From Pseudomonas abietaniphila (GTDB lineage Bacteria; Pseudomonadota; Gammaproteobacteria; Pseudomonadales; Pseudomonadaceae), in the NCBI RefSeq assembly GCF_900100795.1, contig NZ_FNCO01000014.1:62001-126000 (forward strand): DNA of 64,000 nt. Reading direction: 5' to 3'. A program made the position numbers and the translations under genes. The notes under the pieces were generated by a model. That model searched no databases. It saw only the letters and a list, made by a program, of their open reading frames with translations, and was not told the origin of the DNA. This document shows positions 1-64,000 of the stretch, one piece after another; the stretch's first letter is position 1, and each line of letters opens with the position of its first letter.

Positions 1-52
1 CGTTAACCACTCTGCGGAGAGCAAAACCGCCAAATCAGATGGCAATCTGCCC

Positions 53-79
53 TAAAGCTGAAACGTTTCAGGTCGATAG
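53..79 (+). promoter_or_regulatory. Sigma-28 (FliA) promoter of the first chemoreceptor gene
   Basis: The boxes read TAAAGCTG (53-60), an 11-base spacer, and GTCGATAG (72-79). The flagellar sigma factor consensus is TAAAGTTT-N11-GCCGATAA, so both boxes match at six of eight positions with exact spacing. Transcription would start near 86-87, which makes the ATG at 112 a better start for the gene than the one at 88. Confidence 0.75.
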
Positions 80-111
80 GGCAATACATGTATATGAATA
101 GGCTCTTCACA

Positions 112-1743
112 ATGAATCTGCGCAGTCTGAATATCGCACCCCGATCATTGATCTGTTTTGGCTTCTTCGCCCTGTTGATTACAGTCGTCGGGCTGTTTTC
201 CCTGCAGCAGGCCTCGCGGCTGAAGGATGCCAGAGAACTGCTGCAGGACAACGTGCTGCCCACCCTGCTCACGATCGATCAGATCAGAAGCGATCTGCTG
301 AGCATTCGCTTGGGCAATACCGGCCTGCGAGCCGCGCAGACTGAAGACGCGAGAGCAGATGCACGAAAACGCGTCGATCAGGGTCGTCAGGATCTGGAAA
401 AAGACGTCCTTGAGCTTAAGCCACTGCTCCTCACCGCTCAGGGTCTGAAGGCTTACGAGGAGATGACGCGCAGCATGTCAGCCTATCTTGAGGTTCATGC
501 CCGTTATCTGCAGGCCGTCGCACAGAAGCGTGAGGAGATCATTACCGCGATGACCCGACCGGAAGGAGAGCAGACGCGGGCAGCGGAGATCCTGGCCAAA
601 AACATTGCAACCGTCTCGCAGTTGGCTCGCGAGAAGATGGATGCCTCTGATGCTGCTGCTGATGACACCTACGCACAGGCGAGCCAAGTGGTCATCGCAG
701 CGATCCTGATCGCACTGGTTGCAACGCTGCTGCTGGCCACGCTCTTCACCCGCAGCCTGACAACGCCGATCCAGAAGGCACTGGCCGTGGCTCAGCAGAT
801 TGCCGACAACGATCTGGGCAAACCGATCGTCGTTGACGGTAAAGACGAACCCGGCCGCCTGCTGGCGGCACTGGCGGTGATGCAACAGAACCTGCGCACC
901 ACCTTGTCCGAGCTATCCCATTCGTCGAACCAGTTGGCTTCGACCTCCGAAGAAATGAACGCGGTCACCGAAGACGCCTTGCGCGGTATCCAGCGTCAGG
1001 ACGACGAAATCAATCAGGCGGCCACCGCGATCAATCAGATGAGCACGGCCGTGGAAGAGGTCGCACGCAATGCCGCGCACGCTAGCGAGGCGGCGCGCCA
1101 CTCCACCCAGTCTGCCGAGAACGGGACACGTCGTGTGGATGAGACCCTGCAGGTAATTCACGAGCTGCACAGCACGGTCGGCGCCACGGCGGTCGAGATC
1201 GACGGTCTGGCGGGTGAAGTACAGAACATCAGCGCCGTGCTGGATGTGATTCGCGGCATCGCCGACCAGACCAACCTGCTGGCGCTCAACGCTGCCATCG
1301 AGGCCGCCCGCGCGGGCGAAGCCGGACGCGGTTTCGCGGTGGTGGCCGACGAAGTGCGCGCCCTGGCCCACCGCACCCAGCAATCGACCGCGGAAATCGA
1401 GAAGATGATCGGCTCCATTCAGGCCGGTGCCAGCAAGGCCGTCACCGCCATGGGCCAAAGCAGCGAGAAGGCCCGAGCGAGCCTCGAAGTCGCAGAAGCC
1501 GCCGGCCGTGCGCTGGCGGACATCTCAGCGGCCATCGTGCAAATCAATGAACGCAACACCAGCATTGCCACGGCGACCGAAGAGCAGGCACACGTCGCGC
1601 GCGAAGTGGACCGCAACCTGACCAGCATTCGCGATCTGTCGCTGCAGACCTCGGCCGGTGCCAACCAGACGTCCGCGGCCAGTTCGGAACTGTCGCAACT
1701 GGCAGTCGGGCTCAATCAACTGGTCCTTAATTTCAAGATGTAA
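112..1743 (+). CDS. Methyl-accepting chemotaxis protein, 4HB-type sensor
   Basis: Inner-membrane chemoreceptor that passes ligand occupancy to CheA/CheW. A first membrane segment (about residues 11-31), a roughly 155-residue helical periplasmic domain of the four-helix-bundle kind, a second membrane segment (about 190-211) and a HAMP domain precede a long cytoplasmic coiled coil. The conserved tip, with [19 protein letters not shown], lies near residue 384. I prefer ATG 112 over 88 because the sigma-28 promoter would put 88 almost on the transcript end, and because the N-terminus [11 protein letters not shown] then aligns with [11 protein letters not shown] of the receptor at 45920-47548. No C-terminal CheR-tethering pentapeptide is visible. 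The ligand cannot be told from sequence. Confidence 0.95.
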
Positions 1744-2017
1744 CGAGCACAGCGAGCCGCCCATCCTGTTCTGCATCTTGCAGCCGCTCAGCAAGTGGGC
1801 GGCCGCCTCTGGAGAATCGCTGCCGCCCATGCCCCGGACCGCCAACGTACTGACCTTGGGTGTGGGCTCATCCACCCTCACCCCTGCGCCGCTATAACCT
1901 CAGGCTATCGGTGTATGTGATGTTTTGAGTAGACGCGACATAGCAACTTTCACACACTCGGCGCATGGCTGATCGACACGACAGCCACTCATAACAACTA
2001 CAAAAATGAGGATCACC

Positions 2018-3034
2018 ATGCGAACCGCATCTTTTCGACGCGCGTCACGTCTGCTGCTCGGTTGCACGCTGATGTGCGCCACAGCACTTCCCACCCTCGC
2101 CCTCGCCGCATGGCAACCTGACAAGAACGTCGAGATCGTCGTGGCCGGTGGTCCTGGCGGCGGCACCGATCAACTGGGCCGACTCATTCAGTCGATCATC
2201 AGCACCCACAAGTTTCTGGATGTGAACACCATCGTCCTGAACAAGGGCGGCGGCAATGGCGCCGAAGCCTTCCTCGACATGAAAGTCTCCAAGGGCGACG
2301 CCGATAAACTGGTCATCGCCACCAACAATATTTACCTGCTGCCTTTGGTCTCCAAGCTCGGCTACGAATGGCAGGAGCTGACCCCCGTTGCTGCCGTCGC
2401 CGAAGATGACTTCATTCTCTGGACCTACAAAGACGCGCCGTGGAAGGACGCCAAAAGCTTCTACGAAGCGGTCAAGACCGATCCGTCGAGCATGCGCATG
2501 GGGGGCAGTCAGTCCAAGGACGTCGACCAGACCCTGACCCTGCTGCTCAACCAGACCAACAACACCAAGCTGGTCTACATACCGTTCAAGAGCGGCAGCG
2601 AGGCCGCCACGCAACTGGCGGGCAAACACATCGCCGCCAACGTAAATAACCCCGCCGAGAGCATCAGCCAATGGCGCGGCGATCAGGTGCAACCGCTGTG
2701 CGTGTTCAGTAAGGACCGCATGGGCTACACCGAGAAAGTCGCAGGCGATAAATCCTGGGCCGACGTCCCCACCTGTCACGAAGCCGGACTGGGCATCGAC
2801 CAGTACCGTTTTCCGCGCACGATCTTCATGCCGGGCAATGTGACGGCCGAACAGCGCACCTTTTACATCGACCTGATGCGCAAGGTGTCGCAGACACCTG
2901 AGTTCAAGGCCTACGTGACGCAGAACGCGTTGGTGCCGACCTTCCTGGAGGGCGATCAACTGACCGCCTACATCGAGAAGGACACTGCGCGCGTCACCCC
3001 GGTGTTCAAGGAAGCTGGCTGGCTGCGCAACTGA
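2018..3034 (+). CDS. tctC: Tripartite tricarboxylate transporter substrate-binding protein (TctC family)
   Basis: Periplasmic receptor that delivers a carboxylate to the TctBA membrane complex. The first 30 or so residues form a signal peptide ending in ALAA before AWQPDKN; the mature part has the family motif VAGGPGGGTDQLGR near the start, where TctC proteins bind the substrate carboxylate. The ATG at 2018 is chosen over an in-frame ATG at 2006 because GAGGA at 2008-2012 then serves as ribosome site. It begins the operon tctC-tctB-tctA; the gap to tctB is 63 bases. The substrate could be citrate, tricarballylate or another small organic acid. Confidence 0.92.
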   Translation: MRTASFRRASRLLLGCTLMCATALPTLALAAWQPDKNVEIVVAGGPGGGTDQLGRLIQSIISTHKFLDVNTIVLNKGGGNGAEAFLDMKVSKGDADKLVIATNNIYLLPLVSKLGYEWQELTPVAAVAEDDFILWTYKDAPWKDAKSFYEAVKTDPSSMRMGGSQSKDVDQTLTLLLNQTNNTKLVYIPFKSGSEAATQLAGKHIAANVNNPAESISQWRGDQVQPLCVFSKDRMGYTEKVAGDKSWADVPTCHEAGLGIDQYRFPRTIFMPGNVTAEQRTFYIDLMRKVSQTPEFKAYVTQNALVPTFLEGDQLTAYIEKDTARVTPVFKEAGWLRN

Positions 3035-3097
3035 TCCGCCCTGCTGCCGCGTGCCCGACGATCAAGGCGCGCGGCAGTCACTCGCTGGAGGTGTTTC

Positions 3098-3631
3098 ATG
3101 TCCCATTCTTCTCACTCGACCTCGCTGGTCGGCACCCGCTGGGTGGAGCTCGGCCTGGCCGCGTTCACCCTGTTGATCGGTGCGGTGGTGATGTTCGGCA
3201 GCATCGAGCAAGGCATCGGCTGGGGCGACGCCGGTCCCGAGCCGGGCTATTTCCCCTTTTACATTGGCCTGCTGCTGGCCACCGCCAGCGTGGCGAACGG
3301 CGTGTTGACGTTCATTCGCTGGAAGCCGCTGAGCATCAGTTTCGTCAGCCGTGGCGAATTCCGTCAGGTGCTGTCGGTGTTCATCCCGATTGCCCTGTTC
3401 GTCTGCGCCATGCCCTTCACCGGCATCTACCTGGCCTCGGCCGTGTTCATCGCCTGGTTCATGTGGCGTGACAAAGTCCGCGCCAAGCCCTATGGCCTGA
3501 TCATGATAGGCACCGTGTCGATCGGCGCGGTGCTCGCCAGCTTCTTGATCTTCGACCTGTGGTTCAAGGTGCCGCTGGACGCAGGCCCTTTGGGCGACCT
3601 GATCGCCATGGCCGGGAGATCGCTGAAATGA
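3098..3631 (+). CDS. tctB: Tripartite tricarboxylate transporter small membrane subunit (TctB family)
   Basis: A 177-residue inner-membrane protein with four hydrophobic segments (about residues 14-35, 48-67, 86-125 split in two, and 132-152), the size and topology of TctB. It partners the large permease TctA. The ribosome site is GGAGG at 3088-3092, six bases before the ATG. Its TGA stop overlaps the tctA start codon as ATGA, so the two are probably translationally coupled. Confidence 0.9.
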   Translation: MSHSSHSTSLVGTRWVELGLAAFTLLIGAVVMFGSIEQGIGWGDAGPEPGYFPFYIGLLLATASVANGVLTFIRWKPLSISFVSRGEFRQVLSVFIPIALFVCAMPFTGIYLASAVFIAWFMWRDKVRAKPYGLIMIGTVSIGAVLASFLIFDLWFKVPLDAGPLGDLIAMAGRSLK

Positions 3632-5154
3632 GCGAATTCGATTCTTTGTTGCAAGGCATGAACCTGATCCTCACACCCGGTCATATCGGGCTGATGGTCA
3701 TCGGTGTGCTGCTGGGTATTCTGGTCGGCGTATTACCAGGGCTGGGCGCACCCAACGGCGTGGCATTGCTGTTGCCGCTCACCTTCACCATGTCGCCGGT
3801 GTCGGCGATCATCCTGCTCTCGTGCATGTACTGGGGGGCGCTGTTCGGCGGGTCGATCACCTCGATCCTGTTCAATATTCCCGGTGAGCCGTCATCGGTC
3901 GCGACGACCTTCGACGGCTACCCGATGGCCCGCGAAGGCCGCGCCGCTGAAGCGCTGACCGCTGCATTCAGTTCCGCGCTGATCGGTGCGCTGGCTGGCG
4001 TGCTGCTGTTGACCTTTCTTTCGACGCGCATCGCTGCGTTCGCCATGACCTTCAGTTCGCCGGAGTTCTTCGCGGTGTACCTGCTGGCGTTCTGCACCTT
4101 CATCGGCATGAGCAAGAACCCACCGCTGAAAACCGTGGTCGCGATGATGATCGGCTTTGCCATGGCGGCGGTCGGCATGGACACCGTCTCCGGCAACCTG
4201 CGCCTGACGTTCGATCAACCGGCGTTGATGACCGGCATCAGTTTCGAAGTGGCGGTCATCGGCCTGTTCGGGATTGGCGAGATCCTCTGCACTGTTGAGG
4301 AAGGGCTGGTTTTCCGGGGTGAACACGCACGCATCACGCCGATGGTGATCTTGCGCACCTGGGCGAAACTGCCGCGTTACTGGTTCACGATCCTGCGCAG
4401 CACCCTCGTCGGTTGCTGGATGGGCGTCACCCCCGGTGGCCCGACCGCTGCGTCGTTCATGAGCTACAGCATCGCCCGCCGTTTCTCGAAAAACCGCGAC
4501 AACTTTGGCAAAGGCGAAATCGAGGGCGTCATCGCCCCGGAAACCGCCGACCATGCAGCCGGCACCAGTGCGCTGCTGCCGATGCTGACGCTGGGCATTC
4601 CAGGATCGGCCACCGCTGCGGTCATGTTGGGCGGCTTGATGATCTGGGGTCTGCACCCCGGCCCTACCCTGTTCGCCGAGCAGCATGATTTTGTCTGGGG
4701 TCTGATCGCCAGCATGTACCTGGGCAACGTGGTCAGTCTGCTGGTGGTGTTGGCGACGGTGCCGTTGTTTGCATCGATCCTGCGCATCCCGTTCTCGATC
4801 ATTGCCCCGATCATCATCATGGTCTGTGCCATCGGTGCGTACTCGGTGCATAACTCGATGTTCGACGTGATGTTGATGCTGGGCTTCGGGGCGCTGGGGT
4901 ATCTGTTCAAAAAGCTCGGCTATCCGATTGCGCCGCTGGTGCTGGCCGCCGTGTTGGGCGACAAGGCTGAAGACGCGTTCCGTCAGTCGATGCTGTTCTC
5001 GGACGGGCAACTGGGCATCTTCTGGTCCAACCCGTTGGTCGGCAGCCTGACCACCGCCGCGCTGTTGATGCTGTTCTGGCCGTTGATCTCGGGTGGCATC
5101 AAAGCCGCCTTCGGTTGGCGTAATCGTCACGCAATCAAACCGAAAACGCTGTGA
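3628..5154 (+). CDS. tctA: Tripartite tricarboxylate transporter large permease (TctA family)
   Basis: A 508-residue polytopic membrane protein that forms the translocation channel. Family features visible by eye are the repeated glycine-rich stretches GILVGVLPGLGAPNGVALLLPLT (two pieces, about residues 28-50) and the second conserved box around TPGGPTAASFMSYS and LGIPGSATAA. The reading frame is open upstream to 3559, but the ATG at 3628 overlaps the tctB stop and begins the usual MSEFDSLLQG N-terminus. It is followed directly by a LysR gene on the same strand. Confidence 0.93.
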   Translation: MSEFDSLLQGMNLILTPGHIGLMVIGVLLGILVGVLPGLGAPNGVALLLPLTFTMSPVSAIILLSCMYWGALFGGSITSILFNIPGEPSSVATTFDGYPMAREGRAAEALTAAFSSALIGALAGVLLLTFLSTRIAAFAMTFSSPEFFAVYLLAFCTFIGMSKNPPLKTVVAMMIGFAMAAVGMDTVSGNLRLTFDQPALMTGISFEVAVIGLFGIGEILCTVEEGLVFRGEHARITPMVILRTWAKLPRYWFTILRSTLVGCWMGVTPGGPTAASFMSYSIARRFSKNRDNFGKGEIEGVIAPETADHAAGTSALLPMLTLGIPGSATAAVMLGGLMIWGLHPGPTLFAEQHDFVWGLIASMYLGNVVSLLVVLATVPLFASILRIPFSIIAPIIIMVCAIGAYSVHNSMFDVMLMLGFGALGYLFKKLGYPIAPLVLAAVLGDKAEDAFRQSMLFSDGQLGIFWSNPLVGSLTTAALLMLFWPLISGGIKAAFGWRNRHAIKPKTL

Positions 5155-5225
5155 TGACAAGCAATGCTGGAAATGCCCTGCAGTTCTTGTCAGGCTCGCC
5201 GCAGTCTTTCACGCGAGCCAATCCC

Positions 5226-6164
5226 ATGACCAAGATTCCCGAGGCCAACGTTATCCACAGCCGCCTGCGCTTGCGCCAGTTGCGGCTGATGCTGGCCTTG
5301 CAGGAATTCGGCTCGCTGCGTCGCGCCGCCGACAACATCGGCATGACCCAGCCGGCAGCCACCAAGATGCTGCACGAAGCCGAGGATCTGCTCGGTGTCG
5401 AACTGTTCGAGCGTCTGCCACGCGGCATGCGCCCGACGCCCTTCGGCGAAACGGTCATCTACTACGCGCGCATGGTCTTCGCCGAGTTGAGCGGCATGCG
5501 CGAGGAGCTGGTGGCGCTGGAGTCGGGCAACCTGGGCCGTGTGGCGGTCGGTGCGATTCCCGCACTGGCGTCGGGCTTGCTGACACGCACCATCGCCAAC
5601 CTCAAACAGAGCCATCCGCGCCTGTCGATGAGCATTCAGGTCGACACCAGTGACGTACTCGTCCAGGCCTTGCTGCAGGATCAACTCGACGTGGTGTTGG
5701 GGCGGATTCCCGGCGGCGCACGCGCCGAAGAACTGCTGTTCGACAGCCTGGGCGAAGAAGAACTGTGTGTGATTGCCGGCGCGAAAAACCCGTTGGTGCA
5801 GGCCAAGGACCTGAGCTGGTCGGCGCTGCAAAATGAAACCTGGGTGCTGCAACAGCACCCAAGCCCGATGCGCGCGATCGTCAATCAAGTGTTCCACAAC
5901 GCGCGGGTCGACATCCCCAACAGCATCGTCGAAACCACCTCGATCATGACCCTGCTCTCACTCGTACAGCAGACCGACATGCTCGGCATCACCCCGGTGT
6001 CGGTGGTCGAAGATTACGCCGGGCGCGATTTGCTGGCAGTCCTGCCGATCAGCTTTGAAGCCCGCCTGCCGCCGTATGGGTTGATCACGCGTCGTCATCG
6101 CATCCAGTCGTCGGCGATGCAGGCGTTCATCAGTTCGGTGAAGGCTGAGCAGGGTGATGCGTAG
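5226..6164 (+). CDS. LysR-family transcriptional regulator
   Basis: About 312 residues with an N-terminal winged helix-turn-helix (residues about 12-70, LRLRQLRLMLALQEFGSLRRA then MTQPAATKMLHEAE) and a C-terminal periplasmic-binding-like effector domain. The overall layout resembles GbpR/PcaQ-type LysR proteins. An earlier in-frame ATG at 5151 would overlap the tctA stop as ATGA; I prefer 5226 because the family N-terminus begins just there, but no strong ribosome site supports either. It lies codirectionally 71 bases after tctA rather than divergent from its target, which is less usual for LysR genes. It probably controls tctCBA. Confidence 0.88.
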   Translation: MTKIPEANVIHSRLRLRQLRLMLALQEFGSLRRAADNIGMTQPAATKMLHEAEDLLGVELFERLPRGMRPTPFGETVIYYARMVFAELSGMREELVALESGNLGRVAVGAIPALASGLLTRTIANLKQSHPRLSMSIQVDTSDVLVQALLQDQLDVVLGRIPGGARAEELLFDSLGEEELCVIAGAKNPLVQAKDLSWSALQNETWVLQQHPSPMRAIVNQVFHNARVDIPNSIVETTSIMTLLSLVQQTDMLGITPVSVVEDYAGRDLLAVLPISFEARLPPYGLITRRHRIQSSAMQAFISSVKAEQGDA

Positions 6165-6284
6165 GAAGTCTCCTCTCACAAAAGTAGGGACGTTCTGAAT
6201 TTTCTGAAAGCGCGTCCCAGCGCATCGTAAGTACCCTGCCCTTTTCCCTATCCTGCCCCGCTCGCATTCTTCAGGGACAGGAAA

Positions 6285-7256
6285 ATGGCCGTCGGCAGCA
6301 AGCCTTATGTGTTCATCAACGATCAGTTTCAGCACTACCCCACCCTCAAATCGAACGTAAGTGGCGGCGCAAAATTCGACGCGCTCAATGCTTACATCCG
6401 CAACACCATGGTCATGCCCGGTCAGCTCATCGTGGTGGGCGACGAATCGACCCCGAAGATCTCGGCCGAAGAAGCCGAAATGGTGCGCCTGGCCTACGGC
6501 ACTCATCATTCCCTGTTCGGGAACCAGGCCAGGGCCGATGGCGACATCATCAAGAACTACGACCTGCTGCAGCAGATGCTCGGTTACGGATCGCTGGGCC
6601 TGGGCTCAACCTCCGGAAGCTGGAACACCCACCTCAAGGGCGTTGAACAAACGCTGCAGGATATCGAACGGCTGTATCGACTGTCCCTCAAACGCGGCAC
6701 CCCGATTGCCCGCCAGGAATTCATCAACCAGCGCAAAGTGCTCTTCACCAAACTCGACACCCAGCTCGAGGGCATTGCCCGCTGGGGCACAGGAATGCAC
6801 AACAAGGGCTCGATCAAAAAGATGCTCGGCATCTCGACGAAAAGTTACCTGCACACCCAGGAGCTTCGCGGGTACTCGCAGCGGCTTGGTCACATCGCCA
6901 AGGCTTCGAAATTGTTGCGAATGGGAACGCCGGTCGGGATTGGGTTGAATGCGTGGTCCACGCATCTGGAAATCAAAGAAGCGTGCTCGACCGGGAGGGA
7001 GGAGATGTGCCGCAAGGCGAAATATGTTGAGGGGTCGAAGCTGGTTATGGGTGTTGCGGGTGGAATGGGAGGAGGGGGTTTCGGGACTGTAGTGCTGGTA
7101 CCGGTTTGTATGATCATCTTCGGCGTGACGACCGCTGGTGTTGGTGCAATCGGGTGCGGGATCGTCGCCGCTACGATGGGCGGATACGCAGGGGGAGTTG
7201 CAGGTGAGGCGATTGGCGAGGGTATGGGCGAAATGATTTATGAGTGGAGGCCATAA
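6285..7256 (+). CDS. Candidate secreted pore-forming toxin, Tse4-like (type VI effector class)
   Basis: A 323-residue protein with no signal peptide. The N-terminal 250 residues are soluble and probably helical, with several charged segments and the stretch LGYGSLGLGSTSGSWNTHLKG. Residues about 252-318 are hydrophobic and very rich in glycine, with repeated GxxxG spacing typical of glycine zippers that insert in membranes, and end in GEGMGEMIYEWRP. From memory this layout matches the Pseudomonas type VI effector Tse4 (PA2774), a pore former; no alignment was run. The stop overlaps the start of a small membrane protein gene (TAATG), as in effector-immunity pairs. The ribosome site is AGGGACAGGA at 6272-6281. 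No VgrG, Hcp or PAAR gene is near. Confidence 0.6.
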   Translation: MAVGSKPYVFINDQFQHYPTLKSNVSGGAKFDALNAYIRNTMVMPGQLIVVGDESTPKISAEEAEMVRLAYGTHHSLFGNQARADGDIIKNYDLLQQMLGYGSLGLGSTSGSWNTHLKGVEQTLQDIERLYRLSLKRGTPIARQEFINQRKVLFTKLDTQLEGIARWGTGMHNKGSIKKMLGISTKSYLHTQELRGYSQRLGHIAKASKLLRMGTPVGIGLNAWSTHLEIKEACSTGREEMCRKAKYVEGSKLVMGVAGGMGGGGFGTVVLVPVCMIIFGVTTAGVGAIGCGIVAATMGGYAGGVAGEAIGEGMGEMIYEWRP

Positions 7257-7618
7257 TGCCAGTCTTGGGCCTGTTATGTTTGTTTTGGGGAGTCTCCATG
7301 TGGAGCAACCTGATCCTGCTGATGTGCTTCACCTCTAAACAAATCGATTTGCTGGAAACACGTTTGTCCGGATGCCGGTGCATCTCCGACACTAAAACGC
7401 TTTGGCAAGGCGGCATCTTTGGCAGACATATGCGACTGAATATGGTGTTTATGGTTATCTACATGCCGGGAGTCATGTACCGCAAGGGCCACATAACCAA
7501 AGACGCTCACCTCAATATTCCCCGCCGGTTGAAATGGTGGATATGGGGCCTATATGGTTGGCTTTTGACGAACGTGAGCGCGATGGCCGCGCTGTATTAC
7601 TTTATAAAAACTTCTTGA
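7256..7618 (+). CDS. Small membrane protein, candidate immunity protein of the preceding toxin
   Basis: A 120-residue protein with three hydrophobic segments (about residues 3-22, 55-72 and 92-115) and a short cysteine-containing loop (LSGCRCIS). GGAGG at 7246-7250 stands five bases before ATG 7256, and the A of the ATG is the last base of the toxin stop. A GTG at 7244 in frame is less likely because it would lie on the ribosome site. A membrane-resident partner is expected for a pore-forming toxin. The family itself was not recognised; the function is inferred from position and topology. Confidence 0.6.
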   Translation: MPVLGLLCLFWGVSMWSNLILLMCFTSKQIDLLETRLSGCRCISDTKTLWQGGIFGRHMRLNMVFMVIYMPGVMYRKGHITKDAHLNIPRRLKWWIWGLYGWLLTNVSAMAALYYFIKTS

Positions 7619-7762
7619 TATCCCTTCCTTCGGCGCATGCCCCGACGTTAAGAAGGCATGCTCTGAACCATTCCCCGCTCCGCCCCCTCTTAGTCCCAAC
7701 AGTCAGACGCCGCACCTCCCTCGCCGTCTACACTTCCTACACGACAAAAAGAGGATTCCTCC

Positions 7763-8656
7763 ATGCTCTGGAAAAAAGGACGTCGCAGTGACAACGTCGT
7801 CGACGCACGCGACGACACCGGTGGTGGTGGCGGTGGCGGCATGCGCATTGGGGGCAAGGGGCTGGGGATCGGCGGGATTGTGATCATCGTCGCCATCGGC
7901 CTGTTGACCGGGCAGGACCCGATGCAGATTCTCGGGCAGCTCACCGGTCAGGTGGGCACGCAGCAGACGTCGGCGGTCAATCCGCAAACGCGGCAGGCGC
8001 CGCCCGCCAATGATGAGCAGGCGGATTTCGTGCGGGCGATCCTCGGGGACACCGAGGACACCTGGGGACAGATCTTTCAACAAGGCGGGCGGCAGTACAA
8101 AAATCCGACCCTGATCCTGTTCCGTGGTCAGGTCCAGTCGGCCTGCGGCTATGCGACGTCAGCCAGCGGGCCGTTTTATTGCCCCGGCGATCAGCGCGTT
8201 TACCTGGACATGGATTTCTTCCGGGAAATGACGCAAAGGTTCAAAGCGGCAGGGGATTTCGCTCAGGCTTACGTGATTGCACATGAAGTTGGCCATCATG
8301 TGCAGACCTTGCTAGGGGTTTCAGCTAAAGTTGACGCCGCCCGCCAGCGTGGCATGCGCATGGAGGGCGACAACGGTCTGTTGGTGCGTCAGGAGCTGCA
8401 AGCTGACTGCCTGGCCGGTGTTTGGGCCGCGAACGCACAAAAGCGTTTGAACTGGCTTGAGCCCGGTGATATTGAAGAGGCGCTGAACGCCGCCAACGCC
8501 ATTGGCGATGACCGCTTGCAGCAACAGAACCAAGGGCGTGTAGTACCGGACTCGTTCACCCACGGGACGTCTGCCCAGCGCGTGCGCTGGTTCAAGACAG
8601 GTTTTGCCCAAGGACAAATCAACCAATGCGATACATTCGCCGCCAAGAGCCTCTGA
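7763..8656 (+). CDS. Neutral zinc metallopeptidase, YpfJ family
   Basis: A 297-residue membrane-anchored protein. The N-terminus is basic, then glycine-rich (residues 20-38), followed by one membrane segment (about 38-50). The zinc motif HEVGH is at residues 174-178, with the downstream conserved stretch RQELQADCLAGVWA near 209-222 that supplies the third ligand in this family. The physiological substrate of YpfJ proteins is not known. The downstream hydrolase gene starts five bases after its stop, so the two may be cotranscribed. Confidence 0.9.
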   Translation: MLWKKGRRSDNVVDARDDTGGGGGGGMRIGGKGLGIGGIVIIVAIGLLTGQDPMQILGQLTGQVGTQQTSAVNPQTRQAPPANDEQADFVRAILGDTEDTWGQIFQQGGRQYKNPTLILFRGQVQSACGYATSASGPFYCPGDQRVYLDMDFFREMTQRFKAAGDFAQAYVIAHEVGHHVQTLLGVSAKVDAARQRGMRMEGDNGLLVRQELQADCLAGVWAANAQKRLNWLEPGDIEEALNAANAIGDDRLQQQNQGRVVPDSFTHGTSAQRVRWFKTGFAQGQINQCDTFAAKSL

Positions 8657-8660
8657 TCAC

Positions 8661-9665
8661 ATGATGAAACCGCTTTCGATCCTGTTGTTGGGCACCCTGA
8701 TGAGCGTGACGGCTCATGCTGCGGATCAGGCGGTCAAATCCATCAGCCCCGACCGGCTGCTGATCAATGGAACGTCCCAGGCCACGCTGGGGCTGAGTCA
8801 GAGCTGGGTGCGCCCTAGCCCTCAGATTCAGCGGGTGGTCATTGTGTTTCACGGGCGCCTGCGCAACGCACAGACCTATCTGCGCAGCGTCGAGCGCGCG
8901 GCGAACCAGTCCAAGCAGCGGTCCAAAACCCTGCTGATCGCGCCGCAGTTTCTCGATGAGAAAGACATCGCCGCGCACCATTTGCCGGAAACGATCCTGC
9001 GCTGGCACGGCAATGACTGGATGGCCGGTGATAAATCACTCGGTTCCAAGTCAACCGGCGTCAAGCCGATCAGCTCGTTCGTGGTCATCGACCACATCCT
9101 CAAGCGTTTGAGCGACAGCAAACTGTTCCCGAACCTGAAAGAAATCGTGATTGCCGGGCATTCCGGGGGCGCTCAGGTGGTGCAGCGCTATGCGTTGATT
9201 GGCGGCAAGGAAGACGCGTTGCTGAAGAAGGAAGGCATCAAGCTGCGTTACGTAATCGCCAACCCGTCGTCGTACGCGTATTTCGACGCCACGCGACCCG
9301 TGCCGGTCGATGCGGCGACGTGTCCGACGTTCGACACCTGGAAATACGGCCTGAATAAACTGCCCGCCTACGCGGACAAGGAAACCGCCGCAGGGCTTGA
9401 AGCCGGCTATGTGAAACGCGACGTCACGTATCTGTTGGGCGAACTGGACACCGACCCGAACCATCCTGCGCTGGACAAGGATTGCGGCGCAGAAGCACAA
9501 GGGCCGAACCGGCTGGTGCGGGGGCATAACTACTTCGATTACCTGACCAAGCGCCATCCGGAAGGCCTGAACCAGCGTCTGATCGAGGTGAAGGGCGTCG
9601 GCCATAACGGCGAAGGGATGTTCACGTCGCCTGAAGGCCAGGCGGCGTTGTTCAAGGGGAATTAA
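8661..9665 (+). CDS. Secreted alpha/beta-hydrolase-fold protein
   Basis: A 334-residue protein with a signal peptide (residues 1-20, ending AHA) and a mature domain of the alpha/beta-hydrolase type. The nucleophile elbow GHSGG places the probable catalytic serine at residue 168; a probable acid lies in LGELDTDPNH and the histidine in GVGHNGEGM near the C-terminus. The oxyanion region is FHGRLRNA. Start 8661 gives a clean signal peptide; the frame is open further upstream inside the peptidase gene. The substrate is unknown. Likely periplasmic or outer-membrane associated. Confidence 0.8.
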   Translation: MMKPLSILLLGTLMSVTAHAADQAVKSISPDRLLINGTSQATLGLSQSWVRPSPQIQRVVIVFHGRLRNAQTYLRSVERAANQSKQRSKTLLIAPQFLDEKDIAAHHLPETILRWHGNDWMAGDKSLGSKSTGVKPISSFVVIDHILKRLSDSKLFPNLKEIVIAGHSGGAQVVQRYALIGGKEDALLKKEGIKLRYVIANPSSYAYFDATRPVPVDAATCPTFDTWKYGLNKLPAYADKETAAGLEAGYVKRDVTYLLGELDTDPNHPALDKDCGAEAQGPNRLVRGHNYFDYLTKRHPEGLNQRLIEVKGVGHNGEGMFTSPEGQAALFKGN

Positions 9666-10414
9666 GGACCGCGTCTGCGGGGGCGAGGAAACGGTCACTG
9701 GATGTCGGCTAAGTACCGGCCCTGTGGGAGGTTCTATGGTTCTCAGACCAGTGGTGTCAGTCCGTTTCTTGAGTGGCGAATGCCTGACAGCATGCGCCAT
9801 ATCCCGGATGACGCGGAGCGTCATTGAATGGGTTACCACGCGGAGCGTGGGAACCATCAGGTTGCTCGCGATGGGAGTGAGCCAGTTTCATCAAGGATGA
9901 ATGACACACCGCATTCGTCAGCAAGCTGACTCCCACAGGTTTTGTGCTCCGCCAGTGACAGGAATTCTTTACCCAAAACAGCGCAAAGCGCGCTTCGCTC
10001 TTGATCTTCATACCGCAGCAGCCCAGACACCACAAAACGCGACTTGGGTGCAGGCTGAACGCAGGCGGCGTGGAGTGGGCCGAGCGGCATGGATGCCGCG
10101 AGAGCGCCGCAAGGACATGGATGTCCGTTCGGCGCGGGCCCACGGAGCGTCGCCGGAGTGAAGGTATTCCGACGAAGGAGGAACCAAGCCAGGAGCAAAG
10201 ACACTTGGTTACTTGGTGTCCTTTCAATTAACCCGCCGAAGGCGGAACAGTTTGGCCGTCAGGACAAACCAAACCCTCAGCCGTCACCCCAAACAGTGGA
10301 AATGCACACCATAAAAGCGAGCTAGTTCGCGCATGCGTCAATACATTCGATGTATTGATGTCGGCTGTACGTCAGCCTTCGCGAGCTTGCTCGCTCCCAC
10401 CGGTTGCACAGGTA
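9666..10414. repeat. Gene-free stretch built of tandem hairpins and REP-type palindromes
   Basis: No convincing gene is seen here. Two hairpins with the same GCGGAGCG core stand in tandem at 9808-9824 and 9836-9850. A REP-like pair lies at 9861-9883 and 9917-9939. Two more hairpins sharing the core CATGGATG stand at 10085-10098 and 10113-10126, inside a stretch (about 10040-10255) that I recognise as a recurrent Pseudomonas intergenic sequence. A perfect 9-bp hairpin lies at 10338-10358 and a last REP at 10380-10401. The first part resembles the P. syringae repeats from which DUF1534 proteins have been predicted; open frames across it are probably spurious. Confidence 0.65.
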
Positions 10415-11020
10415 TCAGGTATCGCGTCCTTGCTGCAGCATCTCCCGCAACACCCCACAATCACTCGCATGCCAGTCCGTGAGTTCCGGCCAGGGGTTTT
10501 CCGGGAGGTTGACCAGCACCGTATGGGTGCCCGCCGCTTTCCCGCAGGCCAGGTCGAACTGGTAATCGCCGACCATCACCATCTGCGAGGGCTCGACGTT
10601 CCAGGCCTGGGCCAGTTTCAGCAATCCGCCGGGATCAGGTTTGGGCAGCGCTTCATCGCGCCCGAGCACGTCTTCCACGTTGAAACAGTCGGCAATGCCA
10701 ATCGCCTCCAGCGTGACATGCGCCAGTTCTCGCGCATTGCGGGTGAGGATGCCCAATCGATAGCCTCGCACGGCCAGTTCCCGGACCAGCTCGACCGCTC
10801 CCGGCGCCGGTTTCGACGCGACGGCGAGCTCGCGCTCATGTTCCAGCAACCACGCATGCTTCTGCGCGGCAACGTCCGCCGGCAATGCCGCCAGATGGCT
10901 CAGAATGTCGTCTTCCTGCGGGATGTCCAACGCGCGCTTGATGGCGGGAAAATCATGCACGGCGATGGTCAGGGTGCCGTCCATGTCGAACACCCAGTGA
11001 CGCAGTTGCGAGAGGCTCAC
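10415..11020 (-). CDS. HAD-family hydrolase (phosphoglycolate phosphatase-like)
   Basis: A 201-residue cytoplasmic phosphatase of the haloacid dehalogenase superfamily. The nucleophile motif DMDGTL is at residues 12-17, the motif II threonine sits in LGILTRNARE, and motif III/IV appear as ALPKPDPGG and MVGDYQFDL. The cap is small and helical, as in Gph-like enzymes. The start is the GTG at 11020, whose bases overlap the TGA of the thioesterase gene (GTGA); the longer frame to 11131 would run inside that gene. The substrate is not determinable from sequence. Confidence 0.88.
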   Translation of the reverse strand: MSLSQLRHWVFDMDGTLTIAVHDFPAIKRALDIPQEDDILSHLAALPADVAAQKHAWLLEHERELAVASKPAPGAVELVRELAVRGYRLGILTRNARELAHVTLEAIGIADCFNVEDVLGRDEALPKPDPGGLLKLAQAWNVEPSQMVMVGDYQFDLACGKAAGTHTVLVNLPENPWPELTDWHASDCGVLREMLQQGRDT

Positions 11021-11886
11021 GACCAGTCCTTGCGATGGCGAATCAGGCCTTCCTGACTGACCGACGCGACGAGCTTGCCGGCCCGGTTGTAGACGCTGCC
11101 CCGCGAGAAGCCACGCGAGTTGCCCGCCCATGGGCTGTCCATGGCGTACAGCAACCAGTCATCGGCTCGCAGTTCCCCGTGAAACCACAGCGAATGGTCG
11201 AGGCTGGCGATCTGCATGTCTTTCTGCCAAACCGTCTTGCGGTGAGGCAGCAGCGAGGTGGTGAGCAGATTGAAGTCGGACGCGTAGGCGAGCATGTACT
11301 TGTGCAACGCCGGGATGTCCGGGAGCGTGCCGTCGGCGCGGAACCAGACGTACTTCACCGGATCGGTCGGCTGGGGGTTATACGGGTCGGACTCAGTCAT
11401 CGGGCGAAACTCGATGGGTTTCGGGCACAGCAGCTTGTCCTTCATGTGCGCAGGAATCAGGTGCTCGCGCTGACGCATCAGTTCGACTTCAGACGGCAGG
11501 TTTTCCGGGCCGACCACCTGAGGCATCTGGCTCTGGTGTTCGAACCCTTCTTCGTCGTACTGGAACGATGCACTGCAGGTGAAAATGGGCTGGCCTTTCT
11601 GGATGGCCGTCACGCGGCGGGTGCTGAAACTGCCGCCATCGCGCACGCGATCAACCTGATAGACGACCGGAAGATGGGCATCGCCGGGACGCAGAAAATA
11701 GCCGTGCAGGGAATGAACATGGCGCTCGTCCTCCACCGTTTTGCTGGCCGCCGACAACGATTGGCCAAGCACCTGACCGCCAAACAGCTGGCGAAAACCA
11801 AGGTCCTGGCTACGCCCACGGAAGAGGTTCTCTTCAATCGGTTCCAGGCTCAACAGCGACACCAGATCATCCAGCACATGGCTCAT
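11017..11886 (-). CDS. tesB: Acyl-CoA thioesterase II
   Basis: A 289-residue double hot-dog protein that hydrolyses medium- and long-chain acyl-CoA. The N-terminus MSHVLDDLVSLLSLEPIEENLFRG and the segment FGGQVLGQSLSAA are typical of TesB; the catalytic Asp/Gln/Thr set falls in the second half around SLDHSLWFHG and LLYAMDSPWAG. GAGGAG eight bases before ATG 11886 decides the start; the frame is open far upstream, up to 12009. It overlaps the HAD phosphatase gene and is probably cotranscribed with it. Confidence 0.93.
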   Translation of the reverse strand: MSHVLDDLVSLLSLEPIEENLFRGRSQDLGFRQLFGGQVLGQSLSAASKTVEDERHVHSLHGYFLRPGDAHLPVVYQVDRVRDGGSFSTRRVTAIQKGQPIFTCSASFQYDEEGFEHQSQMPQVVGPENLPSEVELMRQREHLIPAHMKDKLLCPKPIEFRPMTESDPYNPQPTDPVKYVWFRADGTLPDIPALHKYMLAYASDFNLLTTSLLPHRKTVWQKDMQIASLDHSLWFHGELRADDWLLYAMDSPWAGNSRGFSRGSVYNRAGKLVASVSQEGLIRHRKDWS

Positions 11887-12012
11887 TCGGGGCTCCTCGC
11901 ACACAGTCGTCACACACCATTCATTGCACAGACCGCCCACGGAGGCCGAAGCACAGCCGTCACGGGGCGGTGGGCGAGATGATACAGGTGTTTGTAGCCC
12001 GATTCCCACGAT

Positions 12013-12576
12013 TCACAAGGTCGCCAGCCACTGCTGGCGGTTGATGCGATAGAGCACGTGAGGCCGCAGCGGGTGGCCTTCTGGCAGATTCGGATGATCG
12101 AAATCATCGGCCGGCGTGTTCTGCATGCCGATGGCTTGCATGACTTTCTGCGACGGCAGATTACTGACCGCTGTGAACGACACGATTTCGTCCAGCTCGA
12201 CATGCTCGAACCCGCAGCCCAGGACCGTCCAGGCCGCTTCACTGGCATACCCCAGGCCCCAGTGTTCGCGGGCCAGGCGCCAGCCGATTTCCACCGCAGG
12301 GGTGAATGCCGCGTCGAAACCCACCACGTTCAGCCCGGTGAAACCGATGAATTCCCCGGTGTCCTTACGTTCCAGCGCCCACAGACCAAAGCCGTATTCA
12401 GCAAAATGCCCCCGCACGCGACCAATCATCTTGGCGCTTTCGAGCCGTGTGAGCAGCGCAGGAAAATACCGCATCACCTGTGGATCGGCGCACATGTGTG
12501 CAAAGGCTGGCAAATCATCATCTCGCCACTGACGCATCAACAAGCGTGCGCTGTTGAGCTCAAGTATCGGCTCCAT
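12013..12576 (-). CDS. GNAT-family N-acetyltransferase (RimJ/RimL type)
   Basis: A 187-residue acetyl-CoA dependent N-acyltransferase. The N-terminal segment LNSARLLMRQWRDDDLPAF and the acetyl-CoA binding region around EIGWRLAREHWGLGYASEA (about residues 96-115) match the RimJ/RimL-like group that acetylates protein N-termini or small amines. GGGGAGA precedes ATG 12576. The stop is 126 bases from the thioesterase start on the same strand, so the two could share a transcript. The substrate is unknown. Confidence 0.88.
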   Translation of the reverse strand: MEPILELNSARLLMRQWRDDDLPAFAHMCADPQVMRYFPALLTRLESAKMIGRVRGHFAEYGFGLWALERKDTGEFIGFTGLNVVGFDAAFTPAVEIGWRLAREHWGLGYASEAAWTVLGCGFEHVELDEIVSFTAVSNLPSQKVMQAIGMQNTPADDFDHPNLPEGHPLRPHVLYRINRQQWLATL

Positions 12577-12703
12577 TGAACATCTCCCCTGCCCCGCACC
12601 TCAAAGTGTTTACCCGTTACAACCACGACGGCACGCGCCAAATCGCTGTGCGGTCGCGGTCATAACTGGCAAGATTCCCCGTCGAACCCTACGCGTACGC
12701 ACT

Positions 12704-13621
12704 ATGTCCCTGCCGCTTATCTATCACGAAGACTACAGTCCGGCGTTCCCGCCCGACCATCGTTTCCCGATGGACAAATTCCGCCTGTTGCACGACCACC
12801 TTATTGACAGCGGACTGACCACGGATGCTCAGTTATTCCGTCCAGAGGTCTGCCCGGACGATATTCTCGCGCTTGCCCATGACCCTTCGTACATCCGGCG
12901 TTACATGGATGGCGACTTGTCGCGCGAAGATCAGCGTCGTCTGGGGCTGCCCTGGAGCGAAGACCTGGCCCGACGCACCGTGCGCGCCGTCGGCGGGTCG
13001 TTGCTGACCGCCGAGAAGGCGCTGCAGCACGGTCTGGCCTGTCACCTGGCGGGCGGCACCCATCACGCGCATTACGATTATCCTGCGGGGTTCTGCATCT
13101 TCAACGACCTGGCGATCATCAGCCATTACCTGCTGCAAAGCGGGCGGGTCGACCGGGTGTTGATCTTCGACTGCGACGTCCATCAAGGCGATGGTACGGC
13201 GCGGATTCTCGAACACACGGACGACGCGATCACCGTCTCGCTGCATTGTGAAAAAAACTTCCCCGCGCGCAAGGCCCAGAGTGATTGGGACATTCCGCTG
13301 CCGATGGGCATGGGCGACGACGATTACCTGAAGGTAGTCGATGACACGCTCAATTACCTGCTGCCGCTGTATCGACCCGACCTGGTGCTCTATGACGCGG
13401 GTGTCGACGTGCACAAGGACGATGCGCTGGGCTACCTGCAATTGACCGACGACGGCGTGGCGCGTCGCGATGAAGCCGTGATGCGCCATTGCCTGGCGCG
13501 AGACATTCCGGTGATGGGGGTGATCGGCGGCGGTTACAGCAAGGACCGCGAAGCCTTGGCGCGTCGGCACGGGATTCTGCATCACAGCGCGCAGCGGGTA
13601 TGGAGCTCGGAAGGGTTATAG
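12704..13621 (+). CDS. Histone deacetylase-family amidohydrolase
   Basis: A 305-residue zinc-dependent deacetylase-like protein of the bacterial class (acetoin utilisation/acetylpolyamine type). Visible motifs are AGGTHHAHYDYPAGFCIFND, the zinc-binding aspartate and histidine in DCDVHQGDG, and the third aspartate in LYDAGVDVHKDD. The tyrosine region GVIGGGYSKD is also present. ATG 12704 begins the typical short N-terminus MSLPLIYHEDYSPAF; the open frame extends upstream to 12554 without other support. The substrate is likely an acetylated small amine or lysine, not determinable here. Confidence 0.9.
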   Translation: MSLPLIYHEDYSPAFPPDHRFPMDKFRLLHDHLIDSGLTTDAQLFRPEVCPDDILALAHDPSYIRRYMDGDLSREDQRRLGLPWSEDLARRTVRAVGGSLLTAEKALQHGLACHLAGGTHHAHYDYPAGFCIFNDLAIISHYLLQSGRVDRVLIFDCDVHQGDGTARILEHTDDAITVSLHCEKNFPARKAQSDWDIPLPMGMGDDDYLKVVDDTLNYLLPLYRPDLVLYDAGVDVHKDDALGYLQLTDDGVARRDEAVMRHCLARDIPVMGVIGGGYSKDREALARRHGILHHSAQRVWSSEGL

Positions 13622-13640
13622 CAACCGGGCGCGAACAGGC

Positions 13641-13754
13641 TTACCCACATCCACTGTGGAACCGCCTGTGGATAACCTGAGCGCAACGCGACAGACGCCA
13701 TATGGTGCAAGGTGTAGAGCGGGTTGTATGTTTTTTGCTCAATAGTTGTCCACA
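13641..13754. promoter_or_regulatory. Cluster of DnaA-box-like sequences
   Basis: Between the deacetylase and flavoprotein genes there is one perfect DnaA box (TGTGGATAA, 13667-13675, the complement of TTATCCACA) and two with one mismatch (TTACCCACA at 13641-13649 and TTGTCCACA at 13746-13754). The short palindrome CCACTGTGG (13651-13659) lies between. No AT-rich unwinding element or dnaA/dnaN genes are here, so this is not an origin. Confidence 0.5.
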
Positions 13755-13820
13755 GGCCGTTCGTTTGCCCTGCACCTCAGTTAGAATGCGCGCCCCACGT
13801 CAACGATCCGCAGCTTGCCC

Positions 13821-15056
13821 ATGACCTCAGACACGTCCTCCCCTGCCCCCACTGTTGCCATCATCGGCGGCGGCCCTGCCGGTTTGATGGCGGCCGAAGT
13901 GTTGAGCCAGGCGGGCTTCAAGGTCGATCTGTACGACGCAATGCCGTCGGTGGGACGCAAGTTTCTGCTGGCCGGCGTGGGCGGGATGAACATCACCCAC
14001 TCCGAGGCCTACCCGGCATTTCTGTCGCGCTATGCCGAACGCGCCCCGATGATTGCGCCACTGCTGCGCGGCTTCGGTGCCGAGGCGTTGTGCGAATGGA
14101 TTCACGGGCTGGGCATTCAAACGTTCGTCGGCAGTTCGGGCCGCGTATTTCCCACGGACATGAAAGCCGCGCCGCTGCTGCGCGCCTGGCTCAAGCGTCT
14201 GCGCGACGCGGGTGTCGTTATCCACACCCGCCACCGCTGGCTGGGCTGGAATGCCGACCACAGCCTGCGCATTGCCCACCCGGAAGGCGAACTGACTCTC
14301 CAGCCCGCGGCGACGTTGCTCGCATTAGGTGGCGCCAGTTGGGCACGCCTGGGCTCGGACGGCGCGTGGTTGCCGTTACTTGAGGAACGCGGTGTGCCCG
14401 TCGCACCCCTTCAAGCCGCGAACTGCGGTTTCGAGGTGTCGTCCTGGAGCGATCTGTTGCGCGACAAGTTTGCAGGCGCGCCACTGAAGAACATCGCCAT
14501 CGGCCTGCAAGGGCATCCTCTGCGGCTGGGCGAATGCGTGCTGACCCAGACCGGTGTCGAAGGCAGTCTGGTCTACGCGCTGTCGGCGCAGATCCGTGAG
14601 GCGATCAATCAACAGGGCTCGGCCACGGTGGAGATCGATCTGCTGCCGGGGAAAAGCCTGACCGATGTGCAGAAAGCATTGAGCAAACCACGCGGCGCCC
14701 GCTCCATGTCCAAGCACTTGCACAGTCAGCTTGGCATCGACGGCGTGAAGGCAGGATTGCTGCGTGAATTGGCGCCTGTCGAGGCGTTCGCTGATCCGGC
14801 GCAGCTGGCCCAGGCCGTGAAGCGGTTGCCATTGACGCTGATCAGGCCCCGCCCGTTGGACGAGGCCATCAGCACGGCGGGCGGCGTTCCCTTTGAGGCC
14901 CTCGACGAGCGCCTCATGCTCAAGCCTTTGCCGGGCGTGTTCTGCGCCGGAGAAATGCTCGACTGGGAAGCCCCTACCGGCGGCTATCTGCTCACGGCCT
15001 GCTTTGCCAGCGGCCGCGCGGCAGGCCTGGGGATGGTGCAATGGTTGCGCGGTTGA
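13821..15056 (+). CDS. HI0933/TIGR03862-type FAD-dependent oxidoreductase
   Basis: A 411-residue flavoprotein of the BaiN/RdsA-like family. A dinucleotide-binding motif GGGPAGLMAAEVLSQAG lies near residue 15, followed by the family signature SVGRKFLLAGVGGMNITHSE. The C-terminal signature around FCAGEMLDWEAPTGGYLLTACFASG (about residues 378-402) contacts FAD. The in-frame TTG at 13815 is less likely than ATG 13821. The reaction is not established for this branch. It stands alone between the DnaA-box cluster and a convergent acyltransferase gene. Confidence 0.9.
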   Translation: MTSDTSSPAPTVAIIGGGPAGLMAAEVLSQAGFKVDLYDAMPSVGRKFLLAGVGGMNITHSEAYPAFLSRYAERAPMIAPLLRGFGAEALCEWIHGLGIQTFVGSSGRVFPTDMKAAPLLRAWLKRLRDAGVVIHTRHRWLGWNADHSLRIAHPEGELTLQPAATLLALGGASWARLGSDGAWLPLLEERGVPVAPLQAANCGFEVSSWSDLLRDKFAGAPLKNIAIGLQGHPLRLGECVLTQTGVEGSLVYALSAQIREAINQQGSATVEIDLLPGKSLTDVQKALSKPRGARSMSKHLHSQLGIDGVKAGLLRELAPVEAFADPAQLAQAVKRLPLTLIRPRPLDEAISTAGGVPFEALDERLMLKPLPGVFCAGEMLDWEAPTGGYLLTACFASGRAAGLGMVQWLRG

Positions 15057-15097
15057 AGGACTCATCACACCCGTAGGCGAGCTGAGCCCGCAATGGC

Positions 15098-16279
15098 TTA
15101 TGCCACTCGATCAACCCGCTGTTCCATGGCGGGCAGTGCCCCCTGCTTGTCCGCCGCCGTTTTGGCGTTGGCAGAACCTCCAAGCACGCGTTTGCCCAGT
15201 TCGTAGCCTTTCATCTCGACGTACTTGTGCGCGAACCCTGCAATCACGACACAAAACACAGCAACCGCCACCACAAACAGGTTGTTGCCGAGCATCGATC
15301 CTGTGTCCATGAAGCGCTGACCGCCGATCATCGGCGCCAGCTCCAGGCCCGTGACTTTCTGCGCCACGATGAACACCGTCGAGAGGCAGAACAGGAACGC
15401 TGCATGGGTCATGTAGATCGAGTACGACAGTTTGCCCAGCAGGACGAACACGCCGGTCTTAAGCAGCGCAGACACCAGGCCGCCTTCGAACGCGAACAGC
15501 AACACCAACCCGCAAAACGTCAGGCTGCCAACGGGCGAGCGATAGTCGAAGTCGTTCATCACGATCCAGTAGGTCGCGTACATCATCGCGCACTCAAGAA
15601 CGGTCATCAGCCAAGGCCGGGGCACGAACTTGTCCCGGATGAGCAGGTACACCACATAGGTGATGTTGCCCGCGAAGAAGCAGGACAACCCGAGCATTGC
15701 CCGCTCGACCAAGGGCTCGTTCTCGGAAAAGATCAAGGCAAAGGCCGTCAGCGATATCGCGGCGAACAGCAGGAAGCGGTTTCTCATGGAGAACATGCAC
15801 AGGGCGCCGAACAGCATATAGATGTAGAACTCGATGCTGATGGTCCAGGACGGATAATTGAACGACATGGTTTCCGTCAGTGTGGTCCAGGCCTGAACCA
15901 GGAACAGGTTGGGCAGGATTTCCTTCGGCGCGAAAAGCCCGGTAAAAGGCACGTTGTTCAGATAGAAACCCTTGTTGTAGGCGATCCAGCGGACCGTCTC
16001 GAACAGGATGAATACGGCCAGCATCACCAGGTGCAGCGGATAGAGGCGGAACACGCGGGAAATGAAGAAGGATTTGAACGAAAGATTCGGCTTCATGCCG
16101 TAGGTGTGAGCGAGAACAAAACCACTGAGGACAAAGAAGAAATTGAGCAGTACCTCGTCTCGTCGGAAGAACGGCAGCTGGATGAACGTGTCGACCACAT
16201 GCAGGTGGAAGAACACGACCAGCAATGCGCAAACACCTCTGAAACTGTCGAGTGTGGTGAATCGCTGAACAGGTTTCAT
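15098..16279 (-). CDS. Acyltransferase 3 family membrane protein (OafA-like)
   Basis: A 393-residue polytopic inner-membrane O-acyltransferase. The N-terminal signature TLDSFRGVCALLVVFFHLHVVD carries the conserved arginine and histidine of the family, and about ten hydrophobic segments follow, including FLFVLSGFVLAHTYG-like and NYPSWTISIEFYIYM stretches. It lacks the C-terminal SGNH domain found in some relatives. Such enzymes acetylate exported sugars such as O-antigen or exopolysaccharide; no polysaccharide genes are adjacent. GGAAG nine bases before ATG 16279 supports the start. Confidence 0.88.
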   Translation of the reverse strand: MKPVQRFTTLDSFRGVCALLVVFFHLHVVDTFIQLPFFRRDEVLLNFFFVLSGFVLAHTYGMKPNLSFKSFFISRVFRLYPLHLVMLAVFILFETVRWIAYNKGFYLNNVPFTGLFAPKEILPNLFLVQAWTTLTETMSFNYPSWTISIEFYIYMLFGALCMFSMRNRFLLFAAISLTAFALIFSENEPLVERAMLGLSCFFAGNITYVVYLLIRDKFVPRPWLMTVLECAMMYATYWIVMNDFDYRSPVGSLTFCGLVLLFAFEGGLVSALLKTGVFVLLGKLSYSIYMTHAAFLFCLSTVFIVAQKVTGLELAPMIGGQRFMDTGSMLGNNLFVVAVAVFCVVIAGFAHKYVEMKGYELGKRVLGGSANAKTAADKQGALPAMEQRVDRVA

Positions 16280-16531
16280 AACGCAACTTCCATACTGGTT
16301 AGAAGACCGCCACCCTCGGCGGAGACTGAAGCCAGTACACGGTATTTTGTTCGGCCCAACCTCGACAGTTGAAATATTTCATCCCTGATACAGACGAGGG
16401 AGGGAAAGTTGACGTCAGCGTTTGACGCGTCTGACTAAAGGGTCATGCACAGACCTGATGGTCAACTGTTCGTCAGATTGCTCGACGAAATGCTGACGCC
16501 ATCAGGCCCGTCTTCAGGGTCTCGGTACCCG

Positions 16532-17110
16532 TCACTGTATTGTCTTGCCAGACCGCAGCAACTGACGCGCCGAGTCCGCAATCATCACCACCGCGCCTGC
16601 GAGCATCAGCACATCCTTGAGCACCAGACGGCCTCCGCCAGAGAGGTAAGGGAATCCATAGTTGGCATCGCCAAGGTTGGAGACCCAGGCTTCGGGTGTC
16701 GTGAAGAGAAACGAAAGGGTCACGATGGGCGTCAGGAAGGCGAGGATCGAACCGAGCATGCCCAGACGACGAGAGAACCCGTATGACAGCACCAGCAAGC
16801 CGATCAGGATTTCGACGGTGCCCAGACCGTCGGAGAACGCATAGGTGTGGTTGCTGACCTGCCATTCGCGTTTGACCGGGTCCAGTTGGCCTTCGTGGGT
16901 CAGGTGCTCCTTGTACTCGTGCGGGTGTTCATAAAAGAACGACATCACCGGGCTGTTGGCCACGAACGGGGTAATGCTGTCGGCCTCGTAGGGCACGAAC
17001 TTCAATGCACCGATCCAGATAAAGATGATGGCGACGCCGATCCTGATCAGGTGGATGCCGAGTTTGTCGAGGCGGGAAGCCTTTTGCAGCAGGGTATTGA
17101 GCGTGAGCAT
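16532..17110 (-). CDS. DUF417/YkgB-family membrane protein
   Basis: A 192-residue inner-membrane protein with four hydrophobic segments. The diagnostic DUF417 stretches are RIGVAIIFIWIGALKFVPYEAD (two pieces near residue 22) and the second half around SFLFTTPEAW and YPYLSGGGR-like FPYLSGGGRLVLKD. The E. coli relative RclC is induced by reactive chlorine, but no rclA or rclR gene is next to this copy. Function unknown. About 250 bases separate it from the acyltransferase gene, with nothing recognisable between. Confidence 0.85.
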   Translation of the reverse strand: MLTLNTLLQKASRLDKLGIHLIRIGVAIIFIWIGALKFVPYEADSITPFVANSPVMSFFYEHPHEYKEHLTHEGQLDPVKREWQVSNHTYAFSDGLGTVEILIGLLVLSYGFSRRLGMLGSILAFLTPIVTLSFLFTTPEAWVSNLGDANYGFPYLSGGGRLVLKDVLMLAGAVVMIADSARQLLRSGKTIQ

Positions 17111-17373
17111 GGCGTTGAGCCCTTGGTGATTTCAGTGGACTCAAGGTTAAGGAGACGCGGATCTCAGGTTACGTGCGATCCGCTCAAGCTTTTGCGCAAT
17201 CGTCTCAAACCGGATCGAGGGTACTCCGTGTTTCTTCATTCGCCCGTGGGGACTTTCCCACTATCAACCACAGCGATGATCGCTACCAATACGATTGACT
17301 TCTTAATAATCCAGCGCCGCGTAACATTGCCTCCATACCGAGTTAACAACTGACGAATTCTGGAGCAACCCTC

Positions 17374-17838
17374 ATGAAAACCAACTCACTGATCCTTGGC
17401 CTGGCCTTCTCCGTACTGGCAAGCAGCGCATTCGCTTTGCCCGCTGTCGATGCCAGCCAACACCTGAATTCGCCGGTCGTTGCCGAAAACGGTTCTGACC
17501 ACACCGGCCTGGGTCGCATCGCTGCTGACGGCGCCGATCGTGTCGGTGCCAACCGTGTGGCGGCTGATGGCGCTGACCGCGTTGGTGCTAACCGTGTCGC
17601 TGAAAACGGTTCTGATCACACCAACATGGGTCGCGTCGCTGCTGACGGTGCTGACCGCGTAGGTGCCAACCGCGTTGCTGAAAACGGTTCTGACCACACC
17701 CAACTGGGCCGCATCGCTGCTGATGGTGCTGACCGCGTAGGCGCCAACCGTGTCGCTGAAAACGGTTCTGATCACACCAACATGGGTCGCGTCGCTGCTG
17801 ATGGTGCTGATCACGTCGGTGCAAGCCGCCTGAGCTGA
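17374..17838 (+). CDS. Secreted protein made of nine 13-residue repeats
   Basis: A 154-residue protein. Residues 1-21 are a signal peptide ending AFA. After a short linker, residues 36-152 are exactly nine 13-residue units of two kinds: A (VAENGSDHTxxGR) and B ([VI]AADGADRVGANR), in the order A-B-B-A-B-A-B-A-B. The common pattern is [VI]A-x-[ND]-G-x-D-[HR]-x-x-x-x-R. The mature protein is small, has no cysteine and is rich in Asp, Arg and Gly. I recall similar repeats in small secreted Pseudomonas proteins, some labelled phage infection protein, but no function is established. The gene is monocistronic, closed by a terminator. Confidence 0.85.
   Translation: MKTNSLILGLAFSVLASSAFALPAVDASQHLNSPVVAENGSDHTGLGRIAADGADRVGANRVAADGADRVGANRVAENGSDHTNMGRVAADGADRVGANRVAENGSDHTQLGRIAADGADRVGANRVAENGSDHTNMGRVAADGADHVGASRLS
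17479..17829 (+). repeat. Coding tandem repeat, nine units of 39 bases
   Basis: The DNA behind residues 36-152 of the secreted repeat protein. Units are nearly identical at nucleotide level, for example GCTGAAAACGGTTCTGA recurs four times, which suggests recent expansion by recombination or slippage. Copy number is therefore likely to vary between strains. Confidence 0.9.
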
Positions 17839-17858
17839 TTCACCCTTCGCTCCCTCCC

Positions 17859-17889
17859 AGCCCGGCCTTTGCCGGGCTTGATTGTTTTT
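17859..17889 (+). terminator. Intrinsic terminator of the repeat-protein gene
   Basis: An 8-bp stem AGCCCGGC/GCCGGGCT (17859-17866 and 17871-17878) with a four-base loop, followed by a T-rich run at 17882-17889. Confidence 0.85.
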
Positions 17890-17966
17890 GGGCTCCGCGA
17901 ACGCCCATGCCAAGGCTCTCCACGCGTCCCGGTAAGAAAAAATCCCGCCATTGCTCCGACATTTCT

Positions 17967-17993
17967 TACAGATTTCCCGGTTCCCGCCGATGC
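17967..17993 (+). promoter_or_regulatory. Candidate sigma-28 promoter of the second chemoreceptor
   Basis: TACAGATT (17967-17974), an 11-base spacer and GCCGATGC (17986-17993) match the FliA consensus at six of eight positions in each box. The start codon is about 90 bases downstream. Confidence 0.6.
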
Positions 17994-18081
17994 ATTCGTA
18001 CATTTGAATGTTTTGCTGGCTTTATAGAACAACAACTCTCCAGCTGACGATTTCAAAAAATGGACATTCTGGAGAATTGTG

Positions 18082-20004
18082 ATGAAGAGCTGGTTCGCCA
18101 ACATCAGCGTCAATATGAAGCTGGCCCTCGGGTTCGGTGTCGTACTCGTTTTTACTGCCCTGCTTGCACTGATCGGCTGGAACAGCCTGGGCAACATGAC
18201 GTTCCGCAGTGATCGCGTGGCAGACATCACCAAACTCGGCTACAAACTCACCGACCTGCGCGTGACCCGTCTGCAATACATGCTCAGCAACGGCGATGAG
18301 GCCGTGGCCCAAACCGTGCAGACCGCCCTGGACACCTACAAGGCTCAACAGCAATACCTGCAGACCACGTTCAGCAACCCGCTGAACGTACCCGCGATCA
18401 AAGCGTTGGGCGATCAGATCAGTGCCTATCAGAACTCACTGAACAAGATGCGCGATGGCTATAAGACCAGCGCCAAAGTACGCGCCGATATGGGTGTCGA
18501 TGCCGTGAAGGCGGCCGAGTTGATCGCTGCGATCAACGCTGACGTGATGAAGCTGGACCCGACCGACGAACGTCGTTTCGAACAGTACCAGACCATCATC
18601 AAGGCCAAAGAAGACGTCATGCTGGTGCGCTACGAAGTGCGCGGTTACACCGGCAACGTCAACGCCAAGACTGAAGAAGCCGCCACTCGTCAGCTGTCTG
18701 CCGCCATCAGTGGCCTTGAGAAATTGAATGCGACGTTCGGCAGTACGCATGCCGATCGGTTGAAACAGCTGGAAGCGTCGCTGATCGGGTACCGCAACTC
18801 GGTTCAAGGCTTCAAAGCCGCCACCGACAGCATCAACGCCGCGCGCGCCGAGATGACCGAAGAGCAAGCCCAGATCATCAAACTGAGCCAGCAACTGATC
18901 GACATTCAGAACACGCTGGGCGAGTCCGATGTTCATGAAGCGCGCACGTTGCAAATCGGCGGTACCCTGCTGGCGCTGATCTTCGGTGCCCTGGCGGCGC
19001 TGATCATTACTCGCCAGATCACCGGCCCGTTGCAGGAAACCCTGAAGGTCGTCGACCGCATCGCATCCGGCGATCTGTCACACGACATGATCGTTACCCG
19101 CAAGGATGAGCTGGGCGTGCTGCAGCATGGCATTCAACGCATGGGCACCACCTTGCGTGAACTGATTGGCGGCATCCGGGACAGCGTGACGCAAATCGCC
19201 AGCGCCGCCGAAGAACTGTCTGCGGTCACCGAGCAGACCAGCGCTGGCGTCAACAGCCAGAAAGTAGAGACCGACCAGGTCGCCACTGCCATGCACGAGA
19301 TGTCGGCCACCGTTCACGAGGTCGCGCGCAATGCCGAACAAGCGTCGGTCGCCGCCTCCGATGCCGACAAGCAGGCCCGTGATGGCGACAAAGTCGTCGG
19401 CGAAGCGATTGCACAGATTGAAAAGCTGGCCAGCGAAGTGGTCCGCTCCACGGACGCCATGAGCGTTCTGGAACAGGAAAGCGACAAGATCGGCAAGGTG
19501 ATGGACGTGATCAAGGCCGTTGCCGAACAGACCAACCTGCTGGCGCTCAACGCCGCGATCGAAGCCGCTCGCGCAGGCGAAGCCGGCCGTGGATTTGCGG
19601 TCGTGGCCGATGAAGTCCGTGGCCTGGCGCAGCGCACCCAGCAATCCACCGAAGAAATCGAAGGCCTGGTTGCCGCCCTGCAGAACGGCACGCGTCAGGT
19701 CTCGGACATCATGCTCAGCAGTCGCAACCTCACCGACAGCAGCGTGGCGCTGACCCGCAAGGCCGGTACTTCGCTGGAAAGCATTACCAACACCGTCTCG
19801 AACATTCAGGCGATGAACCAGCAGATCGCCGCCGCGGCCGAGCAGCAAAGCTCGGTGGCCGAAGAAATCAGCCGCAGCATCCTCAACGTGCGAGACGTCT
19901 CCGAACAGACCGCCGCCGCCAGTGAAGAGACCGCCGCGTCCAGCGTCGAACTGGCCCGTCTGGGCAACCAGTTGCAGATGCTGGTCAGCCACTTCAAGGT
20001 GTAA
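18082..20004 (+). CDS. Methyl-accepting chemotaxis protein with a long HBM-type sensor domain
   Basis: A 640-residue chemoreceptor. Membrane segments lie at about 11-31 and 292-311. The roughly 255-residue periplasmic region between them is all helical and of the size of the helical bimodular (HBM) domain, found in receptors such as McpS and TlpQ for organic acids or amines. HAMP (about 312-365) and the signalling domain follow, with the tip [16 protein letters not shown] near residue 485. GGAG at 18071-18074 supports ATG 18082 rather than GTG 18079. The ligand is unknown. Confidence 0.93.
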
Positions 20005-20015
20005 ATCGGAAAACA

Positions 20016-20053
20016 GGCCGCGCCGGGTTCAACACCCGGCGCGGCCTTTTTTT
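20016..20053 (+). terminator. Intrinsic terminator of the second chemoreceptor gene
   Basis: A 13-bp perfect stem (20016-20028 with 20034-20046, GC-rich) and a five-base loop are followed by seven T residues (20047-20053). Confidence 0.95.
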
Positions 20054-20191
20054 AACTGAACCCAGTGTGGCAAATGGCGTCTGTGAATCCGAGGTCGCAA
20101 GAAAGGGATTTACTCAGCGCACATTTGCCACATACTGCCCGCGCTGTTTTTATTCGTCAGATTCACCTCTAACAACGCCAGGTTCATCTTC

Positions 20192-20983
20192 ATGAAAAAA
20201 ATTCTGCCTTACCTGCTGAGCGCCGCCATCACCTTTATTCCTGCGGCTTTTACCCACGCGGCAACGGCCACCGCCCCTGTTCAACTGATCGTCTTGAGTT
20301 CCGGCGGCATCATGGGCGCCTTCAAGGCCGTCACCCCGGATTACGAACAACGCGTGGGCGTCAAACTGCAAGGTGAAGTGGCACCGTCCATGGGCGCAAC
20401 CCCGCAAGCCATCCCCAATCGCCTTGCGCGTCAGGAACCTGCCGACGTGGTGCTGATGGTGGGTGCCGCGCTGGACAAGCTGATCAAGGACGGCAAGGTC
20501 GATCCGAAAACCCGCGTCGATCTGGGCAAATCCTATATCGCCATGGCTGTCCGTCACGGCGCGCCGCACCCTGATATCAGCACCATGGAAGCGTTCAAAC
20601 AGACCCTGCTCGACGCCAAGACCATCGCGTATTCCGACAGCGCCAGCGGCGTTTACCTGTCACGCGTTCTGTTCAACCAGATGCACATCGCCGACCGCAT
20701 CCAGAGCAAAAGCCACATGATCCCGGCCGAGCCCGTGGGAGAAGTGGTTGCTCGCGGGGACGCCGAGATCGGCTTTCAGCAACTGAGTGAATTGAAGCCG
20801 GTGGACGGGATCGACATCATCGGGCTGATCCCTGATCAGGCCCAGCAGATGACCCTGTATTCGGCCGGTGTCGTGACCAAGAGCAAACACCCAGAGCAAG
20901 CCAAACAGTTCCTGGAGTTCCTGAGCTCGTCGGCGGCAGCGCCTGCGATCAAAGCCAGCGGACTGGACCCGATTGCGAAGTAG
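20192..20983 (+). CDS. Periplasmic substrate-binding protein, ModA-like
   Basis: A 263-residue protein with a signal peptide (residues about 1-25, ending THA). The mature domain is a type II periplasmic binding fold related to molybdate-binding ModA: LIVLSSGGIMGAFKAVTPDYEQ at the start, PADVVLMVGAALDKL, and the hinge stretch IAYSDSASGVYLSRVLFNQM. The oxyanion-coordinating residues were not checked. No ABC permease or ATPase genes are adjacent, so it is an orphan; the true ligand may not be molybdate. Confidence 0.82.
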   Translation: MKKILPYLLSAAITFIPAAFTHAATATAPVQLIVLSSGGIMGAFKAVTPDYEQRVGVKLQGEVAPSMGATPQAIPNRLARQEPADVVLMVGAALDKLIKDGKVDPKTRVDLGKSYIAMAVRHGAPHPDISTMEAFKQTLLDAKTIAYSDSASGVYLSRVLFNQMHIADRIQSKSHMIPAEPVGEVVARGDAEIGFQQLSELKPVDGIDIIGLIPDQAQQMTLYSAGVVTKSKHPEQAKQFLEFLSSSAAAPAIKASGLDPIAK

Positions 20984-21036
20984 GGCCTTCGCAAATCTCT
21001 GTGGGGGTGAGCAAACTCACGCCCACAGCAGGCATT

Positions 21037-21504
21037 TCAACTCAGGTCCAGCTCGATCAACTCGCCTCGCACATCGAGGCCGTCGATGTGCAGCATCCCG
21101 ACCGTGATCGGCAGCTTGAAGCGCCGTGGCCCGGCGCTGCCCGGGTTGATGAACAGCACACCCTGTCGCGTCTGCTGCAGCGGCTTGTGGGAATGCCCGG
21201 TCACCACCACGCTCACGTCAGACGGCAAAGTGTCTGGCACGTCCGCCAGGATATGGGTGACGTAGATTGCCAGGTCGCCAATCCTCAGGGTTGCTTCGTA
21301 CGGCACCTGCGACGCCCAGGCATCGTCGGTGTCGTTATTGCCCCGCACCACCGTCAGCGGCGCGATGTCTCTTAGAGCGTCGAGAATCCCGGGCTCGCCG
21401 ATATCGCCACCGTGGATCAGGTAATCACAGCCGCGCAACGCCTCAAGCGCCTGCGGTCGCAGCAGACCGTGGGTGTCTGCAATAAGGCCGACCTTGATCG
21501 TCAT
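21037..21504 (-). CDS. Metallophosphoesterase, YfcE/MJ0936 family
   Basis: A 155-residue phosphodiesterase. All metal-binding motifs are visible in order: DTHG (residues 10-13), HGGDIGEPG, RGNND, and GHSHK near residue 107. Family members hydrolyse phosphodiester bonds with Mn2+; the natural substrate is unknown. The start lies 3 bases after the MFS gene stop on the same strand, so both are probably one transcript. Confidence 0.9.
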   Translation of the reverse strand: MTIKVGLIADTHGLLRPQALEALRGCDYLIHGGDIGEPGILDALRDIAPLTVVRGNNDTDDAWASQVPYEATLRIGDLAIYVTHILADVPDTLPSDVSVVVTGHSHKPLQQTRQGVLFINPGSAGPRRFKLPITVGMLHIDGLDVRGELIELDLS

Positions 21505-21507
21505 CGG

Positions 21508-22713
21508 TCAGTTTCCTGCCGATGAAACAGCCGCTTGCCGGGACTGCACCCGCTTCATGCTGAGCATCGCCAGCAAGGCGACCAGCGCCACCAGCGATGC
21601 GAAAAACTCGCCGACATGAGGCAAGCCAAACGCCTGCACGCTGAAACCGACCGCCACCACCGGCACCGAAATCGACACGTAGAGCACCACAAAGAATGCG
21701 GAGGTCACTGCGGCCTTCTGATCAGGCGGACTGCTCGCGGTCACCGCCCCCATGCCAGAGCGCAGGATCATGCCCTGCCCGATCCCCGCGAGCAGGCCGG
21801 CAAGAATGAGCAGCAGTAACTGTGCGGTGGCGATGCTCAGTCCCAGGGAAATCATGCCCAGCATCAAGCCCACACAGCCCAGGTTCATGTGTTGCGATTT
21901 AGGAAGCCACTGCAACGACGCCTGACCCACGATCGATGCCACGAAGAACAAGCCGATCACTGCACCGATCACCAGCCCGCCCCGCGCCTCCATGATGTGA
22001 ATCATCACCGAGGGCACCATGCTGGTGAACAGTCCAGCGACGCTGAAACCTGCCAGTCCGGCAATCGACGCCGAGATGAAAACACCGCGAACCGAAGCCG
22101 GGACCGAGGGTTTCTGAATGCCGAGTTTCAATTGCGCCGGACGCTTCACGGTCTCGCGAATCACGGCAATGCCCAGCGCGGCCAGGAGCAACAACACAAG
22201 GTGCACGTAGAAAATCAGGTGCAACGGATCGTCCAGGTACTGCGAGGTGAAGCCTGCCAACAAGGGCCCGAGCCCCAGTCCCAGCATGTTCGCGGCGGTC
22301 GCCATCAACGTGGCGTTCTTCCAGGATCTTGGCGCCAGTTCAATCACCGCCACCGTCGCCGTACCGGTCATGATGCCGGCCGAAAACCCCGAGAACAGGC
22401 GCCCGATCAGCAAGCCGCCTATGGAATCCGTGCACAGGAAAATCACCGCGCTGATGGCCCCCATCGACAACCCGGCGAGCAACATCGGCCGCCGCCCCAA
22501 CTGATCCGACCAACTCCCGACCGCCAACAACGCTGCGATCACCCCCGCCGCATAAATGGAGAAGATGATCGTCAGCCAGCTGGCATCAAAGCCCAGCCGT
22601 TGCTGATAGATCGCATAAAGCGGTGTCGGCAGCGTGGTACCCACCATCGCGATCAATAACGCGGCGGCCGCTATGAAGAAGTCGCGGGAAGAAGGTGAAG
22701 CGGGCGAGGTCAT
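21508..22713 (-). CDS. Major facilitator superfamily transporter
   Basis: A 401-residue inner-membrane carrier with twelve hydrophobic segments. The MFS loop 2-3 motif appears as GSWSDQLGRRPMLLAG, and the N-terminus has the drug/proton-antiporter-like TTLPTPLYAIYQQRLGFD. GGAGG at 22719-22723 supports ATG 22713 over the more distal in-frame start at 22791. The substrate is unknown; a role in export of a small molecule is possible. It is divergent from the LacI-type regulator gene, with 274 bases between. Confidence 0.9.
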   Translation of the reverse strand: MTSPASPSSRDFFIAAAALLIAMVGTTLPTPLYAIYQQRLGFDASWLTIIFSIYAAGVIAALLAVGSWSDQLGRRPMLLAGLSMGAISAVIFLCTDSIGGLLIGRLFSGFSAGIMTGTATVAVIELAPRSWKNATLMATAANMLGLGLGPLLAGFTSQYLDDPLHLIFYVHLVLLLLAALGIAVIRETVKRPAQLKLGIQKPSVPASVRGVFISASIAGLAGFSVAGLFTSMVPSVMIHIMEARGGLVIGAVIGLFFVASIVGQASLQWLPKSQHMNLGCVGLMLGMISLGLSIATAQLLLLILAGLLAGIGQGMILRSGMGAVTASSPPDQKAAVTSAFFVVLYVSISVPVVAVGFSVQAFGLPHVGEFFASLVALVALLAMLSMKRVQSRQAAVSSAGN

Positions 22714-22864
22714 GAATCCTCCAGACCAATTAAACGGACACACATTATTCGCGGATTGCGTACAAAGCGCTGGAAAAGTTTCTCCGGGCAATGGACCGCA
22801 GCGCTAACCGTTGCGTTCGACTGAACGCCCGGGCATCTGCGCAGAGCCACGGAATATGGCGATG

Positions 22865-22880
22865 AAAACGTTAACATTAG
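22865..22880. promoter_or_regulatory. Candidate LacI-family operator at the regulator's own promoter
   Basis: CGTTAACATT at 22869-22878, within AAAACGTTAACATTAG, is found again in front of the polyol transporter operon at 31425-31434. It lies about 110 bases before the regulator start, and its core GTTAAC is a palindrome, as usual for LacI-type operators. Confidence 0.5.
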
Positions 22881-22987
22881 AGGCCGTGACAGCACCGCGT
22901 TCGCCCGCCATCGTGCTAGCCTTGCGCAATCCTGCAACGATGCGGCCTTCCCGCCTGTTGTCCCGTTCCAACGTCGCCAGAAGTCCA

Positions 22988-24004
22988 ATGAGCAAAAAAA
23001 CGCCCGTCACCATTTCCGACATCGCCCGCCGCGTGAACATGACGCCGGTCACCGTTTCCCGTGCGTTGAACAAACCCGATCTGGTCAAGCCCGCAACCCT
23101 GGCGCGGATTCTGGAGGTGGCGCAGGAACTGGACTATGTGCCCAACGCGTTCGCCCGAAGCCTCAAGCGCAGCGAGAGCATGATCATCGGCGTGATCACA
23201 GCGTCGGTGGACAACCCGTTTTACAGCGAGATGATCAAGGCGATTTCCCGCGAGGCGAAAAAACACGGCTACACCATCATGCTGGTGGACACCGATGGTT
23301 CGGAAGAGCTGGAGCGTAAGGCCGTCGACACCCTGCTCAGCTATCGCGTCGCAGGCATCATCCTGTCTCCGGTGTCGGATGAACCGGAGTATCAGCCCGC
23401 TTACCTCAGTCGCCTGAGCAATGGCGAGATTCCTGTCGTGCAACTGGACCGCGCGCTGCACGACAGCCCGTTCAGCCATGTGGTGTTGGACAACTATCAC
23501 AGCGGATTGAAAGGCGCGCGCTACCTCTTGTCGCAAAACCCGGCGATGGCACGCCTGCTAGTGTTGACGGGCCCGGCGCATTCGCGGATTTCCGAGGAGC
23601 GTCTCAAGGGTGTGAAAGCTGCCCTCGCAGAAAGCGGCAAGCAGGTTCAGCTGGATGTGTTTGCCGGTGATTACACCCTGGCGCCTTCGTACCAGAGCAC
23701 ACTGGATTACCTGAGCGAACAGTCAGTGCCCGATGCGATCTTCGGCTTTAACCAATTGATCACGCTCGGTGCGATGAAAGCACTGCGTGACCGAAACATC
23801 GCGCACGAGAGCGTGCCCATCTGCGGCATCGACCGGTTGCCGTTCGCCGATATCTTCGGCATCCCCATCGCCTGCATCGCGCACGACGCGTCACGCGCAG
23901 GCAGCAGCGCCGTGACCCTGTTGCTGGAGCGCATTCAGGATCGCTACCTGCCGAAGGCGAAGGTGGTGATTGTGGGCGAGCTTGAGAATGGGGTGACGGG
24001 CTGA
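22988..24004 (+). CDS. LacI-family transcriptional regulator
   Basis: A 338-residue repressor with an N-terminal helix-turn-helix and hinge helix (TISDIARRVNMTPVTVSRALN, in two pieces at about residues 7-27; hinge around YVPNAFARSLK) and a C-terminal sugar-binding domain beginning IIGVITASVDNPFYSEM. ATG 22988 gives the standard short N-terminus; the frame is open upstream to 22811. It converges on the six-gene polyol operon ending at 24135, and both promoters carry the same 10-base sequence, so it is the likely controller of that operon. Confidence 0.92.
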   Translation: MSKKTPVTISDIARRVNMTPVTVSRALNKPDLVKPATLARILEVAQELDYVPNAFARSLKRSESMIIGVITASVDNPFYSEMIKAISREAKKHGYTIMLVDTDGSEELERKAVDTLLSYRVAGIILSPVSDEPEYQPAYLSRLSNGEIPVVQLDRALHDSPFSHVVLDNYHSGLKGARYLLSQNPAMARLLVLTGPAHSRISEERLKGVKAALAESGKQVQLDVFAGDYTLAPSYQSTLDYLSEQSVPDAIFGFNQLITLGAMKALRDRNIAHESVPICGIDRLPFADIFGIPIACIAHDASRAGSSAVTLLLERIQDRYLPKAKVVIVGELENGVTG

Positions 24005-24020
24005 GTGGCTGATGCAGAAC

Positions 24021-24126
24021 CTGTAGGAGCTGCCGGGGTGGCGCTCCACCTTGTCCCGCGAGGGCGATCTATCTGGAACCATCGCGTTGCCTGACAAGAC
24101 GCCATCGCGGGCAAGCGCGCCTACAG
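24021..24126. repeat. REP-type inverted repeat (REPIN-like)
   Basis: CTGTAGGAGC at 24021-24030 is mirrored by GCGCCTACAG at 24117-24126, with GCGGGCAAGCGCG inside. It lies between convergent genes, the usual place for these Pseudomonas repeats. Confidence 0.65.
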
Positions 24127-24134
24127 ATTGCACG

Positions 24135-24872
24135 TTATTTGCTGGTATACCCCCCATCAATCGGTAGCGAGACGCCACTGATCATCGACGCCGCGTCGCT
24201 CAGCAGAAACAGAATCGGCGCCGCGACTTCCGAGGTCTCGGCAAAGCGTCCAAGCGGGATGGCCGCCAAGGCCGGATCGCGCTTGCTTGGCTCGCTCCAG
24301 GCCATCTGCGCCATCGGGGTCAGGGTCACGGTCGGGTTGACGCTGTTCACGCGAATTCCATGTTTGCCCCATTCGCCACACTGCACACGGGTCATGGCGT
24401 CCATGGCACCTTTGGATGCGCAGTAACTCAGGTGGTCGTTCAGAGCCACCAGCGACGCCTGGCTCGACACATTGACGATGCTGCCCTTGACGCCCTCGCC
24501 AATCATCGCCTTGGCCACGCTGGCCGCCACCATCGCGGCCGCGCGCACGTTGACCGTCATCACCTGATCGAACGCCGAGGCACTGACCTCGGTCGCCGCT
24601 TCCAGAATGGAAATGCCGGCGCAATTGACCAGGCCGTGCATCACCGGCAACTGCGCGAGTATGGAAGCCAGTTGCACCTGATCGGCCATGTCCACGCGCA
24701 AGACCTTACAGCCCTGACCGGCCAGTGTGTCCAATGCAGCCGCATCGCGCCCCATGGCATACACGCCGGCGCCGGCGCTGAGCAGCTGCTGGGCAACTTC
24801 CCAACCGATACCGCTGCTGGCGCCGGTGACCAGCACACGCTGGCCGCTGAAATCAAAACGGGCGGTGTTCAC
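24135..24872 (-). CDS. Short-chain dehydrogenase/reductase of the polyol operon
   Basis: A classical SDR of about 245 residues. The NAD(P)-binding motif TGASSGIG lies near residue 15, the NVSSQASLV segment holds the catalytic serine, and YCASKGAMDAM holds the tyrosine and lysine. The sequence resembles xylulose reductase/polyol dehydrogenases of the DCXR kind. GTG 24872 sits seven bases after AAGGAG; a GTG at 24878 overlapping the kinase stop (GTGA) is the alternative. Last gene of the operon; it probably oxidises a sugar alcohol or reduces a ketose. Confidence 0.88.
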   Translation of the reverse strand: MNTARFDFSGQRVLVTGASSGIGWEVAQQLLSAGAGVYAMGRDAAALDTLAGQGCKVLRVDMADQVQLASILAQLPVMHGLVNCAGISILEAATEVSASAFDQVMTVNVRAAAMVAASVAKAMIGEGVKGSIVNVSSQASLVALNDHLSYCASKGAMDAMTRVQCGEWGKHGIRVNSVNPTVTLTPMAQMAWSEPSKRDPALAAIPLGRFAETSEVAAPILFLLSDAASMISGVSLPIDGGYTSK

Positions 24873-24874
24873 AT

Positions 24875-26407
24875 TCACGCTCCTTGCAGACGATGCATGA
24901 TCGGTTTCAGCGCCGGGTACAGCGCCACGTAATCGGCGAACAGGCGCGAATAGAGCGCGACGTTGTCCGCTTGAGGCTCTGCCCGACGCTCTAGTTGAAC
25001 CCAGCCTTTGTGTACCTGCTCTTCATCGACCAGCCCGACTGCATGAGCGGCCAGCAGCGCGGCGCCGAGGGCCGCCTCGACCTCCTGAACGATGGTGTAG
25101 ACCGGAAAATTAGTGACGTCGGCAATGATCTGCATCCACAGGTCCGAATGGCTCGCGCCACCGACCACGATCAACCGAGGGTCCAGAGACTGCGCGCCTT
25201 TGGTCCCGGCCTCGATGTTGTGGCGCAGCGCGTAGGTGACGCCCTCCAGCACCGCGCGGTACAGGTGAATCCGCGTGTGATAGAGGCTCAGGCCGACAAA
25301 GCTGCCGCTGGCTTTCGCGTCCCAGACCGGGCTGCGCTCGCCCATCAGATAGGGCTGAAAGAGCACGCCGTCGCTGCCCGCCGGAATCTTCGTCGCCGCG
25401 CGTTCGAGGATGACGTGGCTGTCTTCGCCCGTCTCGCGCCCCTGTTGCTCTTCCGCCTGACAGAACTGCTCGCGGAACCAGCTGACAGAAGCGCCAGCGG
25501 TAATCGCGCCGCCAAAAATGTAGAGGTCTCTGGCGCCGTTGAAGACGTGGGGAAAGCTGACCAGGCCATGCCGCGCATCGACCTGTTGATTGAGGTAACC
25601 CCAGCACATGCTGGTGCCGATCATCGCGACATGGTTGCCGGCTTGCGTGACGCCCGCAGCGAACGTCGCCATTGCGGCATCAACGCCGCCGCCCAGCACA
25701 GGCGTACCTGCCGACAACCCCAGACGTTCGGCCCACTCGTTCAGCAGGCCACCGACCACGTCCCCTGAATGCACCAGACGCTCGGGCATCATCGATTGCG
25801 GGATACCCAGTGCGTCGAGCATTTCTGTCGACCAGCCTCGTTCCTCGACGTCGTAAACGCCGCCAATATTGCCGGCCGAGCTGTGATCGACCGCCACTTC
25901 GCCGGTCAGGCAGTAATTGATGTAACTGTTGGGCGGCAACAGGTACAGGGTTTCAGCCCAGACGCGTGGTTGTTTGTCCTTGAGCCAGAGCATCTTGGTA
26001 AAGCCGTAATAGCTGTCCACCGAGTTGCCGGTGATGGCATGCAGGCGTTCCAGATCGACGTTCTGCCTGACCCACTCCACCTGTTCTTCGGCGCGTCGAT
26101 CCATCCAGATCAGGCACGGGTAGAGCGGTTTGATCTGCGCATCGACCGCAATGCCGGAGCCGCCATACAGGCTGCTCACGCACAGCGATTTGACGCTGTC
26201 TTTGGGCACGGCGCTTTTTTTCATACAGGCGGCGACGCAGAGTTCCACCGCGTCCAGCCACACCTGAGGCCATTGCTCGGCCCAGCGCGGTTTAGGGGTA
26301 TCGACCTTGTAGCTGTGACTGTGCTGCGCGACGATGCGGCCCTGAGCATCGACCAGCAATGCCTTGGTGCTCTGGGTGCCGATGTCGACCCCGATGACGT
26401 ATTCCAT
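24875..26407 (-). CDS. FGGY-family carbohydrate kinase
   Basis: A 510-residue ATP-dependent sugar kinase. The N-terminal phosphate motif GVDIGTQSTKALLVDAQG and the C-terminal ATP motif IVVGGASHSDLWMQIIADV are both clear, and the active-site aspartate is in GGGVDAAMATFAAG. Family members phosphorylate xylulose, ribulose, erythritol, glycerol and others. ATG 26407 is chosen because the family N-terminus MEYVIGVDIG begins there; the open frame extends to 26536 across a repeat. It would phosphorylate the ketose made by the neighbouring dehydrogenases. Confidence 0.9.
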   Translation of the reverse strand: MEYVIGVDIGTQSTKALLVDAQGRIVAQHSHSYKVDTPKPRWAEQWPQVWLDAVELCVAACMKKSAVPKDSVKSLCVSSLYGGSGIAVDAQIKPLYPCLIWMDRRAEEQVEWVRQNVDLERLHAITGNSVDSYYGFTKMLWLKDKQPRVWAETLYLLPPNSYINYCLTGEVAVDHSSAGNIGGVYDVEERGWSTEMLDALGIPQSMMPERLVHSGDVVGGLLNEWAERLGLSAGTPVLGGGVDAAMATFAAGVTQAGNHVAMIGTSMCWGYLNQQVDARHGLVSFPHVFNGARDLYIFGGAITAGASVSWFREQFCQAEEQQGRETGEDSHVILERAATKIPAGSDGVLFQPYLMGERSPVWDAKASGSFVGLSLYHTRIHLYRAVLEGVTYALRHNIEAGTKGAQSLDPRLIVVGGASHSDLWMQIIADVTNFPVYTIVQEVEAALGAALLAAHAVGLVDEEQVHKGWVQLERRAEPQADNVALYSRLFADYVALYPALKPIMHRLQGA

Positions 26408-26482
26408 CTTCGTGCGCTCTCTTGTTATTGGGTGTTTTACGACAGTCCGAAGGTGCACCGCTACAGACCTTACATGCCGCCT

Positions 26483-26621
26483 TCTGTAGGAGCGTGGCTT
26501 GTCCCGCGATCGGCGACGGAGTCGTCGTGAATCCAATAAACGCGGTATACCAGGAAGACCGCATTTTCAGGCATTACGACGACTCCGTCGCCGGTCGCGG
26601 GACAAGCCGCGCTCCTACAGA
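26483..26621. repeat. Large inverted repeat, REPIN
   Basis: Two arms of about 46 bases, 26483-26528 and 26576-26621, are near-perfect complements (TCTGTAGGAGCG...GTCGTCGT and its mirror ACGACGAC...CTCCTACAGA) around a 47-base centre. It fills the gap between the zinc dehydrogenase and kinase genes of the operon, so the transcript can fold into a very long hairpin here. Confidence 0.85.
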
Positions 26622-26631
26622 GGCCGGTGCA

Positions 26632-27717
26632 TCAACTCACCGGCTTGAGCAGCACCTTGATCGACTTGGTCGAATCCGCCAGGGCAAACGCTTCGGCATA
26701 GTCGTCCAGGCCAAAGTCGTGGGTAACGATGCCTTCGGAGGTCACCAGGCCGCGTTCGAACAGGTCAATGGCGATCGGGTAGCAATACGGCCCCAAATGG
26801 GCGCCGCGCACGTCCAGTTCCTTGCGGTCGCCGATGATCGACCAGTCGGCGCTGGTTTCAGCCCCGAACACACTGAACTCGACGAAACGACCCAGCTTGC
26901 GGATCAGGTCCAGCCCTTGCGTCACGCCGACCGGGACACCCGTGGTTTCGATGTACACGTCGCAACCGTAGCCATCGGTCAGGCCGTTGATGATCTCTTT
27001 CGCGTTGTCGCGGCTCGGGTTGATCACCACGTCAGCGCCAAATTTCTTCGCCAGTTCCAGGCGCTCGTCGACCATGTCGATGACCACCAGTTTCTTCGGC
27101 GTCTTCAGGGCCGCCACCTGCACCATGCACAGGCCCAGCGTGCCGGCACCGGCAATCACCAGCACGTCATCGAGCTGCACGTCGCCACGGTTGACGGTGT
27201 GAATCGAGCAGGCCATCGGCTCGATCAGCGCGGAGTCTTCCAGCGATACCGATTCGGGGATCTTGTGCACGATGGCGGTTTTCGGGATGCGCATGTACTG
27301 CGCCATGCCGCCCTCGGCGACGTCCTTCTGGAACCCGAAGATGTTGTGCACTTCGCACATCCAGTACTTGCCGGATTTGCAGAATTTGCACTTCTCGCAC
27401 GGCACGATCTGCTCGGCGATGACCTTGTCACCCACTTTCACGCCAAAGTGCTCTTCAGCGCCCTCGCCCACCGAATCCACATAACCGAAAAACTCGTGAC
27501 CCGGCACGACCGGCGCCTTGACCCACGGGCTTTCGCCGCCCCAGAACATCGCGGCGCCCGAATGGCATTTGCAGTCACTGGCGCAGATGCCGCACGCGCC
27601 GATGCGAATGACCAACTCGTTGATACGCGCAACCGGCTTGGTGATCTGCTCCAGACGGTAGTCTTTCGGGGCATGACAGACGACGGCCTGCATGGTGGTT
27701 TTTGTGTTGTTTTCCAT
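26632..27717 (-). CDS. Zinc-dependent alcohol dehydrogenase, erythritol/threitol dehydrogenase-like
   Basis: A 361-residue medium-chain dehydrogenase. Catalytic zinc ligands lie in GACGICASDCKCH and PGHEFFGYV; the four structural-zinc cysteines are in CEKCKFCKSGKYWMC. The Rossmann motif is GAGTLGLCMVQ. From memory the sequence resembles EltD-type erythritol/L-threitol dehydrogenases; this was not aligned. It oxidises a polyol to a ketose for the adjacent FGGY kinase. A 17-base run between it and the large inverted repeat leaves little room for a terminator. Confidence 0.88.
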   Translation of the reverse strand: MENNTKTTMQAVVCHAPKDYRLEQITKPVARINELVIRIGACGICASDCKCHSGAAMFWGGESPWVKAPVVPGHEFFGYVDSVGEGAEEHFGVKVGDKVIAEQIVPCEKCKFCKSGKYWMCEVHNIFGFQKDVAEGGMAQYMRIPKTAIVHKIPESVSLEDSALIEPMACSIHTVNRGDVQLDDVLVIAGAGTLGLCMVQVAALKTPKKLVVIDMVDERLELAKKFGADVVINPSRDNAKEIINGLTDGYGCDVYIETTGVPVGVTQGLDLIRKLGRFVEFSVFGAETSADWSIIGDRKELDVRGAHLGPYCYPIAIDLFERGLVTSEGIVTHDFGLDDYAEAFALADSTKSIKVLLKPVS

Positions 27718-27771
27718 GTCGGTTTACCTGTTGGTTTTTTTGATTTCACTGGCAAATGAAAATCGCGAACG

Positions 27772-27789
27772 GTAGGAGCCGGCTCCTAC
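27772..27789. repeat. Perfect 18-base palindrome (REP-like)
   Basis: GTAGGAGCC followed directly by GGCTCCTAC, without a loop. It lies in the 147-base gap between the permease and zinc dehydrogenase genes and shares the GTAGGAGC end with the REP arms at 24021 and 26483. Confidence 0.75.
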
Positions 27790-27864
27790 GGCCTTCGGCC
27801 AGAAGCCGATCATCATGACCCGCCAGAACGGCGCGCCCCTGCTTGGCGATATCAACTCGCTGGT

Positions 27865-28845
27865 TTATTTATGCCGCTGCCGACTGATGAAAATCGCCAG
27901 CAAAATGATTCCGCCTTTGATCACGCTCTGCACGTAAGGCGATACGCCGAGCATGTTCAACCCGTTGTTCAACACGCCCAGCAGCATGGCACCGACCAGG
28001 GTGCCGATGATCACGCCACGACCACCGGCAATCGACGCGCCGCCGAGGACCACGGCCGCAATCGCGTCCAGTTCGAAACCGACGCCGGCGTTCGGCTGCC
28101 CGCTCATCAATCGCGAGGACAGCACCAGCCCGGCAATCGCCGCCGTCAGGCCGCTGATCGAATACACCAGCAGCTTGAAGCGCGAAGCGCGCACGCCGGA
28201 CAGACGCACCGCTTCTTCGTTGCCACCGATGGCGTAGACGTAGCGACCGATGCGCGTGTGTTGCAGCAGCACCCAGGCGAAGAAGTACGTCAGGAGCATG
28301 ATCAGGATCGGCACTTGAATGCCGAACAGCGTGCCGCGACCGAACCAGGCGAACCAGTCAGGCATGCCCGAAATCGGGTACCCGTCGGTGTACATCAGCC
28401 CAAGGCCCCGCGCGATGCCCATGGTCGCCAGCGTGACGATGATCGGCGGCATTTTCAGGTAGGCGACGAAGATCCCGTTGCCGACGCCAAAGCCCACGCC
28501 AATCAGCAAACCGATGAGGATCGCAATCGGCGCCGGAACGCCTGCGACCATCAGTCCGGTGGTCAAGGTGCCGGAGAGCGCCATCACCGGCCCGACCGAC
28601 AAATCGATACCGCCGGTGAGGATCACGCAGGTCATGCCGACGGCGATGATGGCGTTGATCGAAACCTGCCGCGCGATATTTTCCAGGTTCGCGCCGGTCA
28701 GGAACTTGTCGCTGGCGAAGATCATGAAGACGGTCACCACGACCAGTCCCACGAACGGATAGAACGCCGGCGAGCGGATCAATCGGGCGAAGTTGAGCTT
28801 CATCCGGCTGGGTTGCGCGGTCATGGATTTAATGGAGGTGTTCAC
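27865..28845 (-). CDS. Sugar ABC transporter permease, RbsC family
   Basis: A 326-residue inner-membrane protein with eight to ten hydrophobic segments and the family stretches [22 protein letters not shown] and [17 protein letters not shown]. It forms the channel with the ATPase encoded just upstream. GTG 28845, seven bases after GGGAG, is preferred over ATG 28824, which has no ribosome site; the GTG lies inside the last codons of the ATPase gene (17-base overlap). Confidence 0.92.
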
Positions 28846-30340
28846 TGTTCAGACTCCCGGTGGCATGGCGCATCACTTCTTGCGGATTGATGTCGCTTGC
28901 CTGCAGCACGTTGACGATGGCGCCCTTGTTGAAGACGGCTACGCGGTCGCACATGCCGATGATTTCCGGCAGTTCCGAAGAGATCATGATGATCGCGAAG
29001 CCTTGTTCGGTGAGTTTGCGCATCAGGTTGTAGATTTCCGCCTTGGCGCCGACGTCGATGCCTCGGGTCGGTTCGTCGAAGATCAGAATGTCGCAGTGGT
29101 GGTTGATCCAGCGCGCGATGACGACTTTCTGCTGGTTGCCGCCGCTGAGGTTCAACACCCTGCTTTCGCACGTCGGCGCCTTGATCGACAGCTGCTTCAT
29201 GAGCGCGGCGGTGGTGGTGTCTTCCTTGTGCCGATCGAGCAGATGGGCCGCCCCTTCGTACTTGCCCAGGTTGTTCAGCGAAATGTTCTCGCGAATGCTG
29301 AAGTCGACGATCAGGCCTTCGCTCTTGCGGCTTTCCGGCAGCAGACCGATGCCGTTGGCCAATGCATGCGCCGGGTCGCTGAGGTTGACCGACTGGCCGC
29401 GCAACAGCACATCCTTGCTGACCACCGGCAGCGCGCCGATGACGCCCAGTGCCAGCTCGGTGCGCCCGGAACCGACCAGCCCGGCAAACCCGAGAATTTC
29501 GCCCTTGTGCAGATTGAAGCTGTTGTGCGGGCCGTTACGGGTCAGCTGAATATCGCGCACCTGCAGCACGACCTCGCCCCGGGCTTGCGTCGGTTTGGGC
29601 GGAAAACTTGCCTCCAGACGGCGCCCGACCATCATCTCGACCAGCGTGTCGATGTCGCTGTCGGCCACGGTCAACGCCCCTACGTTGGCACCATCGCGCA
29701 GCACGCTGATGCGGTCGCAGACCTGAAAGATCTCCTCAAGGTGATGAGAAATGAAGATCACCGCCACGCCCTGGCTTTTCAGCTCGCGCATGATGCCAAA
29801 CAGCAGCTCGGCCTCCGAAGGCGTTAACGTCGCAGTGGGTTCGTCGAGGATCAACAGGCGTGCTTCGAGGGCCAGCGCCTTGGCGATTTCGACGAATTGC
29901 TGCTCGGCCACGCTCAAGTGCTCCACAGAACAATCGAGATTGATCTTCACGCCCAGACGGTCGAACAGGCCGATGGCCTTTTCGCGCATGTCATGTTTGC
30001 GCAGCAGCCCGAAGCCATTGACGAGCTCGTGGCCGAGGAAAATATTCTCCACGGCATTGAGATAAGGGATCAGGCTGAATTCCTGAAAGACGATGCCGAT
30101 GCCGGCAGCGATGGCCTCGTTGTAGGTCGCGAAATGCTGCTCCGCGCCATCGATGCGAATGCTGCCCTGATCCTGATGTTCGACCCCGGCGAGGATCTTC
30201 ATCAGCGTGGACTTACCCGCGCCGTTTTCGCCAAGCAAGGCATGGATTTCACCGCGCTCGACCGAAAGGTTGATCGACTTGAGCGCGTGCACGCCGGGAT
30301 AGCTTTTACAGATGTTTTCCAATTGCAGAAGGCAGCTCAT
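28829..30340 (-). CDS. Sugar ABC transporter ATP-binding protein, RbsA family
   Basis: A 503-residue protein with two tandem nucleotide-binding domains. The first has Walker [10 protein letters not shown] (about residue 37), signature [15 protein letters not shown] and Walker [10 protein letters not shown]. The second has the degenerate Walker [10 protein letters not shown] and the signature [14 protein letters not shown], as in RbsA/MglA. GAGG six bases before ATG 30340 supports the start. It powers uptake by the RbsC-like permease and the binding protein at 30433-31380. Confidence 0.94.
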
Positions 30341-30432
30341 ACGCACCTCATCGCAGCACGGCTCTCTGTCCCAGCAGAGCCTCAACCCGTGTCGCTCGCC
30401 AGACAGACGTCAGGCGAGCGACAACGCACTCA

Positions 30433-31380
30433 TCACCAGGTAAAGGTTTTTGCCTTGGCCTGATCGACCAGCAGGATGTCGACCGGGATGGTCGCCGGGA
30501 CTTGCGAGCCCCACTTCTTGGCGAGCGCCAGGCCCAACGCCAGACGCACCTGATCGCGAGGGTATTGAGCGGAGGTGGCGATGAACTTGCTGTTTGGCTT
30601 CTGGATTTCCTTCACGGCTTCCGGGGCACCGTCGACGCTGGTCAGCTTGACGTCCATGCCGCTGGATTCGATGGCCGCGAGCGCACCGAGCGACCCATTG
30701 TCATTGACGCTGAACAGACCTTTCAGGTTGGGCTGCGCCTGGAGCATGTTCTCCGTCACAGTGAGCGCCTGATCACGTTCCTGTTTGCCGTTCTGAATGC
30801 TGACGATCTTGATGTCAGGGTGCTTGGCCAATGCATCTTTGCAGCCACGCACGCGCTCAAGAATCGGCACCACAGCAATGCCGTCGAGGATGCCGACATC
30901 GCCTTTGCCGCCGATGCTCTTGGCCAGATATTCACAGGCCTGAACGCCCGCGTCGTAGTTCTTGGAGCCTACGAAAGAGTCGAGCGGGCCGTTGGCCTGA
31001 GCGTCGACCGCGACCACCACAACGCCTTTGTCATGCACCTGCTTCACAGCGGACTGCACGCCCACCGAGTCAGTCGGGTTGATGATCAGAATGTCGATGC
31101 CCTTTTGCAGCATGTCCTCGATGTCGCTGATCTGCTTGGAGACGTCATGACGCGCGTCGGTCACCAGCAAGGTCGCCCCGATGCTGCCCGTGGCGTCCTG
31201 AAGGGCATCCTTCATGGTGACGAAGTAGGGGTTGTTGATTTCCTGAAACGAGGCACCGATTTTCAGCGGACCGGCTTTGGCAGCATCGGCAGCTTGAACG
31301 GTGAAAGAACCGGCGCACGCTACAGCCACAGCGAGCGAACAAAAAACGGCGGAGAAGCCCTTCTTGAGGCGAATTGTCAT
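30433..31380 (-). CDS. Sugar ABC transporter substrate-binding protein (RbsB-like)
   Basis: A 315-residue periplasmic protein: signal peptide about residues 1-30 (ending VQA), then a type I binding fold with IGASFQEINNPYFVTMKDAL, the segment ILIINPTDSVGVQ and the hinge stretch DGAPEAVKEIQ. First gene of the operon, 93 bases before the ATPase gene. ATG 31380 gives a clean signal peptide; the frame is open upstream to 31467. The ligand is probably a sugar alcohol or small sugar, judging from the enzymes in the operon. Confidence 0.92.
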   Translation of the reverse strand: MTIRLKKGFSAVFCSLAVAVACAGSFTVQAADAAKAGPLKIGASFQEINNPYFVTMKDALQDATGSIGATLLVTDARHDVSKQISDIEDMLQKGIDILIINPTDSVGVQSAVKQVHDKGVVVVAVDAQANGPLDSFVGSKNYDAGVQACEYLAKSIGGKGDVGILDGIAVVPILERVRGCKDALAKHPDIKIVSIQNGKQERDQALTVTENMLQAQPNLKGLFSVNDNGSLGALAAIESSGMDVKLTSVDGAPEAVKEIQKPNSKFIATSAQYPRDQVRLALGLALAKKWGSQVPATIPVDILLVDQAKAKTFTW

Positions 31381-31402
31381 AGCGAAAAATCCCGTTGTTT
31401 TT

Positions 31403-31441
31403 ATTGTTAAAGCGGAAATGTCATCGTTAACATTTTCGAAA
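31403..31441 (-). promoter_or_regulatory. Candidate LacI-family operator of the polyol operon
   Basis: CGTTAACATT at 31425-31434 repeats exactly the sequence at 22869-22878 in front of the LacI-type gene. A related half site ATTGTTAA lies at 31403-31410. The site is 45 bases before the first gene of the operon, where a repressor would block transcription. Confidence 0.5.
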
Positions 31442-31502
31442 TTAGCAGAGAAAGATGGGGTTCGCAACCGCCGTGGGTCGTAGAGACAGACAGGCAGCTT
31501 TT

Positions 31503-31563
31503 GTATATCCCATTGACATATACCTTGGCGCCTCTAAGCTTGCATATCCTCACGGGATATCCC
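31503..31563 (+). promoter_or_regulatory. vapBC operator-promoter region
   Basis: Two dyads stand in tandem: GTATAT-N9-ATATAC (31503-31508, 31518-31523) and ATATCC-N5-GGATAT (31544-31549, 31555-31560). ATATCC occurs three times. A perfect -35 hexamer TTGACA (31513-31518) sits within the first dyad. VapB-VapC complexes typically repress their own promoter through such repeats. Confidence 0.65.
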
Positions 31564-31579
31564 AATGGAGTAAAAAATC

Positions 31580-31810
31580 ATGGAGCAATCCACACTGTTC
31601 AAAAGCAATCGAAGCCAGGCCGTACGGCTGCCTAAAGCTGTTGCGCTCCCCGACGACGTCAAGCGTGTCGATGTGATCGCTATCGGCAGAACCCGGATCA
31701 TTACCCCGGCGGGAGAATCCTGGGACAGCTGGTTCGACGGCGAGAGCGTCAGCGCAGACTTTATGGATGATCGGGAACAACCTGCAGACCAGACGCGCGA
31801 GTCGTTTTAA
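31580..31810 (+). CDS. vapB: VapB-type antitoxin
   Basis: A 76-residue antitoxin. The N-terminal half (LFKSNRSQAVRLPKAVALPDDV) is the AbrB/MazE-like swapped-hairpin DNA-binding domain that represses the operon; the C-terminal half is acidic and would wrap round the toxin. Its TAA overlaps the vapC ATG (TAATG), which keeps the two proteins in ratio. Closest by eye to the VapB/MvpA type of enterobacteria. Confidence 0.9.
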   Translation: MEQSTLFKSNRSQAVRLPKAVALPDDVKRVDVIAIGRTRIITPAGESWDSWFDGESVSADFMDDREQPADQTRESF

Positions 31811-32214
31811 TGCTCAGATACATGCTTGATACAAACATTTGTATTTTTACGATCAAGAACAAGCCGACGCATGTGCGGGAGGCATTCAACCGTCATCACG
31901 GACAGCTCTGCATCAGCACGATAACGCTGATGGAGCTGATCTACGGTGCTGAAAAGTCTGCCGCACCCGAGAGGAACCTCTCGGTGGTTGAAGGGTTTGC
32001 AGCTCGCCTCGACGTCCTGCCCTATGATGCAGACGCCGCCGCTCATACAGGGATGATCAGAGCCGAACTCAGCCGTGCCGGCACCCCGATCGGCTCGTAT
32101 GACCAAATGATCGCCGGGCATGCTCGATCGCGGGGGCTGGTGGTCGTCACAAATAACGTCAAGGAGTTCGAGCGGGTCCAGGGGCTGAGACTGGAGGACT
32201 GGCTTCAGAGCTGA
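31810..32214 (+). CDS. vapC: VapC toxin, PIN-domain ribonuclease
   Basis: A 134-residue PIN-domain endoribonuclease. The acidic active-site residues are in place: D7 in MLDTN, E42 in LMELIYGAEKS and D98 in SYDQMIAGHA. The protein is very like the enterobacterial plasmid VapC (MvpT), which cuts initiator tRNA in the anticodon stem-loop, so the same target is plausible. Inserted between the polyol and uronate genes, it is probably an acquired module. The catalytic residues suggest an active toxin. Confidence 0.92.
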   Translation: MLRYMLDTNICIFTIKNKPTHVREAFNRHHGQLCISTITLMELIYGAEKSAAPERNLSVVEGFAARLDVLPYDADAAAHTGMIRAELSRAGTPIGSYDQMIAGHARSRGLVVVTNNVKEFERVQGLRLEDWLQS

Positions 32215-32374
32215 GTGACGGCGCGTCTTCAAACTTCGCAAGTCATCACTGGCAACCTCCGCGAAGCCGCCCATAAGTCGTCGATGCCCCTCACGCCTGA
32301 AAATGCGTGGTCAAGCTGACCGGGCACATTCCACCGCGTTGACAAACTTTGTAACGGCTGTTGATAATCCCTCG

Positions 32375-32390
32375 ATATGTCATACGACAA
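32375..32390 (+). promoter_or_regulatory. Candidate GntR-type operator before the uronate genes
   Basis: ATATGTCATACGACAA contains the dyad GTC-ATAC-GAC, whose complement reads TTGTCGTATGACATAT. FadR/GntR-class regulators of hexuronate genes bind sites of this kind. It lies 45 bases before the udh start. Confidence 0.35.
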
Positions 32391-32434
32391 CCGATGACAC
32401 TAATAACAACAACTTTCGATCAGGGCTTCTCACG

Positions 32435-33259
32435 ATGACTCAATCTTCTGCCCAGGCTCCTCTCAATCGCATTCTGCTGACAGGTGCCGCTGGCGGGCTT
32501 GGCAAAGTGCTGCGCGAGAGCCTTCGCCCGTTTGCCAAGGTGCTGCGCCTTTCCGACATTGCCGAGATGGCCCCCGCCGCCGGTCCTCATGAAGAAGTTC
32601 AGGTCTGCGACCTCGCTGACAAGCAGGCCGTTCATGACCTCGTCGAAGGCGTGGACGCCATCGTGCATTTCGGTGGCGTGTCGGTTGAGCGCTCGTTCGA
32701 GGAAATCCTCGGTCCGAACATCTGCGGCATTTTCCACATTTACGAAGCGGCACGTCGTCATGGCGTGAAGCGGGTGATCTTCGCCAGCTCAAACCATGTG
32801 ATCGGTTTCTATCGCCAGGACGAAACCATCGATGCCAGCGTCGTGCGCCGTCCGGACAGTTACTACGGCCTGTCGAAGTCCTACGGTGAGGACATGGCCA
32901 GCTTCTATTTCGATCGCTACGGCATCGAAACAGTGAGCATCCGTATCGGCTCCTCGTTCCCGGAAGCGCAGAACCGCCGCATGCTCAGCAGCTGGTTGAG
33001 CTACGACGATCTCACTCAATTGATCCAACGCGGCCTGTTCACGCCCAACGTCGGTCACACCGTGGTGTACGGCGCATCGGACAACGCAACCGTCTGGTGG
33101 GACAACCGTCTGGCCAACCATCTGGGCTATGCGCCCAAAGACAGCTCCGAGCAGTTCCGCGCCAAGGTCGAAACCCAGCCGATGCCAGCGGCAGACGACC
33201 CGGCGATGGTCTATCAAGGCGGCGCGTTTGTCGCTTCAGGGCCTTTTGGCGACGAGTAA
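32435..33259 (+). CDS. udh: Uronate dehydrogenase
   Basis: A 274-residue NAD-dependent dehydrogenase of the extended SDR/epimerase type that oxidises D-galacturonate and D-glucuronate to aldarolactones. The NAD motif TGAAGGLGKVLR is at residues 16-27, the catalytic pair Y144 and K148 lies in YYGLSK, and FASSNHVIGFY holds the serine region. The sequence looks like the characterised P. syringae Udh. ATG 32435 begins the short N-terminus MTQSSAQAPLNRILLTG; the open frame continues upstream without support. The next gene is the matching lactonase. Confidence 0.93.
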   Translation: MTQSSAQAPLNRILLTGAAGGLGKVLRESLRPFAKVLRLSDIAEMAPAAGPHEEVQVCDLADKQAVHDLVEGVDAIVHFGGVSVERSFEEILGPNICGIFHIYEAARRHGVKRVIFASSNHVIGFYRQDETIDASVVRRPDSYYGLSKSYGEDMASFYFDRYGIETVSIRIGSSFPEAQNRRMLSSWLSYDDLTQLIQRGLFTPNVGHTVVYGASDNATVWWDNRLANHLGYAPKDSSEQFRAKVETQPMPAADDPAMVYQGGAFVASGPFGDE

Positions 33260-33326
33260 GTCGTTGCACTGAAAGGGTCGTCCACACAGGCGACCTTCCT
33301 GAACTCACCACCAAGGAATGAACGTC

Positions 33327-34214
33327 ATGCAGGCTGAGCTGATCCTCGATGCCCGTAACGCCACGGGTGAATGCCCGGTCTGGAATGCACGGGAACAGGC
33401 GCTGTACTGGGTGGACATCCCGGCGCGACGCCTTCACCGGTGGAGCCCGCAAGACGGCACAACCTCGAGCTGGGAAGCGCCGCAGATGCTGGCATGCGTG
33501 GCGAGTTGCGGCGATGGCAGCTGGCTGGCCGGCATGGAAGACGGCCTGTACCGCGTTCGCCCTCAGGAGGATGGCACGCTGGCGACGACGTTGCTGATCG
33601 ACGTCACCCACCCTCGCCCCACCATGCGCTTCAACGACGGCCGTTGCGACCGTCAGGGTCGGTTCTGGGCGGGCACGATGTTCATGGACATGGGCGAAGC
33701 GTCTGTCGTGGGTTCGCTGTACCGCTACGAAGGCGGCCAGATCGCGCCGCTCAAGGCTCACGTCACCGACATGATCGTGCCCAACGGCCTCGGCTTCAGC
33801 CCCGACGGCACGACCATGTACCTCTCGGACTCGCATCCGTCCGTGCAGAAAATCTGGGCATTCGATTACGACATCGACACCGGCACGCCACACCATCGTC
33901 GCCTCTTCGTCGACATGAATCAGTACCCGGGCCGACCGGACGGCGCTGCCGTCGATGCCGATGGCTGCTACTGGATCTGCGGCAACGACGAAGGCATGAT
34001 TCATCGCTTCACGCCTGAGGGAAAACTCGACCGCTCGCTGGCCGTGCCGGTGAAGAAACCTTCGATGTGCGCGTTTGGCGGACGGAATCTGGAGACGCTT
34101 TTCGTGACCTCGATTCGTCCTGGCGGCGACCTCAGCGATCAGCCGTTGGCAGGTGGTGTGTTCGCTTTGCAGCCCGGGGTCAGGGGGCTCGAAGAACCCT
34201 TGTTCAAAGCCTGA
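33327..34214 (+). CDS. SMP-30/gluconolactonase-family aldarolactone lactonase
   Basis: A 295-residue six-bladed beta-propeller lactonase. The metal-binding glutamate is in GECPVWN (E15), followed by the family stretches MRFNDGRCDRQGRFWAGTM, PNGLGFSPDG and YPGRPDGAAVDADGCYW, which supply the Asn and Asp ligands. AAGGA at 33313-33317 supports ATG 33327 over 33318. It would open the lactone produced by uronate dehydrogenase to galactarate or glucarate. The later steps of that pathway are not in this window. Confidence 0.9.
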   Translation: MQAELILDARNATGECPVWNAREQALYWVDIPARRLHRWSPQDGTTSSWEAPQMLACVASCGDGSWLAGMEDGLYRVRPQEDGTLATTLLIDVTHPRPTMRFNDGRCDRQGRFWAGTMFMDMGEASVVGSLYRYEGGQIAPLKAHVTDMIVPNGLGFSPDGTTMYLSDSHPSVQKIWAFDYDIDTGTPHHRRLFVDMNQYPGRPDGAAVDADGCYWICGNDEGMIHRFTPEGKLDRSLAVPVKKPSMCAFGGRNLETLFVTSIRPGGDLSDQPLAGGVFALQPGVRGLEEPLFKA

Positions 34215-34495
34215 GCCGAATCGATCAGGCTGAAGTTCGGAAATAGAAAGTGACACAAAGCCTTAACACTTTCTCAACGCCGTAGAACGGCCATTGTGCG
34301 GCGATCTGTTTCAAAAGCGGACACAAAATCCGTTATTTCGGTGAAAAAATACATATTTTGAAATATTTATTCCGAGCGAATAGATAAAGCTGTGCTAGCT
34401 GCTAGGCTGTCGATTCGCCCGGCTGAAACGGTACATCTCAGGCAGTGGTCCGAGGGCTCTAAACGTTCCAGAGACCACGTCATGAGGTTACCCCG

Positions 34496-35257
34496 ATGCC
34501 CTACTCGACTTTTTCAGAGGCTCAGGTAAGGAGCCTGATCAAGGCCATCGACAGTGACGGATACGCTGTCTTGCCGGACTGGGCCAGTCCGGCGCAACTC
34601 AAGGACCTCCAGGGTCTGGTCACCCAGGCAGTGGCCGCCGCTGGCAACGATTATGTCGCCCTCTCTGGCCGTCAGGCCGTCAAAGGCACGCCACTTCACG
34701 ATTGGGGCGGCTCACGGGACTTCATTGACCTCTGCCGCCGCATCACGGAAGGCGCCACGGGCGAACGCTCAAGCGACACGACCCTCACCCAGACCCTTCG
34801 CTGCCTGACCGGCGACGGGGGTCGCAAGGAGTCGCTGATCTTCCACTATGACTCGTTTGTGCTCACCACCATCATGCCGGTCTGCATGCCTGAGGGCGGC
34901 GAACGGGGCGATCTGCTGATGCTGCCCAACCGCCGCCCCCTCAGACGCAGCTATGCGCGCAACCTGATGGACAAGCTGCTGGTGGACAACACGTGGGTGC
35001 AGCGCTACCTGAAAAAGAGGTTCGCCAACCACGGCGAGACGTTCACGCGCATCGCGATGCAACCTGGGCACCTGTACTTGTTCTGGGGCTATCGTTCGCT
35101 GCACACCAACCTGCCCGTGGCTGAAAACGCACTGCGCGCCACGGCGGTGTTTCACTACCACAACGTGCACGGCAGCAGCTCGCTGGCGAGCAGGCTGAGG
35201 AAATCACTGGCGACCGTGAAAGGTCAGCCCGCGCATGAGGATGTGCCTCAGACCTGA
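34496..35257 (+). CDS. PhyH-like Fe(II)/2-oxoglutarate-dependent oxygenase
   Basis: A 253-residue protein that reads as a non-haem iron oxygenase of the phytanoyl-CoA dioxygenase fold. Probable iron ligands are H117 and D119 (FHYDSF) and H203 (RSLHTNLPV), with R214 (ALRAT) in the place that binds 2-oxoglutarate. No family with known substrate was recognised. The 281 bases before it are AT-rich and contain no gene; GAGG at 34483-34486 is the ribosome site. It may belong with the sulfur-compound cluster downstream, but it has its own transcription start region. Confidence 0.6.
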   Translation: MPYSTFSEAQVRSLIKAIDSDGYAVLPDWASPAQLKDLQGLVTQAVAAAGNDYVALSGRQAVKGTPLHDWGGSRDFIDLCRRITEGATGERSSDTTLTQTLRCLTGDGGRKESLIFHYDSFVLTTIMPVCMPEGGERGDLLMLPNRRPLRRSYARNLMDKLLVDNTWVQRYLKKRFANHGETFTRIAMQPGHLYLFWGYRSLHTNLPVAENALRATAVFHYHNVHGSSSLASRLRKSLATVKGQPAHEDVPQT

Positions 35258-35312
35258 CCCTTGAGCCTGTGTAAAGGAGCCAGGTCGGACGAAACCATTT
35301 TTGGAAATATCC

Positions 35313-35411
35313 TTATGAAATACGGTTATCTTCATAAATAACCCGCATAAACTCTCCTTCTATATTTATGACAAAAGGTGATTAGCGAAGAGCTGATTTA
35401 TATCTTTATGA
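35313..35411 (+). promoter_or_regulatory. Promoter region with repeated TTATGA dyads before the sulfur operon
   Basis: A dyad TTATGAA-N11-TTCATAA lies at 35313-35337, and TTATGA recurs at 35366-35371 and 35406-35411. A T-rich dyad with 11-base spacing fits a LysR-type site; CysB-like regulators control sulfonate genes in other bacteria. The start of the dioxygenase gene is at 35447. Confidence 0.45.
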
Positions 35412-35446
35412 TCTGAGCCACAACAACCTAAACAGGCATTCAGGAC

Positions 35447-36358
35447 ATGGCGATTCAGATCAAACCCGTAGCAGGAAGAATCGGTGCCGAGTTGAGCGGC
35501 ATCACACTTTCAGGTGATATCTCCGAGCAAGACTTCGACTTCATCCATCAAGCGTTGCTGAAACACAAGGTGCTGTTCTTCCGCGAACAATTCCTCAGCG
35601 ACGAACAGCACGAAAGTTTCTCTCGCCGGTTCGGCGATCAGGTCCCACACCCCACCGTCCGCTCGGCAGAACAAAGCAGCGCGATCCTGCACCTGGACGC
35701 CAAGGAAACCCGCGCCAACTCCTGGCACACCGACGTCACGTTCGTCGCCAACTACCCGATGATCTCCATCCTGCGCGGCGTGGTGATTCCACCCTACGGT
35801 GGCGACACCGTCTGGGCCAACACCGCCTCCGCTTACGCCGACCTGCCGCCCCCTTTGAAACTACTGGCCGACAGCCTGCGCGCGCTGCACACCAACCTTT
35901 ACGACTATGCCGCCCCAAGGGACACCGGCGATGCTGGCGTGAAGCGCTACCGCGAGCAGTTCACCGCCGAGGTCTATGAGACCGAACATCCGCTGGTGCG
36001 CGTGCACCCGGAAACCGGCGAACGCAGCCTGTTGCTCGGGCACTTCGTGAAGCAGATTCAAGGCGTCAGCAGCAACGACTCCAGCCAGTTGATCCGCCTG
36101 TTCCACGACCGCATCACCCACCTGGACAACACCGTGCGCTGGCGCTGGAACGAGGGCGACGTGGTGATCTGGGATAACCGCGCCACGCAACACATCGCGA
36201 TCAATGACTACGGCAATGCCGAGCGTGTCGTGCGTCGCACCACGGTGGCGGGCGACATCCCTGTCGGCGTCGACGGCCGTACCAGCCAGGCCATCAAACC
36301 CACACCTGAAACCCTCTCGCCAAAGACAGAAGCCGACAAGAAACACCTGGCTGCCTGA
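35447..36358 (+). CDS. AtsK/TauD-family 2-oxoglutarate-dependent dioxygenase
   Basis: A 303-residue iron oxygenase that releases sulfite or sulfate from organosulfur compounds. Iron ligands are H94 and D96 (SWHTDVTF) and H249 (RATQHIAIND); the 2-oxoglutarate arginine is R260 or R264. The stretches RANSWHTDVTF and WDNRATQH agree, from memory, with AtsK of P. putida, an alkyl sulfate dioxygenase, better than with TauD. It leads an operon of five genes with an ABC importer, so it probably supplies sulfur from sulfate esters or sulfonates under sulfate limitation. Confidence 0.88.
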   Translation: MAIQIKPVAGRIGAELSGITLSGDISEQDFDFIHQALLKHKVLFFREQFLSDEQHESFSRRFGDQVPHPTVRSAEQSSAILHLDAKETRANSWHTDVTFVANYPMISILRGVVIPPYGGDTVWANTASAYADLPPPLKLLADSLRALHTNLYDYAAPRDTGDAGVKRYREQFTAEVYETEHPLVRVHPETGERSLLLGHFVKQIQGVSSNDSSQLIRLFHDRITHLDNTVRWRWNEGDVVIWDNRATQHIAINDYGNAERVVRRTTVAGDIPVGVDGRTSQAIKPTPETLSPKTEADKKHLAA

Positions 36359-36394
36359 TCGATCGTCATTCAACTTTTTAAGGAAGAAACCGTC

Positions 36395-37513
36395 ATGGCA
36401 AAGGCCAAGCGAACATCTGTATTCAGCAAAAAAAGCGTAGCTACCGCACTGGCGGCGCTGCTGATGATGCCCTTGGCCGAGGCCGACGTGTTGCGCATCG
36501 GCGTGGCCAGCGCAGGGGGCGGCGATCCTGTCACGTTCAGTGGCTCGTCGCTGGGCATCGTGCGCAATCAACGGCTTCTGGAAAAAGCCTTCGAGGGCAC
36601 CGGCACCGAGATCCAGTGGTTCTTCTTCAAGGGCGCCGGGCCTGCGGTCAACGAAGCGCTGTCCAACCAGCAACTCGACTTCGCCTACGAAGGCGATCTG
36701 CCGCAAGTGGTCGGCCGCGCCAATGGCCTGGACACCAAGCTGCTGGCGGCCATCGGCGTTCGGTCCAACGTGTATCTGGCGGTGCCCAAAGGCTCCGACA
36801 TCAAGTCCGTCGAAGACCTCAAGGGCAAGAAAGTCGCGGTGTTCCGCGGCACCAACGCCCACCTGGTGTCGATCAATCTGCTGGCGGATCACGGCCTGAC
36901 CGAGCGGGATTTGAAGGTCATCAATCTGGACAGCGGCAGCAGCCAGGCGGCCCTGGCGTCCAAGGGCGTCGATGCTGCATTCGGCGGTCGTGAGCTGTTC
37001 AAGCTGCGCGATCAGGGCCTGATTGACATCCTCTTCGACAACCCGAAAAACGAGGTGCGCTACACCCGCCAATGCGCCTTGGTCGTACGTGGCGCCTACG
37101 AAAAAGAACACCCGGACAACGTACAAAAAGTCGTCGATACGCTGGTCGACGCGGCCAAGTGGGAGTCCGAGGAAAGCAACCGTGATGCCGTGCTCAATGA
37201 ATGGGCCAAGACCAACGAGCCGGTGGCATCGCTGAAGGCTGACTTCGGCCACCTGGCATTGCGCGACAGTGCGTCGCCGCTGGTGGACGACTTCCTGCGC
37301 TCGCGGTATCAGGCGGTCGCCGACCAGGCTAAGGACGAAAAGATGATTCGTCGTCCGGTCGGCATCGATGGCTGGTTCGAGACCAAATACCTGGGGAACG
37401 CACTGAAGTCCAAAGGGCTTGAGCACTACTGGACGGCTTACGGCGCGGACGGCAAGCAGGCCGCCAACACGGCGACCGCGTCCTCGGATAAATCCGTCAA
37501 TAACGGAGGCTGA
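36395..37513 (+). CDS. Sulfonate/sulfate-ester ABC transporter substrate-binding protein (SsuA/AtsR type)
   Basis: A 372-residue periplasmic protein. A signal peptide covers about residues 1-30 (ending AEA), and the mature domain is of the SsuA/TauA class: FFKGAGPAVNEALSNQQLDFAYEGDLP and KKVAVFRGTNAHL. The C-terminus has a low-complexity tail of about 25 residues. It lies 36 bases after the dioxygenase gene and four bases before the first permease gene. The ligand probably matches the dioxygenase substrate. Confidence 0.9.
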   Translation: MAKAKRTSVFSKKSVATALAALLMMPLAEADVLRIGVASAGGGDPVTFSGSSLGIVRNQRLLEKAFEGTGTEIQWFFFKGAGPAVNEALSNQQLDFAYEGDLPQVVGRANGLDTKLLAAIGVRSNVYLAVPKGSDIKSVEDLKGKKVAVFRGTNAHLVSINLLADHGLTERDLKVINLDSGSSQAALASKGVDAAFGGRELFKLRDQGLIDILFDNPKNEVRYTRQCALVVRGAYEKEHPDNVQKVVDTLVDAAKWESEESNRDAVLNEWAKTNEPVASLKADFGHLALRDSASPLVDDFLRSRYQAVADQAKDEKMIRRPVGIDGWFETKYLGNALKSKGLEHYWTAYGADGKQAANTATASSDKSVNNGG

Positions 37514-37517
37514 CCCC

Positions 37518-38429
37518 ATGGCCAGAGCCACCGCTACAGCACTCGACCGATCGCAATCGCCTGCGAAGACCCTCGCGCCGGTCGAGCGCCTGCCTCACTT
37601 CCCGACCCGCCCCGCCCGACGGGAGTCGGTCAACGTTCGCCCTCGCTCGACATGGCAAGCACGCGCGCTCAACGGCGCCCTTCCCTGGCTGCTGCCGCTA
37701 GCGCTGCTCGGGCTCTGGTACGTGGGCACCGAGCGTGGCTGGCTGTCGGAACAAGTGCTTCCGCCGCCGGCGTACGTGTATCAGACGCTCGTCGATCTGA
37801 TCAGTACGGGCGACCTGTGGCTCAACGCATCGGCGAGTCTGCAGCGCGTGCTGATCGGATTCCTGATCGGCTCGGGGCTTGGCGTGACCCTGGGTCTGGT
37901 GATGGGGTTGTCAAAAACCGTCGAGGATTACCTGCTCCCCACCTTCAACGCACTGGTGCAGATTCCGGTGTTGGGCTGGATGCCCTTCGCGCTGCTGCTG
38001 TTCGGCATCGGCGAGCCGCTGAAGTACGTATTGATCGCCCACGCCGCTTTAGTCCCGGTCACGCTGTGCACGCTGCAGGCCTTTCATCAGGTGCCCAAGC
38101 GTTTGCTGGAAGTCGGGCGGGCGTATGGGTTCAGTCAGCGCCAGATCGTCACCGACATTGTCCTGCCTTCCGCCGTCGCCCCGATCTTCACCGGACTGCG
38201 CCTGGGGTTCACAAAAGCCTGGCTGTCGCTGGTGGTGGTTGAGCTGCTGGCTTCCAGCGAAGGCCTTGGCTACCTGATCGCGTACGGGCGCCAGTTGTTC
38301 CAGCTCGACCTGGTGATGGCAGCTGTGGTCGTGGTTGGCACGGTCGGTTTGTTGATTGACCGAGGCTTCGAGCTCATCGAGCGTCGCCTCAACAAAGGCC
38401 GGGCGATGACGCCGGGGAGGCTCCTGTGA
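37518..38429 (+). CDS. ABC transporter permease, SsuC family (first of two)
   Basis: A 303-residue inner-membrane protein with a basic, proline-rich N-terminal extension of about 50 residues and then six hydrophobic segments. The cytoplasmic EAA-like loop reads LLEVGRAYGFSQRQIVTDIVLPSA. GGAGG at 37505-37509 supports ATG 37518. The TGA overlaps the GTG of the second permease gene. Two different SsuC-like permeases in one operon suggest a heterodimeric channel. Confidence 0.9.
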   Translation: MARATATALDRSQSPAKTLAPVERLPHFPTRPARRESVNVRPRSTWQARALNGALPWLLPLALLGLWYVGTERGWLSEQVLPPPAYVYQTLVDLISTGDLWLNASASLQRVLIGFLIGSGLGVTLGLVMGLSKTVEDYLLPTFNALVQIPVLGWMPFALLLFGIGEPLKYVLIAHAALVPVTLCTLQAFHQVPKRLLEVGRAYGFSQRQIVTDIVLPSAVAPIFTGLRLGFTKAWLSLVVVELLASSEGLGYLIAYGRQLFQLDLVMAAVVVVGTVGLLIDRGFELIERRLNKGRAMTPGRLL

Positions 38430-39214
38430 ATTCATTGGCATCCACTCAAGCCCATCGCTCTACAGCCTATCGCGGCTGGGTTGTCCCGGTGGTGGGCGTC
38501 GCGGTCTGGTGGCTGGCGGCGAATCAGGGATGGAGCGATTCAGGCCTGCTGGTTTCGCCGCAAAAAGTCGCATTGACCGCCTGGGAGCAGGTGTCTTCCG
38601 GGCAGTTCTGGCGTGCGATTTCGTCGAGTCTGGCACGCAACCTCAGCGGCTTTTTCATCGGCACCACGCTCGGCCTGCTGCTCGGTTGCCTGTTGGGCTT
38701 CTCACGGCTGTTCGAACGCCTGGTCGGGCCCAGCTTCAATACCTTCAAACAGATCTCGTTATTCGCCTGGATTCCACTGATCTCGGTCTGGTTCGGCCTG
38801 GGCGATGTCGCCAAGGTGGTGTTCCTGTCGCTGGCGGCGCTGGTGCCGGTGGTGGTCAACACCTGCGATGGGCTGCGCAACGTCCCGCCCGCGTTTCTCG
38901 AGGTGGCGAAGGTGTACGGCTTCAGTCGCTGGCAAACCGTCGTCGGCGTGATGCTGCCGGCGGCGTTGCCTTCTATCTTCACCGGGATCTACCTGGCGCT
39001 GGTGTACTCGTGGCTCGCCACCATTGGCGCGGAATACCTGCTCGTCTCGGGCGATGGCATCGGCAACACGCTGATCGATGGCAGCGAACATTTCATGATG
39101 GACCTGGTGCTGTTCGGCATGGTCATCATCGGGCTGGTCGGCTGGGCGCTGAACGTCCTGGCCCGACGGCTTGAGCGACGCATGCAACGGCTCTACGGCA
39201 TCACACCTCGCTAG
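38426..39214 (+). CDS. ABC transporter permease, SsuC family (second of two)
   Basis: A 262-residue inner-membrane protein with six hydrophobic segments and the EAA-like loop FLEVAKVYGFSRWQTVVGVMLPAA. It begins with GTG 38426 inside the stop of the first permease gene (GTGA), eight bases after GGGGAGG. It differs clearly from the first permease, so the pair is unlikely to be a recent duplication. Confidence 0.9.
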   Translation: MNSLASTQAHRSTAYRGWVVPVVGVAVWWLAANQGWSDSGLLVSPQKVALTAWEQVSSGQFWRAISSSLARNLSGFFIGTTLGLLLGCLLGFSRLFERLVGPSFNTFKQISLFAWIPLISVWFGLGDVAKVVFLSLAALVPVVVNTCDGLRNVPPAFLEVAKVYGFSRWQTVVGVMLPAALPSIFTGIYLALVYSWLATIGAEYLLVSGDGIGNTLIDGSEHFMMDLVLFGMVIIGLVGWALNVLARRLERRMQRLYGITPR

Positions 39215-39247
39215 ATTTTCTTTCTCTGCTCATTCAGGACCTTTCCC

Positions 39248-40042
39248 ATGACGGCCAGCCAAGCGCTTCATACTCCGACCCACCAAGGCAACGGTCTGCG
39301 CCTTGAAAACATCAGTAAACGGTTTTCCGCCGCCAGCACCGACACGCAACTGCACGTGCTGGACAACGTTCAACTGGACATCGCCCCCGGCGAATTCATC
39401 ACCATCGTCGGCGCCAGCGGTTGCGGAAAGTCCACGCTGCTGCGGTTGATTCTGGGCCTGGATGAAGCCTTCGACGGGCGCATCCTGCTGGACGACAAGC
39501 CGATCAAAGGTACGGGGCTTGAACGCGGCATCGTGTTCCAGGATCACCGGTTGTTTCCCTGGCTCACCGTGGAGCAAAACGTCGCCGTGGGCCTGAAAAA
39601 CGCACCGCTGACGCCCGCACAGAAACGCGAGACGGTGCGCGAGCATATTCACCTGGTCGGGCTGCAGGACTTCACCGACGCTTACCCGCATCAGATCTCA
39701 GGCGGCATGGCTCAGCGGGTGGCGATTGCCCGCGGCCTGGTGAACCGGCCCAGCGTGTTGCTGCTGGACGAACCCTTCGGCGCACTGGATGCACTGACCC
39801 GCACGCGCTTGCAGCGGGAACTGCAACACATCTGGCAGCAGGAAAAAATCACCATGGTCCACGTCACCCACGACGTCGACGAGGCGGTTTACCTCGGTGA
39901 TCGCGTGGTGGTGATGCAGCCGCATCCGGGTCGTATTCGGCGCATCGTCGACATCAACCTGCCTCGCCCGCGCAACCGAAGCGATGCACGATTCATTGCC
40001 CTGCGCGATGACGTGCTGAGTGATTTTGCGGAAGTGTCCTAG
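39248..40042 (+). CDS. ABC transporter ATP-binding protein, SsuB family
   Basis: A 264-residue ATPase. Walker A is GASGCGKST (about residue 56), the Q-loop is VFQDHRLFPW, the signature is ISGGMAQRVAIARG, Walker B is LLLDEPFGALD and the switch histidine is in HVTHDVDEAV. It powers the two-permease sulfonate/sulfate-ester importer encoded upstream. Last gene of the operon; a REP pair follows. Confidence 0.93.
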   Translation: MTASQALHTPTHQGNGLRLENISKRFSAASTDTQLHVLDNVQLDIAPGEFITIVGASGCGKSTLLRLILGLDEAFDGRILLDDKPIKGTGLERGIVFQDHRLFPWLTVEQNVAVGLKNAPLTPAQKRETVREHIHLVGLQDFTDAYPHQISGGMAQRVAIARGLVNRPSVLLLDEPFGALDALTRTRLQRELQHIWQQEKITMVHVTHDVDEAVYLGDRVVVMQPHPGRIRRIVDINLPRPRNRSDARFIALRDDVLSDFAEVS

Positions 40043-40064
40043 GGCAGCAGACACCTTTCATTCA

Positions 40065-40156
40065 CTGTGGGAGTGAGCATGCTCACGAAGAGGGCGGCAC
40101 AACCGGCCTGATCAGCGGCTCAAACGACGCCTTTGTGAGCACGCTCACTCCCACAG
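40065..40156. repeat. REPIN: paired inverted REP sequences
   Basis: CTGTGGGAGTGAGC (40065-40078) is exactly mirrored by GCTCACTCCCACAG (40143-40156). Each arm is extended by its own small palindrome GAGCATGCTC-like or GAGCACGCTC. It lies between the convergent sulfur operon and diguanylate cyclase gene. Confidence 0.85.
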
Positions 40157-40184
40157 ATTCTGCATACGTCGGCAATACCGCCCT

Positions 40185-41144
40185 TCACCCCACCTCATGC
40201 AACGACACCTGATTGCGCCCGTTCTTCTTGGACGCATACAACGCCTGGTCCGCCCACTCGATCAAGGTTTTGTGCTCGCTCAACGGCGCGTTCAGATCGG
40301 CGACGCCCAGGCTGATGGTGCAGCGAATGATCTCGCCTTCGTGCATGATTTCCGAAGCCTCGATGGCCACGCGCAGCCGCTCGGCAAACATGCCGCCGCC
40401 ATACTTGTCGGTGTCCGGTAACAGCACCGCGTACTCTTCTCCGCCATAGCGTCCGGCAATATCCGAATCGCGAATGTGCTCGCGGATCACATCGGCGACC
40501 CGTTGAATCACTTTGTCGCCGCACTGGTGACCGTAGGTGTCGTTGACGCGCTTGAAGTGATCGATGTCGAACATCACCAGCGCGGCCGAGGTGCCATAGC
40601 GAACATGCCGGGCGTACTCCAGGCGCAGGGCTTCTTCCCAATGACCTCGGTTGTGAAGCCCCGTCAGCCGATCCGTACTGGACAGCTTCTGCAGTTCGCG
40701 GTTGGCCGCCTGCAACTGCAAACGGTTGGTGGCGACGTCCGTCACGTCGTAGATCACCAGACACACATGGGTGACGTCGCCACTGGTCGCCCGCAGCGGA
40801 AACATGGTGGTGTTCTGGTACATGAAATCTTCTTGCCCTGTGATCGGCTGGTAGCTCTTGAAGCGCACCAGGTAGGGACGCTGCTCCCAGATAGTGAACG
40901 CCGGGGTGCCAAGGGTAATCACGCTGTCGATCTTCTTTTTCAGCCAGTCCTGGTTGACCTCGGGAAAAAGGTCGAAAAACGAGCGATTGGCCGCCTCGTA
41001 CGGCAACACCCCGGAGCGGTTCTCCATGAACGTGTTCCACACCTGAACCTGATATTCCTGATCCAGCACCACCACGCCGACGTCGATGCTCTGGGTAATG
41101 GTCAGCAGCCAATGCAGCTCTTTGATGTCGATACGATCGTTCAT
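40185..41144 (-). CDS. Diguanylate cyclase with PAS domain
   Basis: A 319-residue cytoplasmic enzyme that makes cyclic di-GMP. A PAS domain covers about residues 10-140 (LDQEYQVQVWN at its start). The GGDEF domain carries the active GGEEY motif at about residue 232 and a product-inhibition site RxxD (RDSD) exactly five residues before it, so it should be active and feedback-regulated. The start is three bases after the receiver-CheC gene stop; the two form an operon and the receiver protein may control it. Confidence 0.93.
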   Translation of the reverse strand: MNDRIDIKELHWLLTITQSIDVGVVVLDQEYQVQVWNTFMENRSGVLPYEAANRSFFDLFPEVNQDWLKKKIDSVITLGTPAFTIWEQRPYLVRFKSYQPITGQEDFMYQNTTMFPLRATSGDVTHVCLVIYDVTDVATNRLQLQAANRELQKLSSTDRLTGLHNRGHWEEALRLEYARHVRYGTSAALVMFDIDHFKRVNDTYGHQCGDKVIQRVADVIREHIRDSDIAGRYGGEEYAVLLPDTDKYGGGMFAERLRVAIEASEIMHEGEIIRCTISLGVADLNAPLSEHKTLIEWADQALYASKKNGRNQVSLHEVG

Positions 41145-41147
41145 GAA

Positions 41148-42146
41148 TCAGCTCATCAGGTAGGCGAGTTTTCGCGACAGCCGCTCTACCGAGTCCTCGG
41201 TGAACAACATCAACAGGTCGAAATGAATGTTGTGCCCCTCCAGGCTGTAACTGATCTCCACGGCGAGGGTTTTCTTCCAGCGTTGCTGGTTGATCCGGAT
41301 CAGCTCTTCGATCCCGCTGTGCGCGCCAAGCACTTGTGGATGGCCTTGCGAGAAGGCGATATCGAGCTGCTCGGCAATCCCGCTCAGACAGGCGCCAATG
41401 AGGATCGATGACAGGTCCAGGAGCATTTCCATGTCGGAGTAATCGCTGTCCCGGATTCTCATCAACTGCGCCATGTCGGCGATTTCGGAATCATGGAACA
41501 ACAGCAACGCCTCGCCCGCGATGCCGCCGCCGATGTATCCCTGACACACCGCCGTCAGACGGTCGCTGCCTTGGGCGTCGGCTAAAGCCATGTGCAATTC
41601 GCCCACTTCCAGCATGTTGACGTTAGGGACCGGCAACTGCACAAAAACACCCAGCACCCGCGCCAGCAACGCAGCCGCACGACCCATGGCGACGTTGACG
41701 GTTTCACGGAACGCATCCTGAAAACTGATGGCGGTGCTTTCGACCCTGGGCGCCAACGCGACCGGTTGAGAAGGCTCGCCCAACAGGCCGAGCCGCTGCA
41801 GCGTCAGTTGCAGCTCAAGGGGATCGGCCGGTTTCTTGAGAAACGCCAATGCGCCCAGTTCAAGCGTGCGGCGCACCGCTTCTTCCTGAACGTCGCCAGA
41901 GACCACGATCACCTTGGCCTGCATGTTTTCCGCGCGCATGGCCGCCAACGCCTGATAACCGTCCATGTCCGGCATGGTCAGGTCGAGCAGCACCACATGG
42001 CCCAAACCCTGGCGAATGGCCTCCAGCCCCTCGTGTCCATTGGTCGCTGTCGTGACCGACACCCCCCAATCGGAAGGCAGCGCTCTTATCAACTGTTTGC
42101 GCGCCATATTGGAGTCGTCGCAAATCAGTAAGGGAATCATGGGCAT
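41148..42146 (-). CDS. Response regulator with receiver and CheC/CheX-like domain
   Basis: A 332-residue protein. The N-terminal receiver (residues about 3-125) has the phosphorylated aspartate in LLDLTMPDMDG and the conserved lysine in FLKKPADP. The C-terminal 190 residues read as a CheC/CheX-like domain, with DLSSILIGACLSGIAEQLD resembling the phosphatase helix in which CheC-type proteins carry a glutamate and asparagine. This helix lacks a clear E-x-x-N pair, so activity is uncertain. ATG 42146 or 42140 could be the start. Cotranscribed with the diguanylate cyclase. Confidence 0.82.
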   Translation of the reverse strand: MPMIPLLICDDSNMARKQLIRALPSDWGVSVTTATNGHEGLEAIRQGLGHVVLLDLTMPDMDGYQALAAMRAENMQAKVIVVSGDVQEEAVRRTLELGALAFLKKPADPLELQLTLQRLGLLGEPSQPVALAPRVESTAISFQDAFRETVNVAMGRAAALLARVLGVFVQLPVPNVNMLEVGELHMALADAQGSDRLTAVCQGYIGGGIAGEALLLFHDSEIADMAQLMRIRDSDYSDMEMLLDLSSILIGACLSGIAEQLDIAFSQGHPQVLGAHSGIEELIRINQQRWKKTLAVEISYSLEGHNIHFDLLMLFTEDSVERLSRKLAYLMS

Positions 42147-42570
42147 TGCTCTCAATCTCACGGCAAAAGAGTTTCAGGCATCGCCCGGAATATCTGCACA
42201 GTTAGTTGCCTTGCAACTCAAAAGGAAAGTGGGTCGAATCTTCACTCATTAAGTGCTGGGCTGCGTGGTATGCAATATCCATGCTAAAGACTCTTCAGTG
42301 ATCGTCAGACCACTTGAATGAACGCCAACGGTTTATTTTATGACGTCAATATTCCAGCTCCCCTCAACGTTGAGCAATCGCACAGGCCACATCGGCCATA
42401 ACCCGTACTGCAAACTTAATTCTTTTTGATACTCAAGTATTAGTCGGCTGTACCCAGGTAGTAACCGAGTGTATTGACGTAGGAGTGAGCCTGCTCGCGA
42501 TCTGCTTTATTGTTTCTGTCACCGCGATGATTCAGATCAATGCCCACTTCGGACGCGAGGACAGATCGTC
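42147..42570. other. Gene-free divergent promoter region
   Basis: A 424-base stretch between the receiver-CheC gene and the Dps-like gene. I see no gene. It holds a single REP-like sequence at 42479-42501 (GTAGGAGTGAGCCTGCTCGCG) and otherwise moderately AT-rich DNA that should contain both promoters. Confidence 0.6.
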
Positions 42571-43158
42571 ATGAACAGCCATAAAAAAGTGCAGAACAGT
42601 CGCCCTCATCCCCTCGCCATGAGCCAATACAGTGCTTTCGCCGAACCGGGGATGTCCGAGCGCATCGCGTTGACTGAATTGCTGCAGGGGTACAGAACGA
42701 CCACCCTGGAGCTGCGGCACTATGTGCGCAGCCTGGAGGCGAGGCTGCGTAACGTCAGCTTCGTAGACGTGCGACAGTTGTTTCACAGGATCGGCGACGC
42801 GTCCGAGCACTGTGCTTCGTTTCTGAGCGAGCGTATTCACGACCTTGGCGGACCTTACCGGCACAGCGCCCTGAACGAACCAGGCGCGGCACACGAGAAC
42901 AGTGCGGACATGCTCAGTTTCGCCGGCTGTATTCATCAGATCGGCATCCGCACCAACACATTGGCAACATTTGCTTCTCAGACTAAAAGTTTCATGGACC
43001 AGGCCGTCATTAATGGGGATTACAACAGCCTGCATGTCATGACCGATTGCGTCTATCAAATAAGCCAGTTGATTGCGCTGATCCAGATTCATTTGCCGAC
43101 CGAACCTTCAATGCCGGTAACCCCGCCCTCCCCGTCCTTGATGCGCCACTCGATATAG
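42571..43158 (+). CDS. Dps/ferritin-like protein that lacks ferroxidase residues
   Basis: A 195-residue, mostly helical protein. The segment around residues 35-100 (LTELLQGYRTTTLELRHYVRSL, then FHRIGDASEHCASFLSERIHDLGG, in pieces) aligns by eye with helices A and B of Dps, ending in the typical ERIxxLGG. At the ferroxidase positions of Dps the His, Asp and Glu are here replaced by Arg, Arg and Ala. It therefore probably does not oxidise iron. The first 17 residues and the proline-rich last 25 are extra. GCGAGGA at 42555-42561 is the ribosome site. Function unknown. Confidence 0.6.
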   Translation: MNSHKKVQNSRPHPLAMSQYSAFAEPGMSERIALTELLQGYRTTTLELRHYVRSLEARLRNVSFVDVRQLFHRIGDASEHCASFLSERIHDLGGPYRHSALNEPGAAHENSADMLSFAGCIHQIGIRTNTLATFASQTKSFMDQAVINGDYNSLHVMTDCVYQISQLIALIQIHLPTEPSMPVTPPSPSLMRHSI

Positions 43159-43190
43159 CGGCAGCCACCCTCAGGTTTTGGAACACAGTT

Positions 43191-43207
43191 GCGCCACACC
43201 GTGGCGC
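43191..43207. terminator. Hairpin between convergent genes
   Basis: A perfect 7-bp stem GCGCCAC/GTGGCGC with loop ACC. No T run follows, so it is at best a weak terminator for the Dps-like gene. Confidence 0.35.
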
Positions 43208-43354
43208 GATATTCCCCTGCGCGCATAATCGCGCGCTCAAAAATATAGCGTAATGCAACACCCTGAAAGTTCGGCGCTTTTTAAGAAGTTGGCGGACACT
43301 TTCATGCCGCACTCACCCGCCTGTGAATAGAATTAACCTGCTTGCAAGACCCCG

Positions 43355-43720
43355 TTAAACGAATGTCGATTCCAGACAATCGATCAGGCTTTGCGCCTGA
43401 AAGGGTTTACTCAAGAAGCATATTGCGCTGCCCGTCATCGCGCGCTTGCGCACGGACTCTTCAGGAAATGCGGTGATGAAGATGGTGGGGATCTGAATAC
43501 CCTTTGCGGTCAGATGCTCGTGCAACTCGACGCCACTCATGGTGGGCATCTGCACATCAGTGATCAGGCAATCGGCGCTGCCGAATTCGACAGACGCCAG
43601 AAAGTCCTCGGCCGAGGGGAACACGCAGACGAGAAAACCCAGAGACCGAACGAGACTGTCGATGCTGGCGCGGACGGCGTTGTCATCATCGACCACGGCG
43701 ATCATTGGAGGGCTGGACAA
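43355..43720 (-). CDS. Stand-alone FixJ-like receiver protein
   Basis: A 121-residue response regulator with only a receiver domain. The acidic pair is in VVDDDNAV, the phosphorylated aspartate in ITDVQMPTMSG, and the conserved lysine in LSKPFQAQ. AAAGG lies seven bases before TTG 43720, which begins LSSPPMIAVVDDD; an ATG at 43759 in frame has no ribosome site. Lacking an output domain, it probably works by protein contact or as a phosphate relay. No histidine kinase is next to it. Confidence 0.85.
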   Translation of the reverse strand: MSSPPMIAVVDDDNAVRASIDSLVRSLGFLVCVFPSAEDFLASVEFGSADCLITDVQMPTMSGVELHEHLTAKGIQIPTIFITAFPEESVRKRAMTGSAICFLSKPFQAQSLIDCLESTFV

Positions 43721-43888
43721 ACGAGATACCTTTGATTGCAGACTTAACGCGATGCGCAAGTTTGCGCATCACAACAGCTCACACGTTACCGACCCAGCCG
43801 CAGCGCGAGAAGTATACAGGTGTATGACCGCGACGGACGGGGGGTTCCTGACCACTTCGACAACATTCCAGGCCGCTCATCCTGCTGT

Positions 43889-45913
43889 TCAAACCCACTG
43901 CTCAGCGGCAAACGAGGAGGCTATCCGGTCTTCCATGTAGACCGCAAAGTCGCTTGGCGAAACGGCTTTGGCGTAGTAGTAACCCTGGGCCTCGTCACAC
44001 CCGCGCACGACCAGGGCATCGAGCAGGTCGAAGCTTTCCACGCCTTCGGCAATCACTTTCATGTCGAAGCTGTGTCCCAGCGTGATGACCGCCTGCACGA
44101 TGGCCGCGTCCTGAGGATTACTCAGCATCCCCCGTACGAAGGACTGATCAATCTTCAGCTTGTCCACGGCCAAGCGTTTCAAATACGCCATGCTCGAATA
44201 GCCGGTGCCGAAATCGTCGATGGACATGCGCACACCCAACGCCTTAAGCCCTTGAATCGTCTCAAGGACCCCCTCGGAATCCTCGATCAGGATCGACTCC
44301 GTCAATTCCAGCTCCAGCAGATGAGGTTTGAGTCCACTTTCATGAAGCGACCTCCTGACCTCATTCACCAGGTCGCCCTGACGAAACTGCACCGCCGAAC
44401 AATTCATCGCAACACTCAGCTCGCCAAACCCCGCCGTCTGCCACGCCACGGCCTGATGACAGACCTTGCTCAGCAGCCAGCGACTGATCGGAAGAATCAG
44501 CCCGCTGGATTCGGCGACCGGGACAAACTCGCCGGGCGCAATCGAACCCAGGCCCGGGTGCGACCAACGCAGCAACGCCTCAGCGCCGATGACTGTCCCA
44601 GTGCCCAGATCGATTTGTGGCTGATAAAAAACCTGCAATTCGTTCTGCTCGAACGCCTGGCGTAACTCGGTCTGAACGTACAAAAACCGCAATTCACGCT
44701 CGCCCATCGCGGCTTCGTAGAACACCCAGGTATTGCGACCGTTGCGCTTGGCCTGGGTCAGTGCGGTGTCCGCCGCCTTGAGCAGGGAGCCAAAATCGTG
44801 ACCGTGAGCGGGATGGACGGCAATGCCGACCGAGGCACTGATCGACAAGGTGTACCCGGCCTGTTCGAGTGGCTGCTGCATGACCTGCAGGATGTGCTCG
44901 ACTCGCTGCGCCAATCGCACCCGATCGTCGTCATCGACAAGCACCAGAAACTCATCGCCACTCAGCCGTGCGACCGTATCTACCAGAGGCTTCACTGCCG
45001 CCAGACGCTGTGCCAGACGCTGAAGGATCGTATCGCCCGCGACATGCCCCAAGGAGTCGTTGATGGTCTTGAAGTTATCCACATCGAAATACAAAAGCGT
45101 GAGGCGCTGACCCCGACCACACTGGTTGATCGCCTGGTTGACGCGCTCAAGCAGGTAACGCCGGTTGGGCAGGCCTGTCAGTTCGTCGTGAAACGCGCTG
45201 TCACGCAACTCGTCCAGGATCTGCTGACGCCGAATTCGGTTAGCCTGCAGGCGCAACGTAAGACCAATGATCAGTAGGTAAAGCACACTGCACACCGCCG
45301 ATGATGCAATGACCGTGTATTTCCAGCTCAGGAGGTAATCCTCCGCCGCCAGACCGATCACCAGCACAAGCGGGAATTCGCCGACTTTTTTGAAGCCGTA
45401 CAGCCGCTTGACCCCGTCGACTCGGGAACGGGAGATCAGCGTCCCTTCTTGAATGCCTTCGCTCAGTCGCCGATCGATCGCATCGGGCGGGTAGGAAGCC
45501 ATGTGATTGTCGACCTTGGGTACCCGCAATACGACTTGCGGGCTTTCCGTACGGCGCAGTGTGATAACGCCATGCGCTCCCACATCCACCTGCCTGAATA
45601 TGTCCTGGAGCTTTTCCAGCGACTGACCGGTTGCAATACCGTGCAGCGCAGCGTGGGTATCACGAAAGCTGCTGCTCAGACGCGCTTCCAGTACAAGGCT
45701 CAGATTGCTGACATCCGAGCGGGCCTGACGCTGGGCCTGCTGATACAGCAAACCCAGCAGTACTCCCAGCAAAGCGACGATGGCCAGCGCCATCCCGAGC
45801 CATAGCCATACCTGAAGCTTGACCACGGGAGGCGCGACGACCTCTCGCCCCGTGTCAGGGGTCAGCAGACACGTGATGCGATCGCCCCCATCGCTCAATG
45901 CTTGCTCAGTCAT
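43889..45913 (-). CDS. Membrane GGDEF-EAL protein, probable cyclic di-GMP phosphodiesterase
   Basis: A 674-residue inner-membrane protein with membrane segments at about 35-57 and 202-222 and a Cache-like periplasmic domain between them. The GGDEF domain reads SGDEF and lacks the RxxD inhibition site, so it is probably inactive or regulatory. The EAL domain is complete: EALLRW, the metal-binding AMNCSAVQF, ELTES, DDFGTG and the catalytic lysine in LKIDQSF. It starts six bases after the chemoreceptor gene stop, so the two are one operon and it may be expressed with the flagellar regulon. Confidence 0.93.
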   Translation of the reverse strand: MTEQALSDGGDRITCLLTPDTGREVVAPPVVKLQVWLWLGMALAIVALLGVLLGLLYQQAQRQARSDVSNLSLVLEARLSSSFRDTHAALHGIATGQSLEKLQDIFRQVDVGAHGVITLRRTESPQVVLRVPKVDNHMASYPPDAIDRRLSEGIQEGTLISRSRVDGVKRLYGFKKVGEFPLVLVIGLAAEDYLLSWKYTVIASSAVCSVLYLLIIGLTLRLQANRIRRQQILDELRDSAFHDELTGLPNRRYLLERVNQAINQCGRGQRLTLLYFDVDNFKTINDSLGHVAGDTILQRLAQRLAAVKPLVDTVARLSGDEFLVLVDDDDRVRLAQRVEHILQVMQQPLEQAGYTLSISASVGIAVHPAHGHDFGSLLKAADTALTQAKRNGRNTWVFYEAAMGERELRFLYVQTELRQAFEQNELQVFYQPQIDLGTGTVIGAEALLRWSHPGLGSIAPGEFVPVAESSGLILPISRWLLSKVCHQAVAWQTAGFGELSVAMNCSAVQFRQGDLVNEVRRSLHESGLKPHLLELELTESILIEDSEGVLETIQGLKALGVRMSIDDFGTGYSSMAYLKRLAVDKLKIDQSFVRGMLSNPQDAAIVQAVITLGHSFDMKVIAEGVESFDLLDALVVRGCDEAQGYYYAKAVSPSDFAVYMEDRIASSFAAEQWV

Positions 45914-45919
45914 GTCGCC

Positions 45920-47548
45920 TCACCATGCGAACCGCGCAACCATGCCGTTGAGATCAACCGCCAGACGTGACAAATCAGTGCTGGCCGAGCGGGTTTGACT
46001 GGCACCGGCAGCGGACTGAGTCGACAGATCGCGAATCGTAACCAGACTGCGATCAACCTCACGGGCAACCTGAGCCTGCTGCTCGGTTGCACTGGCGATC
46101 AACAGGTTGCGCTCGTTGATCTTCGAGACTGCCAAGGTAATCTGCGTCAACGCGGTGCCTGCCGAGCGAGCGCGCTCGAGGGTGCGGCCTGCTTTATCGG
46201 CGCTGCTTTGCAATGCGGCAACCGTGGCGCCGGTGCCTGACTGAATACTTTCAATCATCGTGGCGATTTCCAGCGTCGACGCTTGAGTACGCTTGGCAAG
46301 CGAGCGAACCTCGTCCGCGACGACCGCGAAGCCGCGTCCGGCATCACCCGCCCGAGCTGCCTCGATGGCCGCATTGAGCGCCAGCAGATTGGTCTGATCG
46401 GAAATACTGTGAATCACGCTTAACACCGTGCTGATGTCGTCGGCAAAACGCGATAAATGATCGGCCTGCTGGGCAGCCTCCACCACTTCCTGAACCAACC
46501 CCTGAATCAACACGATCGTTTCGCCGACCTGTTCCTGGCCCCTCTGCGATTCGTGATCGGACGCCTGCGACAATTGGGAGGTGCTCACCGCATTGCTGGC
46601 GACTTCGTCAACCGCAGAGCTCATCTGCGTCACAGCCTCGGCAGCCTGTTCGATCTGCTCACATTGATGCTGCAACCCCTGGGTGCTGTGCCCCATGACC
46701 ACACTCATTTCCTCGGCGGCGGCCGCCAGTTGTTTTGCCGAGTCACCGATGCCTTCGATCGTCGAGCGCAGGCTTGTCTGCATCTCGCGCATGGCTTCAA
46801 GCAACGCGGCAGGCTCGTCTGCGCCCTGATCGTCAATCGCGCCACCGAGTTCGCCCCGGGCAATGGTTTGCGCTACAGACAACGCCTGACGCACCGGACC
46901 GACAATGCTGCGAGTCAACAACCAGGCCAGCGCGACGGTGACCACGACGGAGAGCGTCAGCACCACCCCGATAATCAGCTGCATCCGGGAGTACAACGCA
47001 TGGGTTTCCTGAGCGGCCGCACCTGCACCGGCTTCGTTGAGTGCGGACAATTGATCCATGGACCGTGTCAGGTCTGTGCCAACGCTGGCAAGCGTGGCAT
47101 TCAGACGTTCCATCTCCTCGTCATCGGAAAGGCCGTTGCGGATCAGGGAAATCACGTTATCCAGCGTTGGCATATACCGGTCGAGCGAGATCTTGAGTGA
47201 GTCCAGCAGCGCCACTTCCTCGGGACCGCCCTGCCGATTGCGATACTCCGCCAGATACCGCTCCAGATCCCCCCGGGCCCGGTTAATCAAGGCCTCACTT
47301 TTCTCGCGCACCTGCGGATCGCTGGAGGCGCGCAGGCGCTGTCCCTCCAAGCGAATGGTGTGGATGCTCAGTGAAAGCTTTTGCACTGAAATGATCCCCG
47401 GCATCCAGACATCGTTGATCCGGTTGGTGGCCCGGTCCAGCGTTGCCGTCTGCGTCAGGCTGAACAAGCCGACGAACAAGACGATCAGTGTGATGAGTCC
47501 AAACCCTATCGCCGCACGGGTTCCAATGCTGACTGCCCTGAGAAGCAT
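45920..47548 (-). CDS. Methyl-accepting chemotaxis protein, 4HB-type sensor
   Basis: A 542-residue chemoreceptor. Membrane segments at about 11-31 and 186-209 flank a helical periplasmic domain like that of the receptor at 112-1743; HAMP and the signalling domain follow, with the tip [16 protein letters not shown] near residue 382. AAGGGGA before ATG 47548 decides the start; the frame is open to 47728. A sigma-28-like promoter lies at 47671-47697. It is followed by the GGDEF-EAL gene, linking chemotaxis with cyclic di-GMP. Confidence 0.93.
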
Positions 47549-47670
47549 GTTGTTATTTCCCCTTACGCACAGCCCTAGTGGCGGGCGCGACGAACTGATG
47601 GAGCCTGAGCAGAATTGGCTGTCAGGATCGAAAGGGGAAACTAACACCGGCAGGAAGTGATGCCGATTAG

Positions 47671-47697
47671 CTATCAGGTTGCTGCCGTCATACTTGA
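47671..47697 (-). promoter_or_regulatory. Candidate sigma-28 promoter of the third chemoreceptor
   Basis: Read on the minus strand: TCAAGTAT (47697-47690), an 11-base spacer, then CCTGATAG (47678-47671). Six and five of eight positions match the FliA consensus, with exact spacing. It lies 123 bases before the start codon. Confidence 0.5.
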
Positions 47698-47767
47698 GTA
47701 TGAGCGACATATGATGGGGACCGGGCATGGCGGCTCAAGCTCAGGCAGCACCTGAGCTCTTCAATGT

Positions 47768-48391
47768 TCAGACCGCCGAGAGGGCCTGCGACATTTTCAC
47801 GAGATCGGCGAAGGTGCGCGCCTGCATCTTCTTCATCGCGTGGCCACGATGGATCTTCACAGTGATCTCGCTCAAGCCCATTTCGGAGGCGATCTGCTTG
47901 TTCATCAGGCCTGTCACTGCGTAGGCCATCACTTCCTGCTCGCGAGCAGTGAGCGTTTGGTAGCGCGCCAGCAGACCAGCGGTCGCCTTGCCGGTCTCGC
48001 GACGCTTGCCATCGGCCTGCAGCGCCAGCGTTACAGCGTCGAGCAAGTCCTGTTCGCGAAAGGGTTTGACCAGAAAATCCAGTGCCCCGGCCTTCATCGC
48101 TTTGACCGACATGGCGATGTCACCGTGGCCGCTGACGAACACGATGGGCATCGCCACTTTCATCTCGGCCAGGCGCACTTGAAAGTCCAGGCCACTCTCG
48201 CCCTGCAGACGCACATCCAGAATCAGGCAGGCCGGAACGTCCTCGAACGGGTGCTGCAAGAAGTCCGCCCCGGAGGCGTACGTGTAGACGCGCATCCCGA
48301 CAGAGCGCAACAGGCTGTCCAGCCCCGCGCGAATGGACGGGTCGTCATCGACCACGAAAACCACGGGACTCTGATCAACGGCGGTCGTCAC
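47768..48391 (-). CDS. FixJ-family response regulator
   Basis: A 207-residue transcription factor. The receiver domain has VDDDPSIRAG, the phosphorylated aspartate in LILDVRLQGESG and the lysine in LVKPFREQ. The C-terminal LuxR-type helix-turn-helix spans LTAREQEVMAYAVTG through LSEITVKIHRGHAMKKM. It starts with GTG 48391 overlapping the kinase stop (GTGA). With that kinase it forms a two-component system of the FixLJ/TodST-like group; its targets are unknown. Confidence 0.93.
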   Translation of the reverse strand: MTTAVDQSPVVFVVDDDPSIRAGLDSLLRSVGMRVYTYASGADFLQHPFEDVPACLILDVRLQGESGLDFQVRLAEMKVAMPIVFVSGHGDIAMSVKAMKAGALDFLVKPFREQDLLDAVTLALQADGKRRETGKATAGLLARYQTLTAREQEVMAYAVTGLMNKQIASEMGLSEITVKIHRGHAMKKMQARTFADLVKMSQALSAV

Positions 48392-49908
48392 GATACGTGC
48401 TCACAGGCGGGTAGAGAGAAGTTCAGCGCTGCGCCATGACCCAGGTCGCTCTCCGCCCATATGCGGCCGCCGTGAGCATCAATGATCGAACGGCAAATCG
48501 ACAGGCCCATGCCCATCCCCTCTGGTTTGGTGGTGAAAAACGGATTGAACAGGCTGGGCAGGTTCTGCGTGGAAATGCCTGGCCCGTTGTCCTGCACGCG
48601 CAACGTTACGTCACCATTGGGTGCCGTGGTCAACGACACCAGAAGCGTCCGCTCCTTGCCGTGCATTCCGGACATGGCTTGCATGGCGTTCATCAACAGA
48701 TTGATGATCACCTGCTGCAGTTGCACCTTGTCGCCTCTGACCCACATCGGCTCGCTGGCAGGCGTGAAGTCGAAATTGACGCGATGGCGCAGCACTTCCC
48801 TGCGCACCAGCGCAATCGACTCCAGCAACACGTCCTGCAGGTCAATCCGGATGTGTTTGGGGTCAGTCTTGCGCGACAACGCACGGATACGCCGAATGAC
48901 CTCACTGGCGCGATGGGCTTCGCTCTTGATACGTTCGATTGCGCTGCGCACTTCGCCCAGGTCCGGGACATTACGATTCAGCCAGCGCAGGCCGGCCTCG
49001 GCGTTGGTGGTGACGGCTGACAACGGCTGATTCACTTCATGGGCGATGGACGCTGCCATCTCTCCCAACGTCGTGACGCGCGTGACATGAGCGAGCTGAC
49101 TCTGCGAGCGATGCAGCGCCTCTTCAGCATTCTTGGACGCAGTGACATCCATCAGCGCGCCGATGTACTCGCAATCGCCCGACGCATCGTGCACCTGCTG
49201 GGCGAGCATGCGCACGAACTTGCAGGAACCATCCGTCATGAGCAGCCGGAATTCGGCTTCCATGTTCGCGTGGCGCGCATAGGCCTGCTCGATAAGGGAT
49301 TTCAGATCGTCGGTGTCTTCGGGATGCGTGCGACCGATCATGTACTCCAGTGTCGGCTGCAGCTGTTCGTCGAACTGGAAAATGCGCCTCGCCTCGTCAG
49401 ACCAGTACATCTCCGCGCTGGGCATTTTCAACCCGATGCTGCCGGTCTGGCTTAACCGTTGGGCACCGGCCAGAAACGCCTCGCTGCGATGGAGCAGTTG
49501 CACCTGCTCCTGCAACGCGTCCCGCGCGGCCTTGTTCTTCAACGCCAGGAACGCCGTGATCGCAATGGCGCACAGGCTGACCAGACACCGGGCGAAGGGT
49601 GGGACAAACAACTGCGGCCCATGAGAAAACAGGAACGCGGCCAGCGTCAACACGCCACAGGCCACCGAGACGAGCGCAACCCCGCGGCGGGAGAACAGAT
49701 CTCCGGACATGAGAATGACCGCGACGTAGAGCACGGCAATGGCGACATCGAGCGAGCTGAGCCAGTCGATCAGGAAAATGATCAACGCGAGGATTACTGC
49801 GCCGAGTCTCAGTAGCCAGACGCTGGGCGAAACCTCAGCCTTGGTTGTAGCCGCAAGTGCGGCAGGGACAGTATTCATTGCGACCGTTTTGCCTTGTTTT
49901 GTAATCAT
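48388..49908 (-). CDS. Membrane sensor histidine kinase (FixL-like)
   Basis: A 506-residue protein (496 if ATG 49878 is used; neither start has a strong ribosome site). The N-terminal third has four or five hydrophobic segments (residues about 28-135), followed by a PAS/PAC domain, a HisKA domain with the phosphorylated histidine in ASIAHEVNQPLSAV, and a HATPase domain (NLLMNAMQAM, DNGPGIS, GMGMGLSICRSII). No haem-binding PAS signature was seen. The stimulus is unknown. It is cotranscribed with the FixJ-like regulator. Confidence 0.92.
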   Translation of the reverse strand: MITKQGKTVAMNTVPAALAATTKAEVSPSVWLLRLGAVILALIIFLIDWLSSLDVAIAVLYVAVILMSGDLFSRRGVALVSVACGVLTLAAFLFSHGPQLFVPPFARCLVSLCAIAITAFLALKNKAARDALQEQVQLLHRSEAFLAGAQRLSQTGSIGLKMPSAEMYWSDEARRIFQFDEQLQPTLEYMIGRTHPEDTDDLKSLIEQAYARHANMEAEFRLLMTDGSCKFVRMLAQQVHDASGDCEYIGALMDVTASKNAEEALHRSQSQLAHVTRVTTLGEMAASIAHEVNQPLSAVTTNAEAGLRWLNRNVPDLGEVRSAIERIKSEAHRASEVIRRIRALSRKTDPKHIRIDLQDVLLESIALVRREVLRHRVNFDFTPASEPMWVRGDKVQLQQVIINLLMNAMQAMSGMHGKERTLLVSLTTAPNGDVTLRVQDNGPGISTQNLPSLFNPFFTTKPEGMGMGLSICRSIIDAHGGRIWAESDLGHGAALNFSLPACEHVS

Positions 49909-50289
49909 TGGGATGGCAGCGCAAAGTAACGTTTCGCGAACGCTGAATGTCCGCGAAGGCCTGGCCCGTCACGACAACGGAGGCGAGGCCAGAATAGTCG
50001 TTTTTGTAGTGAATGCTTGTTGTTAAGACAAACGTGTCGACCGGGACACAAATATACGCAGGATTTATACGGGGAGACAGGCTAAGGCTTTAATTCGCGG
50101 GAAGTCTAGAGCAGATGTGCTTTATTGATGTGCTGCTTCAATCAGGTGGGCCTGAATAGAACAAGCCCCGACGCGAGCGCCAGGGCTTGTAATGGCCACA
50201 TCCATATGGCCTTCGCATGAACCTTCAATCGATCAACCAACAGCCTCCCTGGCCGTCAATCGTCCGTTCTACTGGTTCCAGGAATCGAA
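49909..50289. other. Gene-free region with a terminator-like hairpin
   Basis: No gene is seen in these 381 bases. The part at 49909-50090 should hold the kinase promoter. ACAAGCCC (50161-50168) and GGGCTTGT (50183-50190) form an 8-bp stem around a GC-rich inner loop, suited to ending the BON-protein transcript on the minus strand, though without a long T run. Confidence 0.55.
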
Positions 50290-50640
50290 TTACTCAGCTT
50301 TCAGGCCGTCAGCCGAAACAGCTTTAACGCCTTTGATTTTCTTGGTGATAGCAACAGCGGTGGTTTTCTGCGATTCGGTGATCGCTACAGTCGACGACAG
50401 GGAAACCACGCCTTTGTTGGTTTCAACCTTGATGTCGGAGCCAGGAATGCCTTTCTCAGTCAGCAGGTCGGATTTGACCTTGGTGGTGATCCAGGTATCG
50501 GAAGTGGCTTCTTTGGTTTTTGCGACTTCATTTGCAGCGACCACCATCGGAGCTTGGGCAGAGGTCTGGGCCATGGCTACGTTTGCCATGGTCAGAGTCA
50601 GAGCAGTGGCGGTAGCGGCAGCAATAGCGAACTTCTTCAT
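50290..50640 (-). CDS. Periplasmic BON-domain protein
   Basis: A 116-residue protein: signal peptide at about residues 1-24 (ending AMA), then one BON domain (SDTWITTKVKSDLLTEKGIPG, in pieces, through GVVSLSSTVAITES). It resembles half of OsmY, which is induced by osmotic stress and acts as a periplasmic chaperone in E. coli. AGGAG before ATG 50640 decides the start. Role here unknown; stress-related protection of the envelope is likely. Confidence 0.88.
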   Translation of the reverse strand: MKKFAIAAATATALTLTMANVAMAQTSAQAPMVVAANEVAKTKEATSDTWITTKVKSDLLTEKGIPGSDIKVETNKGVVSLSSTVAITESQKTTAVAITKKIKGVKAVSADGLKAE

Positions 50641-50884
50641 ACGAGTAACTCCTGTTTTTCTCAGAATCTGCGCCAACCTCGTTGGTCGCAGGGTTACCGT
50701 ATATATCGCAAGCGCTGTGCCAAACATGCGGATCAATATTTATCCATAAATATCAACAACTTATAAATTTGTGGATCCCGCTTGATCGTGCAGATTGCCC
50801 GTTTACAAAAAGTTCCGCTTGCAAGATGCATGTTCGGTACACGCAATGGGCGCTGGTTTTTGCGGTAACCCATTAATTGCACTC

Positions 50885-50910
50885 GAAAAAAAAGAGCCCC
50901 GAAGGGCTCT
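50885..50910 (-). terminator. Intrinsic terminator of the pnp operon
   Basis: On the minus strand AGAGCCC-TTCG-GGGCTCT (50910-50893) is followed by eight T residues (50892-50885). The TTCG loop makes this an unusually stable tetraloop hairpin. It stands 28 bases after the pnp stop. Confidence 0.95.
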
Positions 50911-50937
50911 TTTCTATGCAGCATTGAAGGCGTGCGA

Positions 50938-53043
50938 TTAAACGCCCGACGCCTTGGCAGCAGCGACGTCTTTGATCGAGAGCTTGATACGGCCGCGGTT
51001 GTCCACGTCCAGAACCAGCACTTCGACTTCCTGACCTTCTTTCAACACGTCGGTAACCTTCTCAACGCGAGCATCGCTCAGCATGGAGATGTGAACCAGA
51101 CCGTCTTTGCCAGGCAGGATGTTGACGAATGCGCCGAAGTCGACGATGCGCTCAACCTTACCGACGTAGATCTTGCCGATCTCGGCTTCTGCGGTGATAC
51201 CCAGAACGCGCTGACGTGCTGCCTCAGCCGCTTCCTTGGTTTCGCCGAAGATCTTGATCGAACCGTCGTCTTCGATGTCGATCGAGGCTTTGGTTTCTTC
51301 GCAGATGGCACGGATGGTCGCGCCGCCTTTGCCGATGACGTCGCGGATCTTGTCGGTGTCGATCTTCATGGCGATCATGGTCGGCGCGTTTTCCGACAGC
51401 TCGGTGCGCGACTGACCAATGATGGTGTTCATCTGACCGAGGATGTTCAGGCGAGCTTCCAGGGCCTGGCCCAGGGCGATCTCCATGATTTCTTCGGTGA
51501 TGCCTTTGATCTTGATGTCCATCTGCAGCGCGGTCACGCCCTTGGCGGTACCGGCTACTTTGAAGTCCATGTCGCCGAGGTGGTCTTCGTCACCCAGGAT
51601 GTCGGTCAGAACAGCGAACTTCTCGCCTTCTTTAACCAGACCCATGGCGATACCGGCAACCGGGGCCTTCATTGGCACGCCTGCATCCATCAAGGCCAGG
51701 GAAGCGCCGCAGACCGAAGCCATGGAGCTGGAACCGTTGGACTCGGTGATTTCCGACACCACACGAATGGTGTACGGGAACGCGTCAGCCGGTGGCAGCA
51801 TCGCTTGAACCGAACGACGAGCCAGACGGCCGTGACCGATTTCGCGACGACCCGCGCCGCCCATACGACCACACTCGCCCACCGAGAACGGAGGGAAGTT
51901 GTAGTGCAGCATGAACGGGTCTTTTTTCTCGCCTTCCAGGGTGTCCAGCAGCTGTGCATCGCGGGCGGTACCCAGCGTTGCAACGACCAGCGCCTGGGTT
52001 TCACCACGGGTGAACAGAGCCGAACCGTGAGTCTTCGGCAGAACGCCGACTTCGATGTTCAGCGGACGTACGGTGCGAGTGTCGCGGCCGTCGATACGTG
52101 GCTTGCCGTTAACGATGTTTTCGCGAACGGTGCGGTATTCGATTTCGCCGAATGCAGCTTTGACTTCGGAAGCCGACGGGCTGCCTTCTTCAACCGCCAG
52201 TTTGGCAACGACCTGATCCTTCAGCTCGCCCAGGCGCGCATAGCGATCGGCCTTGACGGTGATGGTGTACGCCTCGGAGATGGCAGCGCCGAACTCGGAG
52301 CGGATAGCGCCCAGCAGCTCGGTGGCTTCAGCCTTCGGAGCCCAGGTCCAGGTTGGCTTGGCAGCTTCGGCGGCCAGCTCTTTGACAGCCTTGATAACCG
52401 ACTGGAATTCGTCGTGGGCGAACAGGACTGCGCCCAACATCTGGTCTTCAGTCAGCTCTTTGGCTTCCGACTCAACCATCAGTACCGCTTCTTCGGTACC
52501 GGCAACGACCATGTCCAGGCTCGATGCTTTCAGTTGTTCGTAAGTCGGGTTCAACAGGTAACCGGTGCTTTCGTGGAAAGCAACGCGCGCGGCGCCGATT
52601 GGACCGTCGAACGGGATGCCCGAGATGGCCAGGGCAGCCGAGGTGCCGATCATCGCAGCGATGTCCGGATCGGTTTTCTTGCTGGTGGAAACGACGGTGC
52701 AGACAACCTGCACTTCGTTCATGAAGCCTTCAGGAAACAGGGGGCGGATCGGACGGTCGATCAGACGCGAGGTCAGGGTTTCTTTTTCGGAAGGACGGCC
52801 TTCACGCTTGAAGAAACCGCCAGGAATCTTGCCGGCAGCGTAGGTTTTTTCCTGGTAGTGAACGGACAGTGGGAAGAAGCCTTTGCCAGCGTCTGCTTGT
52901 TTGGCGCCGACCACAGTCACGAGAACGGTGACGTCGTCGTCAACGGTGACCAATACTGCACCAGAAGCTTGACGGGCGATGCGGCCTGTCTCCAGGGTTA
53001 CGGTCGATTGACCGAATTGAAATTTCTTGATTACCGGGTTCAC
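50938..53043 (-). CDS. pnp: Polynucleotide phosphorylase
   Basis: A 701-residue 3'-5' exoribonuclease and RNA-degradosome component. Two RNase PH domains are joined by a helical domain, and a KH domain ([19 protein letters not shown], about residues 560-580) and an S1 domain ([21 protein letters not shown]) close the protein. It starts with GTG 53043 after TAGGAAACC. The length equals that of P. aeruginosa Pnp. It follows rpsO, as in most proteobacteria, with 208 bases between that carry tandem hairpins. Confidence 0.98.
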
Positions 53044-53129
53044 GGTTTCCTACCTTCTTTGTGGCACTTGGGGGAACTGGTTTCTTGCGAATTCTTGGGC
53101 AGTGAGGGGAATCGGCCCCTTCGTCAGTC

Positions 53130-53215
53130 CAGATAAAACGGGTGCAGATAAAACGTGTATCCAGATAAAACTTGAGGCTGGGAGCCTGCCCTACGCCGGT
53201 GGGAGACCCACAGAC
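53130..53215 (-). repeat. Direct repeats and hairpins in the rpsO-pnp spacer
   Basis: CAGATAAAAC occurs three times (53130-53139, 53145-53154, 53162-53171), 15 and 17 bases apart. Closer to rpsO, AGGCT-GGG-AGCCT (53174-53186) and GTGGG-AGA-CCCAC (53199-53211) form two small hairpins. In E. coli this spacer holds the RNase III site through which Pnp represses itself. Confidence 0.6.
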
Positions 53216-53251
53216 GTAAGACAGACAACCAACCTCTAGCGCAATCGCTGA

Positions 53252-53521
53252 TTAGCGACGCAGACCCAGGCGACCGATCAGAGCGCTGTAACGGCTCACG
53301 TCTTTGCCTTTCAGGTAGTCCAGCAGCTTACGACGCTGGTTAACCATGCGGATCAGACCACGACGGGAGTGGTGATCTTTACCGTTGGCCTTGAAGTGAC
53401 CTTGCAGTTTGTTGATGTTGGCGGTCAGCAGTGCAACTTGCACTTCTGGCGAACCAGTGTCACCAACGGCTTGCTGGTAGTCAGCAACGATTTGAGCTTT
53501 TTCTTGAACGTCGAGAGCCAT
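53252..53521 (-). CDS. rpsO: 30S ribosomal protein S15
   Basis: An 89-residue primary 16S rRNA-binding protein, typical throughout: [19 protein letters not shown] at the start, [22 protein letters not shown] in the middle (in pieces) and LIGRLGLRR at the end. ATG 53521 follows AAAGGATTG; the frame is open upstream without support. It lies between truB and pnp as in other Pseudomonas. Confidence 0.98.
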
Positions 53522-53672
53522 GAGGCAATCCTTTTTATCAGGAAACTGTTTCAAAGAAACAGCTTCAACAGGCCAGGGACAAATCCCTGTATCTATAAGA
53601 GAGGAGTGACCGTGCCTGTTAACAGCCACCCTCTTACCGCCGCGTCAGGAACCCCCGACTCGACGGGTTCGG

Positions 53673-54590
53673 TCACTCTGACCGAATCAGTCGACGTGGC
53701 GCAATACGCCCGTCTTCACTCACTTCACCGATCCCGATGAAGCGACCTTCATGATCCTGCACCCGCACCATGCCAAACTTCGGCGCATCCGGGGCTCTGA
53801 CTGGCTGACCGTGCAACCAGTAAAACGAACTGTGCTCGGAAAACTTCAACAGCGGCCAGTCGAGCAACCCACTGTCGGAAGGCATCAGGAAGCGATCAAC
53901 CGCTTCATTACCACCTTCGGCGTGCACCGCTTCCAGCTCTTCCAGCGTGACCGTCTGGGCCAACGTGAAAGGTCCGGCTTGCGTGCGACGCAATTCGGCA
54001 ACGTACGCGCCGCAGCCCAACTTCTCACCGATATCCTCCACCAGGGTACGAATATAGGTGCCTTTGCTGCAGTCGACGGCCAAACGTGCGGTCTCGCCTT
54101 CGCTTGCCAATAATTCCAGGCGCGCAATAGTAACAGAACGCGCTTCGCGCTCCACCACTTCCCCTGCCCGCGCCAACTTGTACAACGGCTGGCCATCACG
54201 TTTGAGCGCGGAGTACATCGGCGGTATCTGACTGATTTGGCCGCGAAATTCGGGCAGCACAGCCTCGATATCGGTGCGACCAACGGTCACCGGGCGCGTT
54301 TGCAAAACATCACCCTCGGCGTCTGCCGTGGTGGTGGTCTTGCCCAACTGCATCAGGGTTTCGTAACCTTTGTCGGAATCGAGCAGGTATTGAGAGAACT
54401 TGGTCGCCTCGCCAAAGCATAGCGGCAGTACGCCGGTGGCCAGTGGGTCGAGACTGCCGGTATGACCGGCCTTTTCCGCGTTAAGCAACCAGCGGACCTT
54501 TTGCAAGGCAGCGTTGGAGGTGAAACCCAGCGGCTTGTCGAGCAGGATGATGCCGCTGACATTGCGGCGAATGCGCTTGACCTGAGCCAC
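53673..54590 (-). CDS. truB: tRNA pseudouridine(55) synthase
   Basis: A 305-residue enzyme that makes pseudouridine 55 in the T-loop of tRNAs. [14 protein letters not shown] begins the domain, and the catalytic aspartate is in [17 protein letters not shown] (near residue 48). The C-terminal PUA-like part is short. The start lies four bases after the rbfA stop, within the nusA-infB-rbfA-truB unit. Confidence 0.97.
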
Positions 54591-54594
54591 GGCG

Positions 54595-54996
54595 TTATTC
54601 CTCCGAACCGTCTTGCTTGGCAGCGGATTCGTGCTGACCGTCTTCAGCCACGGCGCGCTCGATCAGCGCAGACAAATGCGCGCCACGGGCAACGCTTTCG
54701 TCATAGTGGAAGTGCAACTGAGGCACGCTGCGCAGCTTCATTTCACGTGCCAGCTGCATGCGCAGAAAGCCCGCTGCGGAGTTGAGCACCTTGATCGACT
54801 GTTTGATTTCTTCAGCGCTGTCTTCACCCATCACGGTGATGTAGACCTTCGCGTGGCCCACGTCACGGCTGACGTCGACGGCGGTGATCGTGACCAGACC
54901 CACGCGTGGGTCCTTGACTTCGCGACGGATCAGTTGAGCCAGCTCTCGCTGCATCTGATCGCCGATACGCTGGGTACGGCTGTATTCTTTTGCCAT
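54595..54996 (-). CDS. rbfA: 30S ribosome-binding factor A
   Basis: A 133-residue KH-fold maturation factor of the small subunit. [20 protein letters not shown] and [21 protein letters not shown] are characteristic; an acidic tail ends the protein. It lies 156 bases downstream of infB, where a GC-rich hairpin is found, so the link to infB may be subject to partial termination. Confidence 0.97.
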
Positions 54997-55046
54997 GTCT
55001 TGTTACCTGTCACCTACGGCAAAAAAGCCGTACGGTCTGAAAGCGG

Positions 55047-55087
55047 CAAACGCCCGGCCTGGCAGAAGCCGGACCGGGCGTTGCGTT
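55047..55087 (-). terminator. GC-rich hairpin between infB and rbfA
   Basis: AACGCCCGG and CCGGGCGTT (about 55050-55058 and 55075-55083) can pair around a 16-base middle. A second short dyad with a T run (GTACGGCTTTTTTGCCGTA on the minus strand, 55036-55018) follows. Together they may reduce readthrough or protect the infB 3' end. Confidence 0.5.
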
Positions 55088-55152
55088 TAGAGTCCATGGC
55101 TGGCGCCGGGCATTTGCATGCGACAACAACCATGACTCCTGAAGCTCGCGAT

Positions 55153-57687
55153 TTAGAGGCTGCGAGCCACTTGGACCTTCTCGAAGACTTCGATCTTGTC
55201 ACCGACCTTGACGTCGTTGTAGCTCTTGACGCCGATACCGCATTCCATGCCGGCACGCACTTCGGAAGCGTCATCCTTGAAGCGGCGCAGGGATTCCAGC
55301 TCGCCTTCGAAGATAACGATGTCTTCACGCAGTACGCGGATCGGACGGTTACGGAACACAACGCCTTCAATGACCATGCAACCGGCGATCGCACCGAACT
55401 TCGGCGAACGGAACACGTCGCGAACTTCGGCGATGCCCAGGATGTTCTCCCGGACGTCGCTGCCAAGCATGCCGGTGAGGGCTTTCTTGACGTCTTCGAT
55501 GATGTCGTAGATGACGTTGTAGTAACGCATGTCCAGACCTTCCTGCTCGACAATCTTGCGCGCGCCAGCATCGGCACGCACGTTGAAGCCGAACAGTACA
55601 GCGTTGGAAGCCAGTGCCAGGTTGGCGTCGCTTTCGGTGATACCACCGACGCCGCCGCCCACTACACGCACTTGTACTTCGTCGTTGCCCAGGCCGTTCA
55701 AAGCACCCTGCAAAGCTTCCAGAGAACCGCGGACGTCGGATTTGAGGACTATATTGAGCGTCTTCTTCTCTTCCTGACCCATGTTCTCGAAGATGTTTTC
55801 CAGCTTGCCGGCGTGAGCACGGGCCAGCTTGACTTCACGGAACTTGCCTTGACGGAACAGAGCCACTTCACGGGCTTTCTTCTCGTCGGCAACCACGCTC
55901 ATCTCGTCGCCAGCGTCCGGTGTACCGTCCAGGCCGAGAATCTCGACAGGGATGGAAGGACCGGCTTCCTTGATTGGCTTGCCGTTCTCGTCGAGCATGG
56001 CGCGAACGCGACCGTAGTTCGAACCGACCAGCACCATGTCGCCCTGACGCAGCGTACCGTCCTGAACCAGAACAGTGGCCACAGGACCGCGGCCCTTGTC
56101 CAGACGCGACTCAACCACGACGCCACGGCCAGGAGCCGATGGAGTGGCAACCAGTTCCAGCACTTCGGCTTGCAGCAGAACAGCTTCGAGCAGTTCGTCG
56201 ACACCGGTACCGACTTTCGCCGACACAGGAACGAATGGAGTATCGCCACCCCACTCTTCGGACGTGACGCCGTGAACCGACAGTTCACTGCGGATACGGT
56301 CCAGGTCAGCGCCAGGCTTGTCGATCTTGTTCACCGCAACGACCAGCGGAACGCCAGCAGCAACAGCGTGCTGAACAGCTTCGATGGTCTGCGGCATCAC
56401 GCCGTCGTCCGCTGCAACAACCAGGATCACGATGTCGGTAGCCTTGGCACCACGAGCACGCATTGCGGTAAACGCAGCGTGACCCGGGGTGTCGAGGAAC
56501 GTCACCATGCCGCGCTCGGTTTCAACGTGGTACGCACCGATGTGCTGGGTAATACCACCGGCTTCGCCAGCGGCAACCTTGGCACGACGGATGTAGTCGA
56601 GCAGCGAGGTCTTACCATGGTCAACGTGACCCATGACGGTAACGACCGGCGCACGAGGAACAGTCTCACCTTCGAACTTCAGCGACTCGGCCAGGGAATC
56701 TTCCAGGGCGGTATCGCTGACCAGGGTCACTTTGTGGCCCAGTTCTTCAGCGACCAGCTGGGCAGTTTCCTGATCCAGAACCTGGTTGATGGTGGCCGGA
56801 GTGCCCAGCTTGAACATGAACTTGATGATTTCAGCAGCTTTGACCGACATCTGTTGAGCGAGATCGCCCACAGTGATGGTTTCGCCGATCTTCACTTCAC
56901 GAACCACAGGACCGGTAGGGTTCTGGAAGCCGTGAGCATTGCGCTTCTTCAGCTTGGCCTTGCCACGACCGCCGCGACGGAAGCCATCGCTTTCTTCGTC
57001 GGTGGTGCGCGGAGCAACGCGTGGAGCCGGCGCTTTTTCCTTGACCGAAGCACGATGTGGAGCGTTTTTGCGCTCGCCATCGCCACCACTGCCACGACGA
57101 TTGCTGTCGTCGTTACGTGGCTTGTCAGGACGACGCTGTTCGTCTTTCTTGCGAACGTCGGCCACCGGAGCAGGCGCTGCAGCGGGAACGTCCAGAACAG
57201 GCTCGGCCACCGGTTGTGCAACAGGCGCCGGGGAAGGCGCTGCCACAGCTTCAGCAGTTTGCGGAGCAGCAGCAGGCTGGCGGCGTGCTTCTTCTTCGGC
57301 ACGCTGACGGGCTTCTTCTTCAGCCTTTTGACGGGCGGCATTTTCTACCGCACGGCGCTCGTCCTGCTCGCGCTTGCGCTCGGCTTCGATTTCTTCCGGG
57401 CTACGCTGTACAAAGACTTTTTTCTTGCGCACTTCAACGCTGATGCTCTTGCTGCCAGCAACACGCAGAGTACTGGTGGTTTTGCGCTGCAAAGTGATCT
57501 TGCGCGGTTCTTCCACTTTCGCCTTGTGACCGCTTTTCAGGTGCGTCAACAGGGCTTGTTTTTCGTTATCGGTCACAACTTGCTCGGCGGCGGTGTGCGG
57601 CAAACCTGCCTCACGCATCTGCTGTAACAGGCGCTCTACCGGTGTGTCGACCGTTTTGGCCAGTTCTTTCACCGTGACTTGCGTCAT
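55153..57687 (-). CDS. infB: Translation initiation factor IF-2
   Basis: An 844-residue GTPase that places initiator tRNA on the small subunit. The N-terminus has a small conserved domain ([21 protein letters not shown]), then a charged, repeat-like region (about 85-260) rich in Arg, Glu and Ala. The G domain begins near residue 348 with [17 protein letters not shown] and NKIDKPGAD follow. The C-terminal tRNA-binding domains are complete. It is preceded by nusA with a 27-base gap. Confidence 0.98.
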
Positions 57688-57714
57688 GCACTTCTCTCCT
57701 CAGGCCGCATCTAC

Positions 57715-59196
57715 TTACTCGAACCAATGGGCTCGGGCGGCCATGATCAACTTGCCGGCACGATCATCGTCAATGCCGTCGATGTCGAGCAGATCGTCAA
57801 TAGACTGCTCGGCCAGGTCTTCGCGGGTAATTACGCCGCGCACCGCCAGTTCCATCGCCAAATCCTTGTCCATACCCTCAAGCGAGAGCAGGTCTTCGGC
57901 CGGATGGGCGTCTGCCAGCTTTTCCTCAGTAGCGATGGCTTTAGTCAACAAGCGATCCTTGGCACGAGCGCGAAGCTCGTTGACGATGTCTTCGTCAAAG
58001 CCGTCGATGTTGAGCATTTCTTCCAACGGTACGTAGGCAATCTCTTCCAGGCTGGTGAAGCCTTCATCTACCAGTACCTGAGCAAGTTCTTCGTCGACTT
58101 CCAGCTCGTCGATGAAGTTGCGCAGGATGTCACCGGTTTCCGCTTGCTGCTTGGCCTGGATGTCCGATTCGGTCATTACGTTCAAGGTCCAGCCAGTCAA
58201 CTGGCTCGCCAGACGCACGTTCTGACCGCCGCGACCAATCGCCTGGGCCAGATTGTCTGCGCCTACAGCGATGTCCATGGCGTGTGCGTCTTCATCAACG
58301 ATGATCGCTGCCACTTCGGCAGGCGACATGGCGTTGATGACGAACTGTGCCGGGTTGTCGTCCCACAGCACGATATCCACACGCTCGCCGCCCAACTCGC
58401 CGGAAACTGCCTGGACACGCGAACCGCGCATGCCGATGCAAGCGCCTTGCGGGTCAATGCGTTTGTCCTTGGAGCGAACTGCGATTTTTGCACGCGAACC
58501 AGGGTCACGAGAGGCAGCCATCACCTCGATGAGACCTTCGGCAATTTCCGGAACTTCAATCCGGAACAGCTCGATCAGCATCTCTGGCGCGGTACGCGAC
58601 AGGATCAGCTGAGGACCACGGTTTTCAGTGCGGATTTCTTTGAGCAATGCACGAACGCGGACACCGACACGGAAAGTTTCCCGGGAAATGATGTCTTCAC
58701 GCGCCAGCAGCGCCTCGGCATTGTTACCCAAGTCGACGATGACATTGTCACGTGTAACTTTTTTAACAGTGCCGGAAATGATTTCGCCCAGGCGCTCACG
58801 ATAAGCGTCTACGACTTGAGCGCGCTCGGCTTCGCGGACTTTCTGCACAATGACTTGCTTGGCAGTCTGAGCGGCGATGCGGCCGAATTCGATGGATTCG
58901 ATTTTCTCTTCTACAACGTCGCCGACATTGGCGCCCGGATGCGTTTCGGCAACCTTGGTCGGCCAGGTTTCAATCGCAGGATCGTCAAGATCGTCTTCTT
59001 CGACAACCGTCCAGCGACGGAACGTCTCGTAGGCGCCCGTGTGGCGATTGATTTCCACACGAAGGTCAACTTCGTCTTCAAAACGCTTTTTAGTGGCCGT
59101 GGCCAAAGCGATTTCAAGCGCTTCAAAAATCACATCGGCCGGTACGCCTTTTTCATTCGATACCGACTCAACAACCAGCAGTACTTCTTTGCTCAT
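57715..59196 (-). CDS. nusA: Transcription termination/antitermination factor NusA
   Basis: A 493-residue RNA polymerase-binding factor. The N-terminal polymerase-binding domain ([17 protein letters not shown]) is followed by S1 (about 135-200), two KH domains ([12 protein letters not shown]-like [15 protein letters not shown] and [15 protein letters not shown]) and two acidic C-terminal repeats. ATG 59196 is the family start; the frame continues upstream by seven codons. Gap to rimP 47 bases. NusA may act on the terminators ahead of its own operon. Confidence 0.98.
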
Positions 59197-59243
59197 CGTA
59201 CGCCTCGCCTTTCGCAAGCCATTGGATCCGCGGGATCCGCGTC

Positions 59244-59702
59244 TCAGTCAAACGTGGGAATAATGTTGGCTTTGTCGATCAGATCGATCGGCAACAGGTA
59301 TTCGTGATCTTCCACTTGCACCACGACATCCTGCTCCTCCACCCCGCGGAGAAGGCCTTGAAAGTTGCGTCGACCGTCGAAGGGCGAGCGCAGCTTTATC
59401 TTCACTTGTTCCCCGGCAAACGAGGCAAACTGTTCGATCGTGAACAGTGGGCGTTCCATGCCAGGAGAAGAAACTTCGAGCGTGTATTCGGAGCTGATCG
59501 GATCTTCTACATCCAGAACACCGCTGATCTGACGGCTGACGATGGCACAATCGTCCACCAGCACGCCGCCCTCTTTATCGATATAAACGCGCAACATTGA
59601 GTGACGACCCTGGGCCGAAAACTCGATACCCCAGCATTCATAGCCAAGGGCCACGACCACCGGGGCCAACAAGGCCTGCAACTGTTCTAGCTTGCTCGAC
59701 AC
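59244..59702 (-). CDS. rimP: Ribosome maturation factor RimP
   Basis: A 152-residue factor for 30S maturation. [21 protein letters not shown] begins the protein and [10 protein letters not shown] and DDHEYLLPI-like [18 protein letters not shown] are conserved near the end. The start is GTG 59702, just after GAGGGGG; this gives the same length as the P. aeruginosa protein. First protein gene of rimP-nusA-infB-rbfA-truB-rpsO-pnp. Confidence 0.96.
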
Positions 59703-59731
59703 CTGAACCCCCTCGTGCATGCTGTGCAAAT

Positions 59732-59821
59732 AAAAAATGGGCAAAGCGCCCATCATGAAAAACGCCGTCAACAGCGGCGTAATAAAGTGTCCAGCTAACA
59801 AAAAGCCCCTGAAAAGGGGCT
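59732..59821 (-). terminator. Three tandem intrinsic terminators upstream of rimP
   Basis: In the direction of transcription: AGCCCCT/AGGGGCT stem (59821-59804) with T4-5; ACGCCG/CGGCGT stem (59780-59762) with T4; ATGGGC/GCCCAT stem (59753-59737) with T5. They lie between the initiator tRNA and rimP, the last one 30 bases before the rimP start codon. Confidence 0.85.
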
Positions 59822-59831
59822 CCGCTAAAAC

Positions 59832-59908
<77 letters not shown>

Positions 59909-59975
59909 ACAAAGCTGGGGCGGAAGTATACGACCGATCCCGATTTGGGTCAATCCGACACATCCACCTACAAGA

Positions 59976-59994
59976 AAGCCCGCTACTGCGGGCT
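59976..59994 (-). terminator. Terminator-like hairpin between the two tRNA genes
   Basis: AGCCCGC-TACT-GCGGGCT (59977-59994), followed on the minus strand by TTTCTT. It may end the tRNA-Leu transcript or serve in its 3' processing. Confidence 0.7.
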
Positions 59995-60006
59995 GACTTG
60001 TTTAAT

Positions 60007-60092
60007 TGGTACCGAGAAGGGGACTCGAACCCCTACACCCTATGGGCACAACCACCTCAAGGTTGCGTGTCTACCAATTCCACCACCTCGGC
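60007..60092 (-). tRNA. tRNA-Leu (GAG)
   Basis: An 86-base class II tRNA with long variable arm and encoded CCA. The anticodon loop TTGAGGT gives GAG, and the acceptor stem GCCGAGG pairs with the 3' end. It follows secG, as in other Pseudomonas. Confidence 0.96.
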
Positions 60093-60136
60093 ATTACAAC
60101 TCTTTTTGCAGCCCAATATCGACTGCGAATCCTGTG

Positions 60137-61280
<1,144 letters not shown>

Positions 61281-61346
61281 GCTGTACCTCGTCGGTCAAA
61301 GTGGGCGCAGATGTTACCCAACAGTTTCAACACTGGCAAGCCGAAA

Positions 61347-62690
61347 TCAGGCGCAAACTTCAGCAACCAGTTTTGCGAGTTCGTCGGCGTAGCCAGCGAC
61401 CAGTGTTTCGTCCTCACCTTCAACCATCACACGCACCAGCGGTTCGGTGCCGGACTTGCGCAGCAGCACGCGACCACGACCACCCATGGCCGCCGTCACG
61501 CGCTCACACGCTTCCTTGACCGCAGGGTGCTGAACTGGGTCCACACCGCCGCCCTCAAAGCGCACGTTGACCAACACCTGCGGGCATTTTTTCAGTCCTT
61601 GACGAGACTCCGCCAGGCTCTGCCCCGAGCGCTTCAGCGCCAGCAGCACCTGCAACGCAGCGATGATCGCATCACCGGTCGTGGTGTGCTGGAAGCAGAC
61701 GACGTGACCCGAATTTTCACCACCGACCTGCCAGTTACGCTCCAGCAATTCGGCGATGACATAGCGGTCACCCACATTGGCCCGCACGAATGGAATGCTC
61801 AGGTCGGCGAGCGCCAGCTCAAGGCCCAGATTGCTCATCAGAGTGCCCACGACGCCGCCCTGCAACCGGCCACGCTCGTGCAGATCTCGGGCGATGATGT
61901 AAATCAATTCATCCCCGTCGACGATAGCCCCGGTGTGATCGACCATCAGGACGCGATCACCATCGCCATCGAAGCCAATGCCCAGATCGGCCTTCTCGGC
62001 AACGACAGCCGCCTGCAGAGCACCCATATGGGTCGAACCACAGTCATCGTTGATGTTCAGCCCGTTGGGCGCAGCCGACAGCACCGTCACCTGCGCACCC
62101 AACTCCCGGAACACGTTTGGAGCCACCTTGTAGGTCGCGCCATGGGCGCAATCGACCACAATCCTGAGCCCTGAAAAACTGGTGCTGGTCGGCACGCTGC
62201 TTTTGCAGAATTCAATGTAGCGGCCTGCCGCATCGTTGATCCGGGACACCTTACCGAGATGCTCAGACTCCGCCACCGTCATCGGCGCATCGAGCAACTC
62301 CTCAATCATCATTTCGACCTCATCAGGGAGCTTGGTGCCTTTCCCGGAAAAGAACTTGATGCCGTTATCGTAATGCGGGTTGTGTGACGCACTGATCACG
62401 ATGCCCGCTTGCGCTTGAAAGGTGCGGGTCAGGTAGGCGATCGCAGGTGTCGGCATTGGACCGAGCAACATGACGTCTGCGCCGGCCGCGGACAATCCAG
62501 CCTCAAGCGCAGACTCGAACATGTAACCCGATATGCGAGTGTCCTTGCCTACCAGGATGCGGCACGCGCCCATCTTGCGAAATGCCATCCCGGCGGCCCA
62601 GCCCAGCTTGAGCATGAAATCAGGGGTGATGGGGAATTGACCTACACGACCGCGAATGCCGTCGGTTCCGAAATATTTCTTAGTACTCAT
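61347..62690 (-). CDS. glmM: Phosphoglucosamine mutase
   Basis: A 447-residue enzyme that turns glucosamine 6-phosphate into glucosamine 1-phosphate for cell-wall and LPS precursors. The phosphorylated serine is S102 in ISASHNP, the metal loop is GFDGDGDR, and the C-terminal phosphate-binding loop is [13 protein letters not shown]. It is 15 bases after folP and cotranscribed with it. Confidence 0.98.
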
Positions 62691-62705
62691 GGGTGCTCCA
62701 GATTC

Positions 62706-63557
62706 TTATTCTGCCGATTCAACAGCGGAAATCATGCGGACGACATCGACGGTTTCAGGGACATCGTGCACACGCAAGATTCGCGCGCCCTTGATCATGG
62801 CCATCCCCGCCAGCGCGAGCGCGCCGTAAAGCCGCTGATCAACGGGCTTATCCAGGACTTTGCCGATCATACTCTTGCGTGAGACGCCAACCAGCAGCGG
62901 CCGACCCAACGCGTGCAGGGCCTCCATATGCTTGAACAGACTCAGGTTGTGCTCCAGCGTTTTGGCGAACCCGTAACCGGGGTCGAGGATAATCTTCTCT
63001 CTCGCAATGCCCGCAGCGATACAGGCGTCCATCCGCTCCCTGAGGAACGAACTGACCTCACCCAACAGATCGTCATACCGAGGATCGTTCTGCATGTCCG
63101 TCGGTTCGCCACGCATGTGCATCAGGCACACCGGCAATCCGGTCGCCACTGCCGCGTCCAGGGCACCGTCACGCTGCAACGAGCGCACATCGTTGATCAG
63201 GCCTGCACCCAGGCGCGCCGTCTCACGGATGACCGCGGGCGTTGAAGTGTCCACCGAAATAATGACATCCAGCTCACGACTGATCGCTTCAACGATCGGC
63301 GCAACGCGCTCCAATTCTTCGACCGAGGAAACCGTACGCGCACCGGGCCGCGTGGACTCACCTCCGACATCGATCAGCGTCGCGCCTGCATTAACCATGG
63401 CCTCAGCGTGTCGCAGAGCCAGATCACGCTGTGCGAAACGACCGCCATCGGAGAACGAATCAGGGGTGATATTGAGGATTCCCATGACATGCGTCCGGGA
63501 TAAATCAAGAACCCGGTTGCCGCAAGGCAACCGGGTTGGGTACAGCGCAGAAGTCAT
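62706..63557 (-). CDS. folP: Dihydropteroate synthase
   Basis: A 283-residue folate-pathway enzyme and the target of sulfonamides. Conserved signatures are MGILNITPDSFSDGG (about residues 25-39) and IDVGGESTRPGA, with the active-site DPGYGFAKT and GVSRKSMIG further on. No insertion of the kind seen in resistant forms stands out. It follows ftsH with an eight-base gap. Confidence 0.97.
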   Translation of the reverse strand: MTSALYPTRLPCGNRVLDLSRTHVMGILNITPDSFSDGGRFAQRDLALRHAEAMVNAGATLIDVGGESTRPGARTVSSVEELERVAPIVEAISRELDVIISVDTSTPAVIRETARLGAGLINDVRSLQRDGALDAAVATGLPVCLMHMRGEPTDMQNDPRYDDLLGEVSSFLRERMDACIAAGIAREKIILDPGYGFAKTLEHNLSLFKHMEALHALGRPLLVGVSRKSMIGKVLDKPVDQRLYGALALAGMAMIKGARILRVHDVPETVDVVRMISAVESAE

Positions 63558-63565
63558 GTCAGGCC

Positions 63566-64000
63566 TTAGTGGTCAGCAGCAGGGCCGCCAATCGGAGTTT
63601 CAGGGCGTGGACCCGCTGGAGCGGTAGGCGTACCGGACGCACCGGAGCCACCTTCCCAGTCACGCGGTTCGCGAGGTGTGCGACCCGCCATGATGTCATC
63701 GATCTGCTCAGCGTCGATGGTCTCGTACTTCATCAGCGCATCGGCCATCGCGTCCAGCTTGTCGCGATTGTCCGTCAGGATCTGCTTGGCGGTGCCATAG
63801 CACTGATCAATGATGCTGCGCACTTCAGAGTCGATCATGCGAGCGGTGTCTGCCGACAGACTGGCGTTTTGACCGCCGCCGCCCCGACCCAGGTAACCGC
63901 CGTCTTCATCTTCCGAGTACATCAGAGGACCCAGCTTCTCGGACAGGCCCCACTTGGTGACCATGTTCCGGGCGATCTGACTGGCCCGCATGATGTCGTT
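63566..64000 (-). CDS. ftsH: ATP-dependent zinc metalloprotease FtsH, C-terminal part
   Basis: Only the last 145 or so codons are in the window; the gene continues past the right edge. What is visible lies behind the protease active site: SQIARNMVTKWGLSEKLGPL, LSADTARMIDSEVRSII, and a Gly/Pro-rich tail. FtsH is the membrane-bound AAA protease that degrades LpxC and misfolded membrane proteins. It heads the ftsH-folP-glmM block. Confidence 0.95.
   Translation of the reverse strand, partial: NDIMRASQIARNMVTKWGLSEKLGPLMYSEDEDGGYLGRGGGGQNASLSADTARMIDSEVRSIIDQCYGTAKQILTDNRDKLDAMADALMKYETIDAEQIDDIMAGRTPREPRDWEGGSGASGTPTAPAGPRPETPIGGPAADH

Follow-up and report, generated by a model that had tools for sequence, protein, structure and literature searches.

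What kind of protein results when a gene encodes little more than a signal peptide and nine copies of a 13-residue unit, and what might such a protein do for the cell? The question is raised by a gene of Pseudomonas abietaniphila that lies in the window analysed here, by which we mean the whole stretch of 64,000 nucleotides (positions 62,001 to 126,000 of contig NZ_FNCO01000014.1). The gene and the elements next to it are the following.

17374..17838, forward strand: gene for the exported repeat protein, 154 residues (list of open reading frames)
17374..17436, forward strand: signal peptide of 21 residues, the last three being AFA, with a presumed cleavage site after them (sequence and family alignment)
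17482..17832, forward strand: nine 13-residue units in the order A B B A B A B A B (unit comparison and TRF)
17362..17365, forward strand: candidate ribosome-binding site, GGAG (by eye)
17859..17878, forward strand: terminator-like hairpin (scan; chance alone would give one such site over the length scanned)

In the protein the nine units follow MKTNSLILGLAFSVLASSAFA and a short linker. An earlier sequence-only reading of the gene had called the product secreted. A Sec signal peptide is indeed present and the support ends there; after export the protein would be either periplasmic or extracellular. The gene is flanked by an acyltransferase-like gene and a chemoreceptor gene, with a DUF417 gene adjoining. 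The chemoreceptor, downstream at 18079-20004, has a helical bimodular (HBM) sensor domain. Searches of Pfam, NCBIfam and PDB sequences with the protein gave no informative match, an Rfam scan of 16000-19000 gave nothing useful, and a sigma-70 promoter scan of 17100-18100 found none. A TTGACT...TAACAT pair can be seen by eye; its spacer is about 21 bases and the sigma-70 scan is empty, and we make no claim for it.

The tandem array itself is far beyond chance. TRF detects it independently with a period of 78 (score 413) and a period of 39 (score 130), and comparison of the units agrees with the nine contiguous 13-residue units of two types that had been proposed. Unit A reads AENGSDHTxxGR[VI] and unit B reads AADGAD[RH]VGA[NS]R[VL]. 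The repeats had also been described as exact and as strictly alternating, and neither description holds: three different protein sequences are found among the four A units and two among the five B units, and the order given above includes two adjacent B units. At the DNA level one pair of A units is identical. A units agree with each other at 33-39 of 39 bases (mean 0.88), B units at 29-35 of 39 (mean 0.81), and A with B at 0.50. Elsewhere in the window TRF lists two other short tandem repeats, at 18960-19005 and 53128-53171.

The window gene is one member of a large, little-studied Pseudomonas family of exported 13-residue-repeat proteins. It has what the family leads one to expect, namely a signal peptide and tandem units with a G-[GAS]-[SAD]-[DRH] core. 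Relatives are present in 280 of the 298 genomes of the genus that were searched, and at least 47 loci were found among named genome contigs, all in records titled Pseudomonas. At the level of the taxonomic family, a profile search matched 104 of 248 genomes, in 10 of 19 genera. When the order was sampled, relatives appeared in 11 of 293 genomes, seven of these belonging to the same genus (own genome included), and weak matches occurred in three genomes outside the taxonomic family. Among 98 family proteins the lengths range from 81 to 392 residues and the motif counts from 2 to 24, the minimum of 2 being the requirement of the filter that we used. The 13-residue unit is kept even in a distant subfamily of the VAEGGSDRLIERR type. 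A version with a 22-residue unit (VAENGSDRTIDRLHKQMGDEAR) occurs in adjacent pairs in another genus (L182:3897-4556; L125; L128). In the literature that we searched, which leaves most subscription journals outside its coverage, we found no description of the family as a whole.

Proteins with such repeats are often labelled "phage infection protein". Two proteins with this label, which may belong to the family, could be compared by description: that of P. fluorescens 2P24 has a Sec signal peptide, like the window protein, and that of P. fluorescens In5 rises 32-fold with Rhizoctonia. With the window protein or its sister member L202 as query, phage records gave no relative. Plasmid records contained one relative of the window protein and none of another member, L149. 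On plasmid pCC1524 a family gene (L046, NZ_CP047266.1 72202-72588) lies beside a methyltransferase gene and near glycosyltransferase genes.

In the genome from which the window is taken (7.2 Mb in 54 contigs) there are seven copies, spread over six contigs. These are the window gene on C8, two genes side by side on C5, one each on C23 and C21, and short ones on C22 and C26. In the C21 copy (L142:4199-4756), which adjoins CbtA/CbtB-like genes (names by eye), the repeats run on in another frame, and the copy looks broken or mis-assembled.

Do these genes have anything in common apart from their products? Comparison of the upstream regions shows that they do, and the window gene carries the common element in the following form.

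17263..17277, forward strand: MexT-type nod box ATCA-ACCACAG-CGAT, 111 bp before the ATG (exact match to the consensus of PMC11432991)
17263..17289, forward strand: extended promoter element common to the window gene and the two C5 paralogs (genome pattern search)

The published consensus of the MexT nod box is given as ATYA(N7)YGAT (PMC11432991). For a count across the family, genes with N upstream or without a start passing crude signal-peptide and motif filters were dropped, and 98 distinct upstream regions were thinned to 59 by an ungapped identity limit of 80%. If no more than one mismatch is allowed, the nod box is found at -120 to -100 in 49 of these 59 promoters (29 exact, 20 with one mismatch), as against 1-4 of 59 (0-2 exact) in each of six control windows of equal width. 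Exact boxes occur between -125 and -80 in 31 of the 59 promoters, which have common ancestry and are not independent; simple base shuffles gave 0.3 per set. Ten promoters have no box. They include three of the four C23-type ones, and the miss at L035 stems from a start called too far upstream. The C23 copy of the own genome (L143:4616-5575, 319 residues) has no nod box, and because of this it is probably under other control.

When the own genome was searched with the extended pattern of the window type, three sites matched perfectly, each of them before a family gene, and one more matched at two mismatches; a control pattern has 0. As the pattern was built from the family's own sites, these numbers show only that nothing else in the genome matches at 0-1 mismatches. 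There is also a stricter MexT box, ATCA-N5-GTCGAT-N4-ACYAT. In the 7.2 Mb of the own genome it has a single perfect site, before the C26 paralog, and one further site elsewhere with a single mismatch; the window site departs from it by more than one mismatch. A search of 59 genomes gave 39 perfect sites, distributed over 26 of them, and the reversed control pattern has 0. Thirty of the sites were read. Nineteen lie 104-111 bp before a repeat gene, one (L210) precedes a repeat coding sequence whose start is outside the sequence read, seven precede a second small protein family (six by script, L201 by eye) and three precede other sequence. Where the repeat gene is linked to AsmA, an exact nod box stands at -108 to -111 in 12 of 12 rows and the strict box in five; this count covers one strand and 16 rows from 30 loci, two wrong reads (L145, L148) being unused. 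Two rows, L163 and L171, have neither AsmA nor box. This promoter link is the strongest clue that we found, and it was absent from the sequence-only reading.

The second small family consists of proteins of 86-94 residues with the motif NHFxNEVxGxNDQFRFL (L186, L188, L192, L195, L199, L201 and L211, with boxes at 1501). Its member in the own genome (L175, near G000:C26:515151) has the strict box with one mismatch. An NCBIfam search with L186 gave no match.

The C26 paralog leads to a gene that already has a name. It encodes 89 residues and lies between a TetR-like gene (by eye) and an AsmA gene (by Pfam), with ferritin beyond AsmA and urease accessory-like genes (by eye) on the other side. In PAO1 the order is PA4880 (bacterioferritin), PA4881, PA4890 (desT) and PA4891-93 (urease genes). 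Judged by this neighbourhood and by the wording of the paper on PA4881, the C26 paralog is probably the counterpart of PA4881. A similar arrangement is seen in a genome of another genus (G390), where two repeat genes directly follow a ferritin gene that has AsmA on its other side. A perfect strict box precedes the start of the first of them by 110 bp. The order of AsmA, ferritin and repeat gene differs between this locus and that on C26, and the neighbours are the same. Ferritin was found in two of six genomes of that genus at the set limit.

PA4881 is described as a tandem repeat protein under MexT, and the PA2206 regulator is described as binding its promoter too (PMC3557286). The same paper reports no increase in sensitivity to hydrogen peroxide for a PA4881 mutant, a result that counts against the stress mechanism proposed below. 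The gene heads a table of the MexT regulon, with a log2 value of -6.5 in a mexT deletion (PMC12607905), and it appears among the genes that move with MexT or mexEF-oprN in three other reports (PMC3848899, PMC10848761, PMC4521719). Where these papers characterise it (PMC3557286 among them), they call it hypothetical, uncharacterised or of unknown function.

The window gene most probably belongs to the same family as PA4881 of P. aeruginosa. The two share tandem repeats (by the paper's statement) and LysR-type control, and the probable counterpart on C26 has the perfect strict box. The window gene differs from PA4881, which is known to us from descriptions, in being a paralog at a different locus, where both the box and the unit have diverged. 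Expression that depends on MexT is published for PA4881 only. Such boxes are common to several LysR regulators, which leaves the regulator of the window gene uncertain; ATN11AT, for example, is reported as common to 11 regulators of P. syringae (PMC11957545).

We put forward the following explanation, to which we give slightly better than even chances as a whole. The window gene, probably activated by MexT or a close LysR-type relative under stress, would encode a flexible repeat polypeptide of the PA4881 family that is exported by Sec and variable in length; that its job is a protective one is a guess. Several other explanations deserve to be weighed against it.

The first is that the window protein binds or stores a metal in the periplasm, in the manner of PtrA, with the D/N-G-x-D motif or histidines as ligands. 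PtrA is described as a periplasmic copper-tolerance protein, its role in type III secretion being disputed in the same sources (PMC8872213, PMC7922089). PtrA (PA2808, NF041599) resembles the family in having a signal peptide followed by an AEGGSDR-like motif. Matches to the PtrA N-terminal model NF041599 (cut-off 31) come from the sister members L202 and L149, which are of the VAEGGSDR type and reach 76.8 and 70.1 bits, and the window protein, which has 6 His in its mature part, aligns with L202 at 50% identity. However, the window protein is absent from the matches to this model at E <= 10, and the C23 and C26 copies do not match it either. None of the 15 places listed for the model in the own genome is a family gene. 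Eight of these places are over the cut-off (L214-L221), on four contigs (C30, C38, C40, C42), and the three proteins among them that were read have the motif once, after the signal peptide, whereas a related motif is repeated nine times in the window protein. There is no Cys in the mature window protein, and among 98 family proteins only 2 have any in their mature part, with His at 2.95%. In addition, the promoter element points to a LysR-type regulator rather than CopR, and no metal-binding family of Pfam or NCBIfam matched the window protein. Metal binding, which had been suggested from the D/N-G-x-D pattern, is thus possible for this protein and weakly supported; a PtrA-like function as such we consider unlikely. 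RTX-type calcium-binding repeats were considered too: at E <= 10 Pfam returned only DUF4148 and Glyco_hydro_49, both below cut-off.

A second explanation is that each 13-residue unit makes one coil of a regular beta-solenoid, which would serve as a structural element or a binding surface. A 24-unit relative folded as a single sequence with AlphaFold2 does give a solenoid with a pLDDT of 85.8 and a pTM of 0.83, but only two of five models agree, and the window protein itself, folded with 29 rows, comes out unstructured (mean pLDDT 37.5, pTM 0.11). AlphaFold2 has been reported to invent confident solenoids for near-perfect repeats (PMC11795689), and for this reason we do not rely on the 24-unit model. 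A structure search with it against the PDB listed 94 matches at E <= 10, but not one of them reached E <= 0.001. As far as such models go, no order is predicted in the window protein. The solenoid that had been suggested for it is not supported, and we regard this explanation as very unlikely.

A third explanation makes the protein a variable factor, secreted or at the surface, whose changing unit number alters recognition by hosts, phages or competitors. Variation in unit number, which the sequence-only reading anticipated, is real. At the window-type locus, where the window has 9 units, L012 has 8, L047 has 10 and L065 has 6 (counted by eye). The acyltransferase-like gene and the chemoreceptor flank the relative in all three, and the parts of them that are present are 81-85% and 84-90% identical to the window, respectively; a DUF417 gene is next to the relative only in L012. 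At the C5-type locus, recognised by MFS-transporter-like and flavin-reductase-like genes (names by eye), several lengths differ by 13 or 26 residues, in a comparison whose narrow search pattern returned nothing from several such loci. Seven units are present in the pCC1524 plasmid copy of P. asturiensis and 6 in a copy of P. triticifolii DOAB 1067, with 400 of 400 bases identical upstream and 393 of 400 downstream. An ungapped comparison of the flanks of L046 and L051 (229/400, 131/400) was out of register or involved diverged sequence, and was left out. Unit number thus changes between close relatives, all of them different named species. Together with the signal peptide for export this would suit a variable factor, but the sequence of the unit stays nearly constant rather than diversifying, the promoter is a common one of the stress type, and no part that could anchor the protein to the cell is seen. 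We judge this role to be quite improbable. Least probable is that cleavage of the protein releases a short peptide in many copies, for signalling or as an antimicrobial: near-identical short units behind a signal peptide, each with Arg at or near its end, would be expected of such a precursor, but no gene for a processing enzyme, immunity or export is seen by eye beside the window gene, and most family copies stand alone or in pairs.

If we return to the exported, stress-induced polypeptide that we favour, the best-supported chain of steps is as follows. Electrophile, disulfide or other redox stress would act on MexT or a close LysR-type relative. From its site at 17263-17277, the nod box, this activator would probably switch on transcription of the window gene; the promoter and the published work on PA4881 suggest both steps. 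Export by Sec, to be expected from the signal peptide, would deliver a probably flexible polypeptide to the periplasm or to the outside of the cell. There the number of units would matter more than their exact sequence, and units could be gained and lost by recombination or slippage.

What would such a polypeptide be good for? The composition may give a hint. The 133 residues of the mature window protein include 13 Arg, 0 Lys and 0 Cys. In the 98 family proteins Arg makes up 10.1%, Lys 0.8% and Cys 0.03%, as compared to 6.55%, 3.08% and 1.11% in 50 other long open reading frames of the window, and 76 of the 98 are free of Lys from the first motif onward. The excess of Arg over Lys may be due in part to GC content. 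Our best guess is that the protein protects or buffers the envelope as a polymer, perhaps by offering a sacrificial target that is rich in Arg and free of Cys. A bolder version is that LysR-activated disordered polymers guard the envelope against electrophiles throughout the genus, with Arg-rich, Lys- and Cys-poor units trapping dicarbonyls and a unit number tuned by recombination setting the dose; taken as a whole this is improbable in our estimation. Hydrophilins were another candidate. Their limits are Gly above 6% and hydrophilicity above 1; the protein passes the first (Gly 14.3%) and, with a GRAVY of -0.54, not the second, and we rejected the assignment.

Whatever the function is, the probable link made here connects PA4881 with an exported family that is genus-wide, present in multiple copies, variable in length and equipped with a common promoter element, and this would open its role to tests in laboratory species that are harmless. 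It also suggests that the MexT response reaches beyond efflux.
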